A DNA stretch of 64,000 nt from Candidatus Zixiibacteriota bacterium (GTDB lineage: Bacteria; Zixibacteria; MSB-5A5; GN15; FEB-12). Below the pieces are notes generated by a model that was given only the letters and a program-made list of their open reading frames with translations, had not been told where the DNA came from and did not search any database. The translations under genes were made by a program, and so were the position numbers. Shown one piece after another: positions 1 to 64,000 of the stretch (position 1 is the stretch's first letter; each line of letters starts with the position of its first letter). The stretch lies in contig JAVEYB010000002.1 of assembly GCA_034003725.1 (NCBI GenBank), positions 391,392-455,391 on the forward strand. Reading direction: 5' to 3'.

Positions 1-1123
1 CGAGCCACGGTCCATCGGTCGGCACCACGACAGCCCGAGCACCACCGCCCTTGTGGACCTTGATCCGCACCGACTTCGGCGCCAGTTTTTTCAGGTGTTT
101 CTCGAGCTTGTTGCAGACATCCGCCGGATCCTGCCCCGGCACCAGGCGCATGGTTATTTTGCACGAGGCGTGCGACGCGATAATCGTCTTTGCGCCTTCG
201 CCCTGGTAGCCGCCTTTAATCCCGTTTACGTCGAGGGTCGGTCTATCCCATGCCCGCTCGTAGGTCGTAAAGCCCTTCTCGCCGTGCAGGGCCGTGATAT
301 CCAGTTCCTTCATGAAGGTCCTCTCCCGATTCGGGAGTTTTTTGTACTGCGCCTTGAGCCATTTCGACACGGGCTTGACGCCGGCATAGAAGCCCGGGAC
401 CGTCACGCGCCCGTTTTTGTCGTGCAACTGCGCGACTATCTGACAGAGGATGTTGATCGGATTGGCAATGGTGCCGCCGTACGTTCCGGAATGCACGTCG
501 CGATTCGGTCCATACACGTAGAGCTCGGCCGCCGCGATCCCCCGAAGGCCAAACGTCACCGCGGGGAGGTCTTTCGAGAACTGCGAGGTGTCGGAAACGA
601 CGACGATGTCCGCCCCGAGCTTGCTTTTCTCTTTTCGAATAAACGCCGGGAGGTTGACCGAATGACTCTCTTCTTCACCCTCGATCAGCATTTTCACATT
701 CACCGGCAAAGTCCCGGTGGTCTTGAGAATGGCTTCGAGTCCCTTGATGTGCGTAAAGGTTTGCCCTTTGTCATCGGATGCGCCCCGGGCGCAAATCGCG
801 CCGCCGCGAATTTGCGGTTTGAAGGCAGAGGTTTTCCATAGCTCGAGCGGCTCGGGCGGCTGGACGTCGTAGTGGCCGTAGTACATCACGGTCGGCAGGT
901 CTTTGCCCGCTTTGTACTCGGCGTACACCAACGGATGTCCCTTGGTCTTTACCAGCCGGGTGGTGAACCCGATACCTTTCAGATGCCCGGTCAGCCACTG
1001 TGCACAGTCGACCAGGTCCTTCTTGTGTTCAGATTTGGCGGAAACCGACGGAAACGAGAGAAATTCAAACAGCTCAGCCATCCTCTTTTTCTCTGTTTTC
1101 TTGAGATACTCAACGGGCGTCAT
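1..1123 (-). CDS. M20-family metallopeptidase (dipeptidase/carboxypeptidase), C-terminus beyond window edge
   Basis: Zinc-dependent exopeptidase of the M20/carnosinase-like group, predicted to cleave dipeptides or N-acyl amino acids in the cytoplasm. The first 374 codons are present and run off the left edge without a stop. The metal-site motif GHYDVQP lies at residues 83-89 (His84 ligand, Asp86 catalytic helper). A GASDDKG motif near 114-120 supplies the bridging Asp, and EGEEES supplies the catalytic Glu. A dimerisation-domain stretch with GLRG and HSGTYGG follows. The ATG at 1121-1123 is preceded by AAGGAG at normal spacing. No signal peptide is visible. The gene has its own promoter-like sequence in the gap after the ferritin-like gene. 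Family assignment is firm; the substrate is not known. Confidence 0.9.
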   Translation of the reverse strand, partial: MTPVEYLKKTEKKRMAELFEFLSFPSVSAKSEHKKDLVDCAQWLTGHLKGIGFTTRLVKTKGHPLVYAEYKAGKDLPTVMYYGHYDVQPPEPLELWKTSAFKPQIRGGAICARGASDDKGQTFTHIKGLEAILKTTGTLPVNVKMLIEGEEESHSVNLPAFIRKEKSKLGADIVVVSDTSQFSKDLPAVTFGLRGIAAAELYVYGPNRDVHSGTYGGTIANPINILCQIVAQLHDKNGRVTVPGFYAGVKPVSKWLKAQYKKLPNRERTFMKELDITALHGEKGFTTYERAWDRPTLDVNGIKGGYQGEGAKTIIASHASCKITMRLVPGQDPADVCNKLEKHLKKLAPKSVRIKVHKGGGARAVVVPTDGPWL

Positions 1124-1172
1124 GGCGCGATCTCCTTATCAGAATCAAAAACACCATCGTTACTACTGGTGG

Positions 1173-1201
1173 AATATAGACGTGGAGATCGCCCGTGTAA
1201 A
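1173..1201 (-). promoter_or_regulatory. Predicted sigma70-type promoter for the M20 peptidase
   Basis: On the minus strand TTTACA (1196-1201) and TATATT (1173-1178) are separated by 17 bases, about 50 bases upstream of the peptidase start. This is a sequence match only. Confidence 0.5.
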
Positions 1202-1265
1202 GTCAAGAGCACAGGGATTTGTTGCAGTAGTGGGCCGGAGTGGATGGATCGGCTGAGGGAACGAT

Positions 1266-1784
1266 CTAACCGTCCTGCTTGCGAAACCAGCCGGCCGGGT
1301 CTTTGACGAACCGAATACAGGACTCGAGCAGTTCGGCGTGACGTTCTTCTTCGCGAATGAGCCAGCGGTAGAACTCCCGTATCGCCGGTTTGTCCGCGTT
1401 CTCCGCCTGCTCGGCGTAAAACGCCTCGGCCCCGTTTTCGAACTGCAAAGCCGTCTGGTATGCTTCGAGATCCGATGCGTCCGGTGACAGTGACGCTCTC
1501 AGGCGGTCAAGCTGCTGCCGGAGCGATTCAAATCGTTCGTCGGTGGCTGCATCATCAACTACCGGCGGTACGGCGTCGGCGGAGTCAACGAGGGACTGAT
1601 AAAACTGCTCGATATGCTCGATGTGCTTGTCTTCCTCAGACGCCAGAAACTGAAAGGTCCGGCGAGGGAGCTGCCCCTCACATCGCATGGCAGCCTCGGA
1701 GAAGAACTGCTTCCCTTCGTGTTCGAGCCGCAGCGCGATGCGCAGCGGCTCCAGAATTCCGCTGTCAGATGGCTCTTTGCTCAT
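1266..1784 (-). CDS. Ferritin-like / rubrerythrin-type diiron protein
   Basis: 172-residue protein with two internally similar helical-pair segments, each carrying the diiron ligand pattern of the rubrerythrin/ferritin-like fold: an early Glu (LEHEGKQFF; FENGAEAFY) and later EExxHxE signatures (SEEDKHIEHI; REEERHAELL). Proteins of this type store or oxidise iron or act in peroxide protection. The C-terminal rubredoxin Cys4 domain of true rubrerythrin is absent, so the electron-transfer partner would be separate. It sits 39 bases downstream of the ABC-2 permease gene on the same strand and may be its third operon member. Fold and metal-binding class are well supported; the exact reaction is not. 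Confidence 0.82.
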   Translation of the reverse strand: MSKEPSDSGILEPLRIALRLEHEGKQFFSEAAMRCEGQLPRRTFQFLASEEDKHIEHIEQFYQSLVDSADAVPPVVDDAATDERFESLRQQLDRLRASLSPDASDLEAYQTALQFENGAEAFYAEQAENADKPAIREFYRWLIREEERHAELLESCIRFVKDPAGWFRKQDG

Positions 1785-1823
1785 CGAATTGAGTACCCTT
1801 CCCGAATGTCGTTTTTCCTTCGA

Positions 1824-2621
1824 CTAATAATCCTTGCGGCGGAATGCCCATACCGACAGCCCGTACATCGCAACGGCAAACAACAGCGAACTCCACAACG
1901 GCAGCCAGTCCGGGACCGGCCTGCCTACCGCCAGGGCCACAAAGAGATCGCCGTTCTCGGAGTGTTTGGGCAGTATGTAATAGCAGATGTCGAGCGCTAT
2001 CTCGACGAACTTGTTGTCCACCAGGCGAACGAGGTATTCCCTCAGGTGCAGACCGTACTGCGCGAGCCAGAGCGCAAAGGTGGTCGTGACTGCCAGCGCA
2101 AAGGAGCCCGAAACAGTTCCCACGAATCCCGTAATGGACAGCCATACGAACAGGGCTATCAGCGCCTCCAAAACGATGAAAAAGACTCGCGCCTGAAAAA
2201 TGCCGTACAGCGCGGCAATGAGCCCCATGACCAGCACGCCGGCGACCGCGACGAGTCCGCCGTACACCGACCAGACACTAAACAGCTTTCCGAGCAACAG
2301 GCGGCTTCGAGAGATCGGCTTGGACATGTAGAACTCCGCCCTGCCCCGGCTTAACATGCTCGGGATCAGGCCGGCGGTGCCGAGCACGGAGAAAAACACG
2401 AGAATGCTCAGGAATCCCGACGTCCACCCGACCAGAATCTGGTTTGCCATGGTGCCAAACGCCTGCTGCACCTCGGGCGGCGCCTCCTGCATTCGCATCT
2501 GCTCGACCCAGCCTTTCAGGCCGACGATCGCCAGGACGGCCAGGCCGGTCACGATGATGAACAGCCAGAAGAGCTTTCGTTCCTTCATCTCGACAATCGT
2601 ATCGCGGATCATACCGTTCAT
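1824..2621 (-). CDS. ABC-2 type transporter permease
   Basis: 265-residue integral membrane protein with about six hydrophobic segments: one near residues 15-35, the rest from about 65 to 250. The pattern is typical of ABC-2 permeases: a first helix after a short cytoplasmic start, a loop with FYMSKPISRSRLLLGK, then paired helices. It overlaps the upstream ATPase gene by four bases (ATGA), the usual arrangement of a coupled ABC transporter. It would form the membrane channel of an exporter in the inner membrane. The cargo cannot be told from sequence. Confidence 0.85.
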   Translation of the reverse strand: MNGMIRDTIVEMKERKLFWLFIIVTGLAVLAIVGLKGWVEQMRMQEAPPEVQQAFGTMANQILVGWTSGFLSILVFFSVLGTAGLIPSMLSRGRAEFYMSKPISRSRLLLGKLFSVWSVYGGLVAVAGVLVMGLIAALYGIFQARVFFIVLEALIALFVWLSITGFVGTVSGSFALAVTTTFALWLAQYGLHLREYLVRLVDNKFVEIALDICYYILPKHSENGDLFVALAVGRPVPDWLPLWSSLLFAVAMYGLSVWAFRRKDY

Positions 2622-3574
2622 TGCGCCCCTCCTCCCGACTGCACGCCGCCGGGCGTGGCCTGATCCTGCACCAGCTCGATAAACGACTGTTCCAGCGACA
2701 GCCGCACGGGCTTGATCGCGTAGATATTGATACGGCGCTGTCGAAGCATGTCGATGATGTGCGTGATTCCCTCGCGACTTTTCACTTCTACCCGCATGCC
2801 GGTGGCCGTTACCGCGATCTGCTTGCCGATCTCCTCGGGGATGTCCAGGAACCGGTCACCGATATCCGCTTCGATTTCATACTCGAGCTGACGACTGGTC
2901 AGGCTGCTGACCGAATCGATCCGTCGGACCCGGCCCCGGGAGAGGATGGCGACGCGATCGGCAACCGATTCCACTTCCGAGAGCATATGGGAATTCAGCA
3001 GCACCGATTTACCCTGTTCGCGCACCCGCTGGAGCACCTGGCGGATTTCTATCTTGCCGACCGGGTCAACACCGTCGGTAGGTTCATCCAGACACACCAG
3101 ATCGGGGTCGTTGATCAGGGCTTGCGCCAGGCCGATCCGTTGAGCCATCCCTTTCGAGTACTTTCGGATTTTCGTGTCGGCCCACTTGTCCATGCCGACC
3201 AGCTTGAGCAACTCGTCGGCACGTCTGGCAATGTCCGATTGCGCCATACCGCACATCCGTCCGGCGAGCTGCATCAGTCCCATGCCCGTCAAATGGCTCG
3301 GGAAACGGTGGTTTTCCGGCAGGTAACCGATCTTCTCTCGGGATTCGGCGTTCGACGGCGGCAACCCCATAATCAGAACCTCTCCCGAGGTCTGCCGGGT
3401 AATGCCGAGCAGCACTTTCATGAGGGTGGTTTTTCCGGCGCCGTTTGGACCCAGCAATCCGAAAATCTCGCCCTGGTCAATCGACAGACTCACCTCGTTC
3501 AAGGCGGTGATATTGCCTCGGCGAAGACCGGTATGGTAGATCTTGACAACGTTGTCAAGGCTGACAATATTCAT
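2618..3574 (-). CDS. ABC transporter ATP-binding protein (ABC-2 exporter type)
   Basis: 318-residue ATPase. Walker A GPNGAGKTT lies near residue 41, the signature motif appears as YSKGMAQRIG near 141, Walker B is LVCLDEPTDGVDP near 160, and the switch His is in LNSHMLSEVE. An extra roughly 90-residue C-terminal domain follows, as in CcmA/NatA/DrrA-like exporter ATPases. Its product partners with the permease whose start codon overlaps its stop. A ferritin-like gene follows in the same direction. Substrate unknown. Confidence 0.9.
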   Translation of the reverse strand: MNIVSLDNVVKIYHTGLRRGNITALNEVSLSIDQGEIFGLLGPNGAGKTTLMKVLLGITRQTSGEVLIMGLPPSNAESREKIGYLPENHRFPSHLTGMGLMQLAGRMCGMAQSDIARRADELLKLVGMDKWADTKIRKYSKGMAQRIGLAQALINDPDLVCLDEPTDGVDPVGKIEIRQVLQRVREQGKSVLLNSHMLSEVESVADRVAILSRGRVRRIDSVSSLTSRQLEYEIEADIGDRFLDIPEEIGKQIAVTATGMRVEVKSREGITHIIDMLRQRRINIYAIKPVRLSLEQSFIELVQDQATPGGVQSGGGAQ

Positions 3575-3752
3575 GTGGTTTCGTGTACCCCTGTAGTCCC
3601 TTTTCGGCGTCCCGAACCAGATTGCTTAATTAAGAGCCGCCGGCGTATGGACACAAGCAAAAAGACCGTCGGCCCGGTTGACTAATCGCTGCGGAGATAA
3701 TAAGTTATAAATTCCTGGAACATAATCCGAACTATCGGTTATATTAGAAAAG

Positions 3753-4475
3753 ATGAAACCCCTGTTCTATCTGCTGGTGAGTCTGGTCGCCGCAGTCTCC
3801 GCCGTAATGGCTGAGCCTGCACTGGAAGTGAGTTTCGAGGAGTACGATTTCGGAACGGTTATCGGCCGGGCGACCGTGTACCACGATTTCTGGTTCAAAT
3901 CGGTAGGAACCGATACGGTGCGAATTGACGACATCAAGATGGGATGTGATTGCGCCATGCTGCCCCTGTCCACAAGCAAGCTGGCCCCGGGGGACAGCAT
4001 GGCGATGCGGTTCACGTGGACAACCGAACGGGCGCAGGGGCTCGACCGGCGCTTTCCACGGATTTTCACCAACGTCTCCCCCGATCCCTACCGTCTGCGT
4101 TATTATGCGATGTGCGTGACCGAGCCCGACTCGGCGACCCCTGTATCGATTAAGCCGTATCGATTCGAATTCGCACAAATCGCCGGAGTGAAGCGAGACT
4201 CCCTCACTTTCACCATAACGAACAAAAGCGACCTCGGGTATGCTATCCACCTGGTGAGCCCGGCGACCGAACACCTCGAAGTGACCTTCCCCGATACGCT
4301 CGCACCGAATGCGTCGGTGACGGGCCATGTTCGGGTTTCGCCGGCGTCGGTCGATCAGAATTTCGAGGAGACGCTCACGTTCCAGTTCGACAGCAGGGGC
4401 GTTGATCCCGCGCGCTTTTCGATCCCGGTCCGTCAGCGCCTGCTGGGCTCTGCGGGAGCATCAAGTTCACGGTAG
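3753..4475 (+). CDS. Exported DUF1573-type protein, Cys form (CxC)
   Basis: 240-residue protein with a signal peptide (hydrophobic residues 4-20, cleavage likely after AVMA). The N-terminal half follows the DUF1573 / Ig-like pattern: YDFGTV, then HDFWFKSVG, then the family Cys motif written here as GCDCAML (Cys65 and Cys67), then LAPGDSMAMRFTW. The C-terminal half is a second beta-sandwich-like module shared with the next gene and with the protein at the right end of the window. The family is common in FCB bacteria but has no established biochemical role. The 66-base gap to the next gene, a paralogue, suggests one transcript. The start is chosen for the signal peptide; the ribosome site is weak (AGAAAAG). 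Confidence 0.8.
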   Translation: MKPLFYLLVSLVAAVSAVMAEPALEVSFEEYDFGTVIGRATVYHDFWFKSVGTDTVRIDDIKMGCDCAMLPLSTSKLAPGDSMAMRFTWTTERAQGLDRRFPRIFTNVSPDPYRLRYYAMCVTEPDSATPVSIKPYRFEFAQIAGVKRDSLTFTITNKSDLGYAIHLVSPATEHLEVTFPDTLAPNASVTGHVRVSPASVDQNFEETLTFQFDSRGVDPARFSIPVRQRLLGSAGASSSR

Positions 4476-4541
4476 CAACGAAGTGACGATATAAAACAGG
4501 TAAACGAAACAGCACCCAATACAAGGGAGACTGCGAGCCCT

Positions 4542-5294
4542 ATGCGGATACTTCTCGCGATCACAGGAGCGTTACTGCTGCTTTTTGCAGCCGGGTCGCT
4601 GACGGCAGCGCCTCGTCTCGAGATACCCGAAAACACGTTCAATTTCGGGTATGTGCCGCAGAACGCCACGATCAGCCACGACTTCTGGTTGTATTCGACC
4701 GGCGATGATACGCTGCGGATTCTCAGAATAGTCCCCGGCTGAGGGTGCACCAAGGCGCCACTTGAAAGAGAGGCACTTGCTGTCGGTGACAGCACTCGGT
4801 TAGAGATTATTTTCGACACGAAGCGGTATCGCAGCCGGATGGAAAAGGCCCCTCGCATTCAGACGAATGAAGGGCCGCCGGACAAGACCGTGCGGATTAT
4901 TTCCACGATCATCGACCGTCCGGATTCCACCTACCCGGTCATCGTGAAGCCGTATAAGCTCGATCTGTCGCAGTTCGGTGAGACCGTGCGGGACGAAGTG
5001 AAGTTTACGATCAGCAATGTCTCGGAAGAAGATCTGCAGGTTTCGCTGATCGCTGCGAAGAAGGACTATTTCACGGTCAACCTGCCCAAGGTCGTCAAGG
5101 CCGGGCAGACGGCCGAAGGAACGCTCCGGCTGACGGAGCAGGGAGCGAAGATCTCGTTCGAGAAGTCGTTGACGTTCCAGGTCTCGGATATGGCCGGTTC
5201 GCGCTTTACGGTCCCGGTGAAACGCACCATGCGGACCCCCGGTCTGCAGGCCACGCCGGCAAAAGGCTACGGAGATCAGGGGCAGGGACACTGA
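4542..5294 (+). CDS. Candidate selenoprotein: exported DUF1573-type protein with in-frame UGA at codon 67
   Basis: The reading frame runs from ATG 4542 to TGA 5292-5294, 250 residues if the internal TGA at 4740-4742 is decoded. Seen: signal peptide (residues 1-22), then FNFGYV, SHDFWLYSTG, and PG-UGA-GCTK, where DUF1573 proteins normally carry CGCT. Beyond the UGA the same frame continues with AVGDSTRLEIIFDTKRY and a complete second domain whose sequence matches the neighbouring paralogue and the protein at the right edge. In that neighbour the aligned position is Cys65 of a Cys-Asp-Cys motif, so this protein would have Sec-Gly-Cys. The simplest reading is selenocysteine insertion. Alternatives are a Cys-to-stop mutation (TGC or TGT to TGA), a sequencing error, or two separate products. 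AAGGGAGA lies upstream of the start. Confidence 0.72.
4740..4742 (+). other. In-frame UGA, proposed selenocysteine codon
   Basis: UGA codon 67 of the DUF1573-type gene, followed directly by GGG TGC ACC (Gly-Cys-Thr). It takes the place of the first Cys of the family CGCT motif. Both flanks are coding in the same frame. Confidence 0.68.
4744..4777 (+). other. Possible bacterial SECIS-like hairpin
   Basis: Just 3' of the UGA, CAAG (4751-4754) can pair with CTTG (4761-4764) around the loop GCGCCA. An outer helix can form between GGTGC (4744-4748) and GCACT (4773-4777). A G opens the apical loop, which starts 12 bases after the UGA, compatible in outline with bacterial SECIS elements. The pairing is short and was found by eye only. 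Confidence 0.3.
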
Positions 5295-5316
5295 CCGTCG
5301 AGATGGATTGATTTCG

Positions 5317-5347
5317 GGCCGCCTGTGCAGCACGGGCGGCCTTTTTT
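5317..5347 (+). terminator. Rho-independent terminator after the DUF1573 pair
   Basis: GGCCGCC (5317-5323) pairs with GGCGGCC (5335-5341), with an inner GTGC/GCAC pairing, followed by six T. It lies 22 bases after the stop codon. Confidence 0.85.
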
Positions 5348-5361
5348 ATTCTGATTCGAGA

Positions 5362-6801
5362 TCAGATGTCGTGGTTGATCTCGATAAACGCGCCTTCTTT
5401 CAGGCGGCTGTCCCAGATCTGGTTGAAGATCTCACCGTCGGCGTTGGAATGGACGAGCTCGAAATCACTGTAACCGTGCTGGTCTTCGAACACAAACGCG
5501 AGCCCTTCCCGGATATTGCGGTAGAACCAGACCAGGTAGGGGTAGCCGACCACCGGCGCAAAGCGGGAGACAGTCTCGCTGGGCTCGCCGTAGCGGATGT
5601 AGATACGGCCGCGGTCGGACAACCATCCGTTGTCACGCATCTCATTGGTGGAGAACCGATCATTGGCGTAGTGGAAGCGCCGGATCAACTCCAGTCGAGC
5701 CTCGTTTGCGGTCGTGGCCGGTGTTTCGTCGCGGTCGCGCCAATACTGGCGAAGATAGTTCTCTTTGCCGCTGTCGCTGAGAGACTCGAGCGTCAGGCGC
5801 TGGTCCGGCGTCAGCTCGTATTTCACTAGGTTGAGCTTTTGCGACAGGGAGAGGCTGTCGTACGGATCGGGTGACGACGCTCTCGACGCGATTATTGTGG
5901 CAACTTCGGAGGTCGACATGATTCGGAACGGCAGCGTGAGTGTATCGGCTCGCTGTGAGGCCGGATCGGTCGCGGCCAGCTCAAGTGAATAGAACCCTGT
6001 CCGCCAGCCAGTGATATCGAATGATTGGGCCACGACCGCGGTCGGCCCGGGCTTTGATCGGGAAATAGTGCCCAGTTCGCGGACGGCGACGCCGGAGCTG
6101 TCCAGTACGCGAAATTGCACCCGATAGCGGTCCTGCGGCGCGTCGGCCATCGTCAGGTTGTATAACTCCGCGTAAACAAACAGGGCGGTATCTCGCGCAT
6201 CGACCAACCCGACCGGGTTGGTCAACACTTCAAGGCCGTTTTTCAACATCCGTCGATTGACGCCGGGCAGGGTCGTATCGGCGGGCCGAATGCGGTACGC
6301 CAGCCTGCCGCCTCCGAGCGCCAGTGCGGCGGGGGCCGGTTCCACAACCACGCGATCGTAAAAGACGGAATTCGACCGTTTACTGACGGCATCTATCACC
6401 GTGAGGCGGGCCGTATAGACACCCGGTTTAACCGGGAGGCTTAGTTCGTTCATCAGCTTGATGTCGCCGTTCACGGTATCGTCGGGATTGGCAACCCTGA
6501 CAGAGAAGTATGTGTTGGTGGAATCGATGTCGAATCCGTCGAGGTTGATCAGGTTCACCTGCGCGAATATCCGCGCATACCAGTCGGGGGATGTGCTGTC
6601 CGGTCGGTAAAACTGAAACTCGCTCCGATTCAAGGTGAAGGGAAACTCGACAAGAGCCACGGTGTCGAAGGCGGGATTGTTACTCACGGCCAGCCCGGCC
6701 TGGATAGACAACTCCCCCCGCCCCGCCGCGGACGAAACGGCCCCGCAGTAAAGCACTCCAAGAGCCATTATCAGATTCCACGTGCTGTAACGACTGCGCA
6801 T
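5362..6801 (-). CDS. Exported GWxTD-domain protein (second of pair)
   Basis: 479-residue exported protein. The start at 6801 (MRSRYSTW...) is chosen because TGAGGTG precedes it and a signal peptide follows; the open frame extends further upstream but into the previous gene. Beta-rich N-terminal region, then a C-terminal GWxTD domain: ANDRFSTNEMRDNGWLSDRGRIYIRYGEP, ending near the C-terminus with YLVWFYR and FVFEDQHGYSDFELVHS. The family motif appears as GWLSD. GWxTD proteins occur in FCB and acidobacterial genomes, and their function is not established. Its start lies 7 bases after the stop of a related lipoprotein gene, so the two are almost certainly co-expressed. Confidence 0.85.
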   Translation of the reverse strand: MRSRYSTWNLIMALGVLYCGAVSSAAGRGELSIQAGLAVSNNPAFDTVALVEFPFTLNRSEFQFYRPDSTSPDWYARIFAQVNLINLDGFDIDSTNTYFSVRVANPDDTVNGDIKLMNELSLPVKPGVYTARLTVIDAVSKRSNSVFYDRVVVEPAPAALALGGGRLAYRIRPADTTLPGVNRRMLKNGLEVLTNPVGLVDARDTALFVYAELYNLTMADAPQDRYRVQFRVLDSSGVAVRELGTISRSKPGPTAVVAQSFDITGWRTGFYSLELAATDPASQRADTLTLPFRIMSTSEVATIIASRASSPDPYDSLSLSQKLNLVKYELTPDQRLTLESLSDSGKENYLRQYWRDRDETPATTANEARLELIRRFHYANDRFSTNEMRDNGWLSDRGRIYIRYGEPSETVSRFAPVVGYPYLVWFYRNIREGLAFVFEDQHGYSDFELVHSNADGEIFNQIWDSRLKEGAFIEINHDI

Positions 6802-6808
6802 ACGCACC

Positions 6809-8155
6809 TCAGAACTCCGGGCGGAAGCCCAGACCATCATACGGAAAGACCAGACGGTAATCTCCGTCGAAGTTTTCATCGATAAACGTGAAACGCCGGT
6901 AGAGCGCTTCTACGCGATAATAGTGCCAGATCTGGTACGGCGGGTAATTGGGCGACATCGGCACGTCGTCGATCTGGTCCGGTTCGCCGCGCTGAATATA
7001 GATCCGGCCGCGGTCTGTCCGCCATCCCTCCCGACGCATCGCCTCGAAATGTCGGTTGGCATAGGCGACCCGGCGATTGAACTCGCGCTGCCACTCATTC
7101 TCCAGCGTGCCCGGCGTGGGGTCGTTTTTGGCCCAGAATTCGTCATATGCCTTTTGCCGCTCGTCGGGAGTCGTTGCCGATTTTATGGCGTCAAGCTCGC
7201 CGCCGGAGGTGATCAGTTCAAGCTGCTGAATGGCCGTCTTGGCGTCGTGTTGTATCAGGGTCCCTTCATCCCAGTGGACGTAGAACTCGGCCCGCGTGTC
7301 ATCGAGGTACTTGTCCCTCCGCCCGAGGAGTTTTATCTCCAGCGCATAGGGACCGGGCTTGAACTGGGCAAGAGAGATTTCGCGCAACTGCCGCTTCACC
7401 GGCGCATCGAGTTCTGCGGTCAAGGTGTCGCGGTACACCATGTCGTCCAGCCGATCGTGACGGATTCTCGTCTCCACGACGACTTTGTCCCACTCGTCGG
7501 TCCCCTTGTAGATCTCCAGGTAATAGAGCAGCTTGTCATCGGTGTCACTGCCGTAATCACGGGAGACGGACGGCACGACGCGAAGGTTGGTACCGCGATC
7601 GAACAGATTCTCATCATCATTCTGCGCCGTTACCGAGTGCGCGAACAGCACGTTGGAAAGTCGGGGCGCCGCATAGTCGTATTGACGGAGTTTCACCTCG
7701 AACTGCGCCCGGCTCTCGCCGTCGCCGTTTGGATCCGAGAGGTAGCAACTCACCCGGTAGGTGCCCGGAAGAAGATCGAAACTGGTGAGGCTGGTCCGGA
7801 AGTCAATCAACGAACGCGTTTTCTGTTCATTCGGAACGGAAATAGTCCGCTCCCGCTGCCACCGGCCGACCTGCACCCGGTTTTCGTTCTCTACGGTGAT
7901 CAGCAGGCGGTAGTCCGCAACGTACCGTCCTTCCGTTTCTTTGTAGCTGAACCCGAAATTGTAGATTTTATAATAGACTTCGAGACGGATGCTGTCGCTT
8001 GACGGGGATCGGAAGGTGGAGTGGTCAACCTCCATCACCAGATTGCCCTTTTTCTGGCTCACCTGCGGCGCGATTGATTCCTGCGCCGGCATCTTGCAGC
8101 CGCCGGACAATCCCGCCGCGAACAGCGCAAGTACTGTAATGACAACGTGTTTCAT
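6809..8155 (-). CDS. GWxTD-domain lipoprotein (first of pair)
   Basis: 448-residue protein starting at ATG 8155 (MKHVVITVLAL). The N-terminus is a lipoprotein signal: hydrophobic segment, then LSGGC with Cys20 as the likely lipidated residue. The middle is beta-rich. The C-terminal domain carries the GWxTD signature as EGWRTDRGRIYIQRGEP, then YQIWHYYR and FTFIDENFDGDYRLV. It is probably anchored in the envelope and works with the GWxTD protein encoded directly downstream, with which it shares overall layout but only moderate sequence similarity. A promoter-like sequence lies about 40 bases upstream. The longer open frame (to 8347) is not used because it crosses that promoter and lacks a signal peptide. 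Confidence 0.85.
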   Translation of the reverse strand: MKHVVITVLALFAAGLSGGCKMPAQESIAPQVSQKKGNLVMEVDHSTFRSPSSDSIRLEVYYKIYNFGFSYKETEGRYVADYRLLITVENENRVQVGRWQRERTISVPNEQKTRSLIDFRTSLTSFDLLPGTYRVSCYLSDPNGDGESRAQFEVKLRQYDYAAPRLSNVLFAHSVTAQNDDENLFDRGTNLRVVPSVSRDYGSDTDDKLLYYLEIYKGTDEWDKVVVETRIRHDRLDDMVYRDTLTAELDAPVKRQLREISLAQFKPGPYALEIKLLGRRDKYLDDTRAEFYVHWDEGTLIQHDAKTAIQQLELITSGGELDAIKSATTPDERQKAYDEFWAKNDPTPGTLENEWQREFNRRVAYANRHFEAMRREGWRTDRGRIYIQRGEPDQIDDVPMSPNYPPYQIWHYYRVEALYRRFTFIDENFDGDYRLVFPYDGLGFRPEF

Positions 8156-8194
8156 CGCATTCTTTGTAACGGCCCGACCGCAGAGCCGGTTCCA

Positions 8195-8222
8195 ATAATA
8201 GACGACGTATAGCCGGGGACAA
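8195..8222 (-). promoter_or_regulatory. Predicted promoter for the GWxTD pair
   Basis: On the minus strand TTGTCC (8217-8222) and TATTAT (8195-8200) have a 16-base spacer. It sits between the end of the efflux operon and the lipoprotein start. Confidence 0.5.
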
Positions 8223-8252
8223 TATAAAAGAAAATGGCGGTTCGTGAGGGCG

Positions 8253-9503
8253 TTATTCGTAGCGAAGCGCCTCGATTGGATCGAGCCAGGCCGCCTTGAC
8301 GGCCGGGTATACGCCGGATGCCAGTCCGACCGAAACCGCCACGACAAATCCTACCACGATCCAGAAAACCGATACGGCGAGTGGAAAGCCGAAGAGTGCG
8401 TTGATCAATACACCCAGCAGGACCCCAAGCACGATTCCCACCAGTCCCCCCGCGCCGGAGAGCGTCATCGCCTCCGTGAGAAACTGCAGGATAATGTTCG
8501 ATCGTTTGGCGCCAATTGCCTTGCGAACGCCAATCTCGCGGGTGCGCTCCGTGACCGAAACGAGCATGATATTCATCACCCCGATACCGCCGACCATCAA
8601 CCCGACAGAGGTGATGATCAAACCGGCAAGATAGATGTACTTCGTGATGTTTTCGATCTGCTCTTTAAACTGCTCTTGTGTCGACAGATGGAAGTTATTC
8701 TCTTCGCCGAACGGCACCTTTCGGTACTGCCGAAGGACCGAGGTGATTTCCTCCATCGCCTGGTCGATCAATTCATACGTCGATGCGCGAACGTCGAGAC
8801 CGAGTTCCTCTTCCCACGGGTGCAGTTTGGCAAACGTCGACAAGGGGATAATGATAACCTGGTTCTCGAAGCCGCCGCCGAAATTCGATTCCTGCCGTTC
8901 GAGGACGCCGATGACTTCGAACCGGTTGCCGTTAACGCGGATTTCGTTACCGACTGCCGGTGAATCCTCAAACAGCGTGCGGGCGACATCGTGTCCCAGC
9001 ACTGCGACCATCAGGCGAAACTGCTCGTCCACATCGCTGAGAAACCGGCCATGGGCCACGTTTCGGTCGCGCACCTGTACGTAATCCGGCCACGTGCCCA
9101 TGAGATTGGGATTCTGCGCCTGCTTGTTGCCGAATTTGGCGATATTGCCGCCGGGTTTGAAGTAGTAATTCTGCGGCGCCACACCGTCGACCGACGGACA
9201 GCTCTCCATGATGATCCGGGCTTCGCCGACCGTCATGGGCTTGCGATTGCGTTCTTCATCGGTGAGATCTTCGAAGTCCGTATCCGGCGCCCATTTCGAG
9301 ACGCGTATGATATTCGAGCCGCGTCGGTCAACCTCTGCTTTTGCGGCTCCGTCGAGTCCATTAATGACCGACGCCATCCCGATAACAGCGGCCACGCCCA
9401 CCATCACACCGACAATGGTCATGATCGATCGGAAGAGATTTGAGCGAAGCGAATCAAGCGCCATCAGTATCGCGTCGCGGATTTCAACCCAGGTAATCAG
9501 CAT
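8253..9503 (-). CDS. MacB-type ABC permease (FtsX/MacB_PCD), second copy
   Basis: 416-residue permease from ATG 9503, five bases after the stop of the preceding permease gene. One transmembrane helix near residues 25-47 (FRSIMTIVGVMVGVAAVIGM) is followed by a large periplasmic MacB_PCD domain and three C-terminal helices that include the FtsX signature region (SVTERTREIGVRKAIGA). It ends in the LDPIEALRYE motif typical of MacB/LolC permeases. It has no ATPase domain of its own, so it probably pairs with the adjacent permease and the ATPase upstream. MacB-like systems work by mechanotransmission, driving export through a TolC channel. Confidence 0.9.
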   Translation of the reverse strand: MLITWVEIRDAILMALDSLRSNLFRSIMTIVGVMVGVAAVIGMASVINGLDGAAKAEVDRRGSNIIRVSKWAPDTDFEDLTDEERNRKPMTVGEARIIMESCPSVDGVAPQNYYFKPGGNIAKFGNKQAQNPNLMGTWPDYVQVRDRNVAHGRFLSDVDEQFRLMVAVLGHDVARTLFEDSPAVGNEIRVNGNRFEVIGVLERQESNFGGGFENQVIIIPLSTFAKLHPWEEELGLDVRASTYELIDQAMEEITSVLRQYRKVPFGEENNFHLSTQEQFKEQIENITKYIYLAGLIITSVGLMVGGIGVMNIMLVSVTERTREIGVRKAIGAKRSNIILQFLTEAMTLSGAGGLVGIVLGVLLGVLINALFGFPLAVSVFWIVVGFVVAVSVGLASGVYPAVKAAWLDPIEALRYE

Positions 9504-9508
9504 ACGGA

Positions 9509-10729
9509 TTACTCGTAGCTCAGCGCTTTCACGGGATCGAGCCGCGACGCTTTCATTGCCGGGTAGATGCCGAAAATCAGCCCCGTGCCGGTGGAAATGA
9601 ACAGCCCGGCGCAAATAGCAAGCGTCGAGGGAGAAATCTGCATGTCGATCATCGCCACCAGCGATTTGGCGATAATGAACCCGAGAATGATCCCAATCAC
9701 GCCTCCCGTCATCGTTAGAAGCAGGGCCTCGTACAGAAACTGCAGCAGGATATGGCTTCGGCGCGCTCCCAGAGAGCGTCGAATGCCGATCTCCCGTCGT
9801 CGCTCGGTAACCGAGACCATCATGATGTTCATCACGACGATCCCGCCAACAACAAGCGAAATAGATGAAATGCCGATCAGCGACATTCGGAAAATCGCCG
9901 TCAGCTGGTTGAAGATGTCCAGCGCGCTCTCGGCCGTCAGCATATCGAAATCATCGGGCTGATCGTACGGTACGTTGCGTCGCGTACGCAGCACCATGCG
10001 AACCTCGTCCATCGTGTATTCGAGGTTCTCCACCGAATTGGCTTTGACCACGAGATTCAGCCCTCGCTGGCGCGGGCCGTACTGCCCATAAAACGTCGAG
10101 AGTGGGATGATAACCCACTTGTCCTGGCTTTCACCGAATGCCGACCCCTGGGCCTTGGCCACACCGATAACGGTGTACTTTATGCCGTCGATCTTGATAT
10201 CCTTCCCGAGCGGGTCAACACCCGAAAAGAACTCCTCGCGTACGTCGTCGCCGATAAATGCGACCCGTCGACGGTAGAAGTCGTCTTCCGACGAATGGAA
10301 CCTGCCCTGCGCGACGCTGAAGTCAACGATATCGATGAAGTTGTGAGTTCCGCCCATAATCCCGACATCGCGCATGCGGGCCGAGCCGTATTTCAGCTCG
10401 CTGCTCGAATATGTTCGGGGTGAAACCTTGTCGCACGTCGCGCACTGCGCGACGATCGCCTCGTAATCGTCCATTTCGATCGGCTTGCGCTTGATCTTGT
10501 CCATGAATTCTTCGTGCGACGTCGCAATCATGAGCGTCCCGACCATGAATGTCGAAGGTCCGAGAGAATTGAGCTCCTCTTCGATCGCACCGGTCATTCC
10601 CTCGAGCGCCGACATGATAGTCATAACCGACGTTACGCCGAAAATGATGCCGAGCAGCGTCAGCCCCGACCGCAGCTTGTTCGAGATCAGGGCCTCGTAC
10701 GCGATCCGTAAAATGGACAAACCGACCAT
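9509..10729 (-). CDS. MacB-type ABC permease (FtsX/MacB_PCD), first copy
   Basis: 406-residue permease, paralogue of the next gene. It has an N-terminal helix near residues 18-42, a periplasmic MacB_PCD region, three C-terminal helices including VSVTERRREIGIRRSLGARR, and the terminal LDPVKALSYE. The start codon lies 3 bases after the ATPase stop. The two permeases most likely form a heterodimer instead of the MacB homodimer. The periplasmic domain has two Cys (ATCD and IVAQC region), not obviously functional. Confidence 0.9.
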   Translation of the reverse strand: MVGLSILRIAYEALISNKLRSGLTLLGIIFGVTSVMTIMSALEGMTGAIEEELNSLGPSTFMVGTLMIATSHEEFMDKIKRKPIEMDDYEAIVAQCATCDKVSPRTYSSSELKYGSARMRDVGIMGGTHNFIDIVDFSVAQGRFHSSEDDFYRRRVAFIGDDVREEFFSGVDPLGKDIKIDGIKYTVIGVAKAQGSAFGESQDKWVIIPLSTFYGQYGPRQRGLNLVVKANSVENLEYTMDEVRMVLRTRRNVPYDQPDDFDMLTAESALDIFNQLTAIFRMSLIGISSISLVVGGIVVMNIMMVSVTERRREIGIRRSLGARRSHILLQFLYEALLLTMTGGVIGIILGFIIAKSLVAMIDMQISPSTLAICAGLFISTGTGLIFGIYPAMKASRLDPVKALSYE

Positions 10730-10732
10730 CGG

Positions 10733-11440
10733 TTAATGAACTCCACTGCGTTCAGACTGAGCAATGCGCTCGTCGCTGGCAATCACCCCGTCGCGGATAG
10801 ACAGGACCCGGTGAGCATGGCGAGCGATCTCCGCCTCGTGCGTGACGAGGATGATGGTGTTCCCCTGCGAATGCAGGTGATCGAATACGCGCATGATCTC
10901 CTCGGAGGTCTTGCTGTCGAGGTTGCCGGTGGGCTCGTCGGCGAGGATCAAGGACGGATCGTTGACGAGCGCCCGGGCGATGGCAACACGCTGGCGCTGA
11001 CCGCCCGACAATTCACTGGGCTTGTGCATCATGCGGTCGGCAAGGTCCACCCGCGTCAATGCCTGTTTTGCCCTCTCGATTCTGCCCGCGGACCCGGTGC
11101 CGTTGTAGATGAGCGGCAGTTCGACATTGTGCAGGGCGGTCGCGCGCGGCAGCAGATTGAAGGTCTGGAATACGAATCCGATCTCGCGGTTTCGTATCGC
11201 CGCCAGCTCGTTATCGTCCATCTCGGAGACCTTTTTGCCGTTGAGGACGTATTCGCCGCTCGTCGGTGTATCGAGGCAACCAATCAGGTTCATCAAGGTC
11301 GATTTGCCCGATCCCGACGGTCCCATGATTGCCACGTACTCGCCCTTGTCTATCTCGATGGAGACGCCACGGAGCGCGTGCACTTTCTCCGAGCCCATCT
11401 GGTAGGTCTTCCACAAGTCATGTGTTCTGATGAGACTCAT
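10733..11440 (-). CDS. ABC transporter ATP-binding protein (LolD/MacB ATPase type)
   Basis: 235-residue ATPase with Walker [10 protein letters not shown] (about residues 40-48), Q-loop [10 protein letters not shown], signature [15 protein letters not shown], Walker [14 protein letters not shown] and switch His in LVTHEAEIA. The GNLDS continuation is typical of the LolD/MacB/FtsE group that serves FtsX-like permeases. It lies 2 bases after the adaptor gene and 3 bases before the first permease gene, so translation of the set is coupled. Confidence 0.93.
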
Positions 11441-11442
11441 GT

Positions 11443-12744
11443 TTACATTTCTCCGCCGGGCATGTCTTTTTCCGCGATAACGAGATCACCGTCTTTCACC
11501 GTCCTGAGCACGCTGTAGGGACCGGCGACAACGGAATCGCCCGGGGTCAGGCCATCGGTCACTTCGATATGACGCTGGTCGGCAATCCCGGTCTCGACCG
11601 GAACGAACCGCGCCCTGCCCTCACGGATGACGAATACTCCTTTAAGGTCCTTGCGTTCCTCGGCCCGGCTCGTATCGGCGGCGCTGTCGATACTCTCTGC
11701 GGCGTGGACGGCGTGGGTTGATTCGTCGCCCTCGGACGCCTGCCGTCTCGCGGCTTCAAGAGAGTCCAGGCTGAGCGAACGCATGACAATCGACGAGAAT
11801 GGTACGCTTGCGACCTCTTTGCGCTCGGCCGTCGTGATGTCGACGGTAGCTGACATACCCGGACGCACTTTGGCCTGCGACTCCTCGAAAATGACCTTTA
11901 CCCGGAAGTTGGTCGACTGGTCGGAGCTGCCGGTCATCGCGGTGATCGCGGTGTTGCCGATTTCCACGACCTGGCCGATGAAGCTCGTATCCGGAAAGGC
12001 GTCCACTTCGATTTTCGCACTCTGGCTGAGATCGACTTTCGCGATCTCGGTTTCGTCGACTTCCACCTCGACCTCGAATACATCGAGGTTCGAGATCGTC
12101 ATGAGCGTCTTGCCGGCGGTGAAGGCGGTCTGCGCCGCAGCGATCTCGCCGACTTCCACGTCCAGAAACGTAATCACGCCCGACATCGGCGCGGTGATCT
12201 TACACTTGCTCAGATTGTCGAGCTGCTTTTCGTACATGGATTCGGCCTGCATGGCGCTTGCAAGGAAGGCCTCATGCGACGCTTTTGCGTTCTGGTACGC
12301 GTACATCGCGTTTTTGTAGGCGGTTTCCGACGTCAGACCGGCCTCGAACAGACGCTGCTGTCGCCGGTATTCCTCGTCGGCCTGCGCCAGCGACGCCTTG
12401 GCGCCATCGAGGCGGGCATTGATTTCGTTGACCGAATACCGCGCCTGGTTGACGTCCGACTTCACCTGCACCGTATCGAGCACGACCAGCAGCTGGCCGC
12501 GTTCCACCCGGTCGCCCTCGCGAACTTTCAGCGCAATAATCTCATTGGTTATCTGCGCGGTGATGTCGACTTTGGTCTGCGGCTGAATGCGCCCCGACGC
12601 CGACACGATCTCAACAAGGTCGCGGTTCGTCACCTCGGCGGCCCGCACCCTGGTACCGCTCTCACCGGAGTTGGTGAAATTGAGTATTACCAGCACCAGG
12701 ACGACAACCACCGCGACGATGATGAGGATTGTCTTCTTCTTCAT
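11443..12744 (-). CDS. Periplasmic adaptor (HlyD/MacA/RND membrane-fusion protein)
   Basis: 433 residues. An N-terminal membrane anchor (residues 4-24) is followed by a split biotinyl-lipoyl-like domain ([16 protein letters not shown]...[15 protein letters not shown] and the second half [16 protein letters not shown]), a coiled-coil hairpin between them (about residues 95-175), and beta-barrel and membrane-proximal domains ([20 protein letters not shown]). The C-terminal third holds a low-complexity acidic insert rich in Ser, Ala and Glu. It links the ABC permeases to the TolC-like channel encoded upstream, as in MacAB-TolC. Confidence 0.92.
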
Positions 12745-12768
12745 TCTATCCGTCCCTTTTGCCCCAGC

Positions 12769-14088
12769 TTACCGTTTGCCGAGAGCGGCTTCGAGCCGCG
12801 ATACCGCGAGGTTGAGGTCGAATTCCGCCTGAATGAGCCCCACCTGCGCGGTTTTCAACGACACCTGCGCATCGAGCAGATCCAGGATCGTGGCCGCTCC
12901 CAGGTTGTATTTCTCCTGCGTGATTTTCAGATCTTCTTCGGCCGCCGCCACATTTTCCTGCGACACCGACTGCTGCTGCTTGAGCTGCTCGATATCGAGG
13001 TAGGCGGTCTTGATGTTGGTCACGGTCGCGTTGCGGGTGTCCGCCAGGTCGGCGCGAGCGTTGTTGCGCGAGACCTTCGCCGTCGTCAATGTCCGCTCGC
13101 GAAGGAAGCCGTCGAAGATGTTGAGCCGGACCCCGAAGCCGTAGGTGAGTGAATTCGACGAGTAGTCGAAGGCGACGGGAAACGCCTGCGTTCCGTTGAA
13201 CTTCTGGTAGTCGGCAAACAGGCCGACCGTCGGCAGGTACGCGGCCCAGGCGGATTTGACGTCTGCACTCGCGGCCGCAAGTGACTTCTCAGTGGAGCGG
13301 AGCGTCGGATTATTCTCCAGTCCGAAAGCAATTGCCTCATCGAGGCTGCCGGAATACTCGCGCACCGAATAGTCCGACGAAAAAGCGTGGTCCTTGAGGG
13401 GGTCGAGCCCGATCGTATAGGACAGATCCGCCCGCGCGTTGGTGACGCCGTTCTCGGCGCGAAGGAGGCCCAGGCGGTCATTGCCGTACTGCACCTTTTG
13501 CTTGAGCACGTCGGACAGCGACGCCGAGCCGAGATCAAACCGCGATTGGATCAGCTTCAGTTGTTCTTCCGCGCGCTTCACCGCTTCCTTTTGCACGTCG
13601 AGGTTTTCCTCGGAGGCGAGGTACGCGTAATACGCGATCTTGACCGCGAGAATCATGTCCTGTTCGGACGCCATGACGTCGAGCTTCGAGCGCTGATGGT
13701 CCGCCCGCGCCGCAGCGTAGTTGAACCAGCTGGAAACATCGAACAACGCCATATCGCCGGAGATAGACCAGCGCTTGCTCGGGCCGATGTCCTGCTCGTC
13801 GATCACTTCACCGCCGATGGTATCGGCCGGTTCGATATTCGTCTCTTTGCCCTTGGAGTAGTTGTAGGACGCGCTGACCGAGGGCAAGAACGCCCCGAGC
13901 GCATTTAACTTGCCGGCCGCCGCCACCTGCTCGGCGCCACGGGCCCGAATGATGGCGGCCCGGTTGGCAAGCGCGAGGGTGATGCAGTCGTCCAGCGTCA
14001 AAGCTGCCTGCTGCGCCCATGCCGAACCACTTCCTGTCAGTACCAGCAGGGCCAATGAAACAATAGAGATGAGGGCTTTTGTTGACAT
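12769..14088 (-). CDS. TolC-family outer-membrane efflux protein
   Basis: 439 residues with a cleavable signal peptide (ending GSAWAQ near residue 26). The mature part has the TolC/OEP repeat: LTLDDCITLALANRAAI near the start, long alpha-helical coiled-coil segments, and the second repeat starting at SLDEAIAFGLENNPTLRSTEKSL. The end is LNLAVSRLEAALGKR. It provides the outer-membrane duct of the efflux system whose adaptor, ATPase and permeases follow on the same strand. The gap to the adaptor gene is 24 bases. Confidence 0.93.
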   Translation of the reverse strand: MSTKALISIVSLALLVLTGSGSAWAQQAALTLDDCITLALANRAAIIRARGAEQVAAAGKLNALGAFLPSVSASYNYSKGKETNIEPADTIGGEVIDEQDIGPSKRWSISGDMALFDVSSWFNYAAARADHQRSKLDVMASEQDMILAVKIAYYAYLASEENLDVQKEAVKRAEEQLKLIQSRFDLGSASLSDVLKQKVQYGNDRLGLLRAENGVTNARADLSYTIGLDPLKDHAFSSDYSVREYSGSLDEAIAFGLENNPTLRSTEKSLAAASADVKSAWAAYLPTVGLFADYQKFNGTQAFPVAFDYSSNSLTYGFGVRLNIFDGFLRERTLTTAKVSRNNARADLADTRNATVTNIKTAYLDIEQLKQQQSVSQENVAAAEEDLKITQEKYNLGAATILDLLDAQVSLKTAQVGLIQAEFDLNLAVSRLEAALGKR

Positions 14089-14113
14089 TCACGATACTCC
14101 TAATGAGGTATGC

Positions 14114-14824
14114 TCAGCTGAGCGCTTTCTGAATTGCCACCGACACGATATTGAGCAGCGGCATCAGCCCGACTGATAGGACCGCCACGAGGTATCCTTT
14201 GTTGCGGGAAAACCCATATATTACTGACAATCCGATCCCGACAACGATTAATTCCCATATCTGAAAAACACTGATTTTGGACAGCGCCACGTACACGATG
14301 TCGTCGACCGGCCGATTGGGCACCAGTGCGGCCAGCGACAGGGACGCTTTGATGCTGCCTTTCGCCACCGCCATTAAGGACTGAATGACGCCGCCCACCA
14401 TATATACCCAGAACCCGTAGAGCATGACGGACAGAATCTGAGAAAACTTCGCGCTCCCACCAAACACGAAATTCCCCCAGAACATGGCGATCGCCGCCGT
14501 GACCAGCGGCAATAGCGCGAAAAAGGCCACGCCGACATACATCCACGGTTTCATTTGCTCGGCAGGCGGTACCATCTCCGGACGGACATTGGGGCGATTC
14601 AGGAGCGCTTCTCGCTGCAGCTCAACCATGAAATCGGCCACGAGATACACGGTGAGGGTGGTCGCCAGAATGGCCAGTATCCACGGGATCAGCACGCGCG
14701 GATGGTTTTTGATGTGTGCGAAAAACTCGGATGGTTTGTAGAAGACTTCCCAGAGGCCGCGAAGCGACAAACCGGACGGGGCCGCCGCCGGGGCCGCCGG
14801 CTCTGCCATCATCGATTGTTCCAT
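14114..14824 (-). CDS. YIP1-family integral membrane protein
   Basis: 236-residue membrane protein. After a short Ala/Pro-rich cytoplasmic start comes LRGLWEVFYKPSEFFAHIKNHPR, the usual lead-in of bacterial YIP1-domain proteins, followed by five or so hydrophobic helices. The start ATG 14824 follows AAGGGAGAG. It is the first gene of the efflux operon, 25 bases ahead of the TolC-like gene. YIP1 proteins have no settled bacterial function; the position suggests a link to the exporter, which is inference. Confidence 0.78.
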   Translation of the reverse strand: MEQSMMAEPAAPAAAPSGLSLRGLWEVFYKPSEFFAHIKNHPRVLIPWILAILATTLTVYLVADFMVELQREALLNRPNVRPEMVPPAEQMKPWMYVGVAFFALLPLVTAAIAMFWGNFVFGGSAKFSQILSVMLYGFWVYMVGGVIQSLMAVAKGSIKASLSLAALVPNRPVDDIVYVALSKISVFQIWELIVVGIGLSVIYGFSRNKGYLVAVLSVGLMPLLNIVSVAIQKALS

Positions 14825-14935
14825 CGTTCTCTCTCCCTTATGGGTTGACTAAACGTAAGTTGCGAGCAAAAGTTTCACGGCGAGCTGTTGAAAGAGTCTT
14901 CTAAGGTACTATCGTGCGACCGGTATATTCAAATG

Positions 14936-14970
14936 AAAAAGCGGGCCGGCGGATGCACCGTCCCGCTTTT
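14936..14970 (-). terminator. Rho-independent terminator after hppA
   Basis: On the minus strand GCGGG (complement of 14962-14966) pairs with CCCGC (complement of 14941-14945), with inner CGG/CCG pairing, followed by five T. It lies 22 bases beyond the pyrophosphatase stop codon. Confidence 0.8.
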
Positions 14971-14992
14971 GTCTGTGTGTCCGATTCGCCGT

Positions 14993-17008
14993 TTATGCGA
15001 ACAGAGCCGCACCAACCACGAGCGAAACGATAGCCATTAGCTTGATCAGGATGTTCATGGCCGGTCCGGAGGTGTCCTTGAACGGATCGCCGACCGTATC
15101 GCCGACCACCGCCGCCTTGTGGGCGTCGGAACCCTTGCCGCCGTGCGCCCCGGCCTCGATATACTTCTTGGCGTTGTCCCAGGCTCCGCCGGCATTCGCC
15201 ATCATGAGAGCCATCATAACGCCCGACATCGTGGCCCCGGCCAGCATGCCGCCCAGGCCCGTCTTGCCCAGCACATAGCCGACAATAATCGGGGCCAGCA
15301 CCGCCGAAAGACCGGGAGCTATCATCTGGCGCAATGCGCCGCGTGTCGCGATATCAACACAACGACCCGTATCCGGCTTGGCTTTGCCTTCCATCAATCC
15401 CTTGATTTCCCGGAACTGCCGGCGCACCTCTTCGACCATGGCGCCGGCGGCCTTGCCGACTGCGGTCATGGTCAGGGCCGCAACCAGGAAGGGAAGCACG
15501 CCGCCGATGAAGAAACCGATGACGACGTTGGGTTCGAGGATATTGATCGTCTCAAGTTGCACCGCCGACGCATACGCTGAGAACAGAGCCAGAGCGGTCA
15601 GCGCGGCTGAACCGATCGCGAAGCCTTTTCCAATCGCGGCGGTCGTGTTTCCGAGGGAATCCAACCGGTCGGTGATCGCGCGTACTTCCTTGCCGAGTCC
15701 GGCCATTTCCGAGATACCACCGGCATTGTCCGCAATCGGACCGTAGGCGTCAACCGACATAGTCACGCCGATAGTCGCCAGCATGCCGACACCGGCGATA
15801 CCGATCCCGTACAGTCCGGCGAAGTGGAAGCCGGTGTAAATGGCAATTGCAATCACGATCACCGGCAGGAGCACCGACTCCATACCGACGGCCAGACCGC
15901 CGATGATATTGGTCGCGGCGCCTGTCTCCGAGGCTTTGGCGATATTGCGAATCGGTTTCGCCGACGTATAGTATTCCGTCAACAGTCCAAGCACGATCCC
16001 CGCCAGGTTGCCGGCGAGAATCGCCCAGAAAATGTTGTTCGACAGATCAAAGTTCGTGATGATGAAGTACGATGCGATCAGCATGATGACCGCGCCGACA
16101 TAGGTTACCAGACGGAGCGTCGCGGCCGGATTCATCTTCGCAAACAGGTGAACCGAGAACACGCCCAGCATCGATGCAATCGCGCCAAACGTCACGATCA
16201 GCAGCGGCAGGGCCATAAACAGGCCGCGCTTTTCATCGGTGACCATTTCGGTGGGATCCAGTCCCAGATTGGCAGCTGTCGCGGTCGCGCCGATAGCGAT
16301 GGTCGCGATGACTGAACCCACGTACGACTCGAACAGGTCCGCGCCCATGCCGGCCGTATCACCGACATTGTCACCGACGTTATCCGCAATCACCGCCGGA
16401 TTGCGCGGGTCGTCCTCCGGAATCCCGGCCTCGACCTTGCCGACAAGGTCAGCGCCGACATCGGCAGCCTTGGTGTAAATGCCGCCGCCGACACGCGCAA
16501 AGAGCGCGATCGACGACGCGCCCATGGCAAAGCCGTTGATCACCGCAGAGTGGGCGGGGTTATCCCCGAAGAAGTAGTAGACGATACCGACACCGATCAG
16601 TCCGAGCGAGGCAACCGTCATTCCCATCACAGCGCCGCCCGAAAAGGCGACCGAAAGTGCCGCCGGCTGGCCTTTGTCCTTAGCCGCGGCGGTTGTCCGG
16701 ACGTTGGCCCGAGTAGCGGCCTGCATACCGATGAACCCGGCCAGCATGGAGCACGCCGCTCCGCCGAGGAACGCCAGTCCGTCCTGCCATCCAATCTTCC
16801 ATGCCATGAGGGCAAAGACGACAACGATGAATACCACCAGGATGCTGTATTCCCTCTTGAGGAACACCATTGCGCCATGGTGAATCTGGTCAGCGATTTC
16901 ACGCATCTGGTCGGTGCCCGCTGGACGTCCCTTAATCCACGCGAACAAACCGAGCGTCACAATGATCCCGACCACACCTATTCCAGCTGACAATAGGCCC
17001 CAGTTCAT
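14993..17008 (-). CDS. hppA: Ion-translocating membrane pyrophosphatase
   Basis: 671-residue polytopic protein with about 16 membrane segments. It hydrolyses pyrophosphate and pumps H+ or Na+ across the inner membrane. Substrate-site motifs are intact: [39 protein letters not shown], and the C-terminal [17 protein letters not shown]. At the K+-dependence site the sequence is [11 protein letters not shown] with Ala457 (Lys in K+-independent enzymes), so the enzyme is expected to need K+. Whether Na+ or H+ is pumped is not decided by what I can see. Transcribed alone between terminators. ACAGGAG lies ahead of the ATG. Confidence 0.96.
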
Positions 17009-17147
17009 TGACCGCGACTCCTGTTAAAGTTATAAGCGTTAAGCAATTACAATTCTCCGCTCCCAAACAATGGGTGCCAATATACGCCTCCCAACTTTAA
17101 TAGGCAAGTGAAATTTGTCACTATTATGGACATGCTTCACCACAATC

Positions 17148-17173
17148 AAAAAGGCCCCGGACAAACCGGGGCC
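17148..17173 (-). terminator. Rho-independent terminator after trxB
   Basis: Perfect 8-bp stem: GGCCCCGG (17153-17160) against CCGGGGCC (17166-17173) with a 5-base loop, followed on the minus strand by five T (17148-17152). Confidence 0.9.
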
Positions 17174-17201
17174 GGATGTTTAGTACTTGCCAAGCAAGAG
17201 C

Positions 17202-18158
17202 TTACTTCACGCGCTGAGCGTGCTTGTCTTCCAGCTCCTCGATGTATTTCTCAGCTGCCACTGCAGCAACTGTACCATCACCGACCGCATTCGTCACCTG
17301 GCGGACAAACTGCTGCCGGACATCCCCCACGGCAAATATCCCCGGGACATTTGTCTGCATTTTGTAGTCTGTGATGATATACCCGTCCTTGTCGACCGTG
17401 AGCTTTTCCCGAACGTAGCCGGTGTTGGGATGGAACCCGATATACGGGAAGACAGCTCCGCATTTGACTTCAGAATGCGCACCGGTTTTGACGTTTTTCA
17501 CTGTCAGGTGTGTCACCTGCCTGTCGCTGCCATGAATGGACTCGACCACGGTGTCCCACATGAACTCCATTTTGGGATTATCGAACGCCCGTTGCTGGAT
17601 GATCTTCTGGGCGCGTAGCTGGTCGCGACGATGGATGACGATTACCCTGGACGCGAATTTCGTAAGAAACGCGCCCTCTTCCACAGCAGCATCGCCGCCT
17701 CCGACGACCGCAATCACCTGGTTTTTGAAGAAAGCGCCGTCGCAGATGGCGCAATATGAGACTCCCCGTCCCGCGTACTCCCTTTCGCCGGGGACGCCGA
17801 GATAGACCGGAGCGCCGCCGGTCGCAAGGATGACGGCCCTGGCACGGTAGATCGTTCCGGAGGCGCAACGCGCCACCCGGTCCTCGCCCTCGACATACAC
17901 CTCTTCGACCTCCTCCATGGCAATCTCCAGCCCGAATTTGACCGCATGGTCGCGGAATTTCTGGCCCAGCTCGGCTCCCTGAATATGCTCGAATCCGAGG
18001 TAGTCTTCGACTTCGCCGGTGACGGCGATCTGTCCCCCGGGGAGGTATTTTTCGAGGCAGATTACTTTTCGACGGGCCCGGGCCGCGTACAGGCCGGCGC
18101 ACAGTCCGCCGGGGCCGGCCCCCACAATCACGATGTCATAATGCTTCTCGTCAGCCAT
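17202..18158 (-). CDS. trxB: Thioredoxin reductase (FAD/NAD(P)H)
   Basis: 318-residue low-molecular-weight thioredoxin reductase. FAD-binding GAGPGGLCAGLYAARA lies at the N-terminus, the redox pair is in SYCAICDGAFF, the NAD(P)H fold is VVGGGDAAVEEGAFL, and the second FAD motif is GIFAVGDVR. It reduces thioredoxin or a similar dithiol carrier in the cytoplasm. The start at 18158 is chosen because AAGGAAG precedes it and the FAD motif follows at normal distance; the extra 27 codons upstream look non-coding. The NAD(P)H site has IHRRDQLRAQ, which fits NADPH use. It lies 104 bases downstream of the corrinoid adenosyltransferase gene. Confidence 0.93.
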   Translation of the reverse strand: MADEKHYDIVIVGAGPGGLCAGLYAARARRKVICLEKYLPGGQIAVTGEVEDYLGFEHIQGAELGQKFRDHAVKFGLEIAMEEVEEVYVEGEDRVARCASGTIYRARAVILATGGAPVYLGVPGEREYAGRGVSYCAICDGAFFKNQVIAVVGGGDAAVEEGAFLTKFASRVIVIHRRDQLRAQKIIQQRAFDNPKMEFMWDTVVESIHGSDRQVTHLTVKNVKTGAHSEVKCGAVFPYIGFHPNTGYVREKLTVDKDGYIITDYKMQTNVPGIFAVGDVRQQFVRQVTNAVGDGTVAAVAAEKYIEELEDKHAQRVK

Positions 18159-18262
18159 CTCCGTGCTTCCTTCTGTCTCTCTCACCGATGTTGTCACGTT
18201 ATGTACGGTCGTTCCAAAGATCGCTCCCTGATGGGCCAAGGCAAGCGATAATCACCAACTAC

Positions 18263-18802
18263 CTACCAGTCGATCCCCTTTTGCGCCAGGATACCCTGCT
18301 GATAGGGGTGTTTGATTTCGGTCATTTCGGTGACCAGATCGGCCTTCTCGATAAGCCAATCGGCCGCGTTCCGTCCGGTAATGACGAGGTGCTGCTTATC
18401 GGACCGGGCTTCCAGAATCGCCCGGACGTCTTCGTCGGTCACCAGCCCGAGATCAAGGGCGACATTGAGTTCATCGAGGACAATCAGCTGATATGATCCG
18501 GCGCGCAGCTTCTCCAGGGCCAGGGCAACGCCTTTGCCGGCAGCGTCCTGGTGCTCCTCGATCGGCTTGTCATCATCGACGATACCGACAAAACCGGTTC
18601 CAATCACGTGCAGTTCGACATTTGGCTCAAGTCGCTTAATGCCTTTCAGTTCGCCGTATTTCCAGGATCCCTTGATGAACTGTATGACACATATCCTCCA
18701 GTCGTACCCGACAGCCCGAACGCACATACCGAGCGCCGCTGTCGTCTTCCCCTTGCCGTCCCCGGTGTAAACGACCAGCAGGCCTTTTGAATCCTGTTTC
18801 AT
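18263..18802 (-). CDS. cobO: Corrinoid (cob(I)alamin) adenosyltransferase, CobO/BtuR type
   Basis: 179-residue enzyme that transfers the adenosyl group of ATP to cob(I)alamin or cobinamide, making coenzyme B12. The P-loop is GDGKGKTTAALG, with FIKGSWKYGE and the conserved LIVLDELNVALDLGLV and VITGRNA segments of the family; the C-terminal half has IKHPYQQGI. The start ATG 18802 is preferred over 18817 because GAGGA lies eight bases ahead of it. It implies use of adenosylcobalamin; no B12-dependent enzyme is in the window. Confidence 0.92.
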   Translation of the reverse strand: MKQDSKGLLVVYTGDGKGKTTAALGMCVRAVGYDWRICVIQFIKGSWKYGELKGIKRLEPNVELHVIGTGFVGIVDDDKPIEEHQDAAGKGVALALEKLRAGSYQLIVLDELNVALDLGLVTDEDVRAILEARSDKQHLVITGRNAADWLIEKADLVTEMTEIKHPYQQGILAQKGIDW

Positions 18803-18838
18803 GAGCGGTGTCCTCATTTTGTTGTATCAGCGTATCAC

Positions 18839-18966
18839 AATAGTACTAAATGCACGGGCGGCGCAAAAGTTCACATGACGCCGCAACGGAAAACAAGAAT
18901 TTACAAGAAATTAGAGTATAAGAAACATCATTTTTATTGACTTTTCGGTCTATGTTTAGTAGTATT
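18839..18966. promoter_or_regulatory. Divergent control region with a motif repeated near both genes
   Basis: A 12-base motif TTTAGTANTATT occurs twice in opposite orientation, at 18839-18850 (minus, reading TTTAGTACTATT) and 18955-18966 (plus, reading TTTAGTAGTATT). The second contains the -10 element of the Rrf2-gene promoter. It may be an operator shared by the divergent genes, or just two similar -10 regions. Confidence 0.3.
18937..18965 (+). promoter_or_regulatory. Predicted sigma70-type promoter for the Rrf2 regulator
   Basis: TTGACT (18937-18942) and TAGTAT (18960-18965) with a 17-base spacer give a leader of about 100 bases ahead of the regulator gene. Confidence 0.6.
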
Positions 18967-19069
18967 CTGCCGAAGCAAAGACTTAAAGGTAGATGTTGTT
19001 CCGATTCCGGGCGCATTCTCTACCTCGTGCCTGTAAGAGTGTCACATCTGCGAGGCGCAGGAGGGTGTT

Positions 19070-19510
19070 ATGCAGTTCACGAAAGCCGAAGAGTACGGCA
19101 TGTTTGGCGTGCTGTATCTTGCCGAACAGGACACCAACAAGGTAGTCCCGCTCTCCGAGATATCAGAGGCCCAGAACATTCCGGAGAAGTTCCTGGCCAA
19201 GATCTTCCAGTCTCTGTCCAAGTCGGGTATCATTCGGTCCCACCGGGGCGTGCGCGGCGGTTTCACGCTCGCTCGTGATCCCCGTGACATTTCGGTGAAG
19301 GACGTTCTTGAGACCATTCAGGGCCCCTACCACCTGATGAAGTGCACCGAAGATCAGCGCAATTGCGGCGACAATAAGGGGGACGAATTCTGTGCGCTGC
19401 GGGAACTGATTCTGGAGGCGGAGCGACGTCTGGTCGAGGTCTTCGAACAGCATACGCTGGCAGACCTCGTTGCATGGCAGAGAGCCAAGGCCGTACCTCA
19501 GGAAGTGTAA
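19070..19510 (+). CDS. Rrf2-family transcriptional regulator with three Cys
   Basis: 146-residue winged-helix regulator. The HTH is at residues 24-65 (LSEISEAQNIPEKFLAKIF, then RSHRGVRGGFTLAR), followed by the long dimerisation helix. Three Cys follow in CTEDQRNCGDNKGDEFCALR, the spacing region where IscR-type members bind an Fe-S cluster, so it may sense iron-sulfur status or redox state. AGGAGGG precedes the ATG. The next genes in the same direction are dcd and the Fe-S enzyme PFOR, a plausible but unproven target. Confidence 0.88.
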   Translation: MQFTKAEEYGMFGVLYLAEQDTNKVVPLSEISEAQNIPEKFLAKIFQSLSKSGIIRSHRGVRGGFTLARDPRDISVKDVLETIQGPYHLMKCTEDQRNCGDNKGDEFCALRELILEAERRLVEVFEQHTLADLVAWQRAKAVPQEV

Positions 19511-19609
19511 GGCGAAGCGCTGTCCGGTAGCACGGATATTTCGTTTGCGTTCTCGTCTCAAAAGACTATCTTCGTGGTCTGGCATTGCACCGTTGGAGGA
19601 GCAAACGAC

Positions 19610-20164
19610 ATGTCCGTCAAATCGGATCGGTGGATCATCGACACCGCCGAAAAACACGCGCTGATCGACCCGTTCTCCCGCGACCAGGTCCGGGCGGGCA
19701 TCAGTTTCGGCGTGTCGTCGTATGGTTATGACTTCAGCCTCTCCAACGAGTTCAAGATCTTCCGCCCGGAGGCGGCTGCGGAAATCGACCCCAAGCAGGA
19801 CTCCTCGAAGCTTTTCGAGGACGTCACCGCCGACTCGGTCCTGGTACCGGCGAACTCCTTCATCCTCGCCCGATCCCGGGAGTATTTCAAGATTCCCCGG
19901 AACATCCTCGTACTCTGTCAGGGGAAATCGACGTACGCCCGCTGCGGTTTGATCGTCAACGTCACCCCGTTTGAACCCGAATGGGAGGGGTACGCCACCG
20001 TATCGCTGGGCAACACCGCTCCGCGGCCCATTCGCGTGTACGCCAACGAGGGGATCGGGCAGATCATATTTCTCGAAGCTGACGAAATGTGTCGAGTCTC
20101 GTATAGAGACAAGAAAGGAAAGTATCAGGGGCAGAAGAGGATTACCCTGTCCAAATCCGGCTAA
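19610..20164 (+). CDS. dcd: dCTP deaminase
   Basis: 184 residues. It deaminates dCTP to dUTP in pyrimidine deoxynucleotide synthesis and folds as a trimeric dUTPase-like barrel. Family signatures: SSYGYDF near the N-terminus, PANSFILARSREYFKIP, the active-site segment GKSTYARCGL, and NVTPFEPEWEGYATVSLGN with the catalytic Glu. The start at 19610 follows GGAGGAGC. The 54-base gap to PFOR suggests they may share a transcript. Whether it is the bifunctional deaminase/dUTPase form is not evident. Confidence 0.93.
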   Translation: MSVKSDRWIIDTAEKHALIDPFSRDQVRAGISFGVSSYGYDFSLSNEFKIFRPEAAAEIDPKQDSSKLFEDVTADSVLVPANSFILARSREYFKIPRNILVLCQGKSTYARCGLIVNVTPFEPEWEGYATVSLGNTAPRPIRVYANEGIGQIIFLEADEMCRVSYRDKKGKYQGQKRITLSKSG

Positions 20165-20218
20165 TATTGCCGATACAGGCAGAGAAACAGAAGGACTCAA
20201 CTCGTTGGGAGGTGGAGT

Positions 20219-23200
20219 ATGCCGCAAGAAGCCCTGCACCCCGCGGCCACCACTACGGATCGAAAGAATTCCCGTCGTATGGTCACAATAGACGGGAATA
20301 CCGCCGCGGCACATGTGGCGCACGCGACAAATGAAGTCATAGCGATATATCCCATTACGCCCTCGTCGAACATGGGTGAGATTGCCGACGCCAAGTCGGC
20401 TGCGGGCAAGCGTAATATCTGGGGCACGATACCCAAAGTGGTCGAAATGCAGTCAGAGGGTGGCGCCGCCGGCGCCGTCCATGGCGCGTTGACCACCGGT
20501 GCGCTCACGACGACGTTCACGGCGTCTCAGGGACTTTTGCTCATGATCCCGAACATGTTCAAGATTGCCGGCGAAGTGACGCCGACCGTCTTCCATGTCT
20601 CGGCCCGCGCTGTCGCCACGCACGCCCTGTCCATTTTCGGCGATCATTCGGACGTCATGGCGACCCGGTCTACCGGGTTCGGTCTGATCGCATCCGGTTC
20701 CGTTCAGGAGGTCATGGACATGGCCCTGATCGCCCAGGCCGCCGCTCTCGAGAGCCGGGTGCCGTTCGTGCACTTCTTCGACGGTTTCCGGACGTCGCAC
20801 GAGATCTCCAAAATCGAAGAAATAACGTTCGACGATATGCGGGCGTTGCTGCCGCACGAGCTGATCGCGCGTCACCGGCAGCGGGCGCTCTCCCCGGATC
20901 GACCGACCATAAAAGGCACGTCGCAGAACCCGGACGTCTTCTTCCAGGGTCGTGAGACCGTTAACAAGTATTACCTCGCGGCGCCGAAAATCGTCCAGGC
21001 GGCCATGGACAAGTTCTACAAGCAGGTCGGTCGCCGGTACCATCTGTTCGACTACTACGGCCATCCGCAGGCTGAACGCGTGGTGATCGTGCTGGGCACG
21101 GGCGCCGAGGTGGTCCACGAGACTGTCGATCACCTGGTCGCTCAGGGCGAAAAGGTCGGTCTGATCAAAGTCCGGCTGTTCCGCCCGTTTGACGTTAATG
21201 CGCTCGTCAAAGCGCTGCCGTCAACCGTAAAGAAGATTGCGGTCATGGATCGCACCAAAGAAGCCGGCGCGGTCGGTGAGCCGATGTATACCGACGTTCA
21301 GTCGGCCATCAACGAGGCGCTCGAGAACGGCACCGCTCCGTTCACCAAGCACCCGGTGATTGTCGGCGGCCGGTATGGCCTCGGCTCCGCCGAGTTCAAT
21401 CCGCCGATGGTCCTTGCGATTTACAAAAACCTGAACGCGGATCGCCCCAAAAACCATTTTACGGTGGGCATCACCGACGACGTCACGAATACGTCGCTGT
21501 CGGTCGACTACTCGTTCGATCTCGAAGGCAAGAATTTCCGCGGGCTGTTTTTCGGACTCGGATCCGACGGCACCGTGGGCGCCAACAAGAACTCGATCAA
21601 AATCCTCGGCGAAAACACGGACTTTTTCGCCCAGGGCTATTTCGTCTACGACTCGAAAAAGGCGGGCGCCGTCACGGTATCGCATGTTCGGTTCGGCAAG
21701 AACCCGATACAGAAGCCCTACCTGATTCGCAACGCCAACTTCGTCGCCTGCCACAACGCCTCGTTCCTCGAGCGCTACGACATGGTCGGCAAGCTCGTGA
21801 AAGGCGGCACCTTCCTGCTCAATACGATGGAGCCGCCGGACAAGGTCTGGGACAGCCTGCCGAAGGAAGTCCAACAGCAGATCCTCGACAGGGAAGCGAA
21901 GTTCTACGTGATCGATGCGATTTCACTGGGCAAGGAGCTCGGCCTCGGCGCCCGCATCAACATGATCATGCAGACCGCCTTCTTCCTCATCTCGGATATT
22001 CTGCCCAAAGAGGACGCGATCAAGGCGATCAAGGACGCCATCGTCAAGACGTATGGCGCCAAGGGCGACAAGGTCGTCAACATGAACTTCGCGGCGGTCG
22101 ACGGCGCGCAGGCGGCGCTGCACCGTGTCGACTACCCGAGGAAAATCACCAGCAAGACCACGATGCCGTCGATAGTGCCGGAGTTTGCTCCGGACTTCGT
22201 CAAGTCGGTCACGGCGGAAATCATCGCCGGCCGGGGTGAAGGCCTGCCGGTTTCGAGCTTCCCGGATGACGGCACGTATCCCACGGCGACGACCAAGTGG
22301 GAAAAGCGCAATATTGCGGTCGAAATCCCGGTCTGGGAGACGGACATCTGCATCCAGTGCAACATCTGTTCTCTGGTGTGCCCGCATGCCGCTATCAGAC
22401 CGAAGATTTTCACCGAAGAGTGGATATCCAAACTGCCGCCGTCGTTCAAGTACGTCAAGGCGATGACCAAGCAGTACGAAGGCATGTACTACGCGCTGCA
22501 GGTCGCCCCTGAGGATTGCACCGGCTGCGAGGTGTGCGTCAACGCCTGCCCGGCGGTCAAGAAGGACGCCGACGGCAACAAGACCGACTTCAAGGCCATC
22601 AACATGGCGCTGCAGGCTCCGATTCGCGAACAGGAACGCGAAAACTTCCGTTTCTTCGTCGAAGATCTGCCGGAAACCGATCCGTCGATCTACAAGCCGA
22701 CGACGCCGAAGGGCTCGCAGTTCGTCCGTCCGCTGTTCGAATTCTCCGGCGCATGCGCGGGCTGCGGCGAGACGCCGTATATCAAGCTCATGACGCAGTT
22801 GTTCGGGGATCGCGCCCTGTGCGCCAACGCCACCGGCTGCAGTTCGATCTACGGCGGCAACCTCCCCACGACTCCGTATTGCCAGCGTTCCGACGGCCGC
22901 GGGCCGGCCTGGTCCAACTCTTTGTTCGAGGATAACGCCGAGTTCGGGTTCGGCATGCGCCTCACCGCCGACAAGCTCATGGAGTACGCGCGGGAACTGG
23001 TCAAAGAACTGGTCCCGGAGATGTACGATGACCTCGTGAATGCCGACCAGACCGACCAGGCCGGAATCGAGAAGCAGCGCGAGCGCGTCTACGTCCTGAA
23101 GCAGAAGCTCGACACCATGAACGGCGGCGAGAAAGTGGCGGCCCTCAAGAGCATCGCCGATTTCCTCGTTCGCAAATCGGTATGGGTGATCGGCGGCGAC

Positions 23201-23842
23201 GGCTGGGCGTACGATATCGGGTTCGGCGGTCTCGACCACGTCCTGGCGTCCGGCATGGACGTCAACATCCTGGTACTGGACACCGAGGTCTATTCCAACA
23301 CCGGCGGGCAGATGTCCAAGGCAACGCCGCGCGGATCCACCGCGCAGTTTGCCGCGGCCGGAAAGCCGCTCGGCAAGAAGGATCTCGGTCTGATGATGAT
23401 GTCGTACGGCAACGTCTACGTCGCCCAGATCGCGATCGGCTCCAGTCATAACCAGGCGGTCAAGGCCATGGTCGAAGCGGAGGCCCACCCCGGTCCCTCG
23501 CTGTTGATCTGCTACGGCCACTGTATCGCCCACGGAATTGACATGGCCCACGGCATGGACCACGAGGACCTCGCGGTCAAGAGCGGCCACTGGTTGTTGT
23601 ATCGTTACAACCCGGCCCTGATCGAACAGGGCAAAAACCCGCTTGTTCTTGACAGCAAGGAGCCCTCGATTCCGCTGGCCGAATACGTATACTCCGAGAA
23701 CCGCTTCCGGACCCTCAAAGCAAAAGACCCGGAACGGGCCAAAATGCTTCTGGAGCTCGGGCAGCAGGACGTCAAGCGGCGGTGGAATCTCTATCGCCAA
23801 TTGGCCACGATGGACTACTCGACACTCAGTTCGAAAGAGTAA
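20219..23842 (+). CDS. nifJ: Pyruvate:ferredoxin (flavodoxin) oxidoreductase, single chain
   Basis: 1207 residues, the usual length of homodimeric PFOR. It converts pyruvate and CoA to acetyl-CoA and CO2 with reduction of ferredoxin or flavodoxin in the cytoplasm. Domains in order: pyrimidine-binding domain (IYPITPSSNMGE near 42), PFOR domain II, gamma domain, EKR segment, two 4Fe-4S motifs (CIQCNICSLVCPH from Cys711; CTGCEVCVNACPA from Cys767), the proximal-cluster Cys pair CAGCGETPY, and the TPP domain (GGDGWAYDIGFGG near 993; NTGGQMSKATPRG). All cluster Cys appear intact. GGGAGGTGG precedes the ATG, and a strong terminator follows. It signals anaerobic or microaerobic pyruvate metabolism. 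Confidence 0.97.
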   Translation: MPQEALHPAATTTDRKNSRRMVTIDGNTAAAHVAHATNEVIAIYPITPSSNMGEIADAKSAAGKRNIWGTIPKVVEMQSEGGAAGAVHGALTTGALTTTFTASQGLLLMIPNMFKIAGEVTPTVFHVSARAVATHALSIFGDHSDVMATRSTGFGLIASGSVQEVMDMALIAQAAALESRVPFVHFFDGFRTSHEISKIEEITFDDMRALLPHELIARHRQRALSPDRPTIKGTSQNPDVFFQGRETVNKYYLAAPKIVQAAMDKFYKQVGRRYHLFDYYGHPQAERVVIVLGTGAEVVHETVDHLVAQGEKVGLIKVRLFRPFDVNALVKALPSTVKKIAVMDRTKEAGAVGEPMYTDVQSAINEALENGTAPFTKHPVIVGGRYGLGSAEFNPPMVLAIYKNLNADRPKNHFTVGITDDVTNTSLSVDYSFDLEGKNFRGLFFGLGSDGTVGANKNSIKILGENTDFFAQGYFVYDSKKAGAVTVSHVRFGKNPIQKPYLIRNANFVACHNASFLERYDMVGKLVKGGTFLLNTMEPPDKVWDSLPKEVQQQILDREAKFYVIDAISLGKELGLGARINMIMQTAFFLISDILPKEDAIKAIKDAIVKTYGAKGDKVVNMNFAAVDGAQAALHRVDYPRKITSKTTMPSIVPEFAPDFVKSVTAEIIAGRGEGLPVSSFPDDGTYPTATTKWEKRNIAVEIPVWETDICIQCNICSLVCPHAAIRPKIFTEEWISKLPPSFKYVKAMTKQYEGMYYALQVAPEDCTGCEVCVNACPAVKKDADGNKTDFKAINMALQAPIREQERENFRFFVEDLPETDPSIYKPTTPKGSQFVRPLFEFSGACAGCGETPYIKLMTQLFGDRALCANATGCSSIYGGNLPTTPYCQRSDGRGPAWSNSLFEDNAEFGFGMRLTADKLMEYARELVKELVPEMYDDLVNADQTDQAGIEKQRERVYVLKQKLDTMNGGEKVAALKSIADFLVRKSVWVIGGDGWAYDIGFGGLDHVLASGMDVNILVLDTEVYSNTGGQMSKATPRGSTAQFAAAGKPLGKKDLGLMMMSYGNVYVAQIAIGSSHNQAVKAMVEAEAHPGPSLLICYGHCIAHGIDMAHGMDHEDLAVKSGHWLLYRYNPALIEQGKNPLVLDSKEPSIPLAEYVYSENRFRTLKAKDPERAKMLLELGQQDVKRRWNLYRQLATMDYSTLSSKE

Positions 23843-23867
23843 CGCTCGGCTTCTGTCGACCCTTACA

Positions 23868-23896
23868 CGGGGCGGGTTTCCCGCCCCGTTTTTTTT
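23868..23896 (+). terminator. Rho-independent terminator after PFOR
   Basis: Perfect 9-bp GC stem CGGGGCGGG (23868-23876) / CCCGCCCCG (23880-23888) with a TTT loop and eight T. Confidence 0.95.
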
Positions 23897-23989
23897 GCTC
23901 CGGCTGCCCGTAAAATCCCGTCAAGCATCCCCCCTTTCGTTCCGATAATCCTATAGAACAAGGGCAAGAAACATCTCCCAGGAGGACAT

Positions 23990-24841
23990 ATGCGCTTCTG
24001 TAAGTCTGTCTTGATCGCCGTGCTGACGTTCGCGCTGGCAGCGCCGGTCGTTCTGTCACAGGAGACCGAACAGGATATCATCAACCGGTATCTCCAGAAG
24101 ACCGAAAAGGCCCAAATCACGAAACTCGGCTGGGCATCGATCCATTTCAGCGGCAACCGGATCAACCGCCACAACGACTACAACGATTTCGCCATCAACG
24201 TGTCGGCCTCGATTGACGGCGGCGAGATCGCCTGGCTGGATCAGGCCTTTGCGTTCGGCGCCGATTTCGGCGTCGTCTTCAAGAAGAAATTCGCCTGGTA
24301 CCTCGGCGGCGAGTACTGGCTCAAACAGGGCACTAATCTCTCCGGCGACTTCACCTATACCCCGCCGGGAGGCGTCGCCACCCCGGTTAATACGCTCGTC
24401 AGCGAAGTAAAGGTCTACGGCGTTTATACCGGATTCCAGTACTTCCTTTTGAACCCGCCGTCGAAAGAGAACCTGCTGACCGGTGTCGCGGTCCGCGCCA
24501 ACGTCTCCGGCGGCCTGTATGGAGTCTCATGGGATCTGTTCCCGGAGTACCAGAACCTGAATCTCTCGACCTCGACGTCGGTACAGGGCAACGAGTCCTA
24601 TACGGGGACCGCCCCGGGTTTCTCGCTCGGCATGGGTATCGACTATCCGGTCAACTTCTGGAACATGGCGCTCGGAGCCGACCTGAGCTACCTCTACCTG
24701 AACTTCAACAACGTTTCATGGTATAATGCTCAGGATGAGGAGATCATCGCGACCTACGACAATACCGAGGACGGTCGGGTTGATCTTGCTCTTTCGGGAT
24801 TCCGCGGCAAGGTCGAGTTGAAGCGGTACTTCAACTGGTAA
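23990..24841 (+). CDS. Exported protein, probable outer-membrane beta-barrel
   Basis: 283 residues with a signal peptide (residues 1-23, ending VVLSQ). The mature part has alternating aromatic/hydrophobic strands (AFAFGADFGVVF, FAWYLGGEYWL, VYGVYTGFQYFLL, GFSLGMGIDYPVNFW, LGADLSYLYLNF) and ends in KVELKRYFNW, with a C-terminal aromatic residue as in many outer-membrane barrels. I do not recognise a named family. AGGAGGA precedes the ATG. It is followed after 94 bases by a TolB-like propeller gene. Confidence 0.68.
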   Translation: MRFCKSVLIAVLTFALAAPVVLSQETEQDIINRYLQKTEKAQITKLGWASIHFSGNRINRHNDYNDFAINVSASIDGGEIAWLDQAFAFGADFGVVFKKKFAWYLGGEYWLKQGTNLSGDFTYTPPGGVATPVNTLVSEVKVYGVYTGFQYFLLNPPSKENLLTGVAVRANVSGGLYGVSWDLFPEYQNLNLSTSTSVQGNESYTGTAPGFSLGMGIDYPVNFWNMALGADLSYLYLNFNNVSWYNAQDEEIIATYDNTEDGRVDLALSGFRGKVELKRYFNW

Positions 24842-24935
24842 CGTCGGGCGGCACGTCCGCCGGCCGGTCTTGACCGGACGAGATCAATCAGATATCTTGG
24901 CGTATCCACATTACGCCAAGCAACGGAGAGGTACA

Positions 24936-25964
24936 TTGCGCATCACGAGAAGCACTCGGCTCCGGGGATTTTTTGCCCTTGTTCTGTTTCTGCTGATTGC
25001 ATCGACTCAAACCGCGCCGGCGCAGCAGAGACTGAGTGCCGAGCAGGTCGGACCGATCGGCGACCCGACGGGCAGAATCGCGTTTGTCCGCAGCGGCAGC
25101 ATCTGGGTAATGAAAGTCGACGGCTCCGCCCAGCAGAAAGTGACCGACGTTTCCAACGCCGACGGTCGGCTGAGTTTCTCGCCGGACAACCGGCGAATCG
25201 TTTTCACGCGAAGCGGTGAAGTCGACCTGAGGGGCCCCGACATGCTCGGCGGCAAACACAAGGTCTACGATCTGTTCATGGCCTACCTCGACTCACTGGA
25301 CGCGGGCAATTCCATGTGGTGGATGCGGATTACCGACGACCTCGGCAGCCGCGACCCCGAGTGGCTCCCCGACGGACGGATCATCTTTACGAAGGACATG
25401 AACGCCAACCTTGTCAATGCCGCCATGCCGAACTACCAGATCGTTGTCTCGAACGACGAGGGAGGCAGTCAGGAACTGCTTCGCAAAGACTGGCAGAACA
25501 TGTCTGAGTTCCTGATGAACCCTACGGTGAATCCGAAGACGGGCGATATCGCGTTCGTGCACTTCTTCGAGTTGAAACCGCAGGGGATCGCGGTGCTCAA
25601 CGAGGAGCGGTTCATGGCGCCGCTCGACAGCATCCGGAAGGTATCGACCGCGAACAACAAGCGAGTTGCCCCGTCGTTTTCTCCCGACGGTAAGTGGCTG
25701 GCGTATGTCTATAACGACATGAACAAGGCCGGCATCTATATCACCACGCCCGACCTGAAGGAGCACTATCTCGTCTGGTCGCCGCCGGTGAATGTCTATC
25801 CCCGGTCGCTGGCGCCGAGCTTCTCGCCTGATTCCAAATGGCTGACCTTTGCCACCACCGATGGTTCCATCTGGATTTGCGACATTACCGGAAATCAGGC
25901 CAGGCGCATCACCGTACCCGGCTCCGACAGCGCCCCGGCATGGTCGAAGGCTCCGAAAAAGTAG
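24936..25964 (+). CDS. Exported TolB-like beta-propeller (PD40/WD40-like repeats), TTG start
   Basis: 342 residues from a TTG start at 24936, chosen because GGAGAGG lies just upstream and a signal peptide follows (FFALVLFLLIASTQTAPAQQ). The mature protein contains several PD40-type blades: GRIAFVRSGSIWVMKVDG, LSFSPDNRRIVFTRSG, VAPSFSPDGKWLAYVYND, LAPSFSPDSKWLTFATTDGSIW. Such propellers are usually periplasmic or surface scaffolds; no catalytic motif is seen. It may act with the barrel-like protein encoded before it, which is inference from position only. Confidence 0.78.
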   Translation: MRITRSTRLRGFFALVLFLLIASTQTAPAQQRLSAEQVGPIGDPTGRIAFVRSGSIWVMKVDGSAQQKVTDVSNADGRLSFSPDNRRIVFTRSGEVDLRGPDMLGGKHKVYDLFMAYLDSLDAGNSMWWMRITDDLGSRDPEWLPDGRIIFTKDMNANLVNAAMPNYQIVVSNDEGGSQELLRKDWQNMSEFLMNPTVNPKTGDIAFVHFFELKPQGIAVLNEERFMAPLDSIRKVSTANNKRVAPSFSPDGKWLAYVYNDMNKAGIYITTPDLKEHYLVWSPPVNVYPRSLAPSFSPDSKWLTFATTDGSIWICDITGNQARRITVPGSDSAPAWSKAPKK

Positions 25965-25984
25965 GACAACGAGATCATCACATC

Positions 25985-26017
25985 AAAGGGCCGACCGCGT
26001 GCAGCGATCGGCCCTTT
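25985..26017. terminator. Bidirectional terminator between convergent genes
   Basis: Perfect 10-bp stem AAAGGGCCGA (25985-25994) / TCGGCCCTTT (26008-26017), usable from both strands, between the propeller gene and pepA. Confidence 0.8.
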
Positions 26018-26057
26018 CTCATTTCGGAAGGTCATCCGCCGCTCGCACGGCGATGGC

Positions 26058-27554
26058 TCACAGCTTCTTCCAATTGGCGACCAGTTCCACCAGCAGACGC
26101 ACCCCGAAGCCCGATGCGCCTTTGGGAGTGTAGGGTGTCCCTTTGGGTTCGAGGTCCATGTACGCGATATCGATATGCGCCCAGGGCCAGTCACCGATAA
26201 AGTTTTCGAGAAACGCCGAAGCAGTCAAAGTCCCCGCCGGTCGTCCGCCCGAATTGACCAGATCTGCAATCTCGGATTTCATCGCCTCGCGGTAGTCGTC
26301 CCACAACGGCAGTTCCCAGACTCGTTCGGCGGTTGCGTCGGAGGCTCCCCGGATCATCTCCATCAACCGGGACGTATTACAGACGACCGGGGCGCCCGCA
26401 TATCCGAGAATGAACAAAGAGGCGCCGGTGAGTGTGGCGATATCAATCACGGCCTGCGGTTTGAAGAGATTCGCATAGTCGAGGGCATCCGCCAGAATGA
26501 GGCGCCCTTCGGCGTCGGTGTTGATGATCTCGACTGTTTTGCCTTTTCGCATGGTGATGATGTCGCCCGGCTTTGTGGCGGTCCCCGACGGCATGTTCTC
26601 GGTCATGGGAATCAAGCCGACCAGGTTGCGGGAAATACCCAGCCGGGCAGCCGTGGCAATCGTAGCCAGCACCACGGCTGAGCCGGTCATGTCCTGCTTC
26701 ATTTCGTGCATGTCCGCCGCCGGCTTGAGCGAGATCCCTCCGGTATCAAACGTAACTCCCTTGCCGACCAGCACGATCGGTTTCTGACGGTCGGTACGTC
26801 CTTTGTATTCGAGGATGAGGAACCGGGGAGGTTCCGCCGACCCCTTCGCGACCGCCAGCAATCCGCCCATCTTCTCGCGGGCAATGGCTTTCTCGTCCAG
26901 AACCCGGCATCCAAATCCGTACTCTTTGGCCACGCGTTGGACCTCGGCCGTGTACTTTTTCGGCGTCAGATCATTCGATGGCGTAGCCGAGAGCCGTCTC
27001 GCGAGGATCTGTCCTTCGGCGATCACCTGACCTCGATCGGCAGCCGCCTGCAGTTTTCTCACCGCCGGACCCTGGTCGACCAGCACGGTCAACGACGCGA
27101 GTTTGGATTCGCTGTTGTTCGTATTCCCGGTTTTGTAGTCGAGCATCTTGAACGCACCCAGCAGATACCCTTCGATCAACGCGCCCGTCATGGCGGGTTC
27201 CGCATAGTGCTTCTCGAGATACGCGGCGGCCGTGCTCACCGACCGCATACCCTTCATCCGCGATACCGTGCCCATCGCGCGGCGGAAACTGTCCGCGGTG
27301 ATGTCTTTCGCGGCGCCAAGTCCGGCCAGAATCACGCGGCCGCAGGCGAATCCCGACGGTCGGTACAGGGTAATGGTCTCCCCTGCCTTCCCCGTAAATT
27401 CCTCATTCTTCACCAGCGCACTGATCGAATCGCCGGTACCGGCATCGATCGCCTGCAGCAATTTGTGGGAGACCTTATCAAATGCCGGAGTGAACACGAC
27501 TAACGTATCGACTGCCGCGTCTTTGGGTATTCCAGCCGTCACTTGTATTTTCAC
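26058..27554 (-). CDS. pepA: Leucyl aminopeptidase (M17)
   Basis: 498-residue cytosolic metallo-aminopeptidase with two metal ions. The family signature is NTDAEGRLILADALDYA; the metal and catalytic Lys region is VGKGVTFDTGGISLKPAADM, followed by KQDMTGSAVV. The N-terminal macro-like domain covers about residues 1-170. GTG start at 27554 with AAAGGAGC upstream. Length is normal for the family. Some PepA proteins also bind DNA; nothing here decides that. Confidence 0.95.
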   Translation of the reverse strand: MKIQVTAGIPKDAAVDTLVVFTPAFDKVSHKLLQAIDAGTGDSISALVKNEEFTGKAGETITLYRPSGFACGRVILAGLGAAKDITADSFRRAMGTVSRMKGMRSVSTAAAYLEKHYAEPAMTGALIEGYLLGAFKMLDYKTGNTNNSESKLASLTVLVDQGPAVRKLQAAADRGQVIAEGQILARRLSATPSNDLTPKKYTAEVQRVAKEYGFGCRVLDEKAIAREKMGGLLAVAKGSAEPPRFLILEYKGRTDRQKPIVLVGKGVTFDTGGISLKPAADMHEMKQDMTGSAVVLATIATAARLGISRNLVGLIPMTENMPSGTATKPGDIITMRKGKTVEIINTDAEGRLILADALDYANLFKPQAVIDIATLTGASLFILGYAGAPVVCNTSRLMEMIRGASDATAERVWELPLWDDYREAMKSEIADLVNSGGRPAGTLTASAFLENFIGDWPWAHIDIAYMDLEPKGTPYTPKGASGFGVRLLVELVANWKKL

Positions 27555-27662
27555 AGCCGCTCCTTTACTGAAACTGAAGTACTTCTCTCAGGGTAACGTA
27601 CGGGATGGCGCCGGGAGGGGCAACAGTTTTACGAGTGAACCGGCGGGAGGAGAGAATGCCGT

Positions 27663-28865
27663 CTAGTACGGCGCATCGAGGAAAGCGCGGTAGTTGCGCT
27701 CGATTTCCTCGAGATTGTCAGACCCAAACTTGGACAGGAAAACGTCGGCAAGTTCCAGCGCGACCACCGCTTCTCCGATGACGGCGACGGCCGGCACGAC
27801 GCAGTGGTCGGTCCGTTCCACCATCGCCTCGGCGGCCTCCTTGGTCACGACGTCGACTGTTCGCAGCGGCTTGTTGAGAGTCGAGATTGGTTTTACGGCA
27901 ACGCGCAGGATTACCGGCTCGCCGGTAGTTACACCGCCTTCGATTCCACCGGAGCGATTGGTGACGCGCACGAATCTTTTTGTGCGAGGGTCAGCCTTGT
28001 GATCGTAGAACAACTCGTCATGCACTTCCGAACCGGGCAGCGCGGCGGCATCGAACCCCAGACCGATTTCCGCCCCCTTGGCCGACGGAATAGAAACCAG
28101 CGCCCCCAGCAGCCGTGAATCGAGCCGATCTCGCCCCTGTGAGAATCCGCCGAGTCCGACCGGAAGACCGGAGACTATAATCTCCGCCACGCCTCCGAGG
28201 GAATCACGATTCTTCTTTGCCGCCCGGATAGCTTCAATCATCTGCTGCTCGATCGCCGGGACGAGACACCGGACTTCGGATTGCTCGGCGAGCTCAACGA
28301 CCTTCGCGAGATCGTCGAGTGAATACGCATCGCGATCGAGTTTGACCGAACCGATCCGGACCACGTGCGAGGCAAAGACGACGCCGAAGTGCTCCAGCAA
28401 CTGGCGACACAGCGAACCCACGGCCACACGCGCGGCTGTTTCTCGCGCGGACGCCCTCTCCAGCACGTTACGCAGGTCATGGTGATTGTATTTGACGCCA
28501 CCGGCCAAATCGGCGTGTCCGGGGCGCGGGCGTGTCGTTTCACGGGCCAGCTTCTCGTCGCGAAGATGCAGTGTCTCGGGCAACGGCTCGAACGGGTCCA
28601 TGATCGCGGACCAGTTCTCCCAGTCGCGATTGCGGATAACGATTGTGACGGGGCTGCCCAGGGTCAGCCCGTGCCGCAGACCGGAGACGATATCAACTTC
28701 GTCCGACTCGATTTTCACCCGGCCGCCGCGCCCGTAGCCTTTCTGGCGGCGCGCCATCTGAAACGCGAGCCGGTCGCGATCGATACGCAGTCCGGCCGGA
28801 AGGCCGTCGATGATCGCCGTCAGCTGGGGACCGTGGGACTCGCCCGACGTCAAATACGTAATCAT
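27663..28865 (-). CDS. aroC: Chorismate synthase
   Basis: 400 residues. The last step of the shikimate pathway: it converts EPSP to chorismate using reduced FMN. Signatures: SGESHGPQLTAIIDGLPAG at the N-terminus, RRQKGYGRGGRVKIESD, RPGHADLAGGVKYNHHDLRNVLERASARETAARVA (signature 2), and the C-terminal PISTLNKPLRTVD segment. The long type with several insertions is normal for Gram-positive/FCB enzymes. It is separated from pepA by 108 bases and from the HDOD gene by 44 bases on the same strand. Confidence 0.97.
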   Translation of the reverse strand: MITYLTSGESHGPQLTAIIDGLPAGLRIDRDRLAFQMARRQKGYGRGGRVKIESDEVDIVSGLRHGLTLGSPVTIVIRNRDWENWSAIMDPFEPLPETLHLRDEKLARETTRPRPGHADLAGGVKYNHHDLRNVLERASARETAARVAVGSLCRQLLEHFGVVFASHVVRIGSVKLDRDAYSLDDLAKVVELAEQSEVRCLVPAIEQQMIEAIRAAKKNRDSLGGVAEIIVSGLPVGLGGFSQGRDRLDSRLLGALVSIPSAKGAEIGLGFDAAALPGSEVHDELFYDHKADPRTKRFVRVTNRSGGIEGGVTTGEPVILRVAVKPISTLNKPLRTVDVVTKEAAEAMVERTDHCVVPAVAVIGEAVVALELADVFLSKFGSDNLEEIERNYRAFLDAPY

Positions 28866-28909
28866 GATGCGATGGTACGGAATTGGTGGCGTGGACGCAA
28901 GCCGGACTG

Positions 28910-30241
28910 TTAACCCATGTGGACGTCGGCGGCCTCTTCCGGCAGAACCAGCCCCGACTCATCGTCGATGGTTGCCATTCGCGCGGCAATCCGCTCGTCG
29001 AGGTTCAGCGCCTGCGACATGTCGTAGAACTTGACCTCGTCAATCGGCGAAATCTCCTTGATCTCGAGCAGAACCGCCTTGATCTTGCGCACCGACTTCT
29101 CGATCACGTCGAGTGTCGCCGGCATTCTATCGATCAGCTTGTCGTTGGCTCCCGTTTCGAGCCACTTGCGCATGATCTGGGCACGCCCATAGACAGCCAT
29201 CGTGGCGTTGTTCAGGTAGTGCGACATGGTCGCGATCGCGATGTTCTCGGAGAGGATGGCGCCTTTGGCGCGCTCTTCGTTCAGCAGTTTCGCCGAGAGT
29301 TCCTGCCGTTCCTTGAACAGATTCTCCACCATGAGATACATGCGCCAGATCTCTTTGTTGGCCCGCGTGATGGTTTCCTCGATCGACCCGATGTCGATAT
29401 CGAGATACTGGGCGATTCGAACGGTTTCGGCGATCAACGATGATGAGATCGTATCGATCGATTCCTTGGGCAGATGCAACGCCTCGGAGAGCGCATTGAC
29501 TCGCGCGATCCGTTGCTCCAGGTCCGCCTCGAACGTCGTGACCGTATCATCGGCCAGCAGCGCAGCCAGACGAATGCTGTTCTGCAAGACGCCGCTGCTC
29601 GCCGCGCCGGTGTACGCGTGATGGTCACGGACCGCTTCCGATATCTCGTTGGGAAGGCGCCAGCGGCGGCAAAGCTGCCAGCCGACCTCGGCATGATCGA
29701 TCCCGAACACTTCTCTCTCCGCGTCGAGCAGCGTGACCGCCTTGACGTCGCGGGCGATAATACGCCGGTAGTCCTTCGGATAGTGGTGCAGGAAAAACAG
29801 GACGCCCACGTGGTGCAAGAGCCCCGAGACAAAGGCCACGTCGGGCGATCGGTAGGCAACGCCCTTGGCAATCTTCTCGGCCGCCGCCGCAACCGTCAGT
29901 ATCGAGGAGAACAGAGATCTGACGTTTACCCCCGAGGTCTTCTCGAGATGACCGGGATTGAGCACGGACGACGACAGGGCCAGGCACTTGACGGTGGTTG
30001 AGCCGAGTACCTGAATAGCCTGACTGACGTTTTTGATGTCTTTGAGCCGGTGGTAAAACGGCGAGTTCGCCAACCGCAGAATTCGCGCCGTCAGCGATGC
30101 GTCCTTAAGAATGATTCGAGAAAGTGCCTCGTTCGAGAATTCCGGTTTGTCCATCTCTCCCAGGATCTCAGAAATAGCCTGCGGCATGGATAACAGATCC
30201 TGGCTTCTCTGGATCTGGTTAAGAATCGTCAGTTTGTCCAT
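28910..30241 (-). CDS. HDOD-domain signalling protein with a kinase-like helical tail
   Basis: 443 residues. The HDOD domain covers about residues 10-210: IILKDASLTARILRLANSPFY, then SGLLHHVGVLFFLHHYP, where the usual HD pair is HH. A linker helix region follows, and a C-terminal segment (TMSHYLNNATMAVYGRAQIM, His341) looks like the first helix of a histidine-kinase DHp domain with its His. No ATP-binding domain follows; the protein ends after a second helix and an acidic tail. HDOD proteins act in c-di-GMP-linked and other signalling as adaptor domains. The next gene upstream encodes a GAF/receiver protein, so the two may form one signalling unit. ATG 30241 is preferred to GTG 30247 for spacing. 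Confidence 0.8.
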   Translation of the reverse strand: MDKLTILNQIQRSQDLLSMPQAISEILGEMDKPEFSNEALSRIILKDASLTARILRLANSPFYHRLKDIKNVSQAIQVLGSTTVKCLALSSSVLNPGHLEKTSGVNVRSLFSSILTVAAAAEKIAKGVAYRSPDVAFVSGLLHHVGVLFFLHHYPKDYRRIIARDVKAVTLLDAEREVFGIDHAEVGWQLCRRWRLPNEISEAVRDHHAYTGAASSGVLQNSIRLAALLADDTVTTFEADLEQRIARVNALSEALHLPKESIDTISSSLIAETVRIAQYLDIDIGSIEETITRANKEIWRMYLMVENLFKERQELSAKLLNEERAKGAILSENIAIATMSHYLNNATMAVYGRAQIMRKWLETGANDKLIDRMPATLDVIEKSVRKIKAVLLEIKEISPIDEVKFYDMSQALNLDERIAARMATIDDESGLVLPEEAADVHMG

Positions 30242-30327
30242 ATGCACCCCGTCCTTGTCGCTTATCGCCTATATCGGCGACCGGGCGGAAATGCCTTACG
30301 GGCGAGGCAGGGCAAATTCGTTGAAAA

Positions 30328-33270
30328 TCAACGTTTTTGGGTGGCAACTGCTTGCAGTATTTCGGTCAGCTGCTCGATACGAAACGGCTTGGAGAGGACA
30401 TGAGATATCCCGGCTGCAGTCAGTTCCTGTCGATCCACAGAGGCTTGCCAGCCGGTTACCAGGACAATCGGCAGGCCGGGATGGAGCCGGTGTATTTCAC
30501 GGGCTACGTCCAGTCCGGACAGCCCCGGCATGGCGAGATCGGTCAAAACGACATCAAACCGCCGGGATCGGGCCAGCCGCAGGCCTTCCTCGCCGGATCC
30601 TGCGGTGACCGCCTCGTAACCCAGCGAATGACACATGGCCGAGACAAGATCAAGAATAATGGCTTCGTCGTCTATCGCCAGAACCGCGAGGGTGCCCTTG
30701 CCGGGCAGTCGCGACGGTGTCTGGGCGTTTTTTCCGCTTCCGTGCACCGGAAACTTGAACGACAGAAACGTAGGCGTATCGCTGTGTCGGTCATGGGCGT
30801 AGTAGCACGGCTCGTCCTTCACGCGATCCAGAAACACATCCCCCGGCCGTTCCCGCAGAGCCTCCGAGGCCGGACGGTAATCGCCGAATCCGGCAACCTG
30901 ACGGACGGGCGGGAAATTCCGGGGATGGCGCGATAGATCGAGGTATACGAACTCGCCTGCCTGGTAGGCCGCGACCGTGATGATCTCCTCGTCTTTTGTC
31001 AGCGCCGCAAATCGGTTGATAGCGCCCTCGAAGAGACCCCGAATCTCACCCTCGGCTACCACCGATGATGCAGCAACATCGAGACGGACATCAATCTCCC
31101 GTGGCCTGCCGCCCGCCATAAATACATTTCCGGAGATACGGGCCTCATCGAGCACGCGGGTAATCTGGCCGGCCAACCCGGCCTGCTCTGCATGCGCGCT
31201 CTCGTGCTGCCGGGTGGATTCGACCACCGAACCCAGCGATCGCCGCACCAGCGCGGCAAGTTGCTCGACCTCGCCGATTACACTTTTCATATGCCGTCGC
31301 GCTTCGCCGGGAATGTCGTCCCGCGCGGCCGCGAGCTCCGCCGAGCCGAGTATCGCGGAGAGGGCGTTGTTGATGCGATTGACCAGATCTCCGGGCGCCC
31401 CACGGCCGATTCGCTCAGCCTCGCTTTCGAGCGAACGCTGCCGCACCGCCGATACGCTCAGACGGAGCGAATACAGCCCGGCCGCCAGGGTGAGCAATCG
31501 CTGCAGTTCGCTGACCTGGTCGGACGGTACTCCGTGGAAGTAGAAGACGACAGCTCCAAGCGCTTCTCCAAAGCGGCGGATCGGGCACACGGCCAGCAGA
31601 TCGGGCAGGCCCCGCTCGCCGGCAATCCCGGCCAGCGCCGCCTGCGCCTCGGAGCGATACGCGGAAAACTCGGCGCCGACTCTCTTTTTGCCCACGACGT
31701 ACGACGGACGGCCCTCGGCCACCGATTGGCCGATCGTGCCCTCGCCGGGTGCTATCTCGAGTTTGAATCGGCTGAGCTCGCAACCGATTGCCTGCTCGGC
31801 CCGCATGCTCCCCCGAGTGTCTCTTCGGAATGTCAGGGCGAGTGTCTTTTGCGGGCTTATATCGGTTACCTGTCGAGCGAACCACATCAATGCTTCGGAT
31901 GGCCCGTACTCCAGCTCTTCGGTCGTCAGCAGGTGCAGCACCTTGTCGAATCCGATACGACGGGTCAGATCGAGTCGCCGCCCGTCGGCTCGTGCCAGAA
32001 CAGTGCGGGCCATGCGTGCAAACAACTCCAGTCTCTTGAGCGCGGCGTCATCGACAACAAACGGAGGGGCGTCCTTGCGTAACATGAGCGCGTCGGGAGA
32101 ATCTCCATCAGGCAGCGGAAAAACGAGTGTCGACGACACGATCACCGCCTGCCCTGTATCATCGCTCGCCTCCTGATTCAGAATCAGCGGCTTTCGCCTG
32201 TCCAGGGCTCCGACCAGCGCGGTTCGGAAGTTTTCGGACAGATCGAGCATAGCTTCACTACCGCCATGAATCACGAGGCCGCCGTTGCGGATGCCGCACA
32301 GGTGCACGGCCACACTTGCGCCGAACCCGACCAACCCCCGGCAATAGACGGCGATGGCGTCATCACTGTCGAACGCGGCGACAGTCGCCGCCACTCGACC
32401 TGCAAAGTCGGTCGCGGTGTTCCCTTCTTCTTCAAGCTGCCTGCGAATCGTGGATACCTCCCGGCCCAACCGCGCCGACTTGGCGCGTTCAGCCAGCCAT
32501 CCGGCGACCGGGGCGAGTACCTTGATATCTTCTCTCGTGAAAGACCGGCTCTCTTCGGACAGAAGCAATATCCCCCCCATCGTTTCCATTCCCGATACCA
32601 GCGGGAGCGCCAGCGACGAATTGAAGCGGGACGGGACATCCTTGCCGCCGCGGTCGGTGAAGGAAAACGATCCACCGATAACGGGCTGGCCGTCCTGCAG
32701 CGATTCGGCGACGGAATTCCGGCGAAGCGGGAGATGCTCCATGAGCGCCGTCTCCTGCTTGTCGAGACGCGCCGAATCTATCAGGACAAACTGACGGCGG
32801 TCACGATGCACCAGAAAAACAACGCCGGCGCATTCCGGCCAGTGAAGCAGTATCTCACGAAGCCCCATCGACAGCAGATCGACCACCTGGTACGGCTGCC
32901 GGGCATCCTGTTGGAGTTGTTCGAGCACACTCAGCTTGCCCTGGCGGGTCGCCACACTTTCGTGCTCAGACTGCCATGAATCATGATACAACGCGAGCGC
33001 CGCGGCAATCAGCAGCACGCCCAGCGCCAGGGCGAGTAGCTGACTGATGTCGATATAACCATACGCCTGCGGCACGAACCAGGAGAGATACTCCGAATTG
33101 AGCTTCACCATCTGCCAGCCCGCGGCGATCACCACGAGCAACCCGCCGATAACGAACAGATATCGCCCGTCGGGATGCTCCGGAGCAAAGAAACGCAGTC
33201 GTATCATGACGAACACGACTGCGACAAGAGCGATAGCCGGCGCAAGCAGCGCGGACAACGTCTCAGACAT
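30328..33270 (-). CDS. Membrane-anchored GAF / degenerate histidine kinase / receiver protein
   Basis: 980 residues. Three membrane helices lie in the first 100 residues, then about three GAF-like domains (roughly 115-290, 300-440, 450-620). A DHp-like segment follows, DLVNRINNALSAILGSAEL, where the expected phospho-acceptor His is Asn631. The ATPase-like region (about 730-850) lacks clear N and G boxes. A C-terminal receiver domain (about 862-978) is complete: acidic pair DDEA, phospho-acceptor Asp911 in LTDLAMPG, and Lys in LSKPFR. It is therefore probably a non-kinase sensor/receiver. The start overlaps the miaB stop by one base (TAATG), so translation is probably coupled. Confidence 0.83.
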   Translation of the reverse strand: MSETLSALLAPAIALVAVVFVMIRLRFFAPEHPDGRYLFVIGGLLVVIAAGWQMVKLNSEYLSWFVPQAYGYIDISQLLALALGVLLIAAALALYHDSWQSEHESVATRQGKLSVLEQLQQDARQPYQVVDLLSMGLREILLHWPECAGVVFLVHRDRRQFVLIDSARLDKQETALMEHLPLRRNSVAESLQDGQPVIGGSFSFTDRGGKDVPSRFNSSLALPLVSGMETMGGILLLSEESRSFTREDIKVLAPVAGWLAERAKSARLGREVSTIRRQLEEEGNTATDFAGRVAATVAAFDSDDAIAVYCRGLVGFGASVAVHLCGIRNGGLVIHGGSEAMLDLSENFRTALVGALDRRKPLILNQEASDDTGQAVIVSSTLVFPLPDGDSPDALMLRKDAPPFVVDDAALKRLELFARMARTVLARADGRRLDLTRRIGFDKVLHLLTTEELEYGPSEALMWFARQVTDISPQKTLALTFRRDTRGSMRAEQAIGCELSRFKLEIAPGEGTIGQSVAEGRPSYVVGKKRVGAEFSAYRSEAQAALAGIAGERGLPDLLAVCPIRRFGEALGAVVFYFHGVPSDQVSELQRLLTLAAGLYSLRLSVSAVRQRSLESEAERIGRGAPGDLVNRINNALSAILGSAELAAARDDIPGEARRHMKSVIGEVEQLAALVRRSLGSVVESTRQHESAHAEQAGLAGQITRVLDEARISGNVFMAGGRPREIDVRLDVAASSVVAEGEIRGLFEGAINRFAALTKDEEIITVAAYQAGEFVYLDLSRHPRNFPPVRQVAGFGDYRPASEALRERPGDVFLDRVKDEPCYYAHDRHSDTPTFLSFKFPVHGSGKNAQTPSRLPGKGTLAVLAIDDEAIILDLVSAMCHSLGYEAVTAGSGEEGLRLARSRRFDVVLTDLAMPGLSGLDVAREIHRLHPGLPIVLVTGWQASVDRQELTAAGISHVLSKPFRIEQLTEILQAVATQKR

Positions 33271-34589
33271 TAATGCACCTCGGCGATCTCACCGTGAAGC
33301 GTGAAGGCGTCCGCCGCCGTAATGCGGATCGGGACCACCGAACCCGGCGCGGTCTGCCCGGCACGAAACAGCACCGTCTTGTTGCCGTCTGTCCGTGCCC
33401 GAAAATGCTCGCTGCTGCGACGGGAGTGTCCTTCGACCAGACTCATCCGTACCTGACCCACCTCGCGTTGATTCCGCTCGTACGAGATCTCCTGCTGTAT
33501 TTGTATGAGCGTGTTCAGCCGTCGGATTTTGTCTTCCTCCGGAACATCGTCGGCGTACCGCGCGGCGGTCGTGCCGGGTCTGATTGAATAGCGAAACATA
33601 AACGCCGAATCGTAACCAACGTGCCGAACGGCCGCCAGCGTCTGCTCGAACTCCTGCTCCGTTTCCGACGGGAACCCGACGATGAGATCAGTCGTAATGG
33701 ACACGTACGGCAACGTGGCCCGGATATAGTCGATAATCTTCAAGTAGTGCTCGATCGTGTATATGCGGCCCATCCGATTCAGGATACGGTTGCTCCCGGA
33801 CTGCAGCGGAAGGTGAATGTGCGGCATGATCCCGGGCTCCTCGGCCATGACCCCGACAAGCTTCTTCGAGAGGTCCTTGGGATGCGACGTCATATAGCGC
33901 AGGCGGGGAATGCCGGACTCACGCGCCACCCGCCGGAGAAGATCCGGGAAGTCCGTGTCCTCATACCGGTAGCTGTTGACGTTCTGGCCGAGCAACGTCA
34001 GTTCCACGACGCCCTCGTCGGCCATCTTTCGGGCGGCGTCCACGATGTAGTCGGCGGAGTGTTCGCGCTCCCGGCCCCGGACAAACGGGACAATACAGTA
34101 CGTGCAGTAGTTGTCGCACCCGCGTGAAATCGTGACGAAGCCCGACCAGGGGGTTTCCTTGATCGGCTCGATCGCGTCCATGTTCTCATGACCGAAGGCG
34201 GTCATGATGGCCGATGTCCCCTCTTTGCCTTCCAGCACATCGGGCAGTTCAAAAACCCGATCGGTACCAAGCACAAAATCCACGTGGGGAACGCGCTCTC
34301 GGAGATCGGGGCCGAGCCGCTGCGCCATGCACCCGACCACGGCGACTTTTAGATGCGGGCGACGCTTCTTGAACTTGTAAATCTCGCCCAGCCGTCCGTA
34401 GACGCGGTCCTCGGCCTTCTCCCGAACCGAACAGGTATTCAGAATGATCAGATCGGCCTCGGCCTCGTCAGCCACCCGGCGGTACCCGCGTGTGGTCAGC
34501 GCCGACGCCAACGTTGAGGAATCCGCCAGATTCATCTGACAGCCGTAAGTCGATATATGAAAAGTACGTACCTTGTTTTCTTTATGCAT
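33270..34589 (-). CDS. miaB: tRNA-2-methylthio-N6-dimethylallyladenosine synthase MiaB
   Basis: 439-residue radical-SAM methylthiotransferase that modifies A37 of tRNAs reading U-starting codons. The N-terminal UPF0004 domain has three cluster Cys (STYGCQMN, NTCSVRE, VGCMAQR), the radical-SAM motif is RGCDNYCTYCIVPFVRG, and a C-terminal TRAM domain follows. YGCQMN and CSVRE, with GQNVNSY, are typical of MiaB rather than MtaB or RimO. ATG 34589 is chosen by family length; the ribosome site is weak. The stop overlaps the next gene. Confidence 0.94.
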   Translation of the reverse strand: MHKENKVRTFHISTYGCQMNLADSSTLASALTTRGYRRVADEAEADLIILNTCSVREKAEDRVYGRLGEIYKFKKRRPHLKVAVVGCMAQRLGPDLRERVPHVDFVLGTDRVFELPDVLEGKEGTSAIMTAFGHENMDAIEPIKETPWSGFVTISRGCDNYCTYCIVPFVRGREREHSADYIVDAARKMADEGVVELTLLGQNVNSYRYEDTDFPDLLRRVARESGIPRLRYMTSHPKDLSKKLVGVMAEEPGIMPHIHLPLQSGSNRILNRMGRIYTIEHYLKIIDYIRATLPYVSITTDLIVGFPSETEQEFEQTLAAVRHVGYDSAFMFRYSIRPGTTAARYADDVPEEDKIRRLNTLIQIQQEISYERNQREVGQVRMSLVEGHSRRSSEHFRARTDGNKTVLFRAGQTAPGSVVPIRITAADAFTLHGEIAEVH

Positions 34590-34721
34590 TACATGATCTC
34601 GGCGAGAGGTACAGCCTGACTCAACCAACGGCGATATGATACCGGATTCCGACCCAAATGCAACCAAAAACTGGACGCCTGACCCACCGCCGGACCGCGC
34701 CCTCTCGCTGACCGGCATGTG

Positions 34722-34755
34722 AAAACGCCGCCCCGACCAGCGGTCGGAGCGGCGT
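34722..34755 (-). terminator. Rho-independent terminator after the dockerin gene
   Basis: On the minus strand a 14-bp stem (one G-T pair) formed by 34742-34755 and 34725-34738 with a 3-base loop, followed by TTTT. Confidence 0.88.
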
Positions 34756-34782
34756 CGCAATGTTCGACTATGTCCCGATACG

Positions 34783-37134
34783 TCAGGACTGTGCCTTGAA
34801 CGGGTTCCCGCACGGTTCCGGGCCGTTCAGGAACAGATACGAAGACAGGTAAATCAGATCCGACAAGTCGACGAGATTATCGCAGTTGACGTCGCCGACA
34901 ATAAACTCCGGCATCGGTCCGGGACCGCTGAGGAACAGATAAGTCACCAGATAGACCAGATCCGACAGATCGAGTTCCCCGTCCCAGTTGACATCGCCGT
35001 TTCGGTCCCACACCCGAAGGATCAGGCGAACGAGCTGAGGCGAATTGGCCGCCTCGTCCGAGTAGACGTAGATGGTATCCAGATATTCGCCCCGGGGGAA
35101 ACCGGTCGGATCGATCACGAGCGACACGTTGTCACCCGCACTGCCCGCCGTGTCGCTTGGAAATGCCCAGGGACAGTCTTCCTCAAGCGTCCAGTCCATA
35201 CAGCCCGGCATCTGGTTGGTCACATCGAACCCGGTAATCGACACCGGTCCGGCGTCGATTTTGATCGGCTCGATAACCAGCGTGCGACTCACCCTGATAA
35301 TCGGCGTATCAGTACCTTCGAGGTGATTGTACACGATAAATACGGTGTCCGGACTGTTGATAGCGTTCTGCGCGCCGACCAGAATCGTGTCGTAATACGT
35401 GCCGACCGGCAGCGTCAGGATATTCGGCGTAACTTTGAACACTCCGGGCGCCACCAGGGTGTCGCGATCAACGGTAAACAGATCCGACTCGTACACGAGG
35501 AACGCGCGAAGCGGGTTATCGCCGCCGCCGTTGATGACTGAAATGTTCTGAGCGTACGGATCGGTCGACAGCTCCGTGAAGCACTCGTAGATATTGAAGG
35601 TCAGCGTACCGGGGCTGGCCACGACCCGCGCCGGGATGTCTACGAAGTGGAACTGGAACACAATCGGGAACGGCGAATTGATCGCCTCCGGCGACGTCAC
35701 CCAGATAGTGTCGTACAGGTTTTGACCGTTGGTTCCCTCGCCTACCACATCAAAGCTCGCCGTAATCGTAAACGGGGCGGTCCCGGCGCTGTCCGACAGG
35801 GTAATACGCGAGGACGTATTGCTGATCTCAAACGTCATCAAACCCGCACCGGCATTGACGATCGTGAAGTCTCTCGGCGGGGGTGTCGCCTCGGGGAGAT
35901 CAACCACAATGTAGTTGAAGGCCGAGTCGGCCGCGAGAATCGGCAAATCGGAACCCACGGTCAGACGCACCGGAATGAGCTGGGGGCTGTTGGTCGCCGC
36001 CGGATCACTCACCACGATCGTATCGAAATAGTCATTAAACGTCAGCCCGGTGATATCCACCGAGACAAGCGCCACCGCGTCGCCGGTACCCGCCCCCGGT
36101 ATCACCTGCAGCCACGGCTGGCTGTTGGTGGCTGTCCAGTCCAGCGTCGAACCACCGGTATTGGTGATCGTCAGGTTCTGGGTCGGTGGATTGTTCCCGC
36201 CCGCCACCGCGTTGAAGATGAACGAATTCGGGCTGACCAAAAGCACCGGCGGCGGCTGCTGCAAATCAAGCTGCACGTACACAAACTGAGGCGAGTTGCC
36301 TGCCGACGGCGACTCCACGGCAATCGAGTCAAAATACACTCCTGCGGGAAGCGCGGTCGTATTGATCGAGACGGTGATTGTCCGAGGCGTCGTCCCCGAT
36401 GACGGCGACTTGATGATCCAGGCCGCATTCTCCACCAGCGTAAAAGCCAGCGGGGCGTTGTCCGAAGTCACATCAAACGTCTGGTTCGGCGGAAATGTCC
36501 CGCCCTCCTCGGCCGTGAAAAACAGCGTATCCTCGGACAGCAGCAAATTCGACGGTACGGCGGTGTCTCGGACCACTTCCGGACCCGTCCAGTACGGCTT
36601 GTAGTTGCTGGCATCGGGATTGCCGAACTGATACGTCACCGCCTGCGCGTACGTGTTGGTGTCGACTACAATCGAGTCGGACAGACTCCAACTCGAAAGA
36701 GTGAAATAATACGACGCCCATAACCGGCGCGTGTCCGCAGGGAGAATACCCGGGCTGTCAAACGAACGCGTACCGGCGAGGTTGAACTGATGGTCCGCAT
36801 TGGTGGTAGCGAGACTGTTGTTTTTGTACACCGTCAACACGAGCGTAAAGGCGTTTCGCACCAGGTCCGACGCCTTCGCGCTGTCCATCAGCATATTGTC
36901 GTTCTCCCACCCGAATCCGACCGTGGCTCCCGCCACCGTGTTGCTGTCGTTAAACGCCCACAGATCAAACTGCGCTTTCAACTTGTTGGTCGTCGCATCG
37001 GGCGATACCGACACCACCATATCCAGCGTGTCGGCGGCGCCGAGATCCAACGGACTCTGCTGAAACTGCGCCTGCACCGATGCCCCCGCCAGCAGCATCA
37101 CGCAGACGGCAATTGTGGATAACCTCATTCTCAT
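34783..37134 (-). CDS. Secreted protein with BACON-like repeats and C-terminal dockerin domain
   Basis: 783 residues with a signal peptide (to ASVQAQ). An N-terminal unique region is followed by four to six repeats of about 100 residues with the pattern LxVSPNSFIFNAVAGGNNPPTQ, ITNTGGSTLDWT, PWLQVIPGAGT, DTIVVSDPAATNSPQ, which resemble BACON/Ig-like modules of FCB surface proteins. The C-terminus is a type I dockerin: GDVNWDGELDLSDLVYLVTYLF and GDVNCDNLVDLSDLIYLSSYLF, two Ca-binding loops. No cohesin is in the window. Such dockerin ends are frequent in Zixibacteria-like and related genomes and need not mean cellulosomes. Start 37134 is chosen because GGAGG lies 5 bases before it. Confidence 0.85.
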   Translation of the reverse strand: MRMRLSTIAVCVMLLAGASVQAQFQQSPLDLGAADTLDMVVSVSPDATTNKLKAQFDLWAFNDSNTVAGATVGFGWENDNMLMDSAKASDLVRNAFTLVLTVYKNNSLATTNADHQFNLAGTRSFDSPGILPADTRRLWASYYFTLSSWSLSDSIVVDTNTYAQAVTYQFGNPDASNYKPYWTGPEVVRDTAVPSNLLLSEDTLFFTAEEGGTFPPNQTFDVTSDNAPLAFTLVENAAWIIKSPSSGTTPRTITVSINTTALPAGVYFDSIAVESPSAGNSPQFVYVQLDLQQPPPVLLVSPNSFIFNAVAGGNNPPTQNLTITNTGGSTLDWTATNSQPWLQVIPGAGTGDAVALVSVDITGLTFNDYFDTIVVSDPAATNSPQLIPVRLTVGSDLPILAADSAFNYIVVDLPEATPPPRDFTIVNAGAGLMTFEISNTSSRITLSDSAGTAPFTITASFDVVGEGTNGQNLYDTIWVTSPEAINSPFPIVFQFHFVDIPARVVASPGTLTFNIYECFTELSTDPYAQNISVINGGGDNPLRAFLVYESDLFTVDRDTLVAPGVFKVTPNILTLPVGTYYDTILVGAQNAINSPDTVFIVYNHLEGTDTPIIRVSRTLVIEPIKIDAGPVSITGFDVTNQMPGCMDWTLEEDCPWAFPSDTAGSAGDNVSLVIDPTGFPRGEYLDTIYVYSDEAANSPQLVRLILRVWDRNGDVNWDGELDLSDLVYLVTYLFLSGPGPMPEFIVGDVNCDNLVDLSDLIYLSSYLFLNGPEPCGNPFKAQS

Positions 37135-37443
37135 CCTTGCCTCCATGCCGTATGACTGACCTTACCGATTGTTTCTTCGCGGGAAACGCATGCGACCGCT
37201 CCGTACCCACGGTCACACGGTGTATTCGTCTCTGTTTTATTGACGTGTTTCGTATCGAACACTCACCGAGCGATGGTCACGAGTTAGAATCGTCGTTACT
37301 AATCGGACAATGTGGTGTAAGTCGCTGGAACCGCTGGAACAGTACCCACGCGTATAATATCGCGTGTGTCGGGATGTGTCAAGCTGTTAATGGCTGGAGC
37401 GAAAGGCGGTCGAAGGCAGTGGAGTGTGACGGTCGGAAACGGA
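37135..37443 (-). other. 309-base gap: promoter and leader of the dockerin gene
   Basis: No gene is supported here. It holds the strong promoter at 37354-37382 and a leader of about 210 bases. I see no clear riboswitch or terminator in the leader, and no terminator after lon. Confidence 0.6.
37354..37382 (-). promoter_or_regulatory. Strong sigma70-type promoter for the dockerin gene
   Basis: On the minus strand a consensus TTGACA (37377-37382), a 17-base spacer, and TATTAT (37354-37359). It is one of the two best promoter matches in the window. Confidence 0.75.
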
Positions 37444-39927
37444 CTATTTTGATCGACGTTTGGACTTGGCTGCCGCCGCCGGCGTCCGGCGCGCCGACGT
37501 CTTCTTTTTGCGGCGTTTTGCCCGCTCTATTTCCTCGGCGAATATCTTCTCGAGCGTGAAACTCGATGGCGTAAAATCGAGAAGGCACAATTCGAACAAC
37601 TCGTCGACTCGTTCGATATAATAGAAACGGGTCTTGCGGAGAATCTCGCGGGGTAAGTCCTTGATATCTTTCGCATTCTCCTTGGGCATGGCGACATGCA
37701 ATATCCCCGCACGGTAGGCCGCCGAGACTTTCTCCTTGATCCCCCCCACCGGCAGAACCCGCCCGCGAAGGGTCACCTCGCCGGTCATGGCCATGTCGTT
37801 GCGGATCGGCCGCTCCGACATCACCGAAGCGATTACCAGTGAAACCGTGACGCCGGCCGAGGGCCCGTCCTTGGGTATGGCCCCCGACGGAAAGTGCACG
37901 TGGATGTCAAACTCGCTGAAATCGCTGAAATCGATCCCGAGCGTGTCAGCTTTCGACCGAACATAGGAATGCGCGGCGATAATTGACTCGCGCATTACCT
38001 CCCCGAGCGACCCGGTCGTAATGATCTGCCCCTCCCCCTTCATCTTCAGCGCCTCGATAAACATCAACTCACCGCCCGACCCCGTCCACGCCAGTCCGGT
38101 GGCGATCCCGATCTCCGGCATGTTCTCCGCCTTCTCGGGGATAAACTGCGGCGTACCCAGATATGATTCGAGATTTTTCTCGTTGATCATCCATGACGAA
38201 CGCTTGGCGTCCGCCTTCTCCAGCGCCACCTTGCGGCAGATTTTCTCGATCTGCTGCGAGAACCCCAACAGTCCCGCCTCCTGCGTGTACGCCGTGATGA
38301 TCCGCGACAACGTCTTGTCCGCGACTTTGACTTCGGACTTCAACAGGCCGTGGCGCTTGAGCACTTTGGGGATTATGTAGCGCTTGGCGATTACGATCTT
38401 CTCGCGCTCGATGTAGCCGGGCAGGTCGAGAATCTCCAAGCGCGGGACAAACTGCTCCGGGATCTCCTCGTACGAGCGAACCGAGCAGATGAAGAACACA
38501 CGGCTGAGATCCATCGGCACGCCGATGTAATGATCGAGGAACCGCGCATTGCGCCGCGAGTCGATCACCTCGAGCAGCGCCATGTTCACCGTGGCGTCGT
38601 TCTCGAGATTGAAATAGTCGATATCTTCGATCAGCACCAGTGGATCGCACGTGCTTGCCTCGCGAAGCGTCCGGACGATGCGACCCGGATACGCGCCGAG
38701 GAAGGTCCGGGGGTGACCCCGAAGCTCCGCCACGTCGTCGATCCCGCCGACCGAAATGCGGATGAACTCTTTGCCGAGCGCCTTTGCGATCGCTTTCGCA
38801 AGCGAAGCTTTCCCGGTCCCGGGCGCGCCCACGAGGCACAGGGTCGGTCCCTCGTCGTTGCCCCCGAGCAGTTTCCGCACCGACAGCCGCTGCATAATCT
38901 GCTCTTTGAGGCTGACCGGGCCGTAATAATCCGAGGTCAGCACGCGCTCGACATCGGTCATGTCGATCTTACTCGGGCGAGTGATGTTCCACGGCAGGTT
39001 GAGCAGCCAGTCGAGGTAGTTGCGGGTAACGCCGTACTCCGCCGACGCCGGCGACAACTGCCCCAGCCGGTCTATCTCGATCGTCGCACGCGAAATCACT
39101 TCCGGAGGAAGGTTCGGCGAATCCTTGACGACCTGGCGGAACCTCGCCGCCTCGCGCTCTTCGGCGAAATCCTCCCCGAGCTGCCGCTTGATCTCATGCA
39201 GCTGCTGCCGGAGGAAATAGCGCTGCTGCTCCTCCTTGATCCGCTGCTTGACATTTTCGTTGATATTGAGAAGGGTCGTGACCCGCGCCAGTTCCGTGTT
39301 CAAATGGTACAACAGCCGTTCGTACCGCAGATCGAGCGCCACCGATTCAAGAATTTCCTGTTTTGCGGCCAGCGAGAAGTGGAACGCCGAGGCCACCCGG
39401 TCAGCCAGCATCGAAGGTTCTTCGACGTTCATCCGGACGACATTCGACAACTCCGGCGAATAGGTCGGGTCAAGATGGGTGATCTTGCTGACAACCGCGA
39501 TCACCTCTTCCACCCGCTGCCTGATCTCTTTCTCCAGAAACGCAGGCGGTTCGATCATCTGTACGACCGCCGTCAGGTACGGCGTGGTCCGCTCCACGTC
39601 CTTGAGAAACGCCCGCTGCCGCCCCTCCAGCGTGACGATCTTGCTCCCCCCCGGCCCGTCGCTGCAGTCCCGGATGAGGGCAAACACGCCGATCTCGTGC
39701 ATCGGCATATCGGTCGCCGTCTCGACCTCGGAGCGCGCATAGGCAGCCGCGAACTCGCGTTTTGATTCGAGGAGATCTTTGACGAGAGTCAGATTGTCGG
39801 ACCGCCCGATCTGGATGGTCAGAACGGTTCCGGGAAACAACACACCGGTCATCAGCGGAAGGACCGGGCAGCTGCTTTCCGGGCCGGTTTTAAGGCCCGA
39901 TGTTCGGTTGTGGCTCGGTATCAGCAT
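37444..39927 (-). CDS. lon: Lon-family protease with a degenerate AAA+ ATPase
   Basis: 827 residues with the full Lon layout: N-terminal LAN domain (about 15-210), coiled coil and linker (210-330), AAA+ module (about 340-585), protease domain (610-785), basic tail [19 protein letters not shown]. Catalytic Ser690 (KDGPSAGV) and Lys731 (GGIKEKVS) are present. The ATPase is decayed: Walker A reads GAPGTGKAS (Thr replaced by Ala374), Walker B VLIEDIDY instead of LLDEIDK, the sensor-1 Asn is lost (FICSVRS), and the sensor-2 Arg is lost (AGLLGF). So it may be ATP-independent or only bind nucleotide weakly. LonC of Meiothermus is a known ATP-independent relative with a crippled Walker site. A promoter with an inverted repeat lies upstream. 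Confidence 0.88.
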
Positions 39928-39948
39928 AGTGTCGTCGACGTATCTACT

Positions 39949-39978
39949 ACTATATCGGCTGTTTGGACGTTCTGTCCA
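39949..39978 (-). promoter_or_regulatory. Predicted lon promoter with overlapping inverted repeat
   Basis: On the minus strand TGGACA (39973-39978) and TATAGT (39949-39954) with an 18-base spacer. An inverted repeat TGGAC-GTTCT-GTCCA (39964-39978) covers the -35 box and could be a repressor site. Confidence 0.45.
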
Positions 39979-40045
39979 TACATTAAAACAACCGATAGTG
40001 CCGTCCGCTTCCCGATATCCTGTCGACGACAGCCGCAGACTGCTG

Positions 40046-40065
40046 AAAAGGCGGTTTCGACCGCC
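40046..40065 (-). terminator. Terminator after the helicase gene
   Basis: On the minus strand GGCGGT-CGAA-ACCGCC followed by TTTT, about 65 bases after the helicase stop codon. Confidence 0.7.
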
Positions 40066-40131
40066 GGATCAGTTGCCCGGTTGCCGTGATTGTCCGATTT
40101 CGATCCGGCGGCCTCCCCCGGGTGCGCTTCG

Positions 40132-42837
40132 TTAATGCGTCAAGCCGGCGGACGTACTATCGGAGCTGTCCGACGACACCTCGAACAGAGAGCGAACCTC
40201 CCAGTCCGGGTGCTGGCGCAGGGCGTTCCGATTGAATCGGATTTTCGACGGATCAACATCGAGACGATAGTACCCCAGTCGATTGTTCTCGACCACCGGC
40301 CAGTCGGATCCCAGCCCGGCGCTGACCTCGTTTTTCATCCGGTACAGATACCGCGCCTGATTGAAGCCCGCCTCGATGTCTTCCTTGTACATCCAGCCGG
40401 ACTCCGCATTCTGCCGGGACCAGGCCAACTTCGCAAAATACTTGAATGACTTCCCGGTCAACCGCACCGGCCGACCGTTGATTCGAATGACAAAGCGTTC
40501 CCGATCCTGGCTGCCGTCAACCTCAATGACCTCAGGCTCACCCATAACCACCGGACTGGATTCAAACACGATCGGTTTCATATCAACCTCCTCTTTATAT
40601 TTCTGCGCTTGTGACTTGATTACCTTAAGGTTACCCATATCCTTGATTGCCTCCCGAAGATCAGTCTCACCGAGGCCGGCGAGATCGCCGATTGTTTCGA
40701 CCCCGAGATTTCTCAGGGCGGCGAGTTCCGCCCGGCTCAGCAGATGCCCCAGCCGCGAATGGAGACTCTCCATCGACGAAGGCAGACCGTACCGAAGACT
40801 AAACGCATGCGCGCGGAGTTTCTCGATTACGGCGGCGCTTCGATCACTCGCGGCCACCAGCGAGGCCAGCGCCATTACCAGATGAGCCGTGGTCTCGCCC
40901 AGATTCATAATCTGCCCGAGATGGATCTGGTAACGCTCTTCGAGCCGCCGCGCGGGCACGAGCCGGCTCCACTCATCAAGCACCAGCAACGCTTTCAGGG
41001 CCGCCGCCTGCTGGTACGAGAGAGGTTCATGCTGATGCCTCTCCGGAAGCAAACAGGCGGCTTCGGAAGCGGCATAGTCGAAACGCTGGTACAGCGCCTT
41101 CAGCGGCGCCTGACTCGCCAGTTCGGCCCGTGACAGCATCCCCGGCGGGCGGCGCCAGTCGCGACCGGACAACGCCAGAGCGGTCCACCCAAACACCGTG
41201 TCCGGATAACCCGCCTCAAGGCGCCGGAGATACCCCAGACCATCGGAGACGCTCAATCCCGTTCCGGCCAACGCCCTGCCCACGGCGGTCGGGATATACC
41301 GGCCGGGCGCGCCGTCGGGCCCGATCAGCCCTGCATCCGCCAGAGCAGTCACGGCTCCACCCCAGTTCGGCATGCACTCCGGATCGAGGTAGCCCCGAAG
41401 CGTGTGACGATAGACTGCGCCGAGTTCGCTTTCGGTGGTCGCAAGACGGGAGACGATCAGGTTGAGCGCCCAGTCGGTCGGCGCCATCCCGCCCAACTGC
41501 GAACACAGGCAGTCCGCCTGCGGCGGTACGATATAGTTCTCCCAGAGAATCTCCCGGTCGAACTCCGAATCGGCCAGCACGATCGCCCGGCCCACCTCCG
41601 CGGCCGCGTATCCGAGCCGCCCGGCCCGCCCGGTCATGTTGTCGAACTCCGCCCGTGAAATCGGCACCAGCGCCGGCCGACCGTCGTAGACGCCCGATGC
41701 GTACTTCACTGTCTCCAGGTATACCGTGTCCGCCGGAAGATTGACCCCCATGGCTAACGTAGTGGTTGAGAATACTACCCTAACCTTTTTCTGCAAAAAG
41801 GCATTCTCAACCACCTCCCGTTGCCGTGGGGTGAGATCGGCATTGTGAAACGCGACCCCGCGCCGAAGCGACTGAATCAGGGACCGGCTCAGAAACGAAG
41901 GTTCATCACGCTCGAGTTCCGCCACTGCCGAGGTGGCCGGCGGCCAGTTAACCGCCGCCGCAAGCCGGAATGCCAGCGTCATCGTGTCCTGCCGGGACTT
42001 CAGAAACACGAGGGTTGACCCGGGCTCCCGGCGCAACTGGTCCACAAACGACTCGATCTGGTCCTGTCCCGGCTCCCTTTCCAGAAAGGGCTCGGTTCCG
42101 TCAGCCCCCGAATTGAAACTGCGGTATCGGAACGAACCGTCGGCAGCCACACCGCGATACAAATCAACCGGCCGTGCATTCTCCTGAACGAGAGAAGCGC
42201 CCAGCCAGTCGGCCAGCTGCCGGGCGGCATGATCGCTGATCGATGCCGACAGCCCCAGGAGCCTCGGCCGATAGGCTCCGGCCCGGAGCTTGGTCAAAAG
42301 ACGCTCCAGGACCGCGCCCCGGCCCGGCTCAGCCAACATCTGCAGTTCATCGACCACACACAGCCCTATCCCCGCCAGACGGTCCATCTCCACGGTCGCG
42401 AGCAGATCCAGCTTTTCGTAAATGGCTACGGCGATCTGGTAATCACCCTCGGCAAAGGGTTTGTCGTGCTCCGGATGATCGCCGGTAACCAGAAGTGAAC
42501 GAATGCCCAACGGAGCGTAGCGACGATCCAGATGCCGCCCGATTTGCTCGGCGAGCGACTTGAGCGGAACCAGCCAGACCGCGCGGCGGCGCTCGGTCAA
42601 ACACGTCACGACAGCCATTTCGGCACAGAAGGATTTCCCCGACGATGTCGGGGCGGTGATAATCAGATTGCCGGGAACGCCGTCAACCTGCCCGACCGAA
42701 CTCCCCGTCCGTCCCGCCAGCAGCCCGGCCCGTACCGCCCTGCTCTGCACCGGCAGCAGTGACTCCCCCTGATCCGTCCGCCACAGGTCAATGACCCGGC
42801 GGGGTATCCCCTCTCTTTCGAGATCACGTATCTGCAT
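40132..42837 (-). CDS. Ski2/Hel308-like helicase with C-terminal OmpR-like winged helix
   Basis: 901 residues. Helicase motifs: APTSSGKS (Walker A, about 62), DELQ in place of the usual DExH, LLGLSAS (motif III), FSTTTLAMGVNLPADTVYLE (motif V region) and MTGRAGRLGY (motif VI). A middle alpha-helical region follows, then a helix-hairpin-helix segment (LAALRNLGVETIGDLAGLGETDL). The last 120 residues read like an OmpR-type winged helix: VRLTGKSFKYFAKLAW, YLYRMKNEV, ENNRLGYYRL. This fusion is not part of standard Hel308. It probably remodels DNA or RNA; the substrate is unknown. It follows a zinc-ribbon gene by 47 bases and likely shares its promoter. Confidence 0.85.
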   Translation of the reverse strand: MQIRDLEREGIPRRVIDLWRTDQGESLLPVQSRAVRAGLLAGRTGSSVGQVDGVPGNLIITAPTSSGKSFCAEMAVVTCLTERRRAVWLVPLKSLAEQIGRHLDRRYAPLGIRSLLVTGDHPEHDKPFAEGDYQIAVAIYEKLDLLATVEMDRLAGIGLCVVDELQMLAEPGRGAVLERLLTKLRAGAYRPRLLGLSASISDHAARQLADWLGASLVQENARPVDLYRGVAADGSFRYRSFNSGADGTEPFLEREPGQDQIESFVDQLRREPGSTLVFLKSRQDTMTLAFRLAAAVNWPPATSAVAELERDEPSFLSRSLIQSLRRGVAFHNADLTPRQREVVENAFLQKKVRVVFSTTTLAMGVNLPADTVYLETVKYASGVYDGRPALVPISRAEFDNMTGRAGRLGYAAAEVGRAIVLADSEFDREILWENYIVPPQADCLCSQLGGMAPTDWALNLIVSRLATTESELGAVYRHTLRGYLDPECMPNWGGAVTALADAGLIGPDGAPGRYIPTAVGRALAGTGLSVSDGLGYLRRLEAGYPDTVFGWTALALSGRDWRRPPGMLSRAELASQAPLKALYQRFDYAASEAACLLPERHQHEPLSYQQAAALKALLVLDEWSRLVPARRLEERYQIHLGQIMNLGETTAHLVMALASLVAASDRSAAVIEKLRAHAFSLRYGLPSSMESLHSRLGHLLSRAELAALRNLGVETIGDLAGLGETDLREAIKDMGNLKVIKSQAQKYKEEVDMKPIVFESSPVVMGEPEVIEVDGSQDRERFVIRINGRPVRLTGKSFKYFAKLAWSRQNAESGWMYKEDIEAGFNQARYLYRMKNEVSAGLGSDWPVVENNRLGYYRLDVDPSKIRFNRNALRQHPDWEVRSLFEVSSDSSDSTSAGLTH

Positions 42838-42884
42838 GAAACCGTCCTCGTCACCTGTAAACCTGTTTCACTTTCACATCCCGC

Positions 42885-43118
42885 TCAGCCGCCACATGAC
42901 TGATAGCCGCACGACGGGCAACTAAAGCAGGTGCCCAGCCGAATCATGGCCCCCGTGCAGTCCGGACACGTACCGGCGTTGGGATAACAGCATTCATCGA
43001 ACCGACGTCGGCCGACCTGGATAAAGGCCGCCTCATCAAACGCGGCCAGCTCCGCCCCCGGGCCCTGGTAGCCGCGCGTATCAAACGACAGATAACTTTC
43101 CCCGTCTAGGTGTGCCAT
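42885..43118 (-). CDS. Small zinc-ribbon protein, similar to the tail of B12-dependent RNR
   Basis: 77 residues. The C-terminus CPDCTGAMIRLGTCFSCPSCGYQSCGG has two CxxC pairs plus two further Cys, and its spacing and the closing GYQSCG recall the C-terminal zinc finger of NrdJ ribonucleotide reductases. Two more adjacent Cys (DECC) lie upstream. The N-terminal half is not recognised. The gene is first after a consensus promoter and precedes the helicase gene. It may be an accessory or regulatory protein for the helicase. No RNR is in the window. Confidence 0.62.
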   Translation of the reverse strand: MAHLDGESYLSFDTRGYQGPGAELAAFDEAAFIQVGRRRFDECCYPNAGTCPDCTGAMIRLGTCFSCPSCGYQSCGG

Positions 43119-43166
43119 ATCCGCTTCTCCTCTGGGTGTACTGGTGATTTTATCGGTGGCGAGTCA

Positions 43167-43195
43167 AGAATACTGCACATTTGTGCCCCTGTCAA
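43167..43195 (-). promoter_or_regulatory. Strong sigma70-type promoter for the zinc-ribbon/helicase pair
   Basis: On the minus strand TTGACA (43190-43195), a 17-base spacer, and TATTCT (43167-43172), about 50 bases before the first start codon. Confidence 0.72.
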
Positions 43196-43270
43196 GCAAA
43201 AAAAGAGCGGCAAGCACCGCCTGTCGCGCCTGACGCCCCAAGTGCCTGTCCCACAATGAAGATCCGACAC

Positions 43271-43307
43271 AAAAAAAGTGGCGCGGAAGAGTGCCCTTCC
43301 GCGCCAC
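43271..43307 (-). terminator. Terminator of the TonB operon
   Basis: On the minus strand an 11-bp stem made of 43297-43307 and 43278-43288 with an 8-base loop, followed by seven T. It closes the TPR-ExbBD-TonB operon. Confidence 0.93.
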
Positions 43308-43339
43308 CGCCAAACTCTAAAGCGGCACAGTATCGAGGA

Positions 43340-44083
43340 TCATCCGCCGGTCAGCTTGAAATCGTAGTCAAATGTCACCCAACAGGCCACCGGCTGCCCG
43401 TTTTGAATACCGGGTTTAAACCGGCATTTCTTGGCTGCGGCAACAGCAGCCTCGTCCAGCGACGCCGTCCCGGATGACTTCGCCACCAGAGCATCACGCG
43501 CGTTGCCGTTCTTGTCGACCAGCACCTTCACCCAGACCCTACCTTCGATGCCGGCCTGCTTCGCAAGCCTCGGGTACTCGGGCTTCTCCTGGTAGATCAT
43601 GTCCGGGATAATCTCCACGGGGACGAACTCCGATGGGGCCGGCAGATAGTCTTCTTCCTGAATGTCGACCACGATATCACCGTCGCCGACCGCCCCGGAA
43701 ATCACGTCGGGGGCGATAATCTCCGCCATCTCCTCGCGGGTCGCCAGCACCACGTCCTCATCGATCACTTCTTCGTCCGCCACCGGGGTCGGAATACCGA
43801 CACGGGGGGCCGCAACGTTGGGCTGGCTTACCTGAATCTGCGGCGGCTTTTTGGCGATCGCCGGCGGCGGACCGAGATCAGCCACCGTTTTGATCACGGT
43901 CGGCGCGGCGAAAATGACCTCTTCGTCTTTGCCGATATTGGCGATCAGCCACGCCGTCCCCAGGATCGCCAGCACAAACGCGAGCGTCGCCAGCGTTCCC
44001 AGCCCAAAATTGCGCTGGTACTTTGCTTTCAGCTCGTACGCTCCGTACGGCGAATACAGGGCATTGTATGTATGGTTGGCCAT
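43340..44083 (-). CDS. tonB: TonB-family energy transducer
   Basis: 247 residues. One N-terminal membrane helix (about 27-50), a Pro-rich periplasmic stretch (GPPPAIAKKPPQI), an acidic linker, and a C-terminal TonB domain from PEYPRLAKQAGIEGRVWVKV to KCRFKPGIQNGQPVACWVTF. It transmits the proton-motive force from ExbBD to outer-membrane receptors. Last gene of the operon, 121 bases after the second exbD. No receptor gene is in the window. Confidence 0.93.
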   Translation of the reverse strand: MANHTYNALYSPYGAYELKAKYQRNFGLGTLATLAFVLAILGTAWLIANIGKDEEVIFAAPTVIKTVADLGPPPAIAKKPPQIQVSQPNVAAPRVGIPTPVADEEVIDEDVVLATREEMAEIIAPDVISGAVGDGDIVVDIQEEDYLPAPSEFVPVEIIPDMIYQEKPEYPRLAKQAGIEGRVWVKVLVDKNGNARDALVAKSSGTASLDEAAVAAAKKCRFKPGIQNGQPVACWVTFDYDFKLTGG

Positions 44084-44204
44084 TACCGTTTACCTCGTCT
44101 CAACTGTGCCGCTTCTACTATTATAACATACCAACAGGCTCGGTCGTTTCTTCCCGACTTGAAGAATCTGCTGACGCCTGGCGCGGGCCGGTTCCAGCCG
44201 GTGG

Positions 44205-44861
44205 TTACAGCTCTCCCCGTTCCTGCGCGCCGCGCACGGCAAATTCCAGAATTCTGTCGTCGCGGTCCTCCCACTCGCCGATGGCATAGCGGTACGAAAA
44301 CTTGCCCTGCTCGGCGGTCAGGTCCTCAACCTTTACGCCCAGCTGGTCTGCCGTAAACTTGTTGAACGAACGTTCGATCAAGTCGATCTCGTCCAGCAGG
44401 TTCACCATATCCGCATAGTCGGCTTCGCGATGAATCAGAAGCAACGTATTCAGCCGGGGGTTCGCCCTGTTCTCGCTAACAAGGATATTCCGAAGGCTGT
44501 CCGGCCAGAACACATAACCCAGCGTATCCGGAGCTTCCGGATTCGACGGGATCAGCATCGGGAGGTTCTCAGGCGTCGCCGTCTTCAGGTGCCACCAGTA
44601 GCGGCCCTCGGGATCGACACGGACAGTCAGCAGGTTGGATTCCTTGACCTCGACCTCCTGCTCCACGTCCTCGGCGCGCGGCAGGTTAATCTCCATTGCC
44701 TGGGGCATGGAAAACACGGTCGACACCATATAGAAAATCAACAGCAGAAAAGCGATATCCACCATCGGCGTCATGTCGATACGGATGGAGATACGGCGTT
44801 TCGGCCGCCGAAGGCCCTTTTTACCGCCTTTTGCAGCCCGTTCTACTACTTCGCCGGCCAT
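44205..44861 (-). CDS. exbD: ExbD/TolR-family protein, long form
   Basis: 218 residues, longer than usual ExbD (about 140). A basic start (KKGLRRPKRRISIRIDMTPMVDIAFLL) carries the conserved Asp in the single membrane helix MTPMVDIAFLLLIFYMVSTVF. The periplasmic part is extended by an insert around residues 75-140 that is absent from the preceding paralogue. It forms the stator with ExbB. The N-terminal sequence is nearly identical to the first ExbD, pointing to duplication. Confidence 0.9.
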   Translation of the reverse strand: MAGEVVERAAKGGKKGLRRPKRRISIRIDMTPMVDIAFLLLIFYMVSTVFSMPQAMEINLPRAEDVEQEVEVKESNLLTVRVDPEGRYWWHLKTATPENLPMLIPSNPEAPDTLGYVFWPDSLRNILVSENRANPRLNTLLLIHREADYADMVNLLDEIDLIERSFNKFTADQLGVKVEDLTAEQGKFSYRYAIGEWEDRDDRILEFAVRGAQERGEL

Positions 44862-44902
44862 ACCGTCATCACTCTCCTTTCAAACAGGACTGTCTGCATG
44901 CA

Positions 44903-45373
44903 CTACACCTCGGCCTCGTGATCGGTGATGATCAGGAAACGCTCCATGTAGTTTTCCTGCATCTGTTTCATCACATCCTGCATCACGCCGAAACTGGCGC
45001 TCTCGTCGGCCTTGATCACCACCAGCGCCCGCGGGTTGCGTGTACGGACGCGGATGATTTCCGACGCCACCGTCTCCGGGTTGGCCGTGCGCACGATTCG
45101 CGCGCTCGTCTGCACCTTCTGACCGTCGATATCTATCTCGACCTTCTCCACATAATCGACGTAGATCGAGTCGAGTTTGGTTACAGTCACGTAAATAACG
45201 TCCTTGTCCGGCAGTTCGATCTGCGAGTGCGATTGCGGCAGATCGACCGCCCGCGCCTCCGGTGGTTTGAACTGCGTGGTCGCCATATAGAAGATCAGCA
45301 GCAGAAAGGCGATATCCACCATCGGCGTCATGTCGATACGGATGGCTACGCGCCGTTTCTTTTTGATCGACAT
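44903..45373 (-). CDS. exbD: ExbD/TolR-family protein, short form
   Basis: 156 residues. After KKKRRVAIR come the membrane helix DMTPMVDIAFLLLIFYMAT with the proton-path Asp, and a periplasmic domain ending AVVIKADESASFGVMQDVM-like, close to the standard family fold (RALVVIKADESASFG). Three bases separate it from exbB. Two ExbD paralogues in a row suggest a mixed ExbD pair. Confidence 0.93.
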   Translation of the reverse strand: MSIKKKRRVAIRIDMTPMVDIAFLLLIFYMATTQFKPPEARAVDLPQSHSQIELPDKDVIYVTVTKLDSIYVDYVEKVEIDIDGQKVQTSARIVRTANPETVASEIIRVRTRNPRALVVIKADESASFGVMQDVMKQMQENYMERFLIITDHEAEV

Positions 45374-45376
45374 CGC

Positions 45377-46135
45377 TTACTTTCCTTCTTTCTCTTTCAG
45401 CAGCTGCATCACTTCGAAGGTCGCCTCATCGGTGGTATAGTTGAACGCGTCGACCTTATTCACGAAGAAGTTGTAGAAGAAAATGCCCAGGATACCGGAC
45501 AGCAGACCGCCCGCCGTATTCACCAATGCTTCAGAAATACCGACCGCAAGCTGCTGTGCGTCGATCACGCCGCCCTCGACATTACCTGTCGCGGCAAACG
45601 CGCGAATCATGCCGATCGTCGTCCCGAGCAGGCCGACCATGGTGGCGATCGATGCAATCGTCGACAGGGCGATCAGGTTGCGCTCGAGAAGCGGTCCCTC
45701 CAGCGCGTTGGCTTCTTCGATAGCCGACTGGGTCAACTGGATGCGCTTCTCAGCGTCGATCGAGTGATCGCCCTTGACCTGGCGGTACCGCTCGATACCG
45801 GCCCGCAGCACGTTCGCCGTGGTCCCGCGCTGCTTGTCGCAGGCCGCCAGCGCGCCGTCGAAATCATCCTGCTGCAGCAGCGTGATCAGCTTTTTGAAAA
45901 ACACCTGCACGGAGCTCTTGCCCTTGGCGTTGCCGTACAGCGATATGTACCGCTCGATCACGAACACCAACAACATAACCAGAATCATGATGAGCAGCAC
46001 GACCAGCGGACCGCCCTGATAAATGGAATGAACAATCGGGTTTTCCGAGGTCCGGAAGACGCCGTACCAGAGACCGAATCCAATACCGAACGCTATGATG
46101 GCGTTCAGAGTTACAAAGAGTGTCTGTTTAACCAC
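45377..46135 (-). CDS. exbB: MotA/TolQ/ExbB proton channel protein
   Basis: 252 residues with three membrane helices (about 10-30, 38-58 and a later pair around 165-215). Conserved family segment: LLERNLIALSTIASIATMVGLLGTTIGMIRAFAA, followed by GISEALVNTAGGLLSGI. It makes the proton channel with the two ExbD proteins. It is 32 bases downstream of the unknown membrane-protein gene. Confidence 0.94.
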   Translation of the reverse strand: MVKQTLFVTLNAIIAFGIGFGLWYGVFRTSENPIVHSIYQGGPLVVLLIMILVMLLVFVIERYISLYGNAKGKSSVQVFFKKLITLLQQDDFDGALAACDKQRGTTANVLRAGIERYRQVKGDHSIDAEKRIQLTQSAIEEANALEGPLLERNLIALSTIASIATMVGLLGTTIGMIRAFAATGNVEGGVIDAQQLAVGISEALVNTAGGLLSGILGIFFYNFFVNKVDAFNYTTDEATFEVMQLLKEKEGK

Positions 46136-46167
46136 CTGAGATTAACCTCCAGTTACCTGAGCAATCA

Positions 46168-47148
46168 CTATATCTCGATACTTTTTGCCGCAACCATGAC
46201 GAACATCGCCAGTGAGACGAATACGCCCCACGAAAGAGCGTTTGCCAGAGCGCCTATCCCGTACGAAGTGCCGAGACTGTCGAACATCGATGGCGCGTCG
46301 AACGAGTATTGGGCGCCGAAGAATGACAACACGAACACCAGCACGAAGAGAATCACCGGCACCCAGTTGAGTTTCAGCGTGCGTTTCAACTTGAGCGCCA
46401 ACTGGTCGCCGCGTTCCTTCGAACCAAACAGCAGGTACAGGGTGAACAGCGGCAGCGCTATCGCCATCAGTTGATACAACAGCATCAGCACGCCCGATAT
46501 GGCCAGCAGGCCCGATGAGAACACGTACCCGCCGATCGATCCGAGCGCGGCCAGGGATCCGAACCAGTTCAGGGACGAGACTTCCTTCACCACTTTCTTG
46601 CGGGCGACGGCGCTGTGAATGACCTCCTCGCCGCCGATCGGGCTCTGCGTGGCGTCCGACTGGGTCGCAGCCGCCGCCGAATCACCCGCCCCGGTTTGCG
46701 CCAGCGCAACCGAATCGATAACGCCTTCAAGGCTGTCAACGAGTTCACTCGCCGCAGGCGGCGGCGCCGATGTCGGCGCAGCTTCGGCAGTCGGCTTCGT
46801 CTCGACTGTGGTCTCCGTGTACGCCGAGTACCAGGGAAGGAACAGCGACCCGATCACGACCAGACAGGCGAGCGCCAAGACGATCCGTTCACCGAACGAC
46901 ACGCGCTCCTCGAGCAGCGTGTTGTGTTCGCGGGACGACTCGCCTTTCTGGCGGCGCGCCTGCAGGCGTTCGACCCACTTCTGACGCTCGGCATCCGATT
47001 TGAAGAGATCCTTGGGCTTGCCCGGGAAGACTTCAAACCCGATATACCGGAACCGCTGCGATTCGTCGATTCGCTTGAACGCTCCCGACGATTCGCCTTT
47101 CGACTGTGAGGGTTGCTGAGAATCCGACTTCTTCTCTTTGTCCGCCAT
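46168..47148 (-). CDS. Membrane protein of unknown function in TonB operon
   Basis: 326 residues. The first 90 are polar with a Ser/Gln-rich start (MADKEKKSDSQQPSQ) and basic helices. Then come one helix (about 97-113), an Ala/Thr/Pro-rich periplasmic loop (115-190), and four more hydrophobic helices to the C-terminus. I recognise no family. It is translated between the TPR protein and ExbB and is therefore probably part of the same envelope machine, by position only. Confidence 0.65.
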   Translation of the reverse strand: MADKEKKSDSQQPSQSKGESSGAFKRIDESQRFRYIGFEVFPGKPKDLFKSDAERQKWVERLQARRQKGESSREHNTLLEERVSFGERIVLALACLVVIGSLFLPWYSAYTETTVETKPTAEAAPTSAPPPAASELVDSLEGVIDSVALAQTGAGDSAAAATQSDATQSPIGGEEVIHSAVARKKVVKEVSSLNWFGSLAALGSIGGYVFSSGLLAISGVLMLLYQLMAIALPLFTLYLLFGSKERGDQLALKLKRTLKLNWVPVILFVLVFVLSFFGAQYSFDAPSMFDSLGTSYGIGALANALSWGVFVSLAMFVMVAAKSIEI

Positions 47149-47189
47149 TGAGACTCCTGGACAGATAGACCGTCAGTGTATGCGGCCGG

Positions 47190-49088
47190 CTAGAACTCGA
47201 ACTGGGTGTCGTTTTGGCCCTTCTGGGCGTCCGCATTACCCGGCTCACATTTGAGCACCTTGCCGTACCATTCAAACGCGTTTTTGTAGTCTGCTTTTTC
47301 CCTGGTCACTTCGGCCGCACGCAGGTGATACGCCTGCGCGATATACAGCGCCAGTGTAACGTCGGAACAGGCGCTGCCGCCCGTGGCGATCTGACATTCA
47401 TACGCATCCGTCAGATACGCGATCGCCTTGTTGTAGTTCTTGGTGCATAACCCGCCGAAGTACGCGAAGCCCAGCGATCGCTTCGCCACGCAGTTTTTCG
47501 GATTCACGGACAAAAGCCGCTCAAACAGGGCGACACCGCGGTTGCAGTCGGCCAGCTGGTACAGGACCGTGGTTCCCGCCAATTCGAGAATCCGCTCGTC
47601 ATTGGGCTCGTACTCGAGATAGGCGACGAAATATCCAGCCGCCTTCTCGTAGTAATTGATGGTGTCCGGCTCGGCGGCCACCCCCATCTCTTCCTCCATC
47701 AGGTCGTCTTCGCCCGTAGCCTCCTCGTTGGCGACATTCAGCGCGCACGACCCGGCATTTTTGTAGACGCCGGAACTGGCTGAATCCATGCCGAGCGCTA
47801 TCCGCTGGTCGTAAAACTGAAGCGCCTCACGGTACCGCTTGAGCTGGTGGTTTGCCACCGCTACGTTATATATGATTCTCTTCTGATCGGAGAGCTCCGA
47901 AAGCGACTTTTTGTACCAGGTCAGCGCGGTCGAGAAATCATTGGGCCTCCGATAGTAGTAGCTGTCGCCCATCAACTGGTTCAGCTCCGCCTCGGCAAAC
48001 GTCGGCCGGTAGTCCCCTGTTTGCTGGGCCTGCCAGTCGAGCTGCTTCTGCAGCATCTCCGCGGCCCGATCGTACTCCTTTACGCCCCACAGGGCCTTGC
48101 CGTAGTAGAAGTAAATGTCTCTCGGCTCGTACGGGATAGCCAGCACCTTGTCGAAATACTCCACCGCGTCCTCAAACCCGTAAATCTCGGAATACGCCAT
48201 GGCCGTTTCGAAATACGGACGGACGGTCGACGAGTCAGGGGCCACGTTCGCCAGTTCGAAATATTTCTTGTAGGACCCGATCGCATCACGGAACCGGTCC
48301 GTGCGTTCCTGGCGCGTCCGGCTCGACCGGGCGGCGCGGAAGTAGATGTGCCCAGCGCGGTTCCACGCCGGCGCATACGTCGAGTCCTTCGTCAGGACGA
48401 TCCGAAGCTTCTCGATCGCACAATTGTAGTCTTTCATGTCCAGGCAGGCTTCGGCCCAATGGAAGTAGACTTCCTTGCCGGCCGTATCGAGCTGCAGCGC
48501 CCGCTCGTACTCGACCACCGCAAGCGATGGAATCCCCTGGCGGAAGTTGGCGTCGCCGAGATTGATGTGGTACTCGGCGTTGTTGTCATCGACGACCAGC
48601 GCACGACGAAACGCCGCATCCGCATCCGCGTACCGTTCGAGACCCATCAGCGCCATCCCCATCACGTTTTCCCACCGGCCCTTGTTATTGCGATCGCGCT
48701 TGAGGCCGTTTTCGGCGTTGGTGAGGGCCTCGTCATACTTTTCCTGCTGGATCTGACAGTACGTCAGCAGAAGCAGCGACTCCCAGTGTTTGTCCTTTTT
48801 CTCAAGGGCACGCTGGAACTGAATCGCAGCCCGGTCATAATCCCCGCGCTGATACAACAGATATCCAAGGGAGAAGTAATTCGTGTGGTAGTTTGGATCG
48901 GCGGCGATGTCTTTGTTGAGCAAATCGATCGCCAGGGTAGTGTCGCCGGCATTCAGCGCATTTTGCACCGCCGCGCTTACCTTGAACTCACTTCCCACCG
49001 AGTCGGCCTGAAGCCCGGTGCCGCTCAGCACCAGCGCGGCGCACAAAAGAAGGCTGTAGATTCTACGTTTTAACACTTTATCCCTCAT
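47190..49088 (-). CDS. Exported TPR-repeat protein
   Basis: 632 residues with a signal peptide (SLLLCAALVLSGTGLQADS). At least ten tetratricopeptide repeats follow, for example NYFSLGYLLYQRGDYDRAAIQFQRAL, YHINLGDANFRQGIPSLAVVEYERAL and YFYYGKALWGVKEYDRAAEMLQKQL. The predicted location is the periplasm or the inner face of the outer membrane, as a protein-interaction scaffold. The start 49088 follows GGGAGAAG; the longer frame is not used. First gene of the six-gene operon (TPR, membrane protein, ExbB, ExbD, ExbD, TonB). Confidence 0.85.
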   Translation of the reverse strand: MRDKVLKRRIYSLLLCAALVLSGTGLQADSVGSEFKVSAAVQNALNAGDTTLAIDLLNKDIAADPNYHTNYFSLGYLLYQRGDYDRAAIQFQRALEKKDKHWESLLLLTYCQIQQEKYDEALTNAENGLKRDRNNKGRWENVMGMALMGLERYADADAAFRRALVVDDNNAEYHINLGDANFRQGIPSLAVVEYERALQLDTAGKEVYFHWAEACLDMKDYNCAIEKLRIVLTKDSTYAPAWNRAGHIYFRAARSSRTRQERTDRFRDAIGSYKKYFELANVAPDSSTVRPYFETAMAYSEIYGFEDAVEYFDKVLAIPYEPRDIYFYYGKALWGVKEYDRAAEMLQKQLDWQAQQTGDYRPTFAEAELNQLMGDSYYYRRPNDFSTALTWYKKSLSELSDQKRIIYNVAVANHQLKRYREALQFYDQRIALGMDSASSGVYKNAGSCALNVANEEATGEDDLMEEEMGVAAEPDTINYYEKAAGYFVAYLEYEPNDERILELAGTTVLYQLADCNRGVALFERLLSVNPKNCVAKRSLGFAYFGGLCTKNYNKAIAYLTDAYECQIATGGSACSDVTLALYIAQAYHLRAAEVTREKADYKNAFEWYGKVLKCEPGNADAQKGQNDTQFEF

Positions 49089-49109
49089 ACTTCTCCCAAA
49101 AGACAAACG

Positions 49110-49137
49110 AAAATACGAGATAGAGACCTGATGTCAA
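49110..49137 (-). promoter_or_regulatory. Predicted promoter of the TPR-ExbBD-TonB operon
   Basis: On the minus strand TTGACA (49132-49137), a 16-base spacer, and TATTTT (49110-49115). The leader would be short, about 15-20 bases. Confidence 0.6.
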
Positions 49138-49150
49138 GCAAATATCTGTC

Positions 49151-49348
49151 TCACTCGCTAGGCTTTTGGGCACTTACAGTTGCGGCTATCCGGCAGTAAC
49201 CCAGCCCGTAACCGGCGGCAGCCGCGACCATCGCCAGTTTTACGGTCGATGACAGCAGGTGAGAAAAGGTCACGGCAAGGTATCCCACCGTTATCATCAG
49301 CATGATCACTGCAAACACATTCAGCATCCGAGTCACCTTGGGTAGCAT
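49151..49348 (-). CDS. Small membrane protein
   Basis: 65 residues with two hydrophobic stretches (about 8-28 and 37-52) and charged ends. GGAGAGG precedes the ATG at good spacing, which supports a real gene. No family recognised. Confidence 0.5.
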   Translation of the reverse strand: MLPKVTRMLNVFAVIMLMITVGYLAVTFSHLLSSTVKLAMVAAAAGYGLGYCRIAATVSAQKPSE

Positions 49349-49609
49349 AGTGTCTTTACCTCTCCTTATACACCGTGAGCGAGAACATCTTCCCGTTGCG
49401 GGAGACCGCTCTCAGTGGGGCTTCACCGTTCTACCCGTTGATCAAATCAATGCCCGTGCCTGTCTCCTGGTGTTCGCACACTACCCATCCAAGTTATTGC
49501 ATACAAAGTACTTACAGCCCGCTTGGTCAGGCAGGGTCCAATCCCCGCCTTTAAGTGACGCAGTTAATGCGCCGACAGCCCGGAACAGCCCGATAGCACA
49601 TCCTGTAAC

Positions 49610-50809
49610 CTATTGATAATAAACAAGATAATCGAACAACTCCGGGTTTTCCCAATACTGCCACAGAAACCGAATTCGTACATCCCCACTACCTACGAAC
49701 CGCGCCTCCAGCGGCCCCACATAGCGGATCGGTCGCCCGTCCATCGCGATCGCCGGATAAAAACGAAGCTGTTCCAGCAGCGTTCGGAAGCGACTGATAG
49801 TTGCCTCATACGTACTGCCCACGCGAAGTCCCCGGGCGTTGCCCAGCGTGTCCACCTCTGCCCAGATGCCGGCACTGGAGAACGACGCGCCGGGCACTTC
49901 CGTCAGCGTGAATTTCTCGGAGAACACGTTTCGTGGAACCGGTTTCGCAAGCAAACCGAGCGTGTCGGCACGCACGCTGACTGAGAGGCGCGTTTGAATG
50001 ATGACCGAGTCGGATGGGGGCGCTGTCCAGGCAGGCGTCGGATAAGACTGCTCCGGGAAGTACGAGAGCAGCAGATAGACCGGCGCCGGTGTCGGCGCGC
50101 CGTCGACCCGTGCCGGCTCGAAGTCGGCCCAGTTGCATGCGGTGACGGTTTGATGTTCGTAACCCTGATGCGTCGTGCGGACGATTTCGACAAGAGTCGC
50201 GCGACCCGTCGTGTCAATATCGAGCCGCACCAGCGAGTAGGGGTACTGCGCCAGTGAGTCCGCCCGCCGCACGGCGGACAGAAGCGGAGGGAACCGACGA
50301 AGTCGCGGCGGCTCGATGCCGTTGATCTCCAGCGCCAGCCGGTACAGGTCGTAGTCGGTGACACGTCGCTCCCAATCGATGGTGAACTGAACATCCGGCA
50401 CCACGCCTCCGGCGCGGAAGCGGACGAGCACCGGAAGGCGGGACTCCACCGGGACGCCGTCGTGACGCGCCGGTTCGAACACCATGCCCTTCATATACTG
50501 AAACAGGGCGGTCACCAGTTCGATATCACGCGGGTTGCCGCCTGACGGCATCTGGACCGCGACATGGCGGCCGTCGGCGGAAACCCCGAGCGTCATAATC
50601 CGGACCGAATCCGTATCGAGACGATACCACGCAAACCGGCCCTCTACGCGCGGCGCCTGTCGGGGATAGGCCGGCTCAAATCCCAGATACGACGGCCGTG
50701 CGGAAACAACCGACGGGGTCGCCGCCAATAACGGGACAAACGCGATCACTGTCAGGAGTCGGACGATACGCGCGCTATGAAGAGTCATGAAGTTAAGGGT
50801 TGCTGACAT
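49610..50809 (-). CDS. Exported protein with three TonB-C-like repeats
   Basis: 399 residues with a signal peptide (LLTVIAFVPLLAATPSVVSA). Three segments end alike: MVFEPARHDGVPVESRLPVLVRF, DFEPARVDGAPTPAPVYLLLSYF and LRFYPAIAMDGRPIRYVGPLEARF, each preceded by a strand like LVRLDIDTTGRATLVEIV. This is the pattern of the TonB C-terminal domain repeated three times without the membrane helix and Pro-rich stem of TonB. It may bind outer-membrane partners or peptidoglycan. The start is uncertain (50809 or 50788). The function is unknown. Confidence 0.65.
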   Translation of the reverse strand: MSATLNFMTLHSARIVRLLTVIAFVPLLAATPSVVSARPSYLGFEPAYPRQAPRVEGRFAWYRLDTDSVRIMTLGVSADGRHVAVQMPSGGNPRDIELVTALFQYMKGMVFEPARHDGVPVESRLPVLVRFRAGGVVPDVQFTIDWERRVTDYDLYRLALEINGIEPPRLRRFPPLLSAVRRADSLAQYPYSLVRLDIDTTGRATLVEIVRTTHQGYEHQTVTACNWADFEPARVDGAPTPAPVYLLLSYFPEQSYPTPAWTAPPSDSVIIQTRLSVSVRADTLGLLAKPVPRNVFSEKFTLTEVPGASFSSAGIWAEVDTLGNARGLRVGSTYEATISRFRTLLEQLRFYPAIAMDGRPIRYVGPLEARFVGSGDVRIRFLWQYWENPELFDYLVYYQ

Positions 50810-50828
50810 ACTCGTTCAAAAGTATACT
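50800..50828 (+). promoter_or_regulatory. Possible promoter for the flippase gene
   Basis: TTGCTG (50800-50805), a 17-base spacer, TATACT (50823-50828). It overlaps the start of the divergent triple-repeat gene. Confidence 0.4.
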
Positions 50829-50859
50829 GACCGGAAATCTCTGACAAAGGGTTTTTTCG

Positions 50860-52425
50860 ATGGCTGGTCCGACCGGACGACTGCTGACCAACGTCTTCTC
50901 CTCGTGGGCCGGCTTTGTCATACGCATCGTCATCGCCTTCTTCTTCGTGCCCTATATCACGGTCGTGCTCGGAGACGCGCGCTACGGAGTGTGGATTCTC
51001 GTATTCCAGATCGTCAACTACTTCTTTCTGTTTGACGTCGGGCTCGAGCGCGCCCTCTCCCGCTTTTTACCCCGCTATCTCGGACTGGACGACTATGAAT
51101 CGTTCAATCGCGTCCTGAACAGTGCCACTGTCGTCTACGCTGCCATCGCCCTTGTCACGCTCATGGCATCGGCCGTGACCGCCCGGTACGTCTTTCCTCT
51201 CTTTGAATTGACCGATCCGTCCCTGCTCAACGAGGGACAGACCGCCCTGTTTCTTATCGGAGTCTTTGTCGCTCTTCGATTTGTCCTTTTTCCGTTCGGC
51301 GGCTCCCTCGGCGCGATTCATCGCTTCGACATCGCGAAGACCCTAGAAGTCGCCGAGGAGATCGGCAAAACCCTGGTTTATGTTCTCCTGCTGACATACG
51401 GCTACGGATTGGTTGCGCTCGCGGTCACCATGATCGCCTTCAGCCTCGCGCGCAACCTGGTCGGTGTGTTCTGGCTGAAACGACTGCATCCCGAGGTGCA
51501 AATAGGGCGGCGGTTCGTGACCGGCGAAACGGTCCGGGCGCTCTTCCGCTACTCCCGCGTCTCCTTCGGCGTGGCCGTCGCCTGGATGATCCTGTTTAAC
51601 TCCGACTCGATCCTGCTCGGCCTGCTGGCGTCGACCGCCGCCGTCGGCGTTTATGCTCCCGGGGCCCAGCTGATGCTGTACGTGCGGCACCTCGTCAACG
51701 CCCTCGGCGGACCGTTGACCCCGCTCATCGCCCATGTCGAAGCAACCGATTCACTCGAAAAGGTCCGGCAGGTCTACCTCCGCTCCCTGACCTATGTCGC
51801 TTATCTCGGCGTTTTCCTCTGCGTGGGCATTCTTGCATATGCCGGTCGCTTCGTCACGCTCTGGCTGGCCCCGGAGTTTCACGACTCGTTTTTCGTGATG
51901 TTCATCCTGGCCATCAGCGGCACCGTGTTCCTGCCGCAGATCGTCGGCAACGCCGTTCTGTTTGGTATCGAAAAACACGGCTATCTGCTGTGGATACTCG
52001 TGCTTGAAATCGTTCTCAAACTCGGCACGGCACTCGCCCTGTTTTTCGGCGCGGAAGTCGTCGGCGACGGTGGCGCGGCCGTCGACACCGTCAAACGCTC
52101 GGTTATTCTCATGGCCAGCGCCTCGGCCTTTCCCCAGGCGCTGCTGTCGCTCACGCTCTACCCCGTTCTTATGGCGCGGGCTTTGAAGCTCCGGATCAGG
52201 ACAATCTGGCACTCAACGCTGGTACCCGGAGGACTGGCCGCCGCCATCACCGGGCCGACCGCTCACGTGTGCTTGAAAGTGTGGCCCGAGACCGACTGGC
52301 TCTCGCTGTCGGCTAATATCCTCGTCTGCACTGTGCTTGCGTGCGCCGGCTTTTTCCTGATTGTCCTCGAGCCGGAAGACCGCCTGCGTCTGCGTTCGTG
52401 GCTGACCTTCCGCAAGCGATCATAA
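50860..52425 (+). CDS. Oligosaccharide flippase (MATE/MOP superfamily, Wzx-like)
   Basis: 521 residues with about 14 hydrophobic helices, beginning NVFSSWAGFVIRIVIAFFFVPYITVVLGDARYGVWIL, the typical opening of polysaccharide-export flippases (MOP superfamily). A mid-protein motif RYSRVSFGVAVAWMILFNSDSILLGLL follows. It would move a lipid-linked glycan across the inner membrane. No glycosyltransferase is near, so the substrate is unknown. The stop lies at the foot of the terminator of the convergent E1 gene. Confidence 0.88.
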   Translation: MAGPTGRLLTNVFSSWAGFVIRIVIAFFFVPYITVVLGDARYGVWILVFQIVNYFFLFDVGLERALSRFLPRYLGLDDYESFNRVLNSATVVYAAIALVTLMASAVTARYVFPLFELTDPSLLNEGQTALFLIGVFVALRFVLFPFGGSLGAIHRFDIAKTLEVAEEIGKTLVYVLLLTYGYGLVALAVTMIAFSLARNLVGVFWLKRLHPEVQIGRRFVTGETVRALFRYSRVSFGVAVAWMILFNSDSILLGLLASTAAVGVYAPGAQLMLYVRHLVNALGGPLTPLIAHVEATDSLEKVRQVYLRSLTYVAYLGVFLCVGILAYAGRFVTLWLAPEFHDSFFVMFILAISGTVFLPQIVGNAVLFGIEKHGYLLWILVLEIVLKLGTALALFFGAEVVGDGGAAVDTVKRSVILMASASAFPQALLSLTLYPVLMARALKLRIRTIWHSTLVPGGLAAAITGPTAHVCLKVWPETDWLSLSANILVCTVLACAGFFLIVLEPEDRLRLRSWLTFRKRS

Positions 52426-52453
52426 AAAAACCGCCGGGGGCGTTCCCCGGCGG
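52424..52453 (-). terminator. Terminator after the downstream E1 gene
   Basis: On the minus strand CCGCCGGGG (complement of 52445-52453) pairs with CCCCGGCGG (complement of 52431-52439) over a 5-base loop, followed by seven T. It overlaps the end of the flippase gene. Confidence 0.95.
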
Positions 52454-52478
52454 CGGACTGTCGTACGTTGTCGAACAT

Positions 52479-54770
52479 CTAATACTCTTCGTGCAGTTCT
52501 TTGACCGCTGCAACAATCTTCTCCACGGTCGGCAGACAGGCCGCATCCCCGTCCATCCCGTACGCCACCCGCGCATCGATCGCCGTCACCAGCTTCACCG
52601 GCGCCTCCAGATGGAACAGACCTGAACCCGACGTGATCACCGACGCGATCGTCGCCGCCGCCCCACCCGGAAAACGGTCCTCCGTCACCACCAGCACCTT
52701 CCCGCACTCCGCGGCCGTCCGCAGGATCGCTTCCTCGTCCATCGGCTTCAGCGTCCGAAGGTCTACCACCCGGACATGGATTCCGTTCTCCCGCAGAACC
52801 TCCGCCGCGCGACGAGCCATCTGGAAGGTCGCCCCATACGTGATGATCCCCACGTCTCGGTGCTCCTCGTAGTACGTCTTCGCCACCCCAAACGGGATCA
52901 GCTCGTCGATCCCCGGAATCGGCGTCTCCATCGGAACGCCCTCCCAGTCCCGACGATTATACAGCGCTACCGACTCGCAGAACAGCACCGGATCATCCGA
53001 GGCCCAGGCCGTCTTCAACAATCCCGCCGCGTCGTACGCGTTCGAGGGTACCGCGATCAGCAGCCCCGGGATATTCATCCACGTCCCCAGATTCCCTTCC
53101 GAGTGCCAGAACGCTCCCGCCCCCTGCTTGTATCCGCCGTAGGTCGTGCGGATAACCATGGGCAGTTTGAAAAGTCCGCCCGACCGCTGATTGATCGTGG
53201 CAATCCGATCCTTCAACACCTGGTACGCCGGTGACATGTAATCGAGAAACTGTATCTCAGGTATGACCCGGCGCCCCTGCTGGCAATGCCCGGCGGCTCG
53301 CCCGAGGATTCCGGCTTCATCCAGCGGCGTGTTGAAACACCGGCTGTTGCCGAACTCCCGCTGGAGATTTTTGCTGACCAGGAACACGCCGCCCTTCCCC
53401 TTCAAAGAAAGCTGTTTTTCTTTTTCTTCGATCATGTGTCCTGAGAAGTCGGCGACATCCTCGCCGAACAGCAGCACGTCGCTCGACAACTCAAACAGAT
53501 CGAACAGCGTGTAGTTGATCGCGAACCGCATCGTCATCGGGCCGACATCTTCGGGAAGATCGGGCGACGTAAAATAGCCCTTCTCGTGCCACTCTTTGTA
53601 GCGGGCCTTGCGGTCGCCCTGATAGGCGTCCCGGTACCGCTTCCAGGTCTTTTTGACCTGCTCGAAGTCATACGTGTACACGAGGCTCTCGACCATCTCG
53701 CGGTTCTTGAAGTTGAAAGACCGGGTGGCCTCTTCCGAAGCGTGCGTAACCTCAGTATCAAGCTCGTCCCACATCGACGTCAGCTCGGTCGGCGAGAGTA
53801 TACCGTCGTCGATAAGGGTCCGGAGCGTCTTGAGCATCGGGTCGTTGTACGCATGCCAGTCGCGCTGCACGGGGTCCATGTACCATCCCTGGTCATCCGA
53901 GCCGGAATGAGAGCCCTCGCGGGTCACCCGGATATCGCAGAGTACCGGCCCCGCGCCGGACCGCGCGTAGGCAATCGCCTCATCCACGCCGGCCAGCGTG
54001 CTTTTGATATCAGTGCCGTCGAACCGTATGATCTTGAGCCCGTGCGCCTCGTACCCGCGATAGGGCACAGTCATGTCGCCATTGACGAACTGCTCGGAGG
54101 CCGAAACGGAAATCGCCCACCCACAATTGTAAATGGCGAAGATGACCGGAGATTTGAAAAAGACGGCGTTGAACACGGACCGTCCGAACTCGGCTTCCGA
54201 GGTCGCTCCTTCGCCCATCGAACAGACCACGACCGCATCGGCCGGCCACGCTCCGCCGGGCTTGTGCGACTGACGGGACACCGCTACCGGGTGGCGCAGC
54301 GCCTCGGCAACACCCGCCGCCTCCAGCGCGTGCGCGCCGGTGCATGAGACCTGCGGCAGTATGTGCAAATCCGGATAGCCGACATGTCCCTGCAACTGCC
54401 CCTTGTTCAATGACCGAGCGTCCCCAAGCGCCTGATAGAGCTTCTCCAGCGATGACACGCCGCGAGCGAGCTCGAAGGCCTTGTTCCGATAGTATCCGAC
54501 AAACGGATCGGTCGGTCTCAGCGCGTGGGCGAGGACGACATCCACAAGTTCCTTACCGTTAGCGCCGATGAAAAACCGGTTGTGCCCCTTGCGCAGAAGC
54601 AGCTTCTCTTCCTGCTCCACACGCCGTGACCTGAGCATGTCACGGACTATTGCCCGAATCTGGTCTATAGTCCTGTTGGAATACTCAGCCCGGATGCCGT
54701 CGGCCGAGACCGCCGCCCCGGCCCGCGGAGTCGCGTTTCGAAGTTCGTTGATGATGGTGGAGACTTCCAA
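52479..54770 (-). CDS. Fused E1 alpha-beta 2-oxoacid dehydrogenase, copy 1
   Basis: 763 residues from TTG 54770, preceded by AAGGGAG; the start was chosen by matching copy 2 (TTG, 764 residues). It is an E1 component of a 2-oxoacid dehydrogenase complex (TPP-dependent decarboxylase), closest in motifs to branched-chain or pyruvate E1. The alpha half has SMGEGATSEAEFGRSVFNAV and YNCGWAIS (TPP site; the second Asn of the usual NN is Cys) and RVTREGSHSGSDDQ. The beta half has LLFGEDVADFSG, FNTPLDEAGILGRAAGH, TTYGGYKQGAGAFWHSEG and VPSNAYDAAGLLKTA. No E2 or E3 gene is nearby. Its 3' half is nearly identical to copy 2. Confidence 0.9.
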   Translation of the reverse strand: MEVSTIINELRNATPRAGAAVSADGIRAEYSNRTIDQIRAIVRDMLRSRRVEQEEKLLLRKGHNRFFIGANGKELVDVVLAHALRPTDPFVGYYRNKAFELARGVSSLEKLYQALGDARSLNKGQLQGHVGYPDLHILPQVSCTGAHALEAAGVAEALRHPVAVSRQSHKPGGAWPADAVVVCSMGEGATSEAEFGRSVFNAVFFKSPVIFAIYNCGWAISVSASEQFVNGDMTVPYRGYEAHGLKIIRFDGTDIKSTLAGVDEAIAYARSGAGPVLCDIRVTREGSHSGSDDQGWYMDPVQRDWHAYNDPMLKTLRTLIDDGILSPTELTSMWDELDTEVTHASEEATRSFNFKNREMVESLVYTYDFEQVKKTWKRYRDAYQGDRKARYKEWHEKGYFTSPDLPEDVGPMTMRFAINYTLFDLFELSSDVLLFGEDVADFSGHMIEEKEKQLSLKGKGGVFLVSKNLQREFGNSRCFNTPLDEAGILGRAAGHCQQGRRVIPEIQFLDYMSPAYQVLKDRIATINQRSGGLFKLPMVIRTTYGGYKQGAGAFWHSEGNLGTWMNIPGLLIAVPSNAYDAAGLLKTAWASDDPVLFCESVALYNRRDWEGVPMETPIPGIDELIPFGVAKTYYEEHRDVGIITYGATFQMARRAAEVLRENGIHVRVVDLRTLKPMDEEAILRTAAECGKVLVVTEDRFPGGAAATIASVITSGSGLFHLEAPVKLVTAIDARVAYGMDGDAACLPTVEKIVAAVKELHEEY
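52513..53684 (-). repeat. Direct repeat block, E1 copy 1 (partner at 55198-56369)
   Basis: Aligns without gaps to the second copy 2685 bases away. The part 52513-53150 differs at only about 8 positions by eye, all apparently synonymous. The stretch 53155-53284 is diverged, and high identity resumes to 53684. Confidence 0.88.
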
Positions 54771-55163
54771 CCGAATACTCCCTTGTGCCCCGGCGGACTT
54801 CCGTCCCCGGTCGGTCATGCACGGCTGCCCGCACGCCCGTTCAGCCCGAACCGTTATTTTTCCGTGAGTGACGTCGTTCGGCGGCGGCACCCGCCGACCA
54901 AATTGGACAACGTGGAGCTATAATGCATATCCGTGCACAAAAGCTGACGGCTCGTGCCGGGTCCGTGCGCGTTTAGTGCGTGCTAAGCGCAAGTTCCGCC
55001 GTCTACTGCATTGTCCGATGGGGAGTAGCTGCAAATTCGCTGCCCGGACGTCACACCGTGTCGCCTGCCCCGAAAACTACCCCAGGCCGCTAACAAGACG
55101 GCACCGGCCCTTCAGCCGGCGCCGCCACATTTCCCATTCTCCGTCAATCCGGTGTTCAACCGG
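54771..55163 (-). other. 393-base gap between tandem E1 genes
   Basis: Contains the ribosome site of copy 1 and a GC-rich hairpin at 55100-55123 (GGCACCGGC/GCCGGCGCC) without a good T tract, possibly a weak terminator after copy 2. I find no convincing promoter and no further gene here. Confidence 0.5.
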
Positions 55164-57458
55164 CTAATAGTTCTCGTGAAGCTCCTGGACCGCCGCGACA
55201 ATCTTCTCCACGGTCGGCAGACAGGCCGCATCGCCGTCCATCCCGTACGCCACCCGCGCATCGATCGCCGTCACCAGCTTCACCGGCGCCTCCAGATGGA
55301 ACAGACCCGAACCCGACGTGATCACCGACGCGATCGTCGCCGCCGCCCCACCCGGAAAACGGTCCTCCGTCACCACCAGCACCTTCCCGCACTCCGCGGC
55401 CGTCCGCAGGATCGCTTCCTCATCCATCGGCTTCAGCGTCCGAAGGTCTACCACCCGGACATGGATTCCGTTCTCCCGCAGAACCTCCGCCGCGCGACGA
55501 GCCATCTGGAAGGTCGCCCCGTACGTGATGATCCCCACGTCTCGGTGCTCCTCGTAGTACGTCTTCGCCACCCCAAACGGGATCAGCTCGTCGATCCCCG
55601 GAATCGGCGTCTCCATCGGAACGCCCTCCCAGTCCCGACGATTGTACAGCGCTACCGACTCGCAGAACAGCACCGGATCATCCGAGGCCCAGGCCGTCTT
55701 CAATAATCCCGCCGCGTCGTACGCGTTCGAGGGTACCGCGATCAGCAGCCCCGGGATGTTCATCCACGTCCCCAGATTCCCTTCCGAGTGCCAGAACGCT
55801 CCCGCCCCCTGCTTGTATCCGCCGTAGGTCGTACGGATGGTCATCGGCATCGTGTATACGCCGCCGGAACGCTGATAGGTCGTGCAGATTCGGTCTTTGA
55901 GTATCTGGTACGCAGGCGACATATAATCGAGGAACTGAATCTCAGGGACGATGCGTCTGCCCTGATAGACATGCCCGGCGGCTCGCCCGAGGATTCCGGC
56001 TTCATCCAGCGGCGTGTTGAAACACCGGCTGTTGCCGAACTCCCGCTGGAGATTCTTGCTGACCAGGAACACGCCGCCCTTACCCTTCAGGGAGAGCTGC
56101 TTTTCCTTCTCTTCCACCATATGCCCCGAGAAGTCGGCGACGTCTTCGCCGAACAGCAGCACGTCGCTCGACAACTCAAACAGATCGAACAGCGTGTAGT
56201 TGATCGCGAACCGCATCGTCATCGGTCCGACATCTTCGGGAAGATCGGGCGATGTAAAATACCCCTTCTCGTGCCACTCTTTGTAGCGGGCCTTGCGGTC
56301 GCCCTGATAGGCGTCCCGGTACCGCTTCCAGGTCTTTTTGACCTGCTCGAAGTCATACGTGTACACGAGATCCTTGATCATCTCGGTTGTCTTGGGCTGG
56401 AACGTCTCCACTGCCTTCGCCGATTCGGTAGAAACCGCCGTATCGAGGTCGTCCCACATCTGGCCGATCTCTTCGGGGGTCATGATACCGTCTTCGATGA
56501 ACGCATTAGCGGTCTTGAGAATGCAGTCGTTATAGGTGTGCCAGTCCTGTTCGACCGGATCCATGTAAAATGACTGGTCGTCGGACCCCGAGTGCGACCC
56601 TTCGCGCGTAACCCGGATATTCATGAGCACCGGGCGCTTGTGTTCGCGCGCGTAGGTGACCGCGTCGCGGGCGGCCTTGAGCATTTCCTTGACGTCCGTC
56701 CCGTCGACCTGCATGATCTTCAGGCCGAACTGCTCGTACCCGCGAAAGGGACTGGTCGGGTCACCGCCGGGGAACTGCTCGGCGACCGAGACGGAAATGG
56801 CCCAGCCGCAGTTGTAGATGCCAAAAATGCACGGCGCCTTGAAAAACACCGTGTTAAACACGGCGCGGGCGAATTCCGACTCCGACGACGAGCCCTCGCC
56901 GATGCAACAGAGGGTCACCGAATCGGCCGGGTATCGTCCGCCGGGGATCCACGACTGCTGGGAGACAGGCACCGGGTGTACGGTCGCCTCGGCGATGCCC
57001 GCCGCTTCAAGCGCGTGGCCGCCGGTCGGCGATGATTGCGTGATTATCGACAGGTGCGGATAGCCCGGGTGCGCCGGAATCTGCTGCCCTTTGTTGATCG
57101 CACGGGGATCACCGATCGCTTCCAGCATCTTGTCCCACAGCGTCGAACCCCGATGTATGTCGAACGCCTTGTTGCGATAGTAACCGACAAATGGATCGGT
57201 CGGACGAAGCTCCTCTGCAAAACAGACGTCGGCCAGTTCCTTCCCGCCGCACCCGATGAAAAATCGATTGTAGCCCTTGCGCAGGAGCAGCTTCTCCTCG
57301 CGCTCGACACGGCGGGCCGTCAGCATGGTTTTCATCATGGCCCGGAGCTGGGCCGGGGTCTTGCCGGAGTATGCCTCCAGCGCCTGGTTGTCTTTGAGTT
57401 TCGACGGGCGCTTGCCGTCGTACTTGCGAACCTTGTCGATGAGGGCAACGACCTCCAA
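55164..57458 (-). CDS. Fused E1 alpha-beta 2-oxoacid dehydrogenase, copy 2
   Basis: 764 residues from TTG 57458, preceded by a full AAGGAGGT. Same architecture and motifs as copy 1 (CIGEGSSSESEFARAVFNTV, YNCGWAIS, HSGSDDQ, LLFGEDVADFSG). The alpha half (about residues 1-385) is diverged from copy 1, and the rest is nearly the same. This suggests two E1 enzymes with different alpha-side substrate or partner contacts and a shared beta part. The substrate could be pyruvate or a branched-chain 2-oxoacid. E2 and E3 must be encoded elsewhere. The two genes point the same way, this one being transcribed first. Confidence 0.9.
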   Translation of the reverse strand: MEVVALIDKVRKYDGKRPSKLKDNQALEAYSGKTPAQLRAMMKTMLTARRVEREEKLLLRKGYNRFFIGCGGKELADVCFAEELRPTDPFVGYYRNKAFDIHRGSTLWDKMLEAIGDPRAINKGQQIPAHPGYPHLSIITQSSPTGGHALEAAGIAEATVHPVPVSQQSWIPGGRYPADSVTLCCIGEGSSSESEFARAVFNTVFFKAPCIFGIYNCGWAISVSVAEQFPGGDPTSPFRGYEQFGLKIMQVDGTDVKEMLKAARDAVTYAREHKRPVLMNIRVTREGSHSGSDDQSFYMDPVEQDWHTYNDCILKTANAFIEDGIMTPEEIGQMWDDLDTAVSTESAKAVETFQPKTTEMIKDLVYTYDFEQVKKTWKRYRDAYQGDRKARYKEWHEKGYFTSPDLPEDVGPMTMRFAINYTLFDLFELSSDVLLFGEDVADFSGHMVEEKEKQLSLKGKGGVFLVSKNLQREFGNSRCFNTPLDEAGILGRAAGHVYQGRRIVPEIQFLDYMSPAYQILKDRICTTYQRSGGVYTMPMTIRTTYGGYKQGAGAFWHSEGNLGTWMNIPGLLIAVPSNAYDAAGLLKTAWASDDPVLFCESVALYNRRDWEGVPMETPIPGIDELIPFGVAKTYYEEHRDVGIITYGATFQMARRAAEVLRENGIHVRVVDLRTLKPMDEEAILRTAAECGKVLVVTEDRFPGGAAATIASVITSGSGLFHLEAPVKLVTAIDARVAYGMDGDAACLPTVEKIVAAVQELHENY
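55198..56369 (-). repeat. Direct repeat block, E1 copy 2 (partner at 52513-53684)
   Basis: Second member of the gap-free 1172-base duplication at offset 2685. Sharp edges at both ends and a diverged island at 55840-55969 make it a mosaic. Confidence 0.88.
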
Positions 57459-57751
57459 CGGGAAACCTCCTTGAGATCTATCTGAACACTAAACTTATCT
57501 TTCTGCCTGCCTGCGGTCTGCTGCCTACAACAGCCGGAACGGCCAAAAGCTCCCGGTGTTGCGCGTTTTTTGCCGCGCGCGAGAGCCTGCGGCCCGCCGC
57601 ACAATAAGGGCGATTCCGGACCCGAAGGCAAGCCAAATCGGAGACATCGTGGGGCGATTTTGACGCCGCCACAAAGGGCTTGAGAGTGTTCTGGGGCCGG
57701 TGTACCTTGCCCGGTAGACAAGCAGATCGAGTCACGTGGAAGGACACGCTC

Positions 57752-59779
57752 ATGAAAAAGCAGACCCGCCGCGCCGGTTCACGAAAACCCGTCATCTCGG
57801 CCGACGACCTCTTCGCATTGCGCCTGCCGACCGCCGTCCGCATTTCGCCCGACGAGCGTAAGATCGCCTATCCGGTAGAGCGCATGGATCAGAAGAAAAA
57901 GGCCTACTACTCCAATATTCATGTCCACGACATCGCGGCCGGCGAATCGCGGCAGTACACCTTCGGCGACCACAATGACCGCTCGGTTGTCTGGTCGCCC
58001 GACGGCGAGTCGATCGCGTTTGTCTCGACTCGCGACAAAAAGACCGGGATCTACATTATGCCGGCGGCCGGCGGCGCGGAACGACTGGTGCTCGAAATCG
58101 ACGGCGCAATCATGTCGATGCAGTTCACTCCGGACAGCACACACCTGGTGTTCGCCCTCCGGTACAACGACTCTCACTTTGTCGCGGAGGACGATGAGAA
58201 AAAGAAACCGCCCGTGTTCCGGCATATCACCCGGCTTAATTACAAGGCGGACGGTCAGGGGTTCCTGCCGAAGGATCGGTTTCAGGTCTACTCGCTCCGG
58301 CTGGAGGATGCCGCGCTGCGCCAGGTGACCCGCGGAAAGCGCGAAAACGTCGACCCGTGCGTCTCCCCCGATGGACGGCTGATCGCGTTCGTCTCCAACC
58401 GCTCCAAGAACCCGGATATCGACAGTCTCCGACAGGACCTGTTTGTCATTCCGTTCGGAGGCGGTAAGGAACGGCGAGTCCCCACTCCGCCCGGCCCGGT
58501 CTTCTCACCGCGCTTTTCGCCCGACGGCAAACTGATCGCCTACATGGGGCACGACAATCCCCATGACGCCTGGGGCGTCACAAACATCCACGTCTGGATT
58601 GTGGGGGGTTCCGGCACGCCGAAAGCGCGCGATCTCATGCCGACATGGGATCGCATGACCATCGATCAGTCCATATCGGACATGGGAGAATTCGGCGAGG
58701 GGAGCGCGCCCGCGTGGTCCCGCGACGGCAGGCGAATCTACTTCACCGCCTCCGATACGGGTGTAACCAACCTGTTTTATGTCCCCCGCAGCGGCGGTAA
58801 ACCAACTCGCGTTTATCGCGGCCAATGTCATATCAAGGGGTTCTCGATCGACGGCTCATGCCGAACAGCCGCGTGCGTCTTCTCGGACCTGACCACCCCC
58901 GGCGAGATCATCGTGTGCCCGACCGAGTACGGCGGCGAGAAGAAGGCCCGCCGTCTCACCGATCTCAACCGCATTATCCGCACCAACCGCCGCCTCGGCA
59001 GGGTTCGCGAGTTGATGTTCAAGTCGTTCGACGGTATTGAGGTGCAGGGCTTTCTGGTAACCCCGCCGGATTTCAAACGCGGACGGAAGTACCCGGCGAT
59101 CCTTCAGATCCACGGCGGTCCCCGGGCCCAGTACGCATTTACGTTCTTCCACGAAATGCAGTACCTCGCCGCTAGAGGATACGTCGTCTTCTACACCAAT
59201 CCGCGCGGCGGATCCGGACGAGGCGAAACATGGGCCGACGCCATCGCCGGCGGCTGGGGCGATCTCGACTACAAAGACTGCATGGCCGCCGCCGACTGGC
59301 TCGAACGGCAGTCCTTTGTCGACCCCAAACGAATCGGCGTCACCGGAGGATCGTACGGCGGCTACATGACGAACTGGATGATCGGGCACACGCACCGCTT
59401 CCGTGCCGCCGTCACCCAGCGGTCGGTCGTCAACCTTCGCTCGATGTACGGATCGTCGGATATCGGGTGGGAACTGGAACGTGAGTTCAACGGACATCCG
59501 TGGACCAATTTCGAGAATTACGAACGCTGCTCGCCGCTCGTCTATTCCAAAAACGTGAAGACGCCGGTGCTGATCATACACAGCGAACAAGACCTGCGCT
59601 GCCCGATCGAGCAGGCTGAACAGATGTTTGTCACGCTGAAAGTGATGGGCAAAACCGTGGAGATGGTGCGCTTCCCCGAAGAACCCCACGGCCTGTCGCG
59701 TCACGGGCGGCCCGACCGGCGTGTCGCGCGGCTTGAATGGATCGCCCGATGGTTTGATCGGTATATGAAACGGAAATAG
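57752..59779 (+). CDS. S9-family prolyl-oligopeptidase-like serine peptidase
   Basis: 675 residues starting at ATG 57752 (GGAAGGA upstream); no signal peptide. The N-terminal beta-propeller (about 20-400) has PD40-like blades such as VVWSPDGESIAFVSTRD. The C-terminal alpha/beta-hydrolase domain has the nucleophile motif GVTGGSYGGYMTNW (Ser), the acid in IIHSEQDLRCP (Asp) and the His in EEPHGLSRHG, the pattern of acylaminoacyl-peptidase/DPP-like S9C enzymes. Cytoplasmic peptide turnover is likely. The 293 bases upstream contain nothing clear on either strand. Confidence 0.93.
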   Translation: MKKQTRRAGSRKPVISADDLFALRLPTAVRISPDERKIAYPVERMDQKKKAYYSNIHVHDIAAGESRQYTFGDHNDRSVVWSPDGESIAFVSTRDKKTGIYIMPAAGGAERLVLEIDGAIMSMQFTPDSTHLVFALRYNDSHFVAEDDEKKKPPVFRHITRLNYKADGQGFLPKDRFQVYSLRLEDAALRQVTRGKRENVDPCVSPDGRLIAFVSNRSKNPDIDSLRQDLFVIPFGGGKERRVPTPPGPVFSPRFSPDGKLIAYMGHDNPHDAWGVTNIHVWIVGGSGTPKARDLMPTWDRMTIDQSISDMGEFGEGSAPAWSRDGRRIYFTASDTGVTNLFYVPRSGGKPTRVYRGQCHIKGFSIDGSCRTAACVFSDLTTPGEIIVCPTEYGGEKKARRLTDLNRIIRTNRRLGRVRELMFKSFDGIEVQGFLVTPPDFKRGRKYPAILQIHGGPRAQYAFTFFHEMQYLAARGYVVFYTNPRGGSGRGETWADAIAGGWGDLDYKDCMAAADWLERQSFVDPKRIGVTGGSYGGYMTNWMIGHTHRFRAAVTQRSVVNLRSMYGSSDIGWELEREFNGHPWTNFENYERCSPLVYSKNVKTPVLIIHSEQDLRCPIEQAEQMFVTLKVMGKTVEMVRFPEEPHGLSRHGRPDRRVARLEWIARWFDRYMKRK

Positions 59780-59806
59780 CGCGTACCGGAATCAGCACGA
59801 CATCGC

Positions 59807-59829
59807 AAAGTCCGCCCCCGGCGGACTTT
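59807..59829. terminator. Hairpin terminator between convergent genes
   Basis: Perfect 10-bp stem AAAGTCCGCC (59807-59816) / GGCGGACTTT (59820-59829) with a CCC loop; both strands could use it, though the T runs are short. Confidence 0.7.
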
Positions 59830-59830
59830 G

Positions 59831-60250
59831 TCATTTCTGCGCCCGGTCGAGTCGGGGCTGTATCCAGTTCTCGCGCAGGAACTGCTCGGCTTCCACCGAG
59901 GTGCGGAACGTGTGCGAAATGTCGCGCGTGGCCCCCGTCGTGAACATCTTCAGCAGCTGCCGAAACGTGCTGGGGTTGTTCAGCACGTTGATCGACAACC
60001 CGAGGTTGTTGCTCATGCACCATGCCAGATGGTTGCCGATGATATCGATCACCTCCGGGTACGACGTCTTCCAGTTGGTCAGATCAACAAGCTTTGCCCA
60101 CGGATTCGCGGTCAGCGGCTCGACTTCCTTCATGAAATCGTCGTGGTACGACCGCGCAGTCTTCGCCTGCCATACGCCGTGAATCTTCTCATATATGACT
60201 GCGTTTGACTCATCGACCACAAACGAGTAGTGAAGGCTCCATCCAGCCAT
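59831..60250 (-). CDS. STAS/SpoIIAA-like protein, paralogue B
   Basis: 139 residues. The pattern KIHGVW, SYHDDFMKEV, NPWAKLVDLTNWKTSYPEV, HLAWCMSNN, VLNNPSTFRQLLKM shares its order with the next gene and with small SpoIIAA-like (STAS-fold) proteins that are frequent in sediment bacteria. GAGGCGG precedes the ATG. No phosphorylatable Ser equivalent is evident to me. The function is unknown. Confidence 0.65.
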   Translation of the reverse strand: MAGWSLHYSFVVDESNAVIYEKIHGVWQAKTARSYHDDFMKEVEPLTANPWAKLVDLTNWKTSYPEVIDIIGNHLAWCMSNNLGLSINVLNNPSTFRQLLKMFTTGATRDISHTFRTSVEAEQFLRENWIQPRLDRAQK

Positions 60251-60391
60251 GTGCGAAACCGCCTCGTACTGATAATGTGATTTCGTATGTTATGGTGCTC
60301 CGGGGATCCGACACTTCGGGTGCCGTAGCAACATAGGTGTTTTCAACGCCCCGGACAAGCTCAATAAACTGCCCCCCAACAGGGGAAGCCC

Positions 60392-60793
60392 TCACGGTTC
60401 GGGCTGCCAGTGTTTCGCCAGGTACTCATCCGCCTCCGCGATGGTCTTCACCACCTGAGCCGCCTGACTGGTTCCTCCCCGCGTAATCATCTCCTTCAGC
60501 ATACGAAACGTGCTGGGATTGTTTACGACATAAATCGACAACACGTTGTTGTGTTCGTGACACCATTGCATGTGCGCGGCGATCCGCTGAACCGTATCCG
60601 GATACGACGTCTTCCAAGCCGTAAGGTCCACCAGCTTGGCCCACGGCTTGTCGAACAACCCCTGCGCCTTCTCCTCGAACTCGTGGTGGTAACTGTCGGC
60701 ATGGGCCCCTTTCCATATCCCATATATCCGTGCCCGCACCAGCCGCCGGTCGTGCTCAACATCGATAGAAAATTCCAGACTCCAGCCGCACAT
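60392..60793 (-). CDS. STAS/SpoIIAA-like protein, paralogue A
   Basis: 133 residues, clearly related to the following gene: MCGWSLEFSIDVEH against MAGWSLHYSFVVDE; RARIYGIWKG, DKPWAKLVDLTAWKTSYPD, HMQWCHEHNN, VVNNPSTFRMLKEM. Both have a conserved Cys after Trp in the middle helix. The tandem arrangement with a 141-base gap suggests local duplication. Function unknown. Confidence 0.65.
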   Translation of the reverse strand: MCGWSLEFSIDVEHDRRLVRARIYGIWKGAHADSYHHEFEEKAQGLFDKPWAKLVDLTAWKTSYPDTVQRIAAHMQWCHEHNNVLSIYVVNNPSTFRMLKEMITRGGTSQAAQVVKTIAEADEYLAKHWQPEP

Positions 60794-60923
60794 CGATCCG
60801 CTCTCGTGGTTTCAATTTTTCAGGGGCAAGACAGTCAAATGCCGAACGAAAGATAATCTACATTATCCTCTTTATGGAGGCAACTCAAAACTAGCCCCGC
60901 CGGACCCGGAGGAACCCCAAACG

Positions 60924-60951
60924 AAACGGCCGGCGAAACACCCGCCGACCG
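60924..60951 (-). terminator. Terminator at the end of the ccm operon
   Basis: On the minus strand a 9-bp stem (one G-T) formed by 60943-60951 and 60927-60935, followed by a TTTCGTTT tail. Confidence 0.6.
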
Positions 60952-60990
60952 TGTCGAAATCGCGTCGTACAGATAGAAGAACTATGAGCG

Positions 60991-61437
60991 TCAAGCGCCG
61001 GTAGAGGCGCCTACCGCCTCATCGTGCTTTTTCATGTCCTGATATTCTCCCCCCTCGCCCTGGTACTTCGACGGACACTTCACCAGCATCTGCTCGGCTA
61101 TAAACGTGCCGTCAGCCCCGCTTTTTCCCTTGAGCACCACCGAGGTGGCCTGGTCGAAATTCCCCGGCACCACGCCGTAGTACACAACCTGGAGGTGCGA
61201 TTGCGCCGCCTGCGGTGTCGCGGCCTCGGCATCATAAATGGCGAATTCCAGGCAGGACTTATCGGTGTCGTATTTGACCTTGTCAAAGTCGATCTTACCC
61301 ATCACCTGCACCGTCCGGCTGGCGACCGCCGCCTGCTCGATCGGCACGTACTGCACCGTGGTTGTCAGAAACGCCGAGGTTCCCCAGACCACGAAAACGA
61401 CAATAATCAGGGCCCCGATGATGTATTTGGCTTTCAC
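60991..61437 (-). CDS. ccmE: Cytochrome c maturation heme chaperone CcmE, Cys (CxxxY) type
   Basis: 148 residues starting at GTG 61437 with GGAGGAGA upstream; this overlaps the ccmD stop (GTGA). A membrane anchor (residues 5-25) is followed by an OB-fold domain (VQVMGKI, LQVVYYGVVPGNFDQATSVVLKGK). Where standard CcmE has the heme-binding HxxxY, this one has CPSKY at residues 121-125 (after LVK), so Cys121 is the likely heme ligand. This variant is known from archaea and some deltaproteobacteria, in which CcmH is often missing. It accepts heme from CcmC. Confidence 0.92.
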   Translation of the reverse strand: MKAKYIIGALIIVVFVVWGTSAFLTTTVQYVPIEQAAVASRTVQVMGKIDFDKVKYDTDKSCLEFAIYDAEAATPQAAQSHLQVVYYGVVPGNFDQATSVVLKGKSGADGTFIAEQMLVKCPSKYQGEGGEYQDMKKHDEAVGASTGA

Positions 61438-61547
61438 TTGCTTGTCTCCTCCAGTCTCCGGACCCGCTTGTGCAGCGCCCGAAGAAACAAAAACAGGCCC
61501 AGCCACACGACCAGCGTGACGATCAGGGCCACATAATTTCCGTCCAT
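61434..61547 (-). CDS. ccmD: CcmD, small membrane protein of the heme exporter
   Basis: 37 residues: MDGNYVALIVTLVVWLGL then a Leu/Phe helix and a basic C-terminal tail (ALHKRVRRLEETSK). One membrane helix with a positively charged end is the usual CcmD form. One base separates it from the ccmC stop, and its stop overlaps the ccmE start. Together these mark it as a real gene although very short. It helps release holo-CcmE from CcmABC. Confidence 0.85.
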   Translation of the reverse strand: MDGNYVALIVTLVVWLGLFLFLRALHKRVRRLEETSK

Positions 61548-61548
61548 G

Positions 61549-62202
61549 TCAGTCGACCTCCCGTCGCGCCCGTTCTAACGCATAAACCCGGGCCGCGAGT
61601 TTAAACATCCATATATATAATACGGTAAACAGAATTAAAGATCCAAACAAAATCGAGGCAACATCGGTCGTCATTGAGAACTTTAGATTCTTGTCCAGCA
61701 CCGTGTCCGACGGGTGCAGCGATGGTGTCAGGCGGGGAAAAACAAACATCAAAAAAACAGCCGGGGGAAACGCGAAAATCGAGTAGACCGCCGACATCGC
61801 CGCCCGGCGCTCCTCGCCGTTGACCGCCCCCCGCAGCGAAAAATACGCCCCGTAAATCAGCAGGAGCACGAATATCGATGTCTGCCGGGGATCCCAGTTC
61901 CAGTAGGTCCCCCAGGTGACTTTTGCGAATATCGCCCCCGTCACCGTCGCCAGTATTGCGAACAGCAGCCCCAGCGCGTTAGCGATCGCCGCCCGGTCAT
62001 CGAGCCCGGCGTCGCGCCGACGCAGGTAACAGATCGAATAAACCATCGAGGTGGCAAACGCCACGATCGCCAGCCACGCCTGCGGAATGTGATAATAGAA
62101 TATCCTGCTGGATTCACCGATCTGCTGTTGCGGGGCCACGGTCAAAAACGACACCACGATCATCGCGGCCATTGCCAGAAAAAACACCCACTGCCATATC
62201 AT
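61549..62202 (-). CDS. ccmC: Heme exporter/heme-handling protein CcmC
   Basis: 217 residues with six membrane helices. The heme-binding WWD signature is WGTYWNWDPRQTS, and two His lie in the periplasmic loops (FYYHIPQAW and PSLHPSD). It loads heme on CcmE. The gap to ccmB is 79 bases; overlap-like spacing with ccmD follows. Confidence 0.95.
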   Translation of the reverse strand: MIWQWVFFLAMAAMIVVSFLTVAPQQQIGESSRIFYYHIPQAWLAIVAFATSMVYSICYLRRRDAGLDDRAAIANALGLLFAILATVTGAIFAKVTWGTYWNWDPRQTSIFVLLLIYGAYFSLRGAVNGEERRAAMSAVYSIFAFPPAVFLMFVFPRLTPSLHPSDTVLDKNLKFSMTTDVASILFGSLILFTVLYIWMFKLAARVYALERARREVD

Positions 62203-62281
62203 AGTGCGCCTGCTGTCCTTCGTGATACCGGTCGATACTTTTCACGCCGACAAATTGGATCAATGTTCCATTATACGCCGG

Positions 62282-62944
62282 TCACTCCCGCCAGACAAAT
62301 CGAAAGAGCAGAAGCGACGCAGTAATCATCACCACAGAATAGGCGAACAGCCCCTGAAGTTCCACGAATATCGCCCCGAACGACTGGCCGTCGAGCACCC
62401 GGGCGCTGGCCGCCACCAGCATCAACAGCAGCGTGATCAAGATCGGAAACGACAGGACCGAAAACAGCGCTCCCTTGACGGCCGCCTTCGCGATGATCGC
62501 GCCGATCAGCGTCGTGGCCGCGCACAGGCCGATCACGCCCAGCACGAGAATGACCACGAAGGCCCCGATATGGTCGGCGGTCGCATCGGTCAAAACGAAA
62601 AACAGCGGCGTTACGACCGCGGTGACCAGCGAAAGCAGCGTGAGATTGAACAATAGCTTGCCGAGATACACGGCGGTCGGATCGGTTTTCAGGCGAAGCG
62701 CGAGGGCGGTGCCGGACTCCTCCTCACGGACGAACACCGCCGACAACCCCGCCATCGCCGAAAAAAAGACGACAATCCAGAACAGCGCGGCCAGCAGCCG
62801 CGGCCCCAGGCTCGCCTGACCGACCGAAAACGAGATCATCGCCAGCGTCGTGATCGCAAACATCAGCACGATACTGGTCGCGTATCGATTGCGAAGTTCG
62901 ACTCGCAGATCCTTCGCGTACACCGCAACCGTCTTAGCCGTCAA
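62282..62944 (-). CDS. ccmB: Heme exporter subunit CcmB
   Basis: 220 residues (from TTG 62944) with six membrane helices and the conserved KDLRVELRNRY start and VREEESGTALALRLK segment. It pairs with CcmA as an ABC transporter that drives release of holo-CcmE. The exact start is uncertain: the open frame extends to 63004, but that would overlap ccmA by 71 bases; GTG 62923 is also possible. Confidence 0.9.
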   Translation of the reverse strand: MTAKTVAVYAKDLRVELRNRYATSIVLMFAITTLAMISFSVGQASLGPRLLAALFWIVVFFSAMAGLSAVFVREEESGTALALRLKTDPTAVYLGKLLFNLTLLSLVTAVVTPLFFVLTDATADHIGAFVVILVLGVIGLCAATTLIGAIIAKAAVKGALFSVLSFPILITLLLMLVAASARVLDGQSFGAIFVELQGLFAYSVVMITASLLLFRFVWRE

Positions 62945-63551
62945 GCCGGCAGAACTGACTGGCAAACCGCTGGTCCTCCGTCTCGTTGGTTGCGATGACG
63001 ACAATCGCCCTGGACGTGTATTCCTCGATTATGTCGTATACGATCCGCTTGCCGTCGTCGTCGAGGTTCGACGTCGGCTCGTCCAGAAACAAAAATGCCG
63101 GTTCGTTCATGAGCGCCAGCGCGTATTTCAGTCGCTGCTTCATCCCCGATGAGTACGTGTGCACGAGATCCGACCCTCGGCCCGCCAGCCCCACTCGCTC
63201 CAGAAGCGCGTTGATTTGTTTACCGGTGGTATGCGCCCCCTCCACCTGCGAGAAAAACACCAGATTCTCCTCGCCGCTCAGGCTGTCGTACAGGTTGAGA
63301 TACGGAGAGACCAGCGAGGTCGTCCGCTGGATGGCCGTTTCCGTCAGGATCCCGGCATCGTCGGCGAATACGGCGCTTCCCCGGGTGGGGCGCACTTCGC
63401 CCAACAGCGTCATGACAAGCGTGGATTTACCGGATCCGTTCGGACCCACGATCGCAAGCGCCTGGCCGGTCGTCACCTCGAACGAGACGCCGGAAAATAC
63501 CTTGCGGGAGCCGAATCGTTTGGTCAGGTCGGTTGCGGTCAAACGATACAT
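62934..63551 (-). CDS. ccmA: Cytochrome c maturation ABC ATPase CcmA
   Basis: 205 residues with Walker A GPNGSGKST, signature YSSGMKQRLKYALAL, Walker B FLFLDEPTSNLDDDG. The start at ATG 63551 is chosen by length and by MYRLTATDLTKRFG; it has no clear ribosome site. First gene of ccmABCDE; overlap with ccmB indicates coupling. Confidence 0.92.
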   Translation of the reverse strand: MYRLTATDLTKRFGSRKVFSGVSFEVTTGQALAIVGPNGSGKSTLVMTLLGEVRPTRGSAVFADDAGILTETAIQRTTSLVSPYLNLYDSLSGEENLVFFSQVEGAHTTGKQINALLERVGLAGRGSDLVHTYSSGMKQRLKYALALMNEPAFLFLDEPTSNLDDDGKRIVYDIIEEYTSRAIVVIATNETEDQRFASQFCRLDG

Positions 63552-63591
63552 GGTGGCAATGTATAACCTATCGGCAACCCAAACAAAAGCC

Positions 63592-63620
63592 AAAAAAAGA
63601 CCTCCCCGACTGGAGAGGTC
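63592..63620 (-). terminator. Terminator after the right-edge DUF1573 gene
   Basis: On the minus strand GACCTCTCC-AGTC-GGGGAGGTC (one G-T pair) with seven T. Confidence 0.93.
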
Positions 63621-63642
63621 CATAAGTCTGTTGTCTGCGCTG

Positions 63643-64000
63643 TCAGCGACCCGATGTCGACTGCGACAGCTCCGGCTTGATGCGGACAAGACGCTTGATC
63701 GGCACCGTGTAACGCGTGCTGTTGGCGTCATTCAGCTCAAACGTAATCGACTGCTCGAACGCCTCGCCGACCAACGCTTCCTTGACCACCACGGTGGCGT
63801 CGACCGTTTCACCGGCCTTGATCCGCTTGGGCAGCTCGATATCGAAGTTATTGAAGGCGTGATCGACCAGCCTCAGATCGTAATCCTTGTCGTCATGATT
63901 GGTGATCTGGAATTTGGCTCTGCGGCGCGGCGCCTCGGTAAACTGAGAGACGTCGACCACGGCCGGACTGAGGACCAGCGGCCGCATCTTCTCGGCGTCG
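63643..64000 (-). CDS. C-terminal end of a third DUF1573-type protein (5' end beyond window)
   Basis: The last 118 residues of a protein that begins outside the window. The part seen (DVSQFTEAPRRRAKFQITN, LPKRIKAGETVDATVVVKEAL, FEQSITFELNDANSTRYTVPIKR) matches the C-terminal module of the candidate selenoprotein (DLSQFGETVRDEVKFTISN, LPKVVKAGQTAEGTLRL, FEKSLTFQVSD, FTVPVKR). Its N-terminal Cys or Sec motif is not visible. It ends 91 bases before ccmA and has its own terminator. Of interest because it would show whether a third copy also uses UGA. Confidence 0.78.
   Translation of the reverse strand, partial: DAEKMRPLVLSPAVVDVSQFTEAPRRRAKFQITNHDDKDYDLRLVDHAFNNFDIELPKRIKAGETVDATVVVKEALVGEAFEQSITFELNDANSTRYTVPIKRLVRIKPELSQSTSGR

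Follow-up and report, generated by a model that had tools for sequence, protein, structure and literature searches.

The window, the whole stretch of 64,000 nucleotides from a Candidatus Zixiibacteriota bacterium analysed here, carries two adjoining DUF1573 genes on its plus strand. The downstream gene (4542-5294) starts with the ATG at 4542, has a possible ribosome-binding site (AAGGGAG, 4523-4529, plus strand, read by eye from the sequence) 12 nt 5' of this ATG, contains an internal TGA as codon 67 (4740-4742) and is then open until a second TGA at 5292-5294. With the internal UGA read as selenocysteine (Sec), the product would have 250 residues, Sec at position 67, a signal-peptide-like N-terminus and two Ig-like domains. 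The match to PF07610 (DUF1573; residues 27-120, 3e-20, 72.5 bits with a cut-off of 26.1) runs across the UGA without a break. GGG-TGC-ACC follows directly 3' of the UGA, which therefore occupies position 1 of the CGCT motif of the family, here U-G-C-T, and U67-G68-C69 falls within the PF07610 match. The upstream paralogue (3753-4475, plus strand) has a C-D-C motif, Cys65-Asp66-Cys67, at the equivalent position. A sequence-only reading of the locus had described the frame as open across the TGA with a signal peptide and the first half of the protein before it, had taken the UGA to stand for the first Cys of CGCT and had set the U-x-C of this protein beside the C-x-C of its neighbour; all of this is confirmed. 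A crude, non-rigorous scan of the window for other in-frame UGA codons gave no convincing frame; the UGA at 4740 itself was absent from its list, since this gene has a TGA as its terminal stop as well.

Just upstream, most of the 21 neighbourhoods compared have a second DUF1573 gene in the same orientation. Converging on this DUF1573 block is a conserved series of two paralogous genes followed by ABC-type permeases, the latter named from a reading of their sequences. In the window, the two paralogous genes that face the DUF1573 pair lie at 5362-8347 on the minus strand, and they are kept in all 21 neighbourhoods. This pair may encode GWxTD-domain proteins.

The UGA is conserved far beyond this genome. 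The strict 23-base pattern GGNTGAGGNTGYRCNMARGCNCC (PG-UGA-GC-x-x-AP) was scanned across 132 genomes of the phylum and was found in 97 of them, but not once when the reversed pattern was used as control; the pattern is therefore not a matter of chance. Homologues with UGA at this exact codon range in protein identity from 81% down to about 30%. In a survey of the window's genome and 97 relatives, 98 in all, the best match contained exactly one internal TGA in most genomes of the same family and order. Alignment of the fetched loci gave 77 distinct genes of the order with TGA at this very codon, and the remaining homologues and paralogues have TGC (54), TGT (34) or TCC (1), so that an in-frame UGA, itself conserved, is aligned with the Cys of homologues. 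Deeper families also keep the UGA, and their frames stay open downstream for 170-219 codons; the decay after the UGA that the sequence-only reading had named as fatal to its proposal did not occur. In a tree of 122 homologues, 13 changes between U and C are required and at least nine are forced by well supported branches, for which the tree by itself gives no direction. Within the tree, several tandem duplicates with Cys, L079 and L089 among them, branch inside groups of Sec genes. Two contigs (loci L146 of genome G084 and L147 of G107) each have three tandem UGA-containing DUF1573 genes, and GGNTGAGGNTGYRCNMARGCNCC matches three times in each.

The host genome (3.73 Mb, 99.5% complete) is equipped to decode Sec. 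selA (512 bits) and selB (301 bits) are adjacent on contig C12, which also carries the tRNA-Sec gene selC (69 bits; found by ARAGORN with anticodon tca), and selD is present as well (373.5 bits). All four matches are above their cut-offs, and the full set of genes that the initial proposal depended on is thus present. A selA match was obtained in 96 of 98 relatives, in 89 of them above the cut-off, and since the gene is so nearly universal its presence or absence provides no independent test of Sec reading. selD lies outside the window (G000:C13:102559-103482, L021) and has an in-frame TGA of its own near the start, in the context AEVACAG-U-ASK; the genome therefore encodes at least one further likely selenoprotein. 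In one relative, the selA match (G043:C64:9741-11075) contains one TGA within its frame.

Downstream of the UGA lies a SECIS-like hairpin, SL2 (4778-4794, plus strand), of 7 bp (UGCUGUC-GGU-GACAGCA) with a folding energy of -9.1 kcal/mol (19-nt hairpin). Its apical GGU triloop (4785-4787, plus strand) is found 42 nt after the UGA, a distance that is kept in 76 of the 77 genes of the order, and is GGN phylum-wide: the third loop base is free, with GGU, GGC, GGA and GGG all present. Codons +13 to +17 after the UGA read GCU-GUC-GGY-GAC-AGY. Not one synonymous change is seen in the Ala and Val codons of the 77 Sec genes, whereas most neighbouring codons vary freely, and CGCT-type Cys homologues mostly have Pro instead of Val here, with mixed codons. 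Of 102 UGA genes, drawn from 11 families, 96 keep GCUGUC-GG-N-GACAG. The bottom pair shows covariation, being either U-A or C-G, a C-A mismatch within the stem is seen in a few UGA genes, and SL2 is the hairpin picked by RNAalifold. Two divergent DUF1573 copies with in-frame UGA, L105 (G072) and L141 (G100), are without the SL2 sequence. Among 88 Cys homologues, the hairpin persists in just two, L047 and a tandem copy of L079, both of which look like recent replacements of Sec by Cys. L047 (G031:C3:397723-401415, minus strand) is an orthologue whose codon at this site is TGC, not TGA, and whose SL2 is intact, in a genome that still has selA.

Between the UGA and SL2 lies a second putative hairpin, SL1 (4754-4777, plus strand; offsets 14-37 from the U of the UGA), of whose nine consensus pairs seven form in the window. 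Its stability was compared with a null in which synonymous codons were permuted within columns, with the protein sequences and the codon usage of each column kept. The mean energy in 102 Sec genes was -9.7 kcal/mol, as opposed to -6.3 ± 0.2 kcal/mol in the shuffles; with one gene per genus (n = 60) the values were -9.6 and -6.8 ± 0.26 kcal/mol, and none of 200 shuffles was as low. Cys homologues have a mean of -2.9 kcal/mol over the same stretch. For SL1 and SL2 jointly (49 sequences) the covariation score was 0.177 compared to 0.111 ± 0.007, with none of 500 shuffles as high, and slid registers gave only 0.06-0.10. Members of family f9 have either CCU...AGG or CCG...CGG, a difference that is synonymous on both sides, with the register shifted by one; this alternation of the SL1 stem is seen in L145, L146 and L147. 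RNAalifold did not choose SL1, and folding of the window region as a single sequence preferred other pairings and was itself not significant (z -1.2). The support for SL1 thus comes from the synonymous shuffles and the pair counts. Since relatedness among the sequences can inflate shuffle tests, and since RNAalifold omits it, SL1 is less certain than SL2; as judged from these sequence comparisons, its existence as a real hairpin is nevertheless well supported.

How does this element compare to known ones? The bacterial SECIS (bSECIS) model asks for a loop of 3-9 nt with a G in the first two positions, a stem of 4-16 bp, an energy of -7.5 kcal/mol or lower and a spacing of 16-37 nt from UGA to apical loop (PMC13188914). 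SL2 agrees with the model in its GGU triloop, its 7 bp, its -9.1 kcal/mol and its place within the reading frame 3' of the UGA, but its spacing of 42 nt is too long. A further difference is the covarying SL1, found between the UGA and SL2. The selD hairpin of the host is unlike SL2 in this respect: its GUU triloop follows the UGA after about 20 nt, which is the usual short spacing. Some bacterial SECIS elements are known to break the model (PMC13188914, PMC12013277), and an atypical element is therefore not unprecedented. Rfam covariance models gave no match in window positions 4680-4880 up to E = 5. A covariance model of the element itself, run against the whole own genome, gave one high match (74.9 bits), in the Sec-DUF1573 gene, followed by a runner-up of 26 bits within a Cys DUF1573 paralogue. 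A second copy was not found in this genome, and the weaker matches inspected were ordinary coding or chance sequence. It is tempting to speculate that tandem SL1 and SL2 make up a distinct class of bacterial SECIS, kept phylum-wide with one envelope selenoprotein, and that the same SelB also reads the canonical short-spaced element of selD; we would give this idea an even chance.

Two selenoprotein reviews, of 2022 and 2026, include DUF1573 proteins that have a UGC motif (PMC9312934, PMC13188914). The former credits Zhang and Gladyshev 2007, a study of an Olavius symbiont, and OS_HP2 (pfam07610, UxC) was catalogued in the GOS study of 2008 (PMC2398784). NCBIfam already has a family, NF041425 OS_HP2_seleno. 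Because such proteins have been catalogued since 2007-2008, a claim to a new Sec-DUF1573 family does not hold. The sequence-only reading had proposed a candidate new selenoprotein: the selenoprotein is strongly supported by the sel machinery, the phylum-wide UGA and the SECIS-like hairpin absent from nearly all Cys homologues, but the novelty of the family is not. The role that it proposed, a thiol/selenol redox protein of the envelope, is plausible. The protein shares with OS_HP2 the DUF1573 domain (pfam07610) and Sec in a UGC/UxC motif, and U67-G68-C69 gives it the U-x-C inside the domain by which OS_HP2 is recognised. It differs in scoring 64.4 bits (residues 28-111) against NF041425, below the curated cut-off of 100 bits, in being a two-domain protein and in being encoded beside a CxC paralogue. 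The two-hairpin signal of this clade, with its 42 nt, is distinctive in comparison with the bSECIS model and with Rfam. In the open-access literature we found no description of the sub-cut-off branch, of its phylum-wide retention or of the long-spaced two-hairpin signal. One paper there mentions Zixibacteria as well as selenoproteins, and its two passages on Zixibacteria deal with other subjects. A tblastn search of plasmid sequences gave no match.

AlphaFold2 (31 sequences) predicts a two-domain beta protein with a pLDDT of 91.4, in which U67 would be placed in the loop following strand 58-64 of the first domain. The best Foldseek matches were chains of the ciliary central apparatus, the SPD-2 domain of CEP192 and a Porphyromonas gingivalis protein of unknown function (2qsv). 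The modelled domains are consistent with an ASH-type Ig fold, as in the ASH/SPD-2/Hydin Ig-like domains (PF22544). The eukaryotic proteins of this group serve as structural components of cilia and centrosomes, and the match does not suggest a role for Sec or CxC. A possible mode of action comes from the Ig-fold oxidoreductases of the periplasm, CsgC and nDsbD. CsgC has a CxC with a measured potential of -139 mV (PMC3173608); for the tripeptide CGC, that paper quotes -167 mV. The likeness lies in an Ig-like fold that carries two redox residues close together on a loop, and in the presumed envelope location of our protein; the comparison concerns the mode of action and implies no homology. The protein described here differs from CsgC and nDsbD in that its Ig-like domains number two and that Sec replaces one Cys.

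Altogether, the Sec machinery, the conserved UGA and the SECIS-like hairpin very strongly support the reading of UGA 4740-4742 as Sec. The UGA would be decoded by SelB with Sec-tRNA, directed by an in-frame RNA element of two hairpins. SelB probably binds SL2, which has the GGN triloop, and SL1 would occupy the unusually long gap between the UGA and SL2. The product would be exported as a double Ig-like protein with U-G-C in a loop of its first domain, and most likely it acts jointly with the C-x-C paralogue encoded beside it in selenol/thiol-disulfide exchange in the envelope. We consider it very likely that the gene encodes such a secreted double Ig-like selenoprotein, decoded by SelB via the two-hairpin element, and that selenol/thiol exchange, jointly with the CxC paralogue, is its most probable activity.

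Other explanations have to be weighed against this. If the UGA were a true stop, the product would end after 66 residues and the second half would be decayed or separately started; the gene does terminate with UGA elsewhere, and the second half could start from an internal ATG at 4839. The UGA might also be an assembly error. However, the UGA stands at one codon with conserved protein on either side in 97 of 132 genomes, the PF07610 match continues across it, the deeper families keep their 170-219 downstream codons open, and the RNA hairpin goes with UGA and not with Cys. The conservation of the UGA at one codon across the relatives and the phylum all but rules out error, pseudogene and plain stop, and we give them next to no credence. 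A UGA read as another amino acid, or a partial readthrough that acts as a switch between a short and a long product, is also very improbable. An RNA hairpin is in general able to promote readthrough and the sequence is compatible with a mixed output, but the copies without UGA have TGC (54), TGT (34) and a single TCC, Cys at this position being what Sec/Cys exchange predicts, and the genome carries the full Sec machinery.

The remaining alternatives accept Sec and differ in how it is inserted or in what it does. Insertion might depend on SL2 alone, with SL1 as a by-product of coding or codon constraint. This is a real possibility, if not the one we prefer: RNAalifold selects just SL2, the register of SL1 varies by lineage (50 in f9, 51 elsewhere) and 25% of the SL1 cells are unpaired. 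Against it, SL1 is about 2.8-3.4 kcal/mol more stable than shuffles that preserve protein and codon usage, changes on both sides of the stem number 42 where 21.8 are expected, and the Cys homologues reach only their -2.9 kcal/mol across the same stretch. As to function, the UxC site and the CxC paralogue might bind a metal or metalloid in the envelope without redox catalysis. CxC or UxC pairs are able to chelate soft metals when placed on a rigid loop, and the conserved neighbourhood contains no identified redox partner such as thioredoxin; but neither was a metal-handling gene recognised on a reading of the sequences of its genes alone. The catalogued selenoprotein families are mostly thought to be redox-acting, according to PMC9312934, and CsgC, the nearest architectural analogue, is redox-active. 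Metal binding is thus the main rival, in our view an unlikely one, and by analogy a selenol/thiol redox role in the envelope is favoured.

The Sec-DUF1573 gene would thus represent a selenoprotein conserved through an uncultured phylum, and annotation of the UGA as a stop would shorten its protein. The model with which bacterial selenoprotein genes are searched for does not allow a spacing as long as that of SL2, so that other genes of this kind may escape detection. The tandem copies in which Sec and Cys forms are nested, among them the UGC copy with an intact hairpin, provide natural material on the exchange of Sec and Cys.
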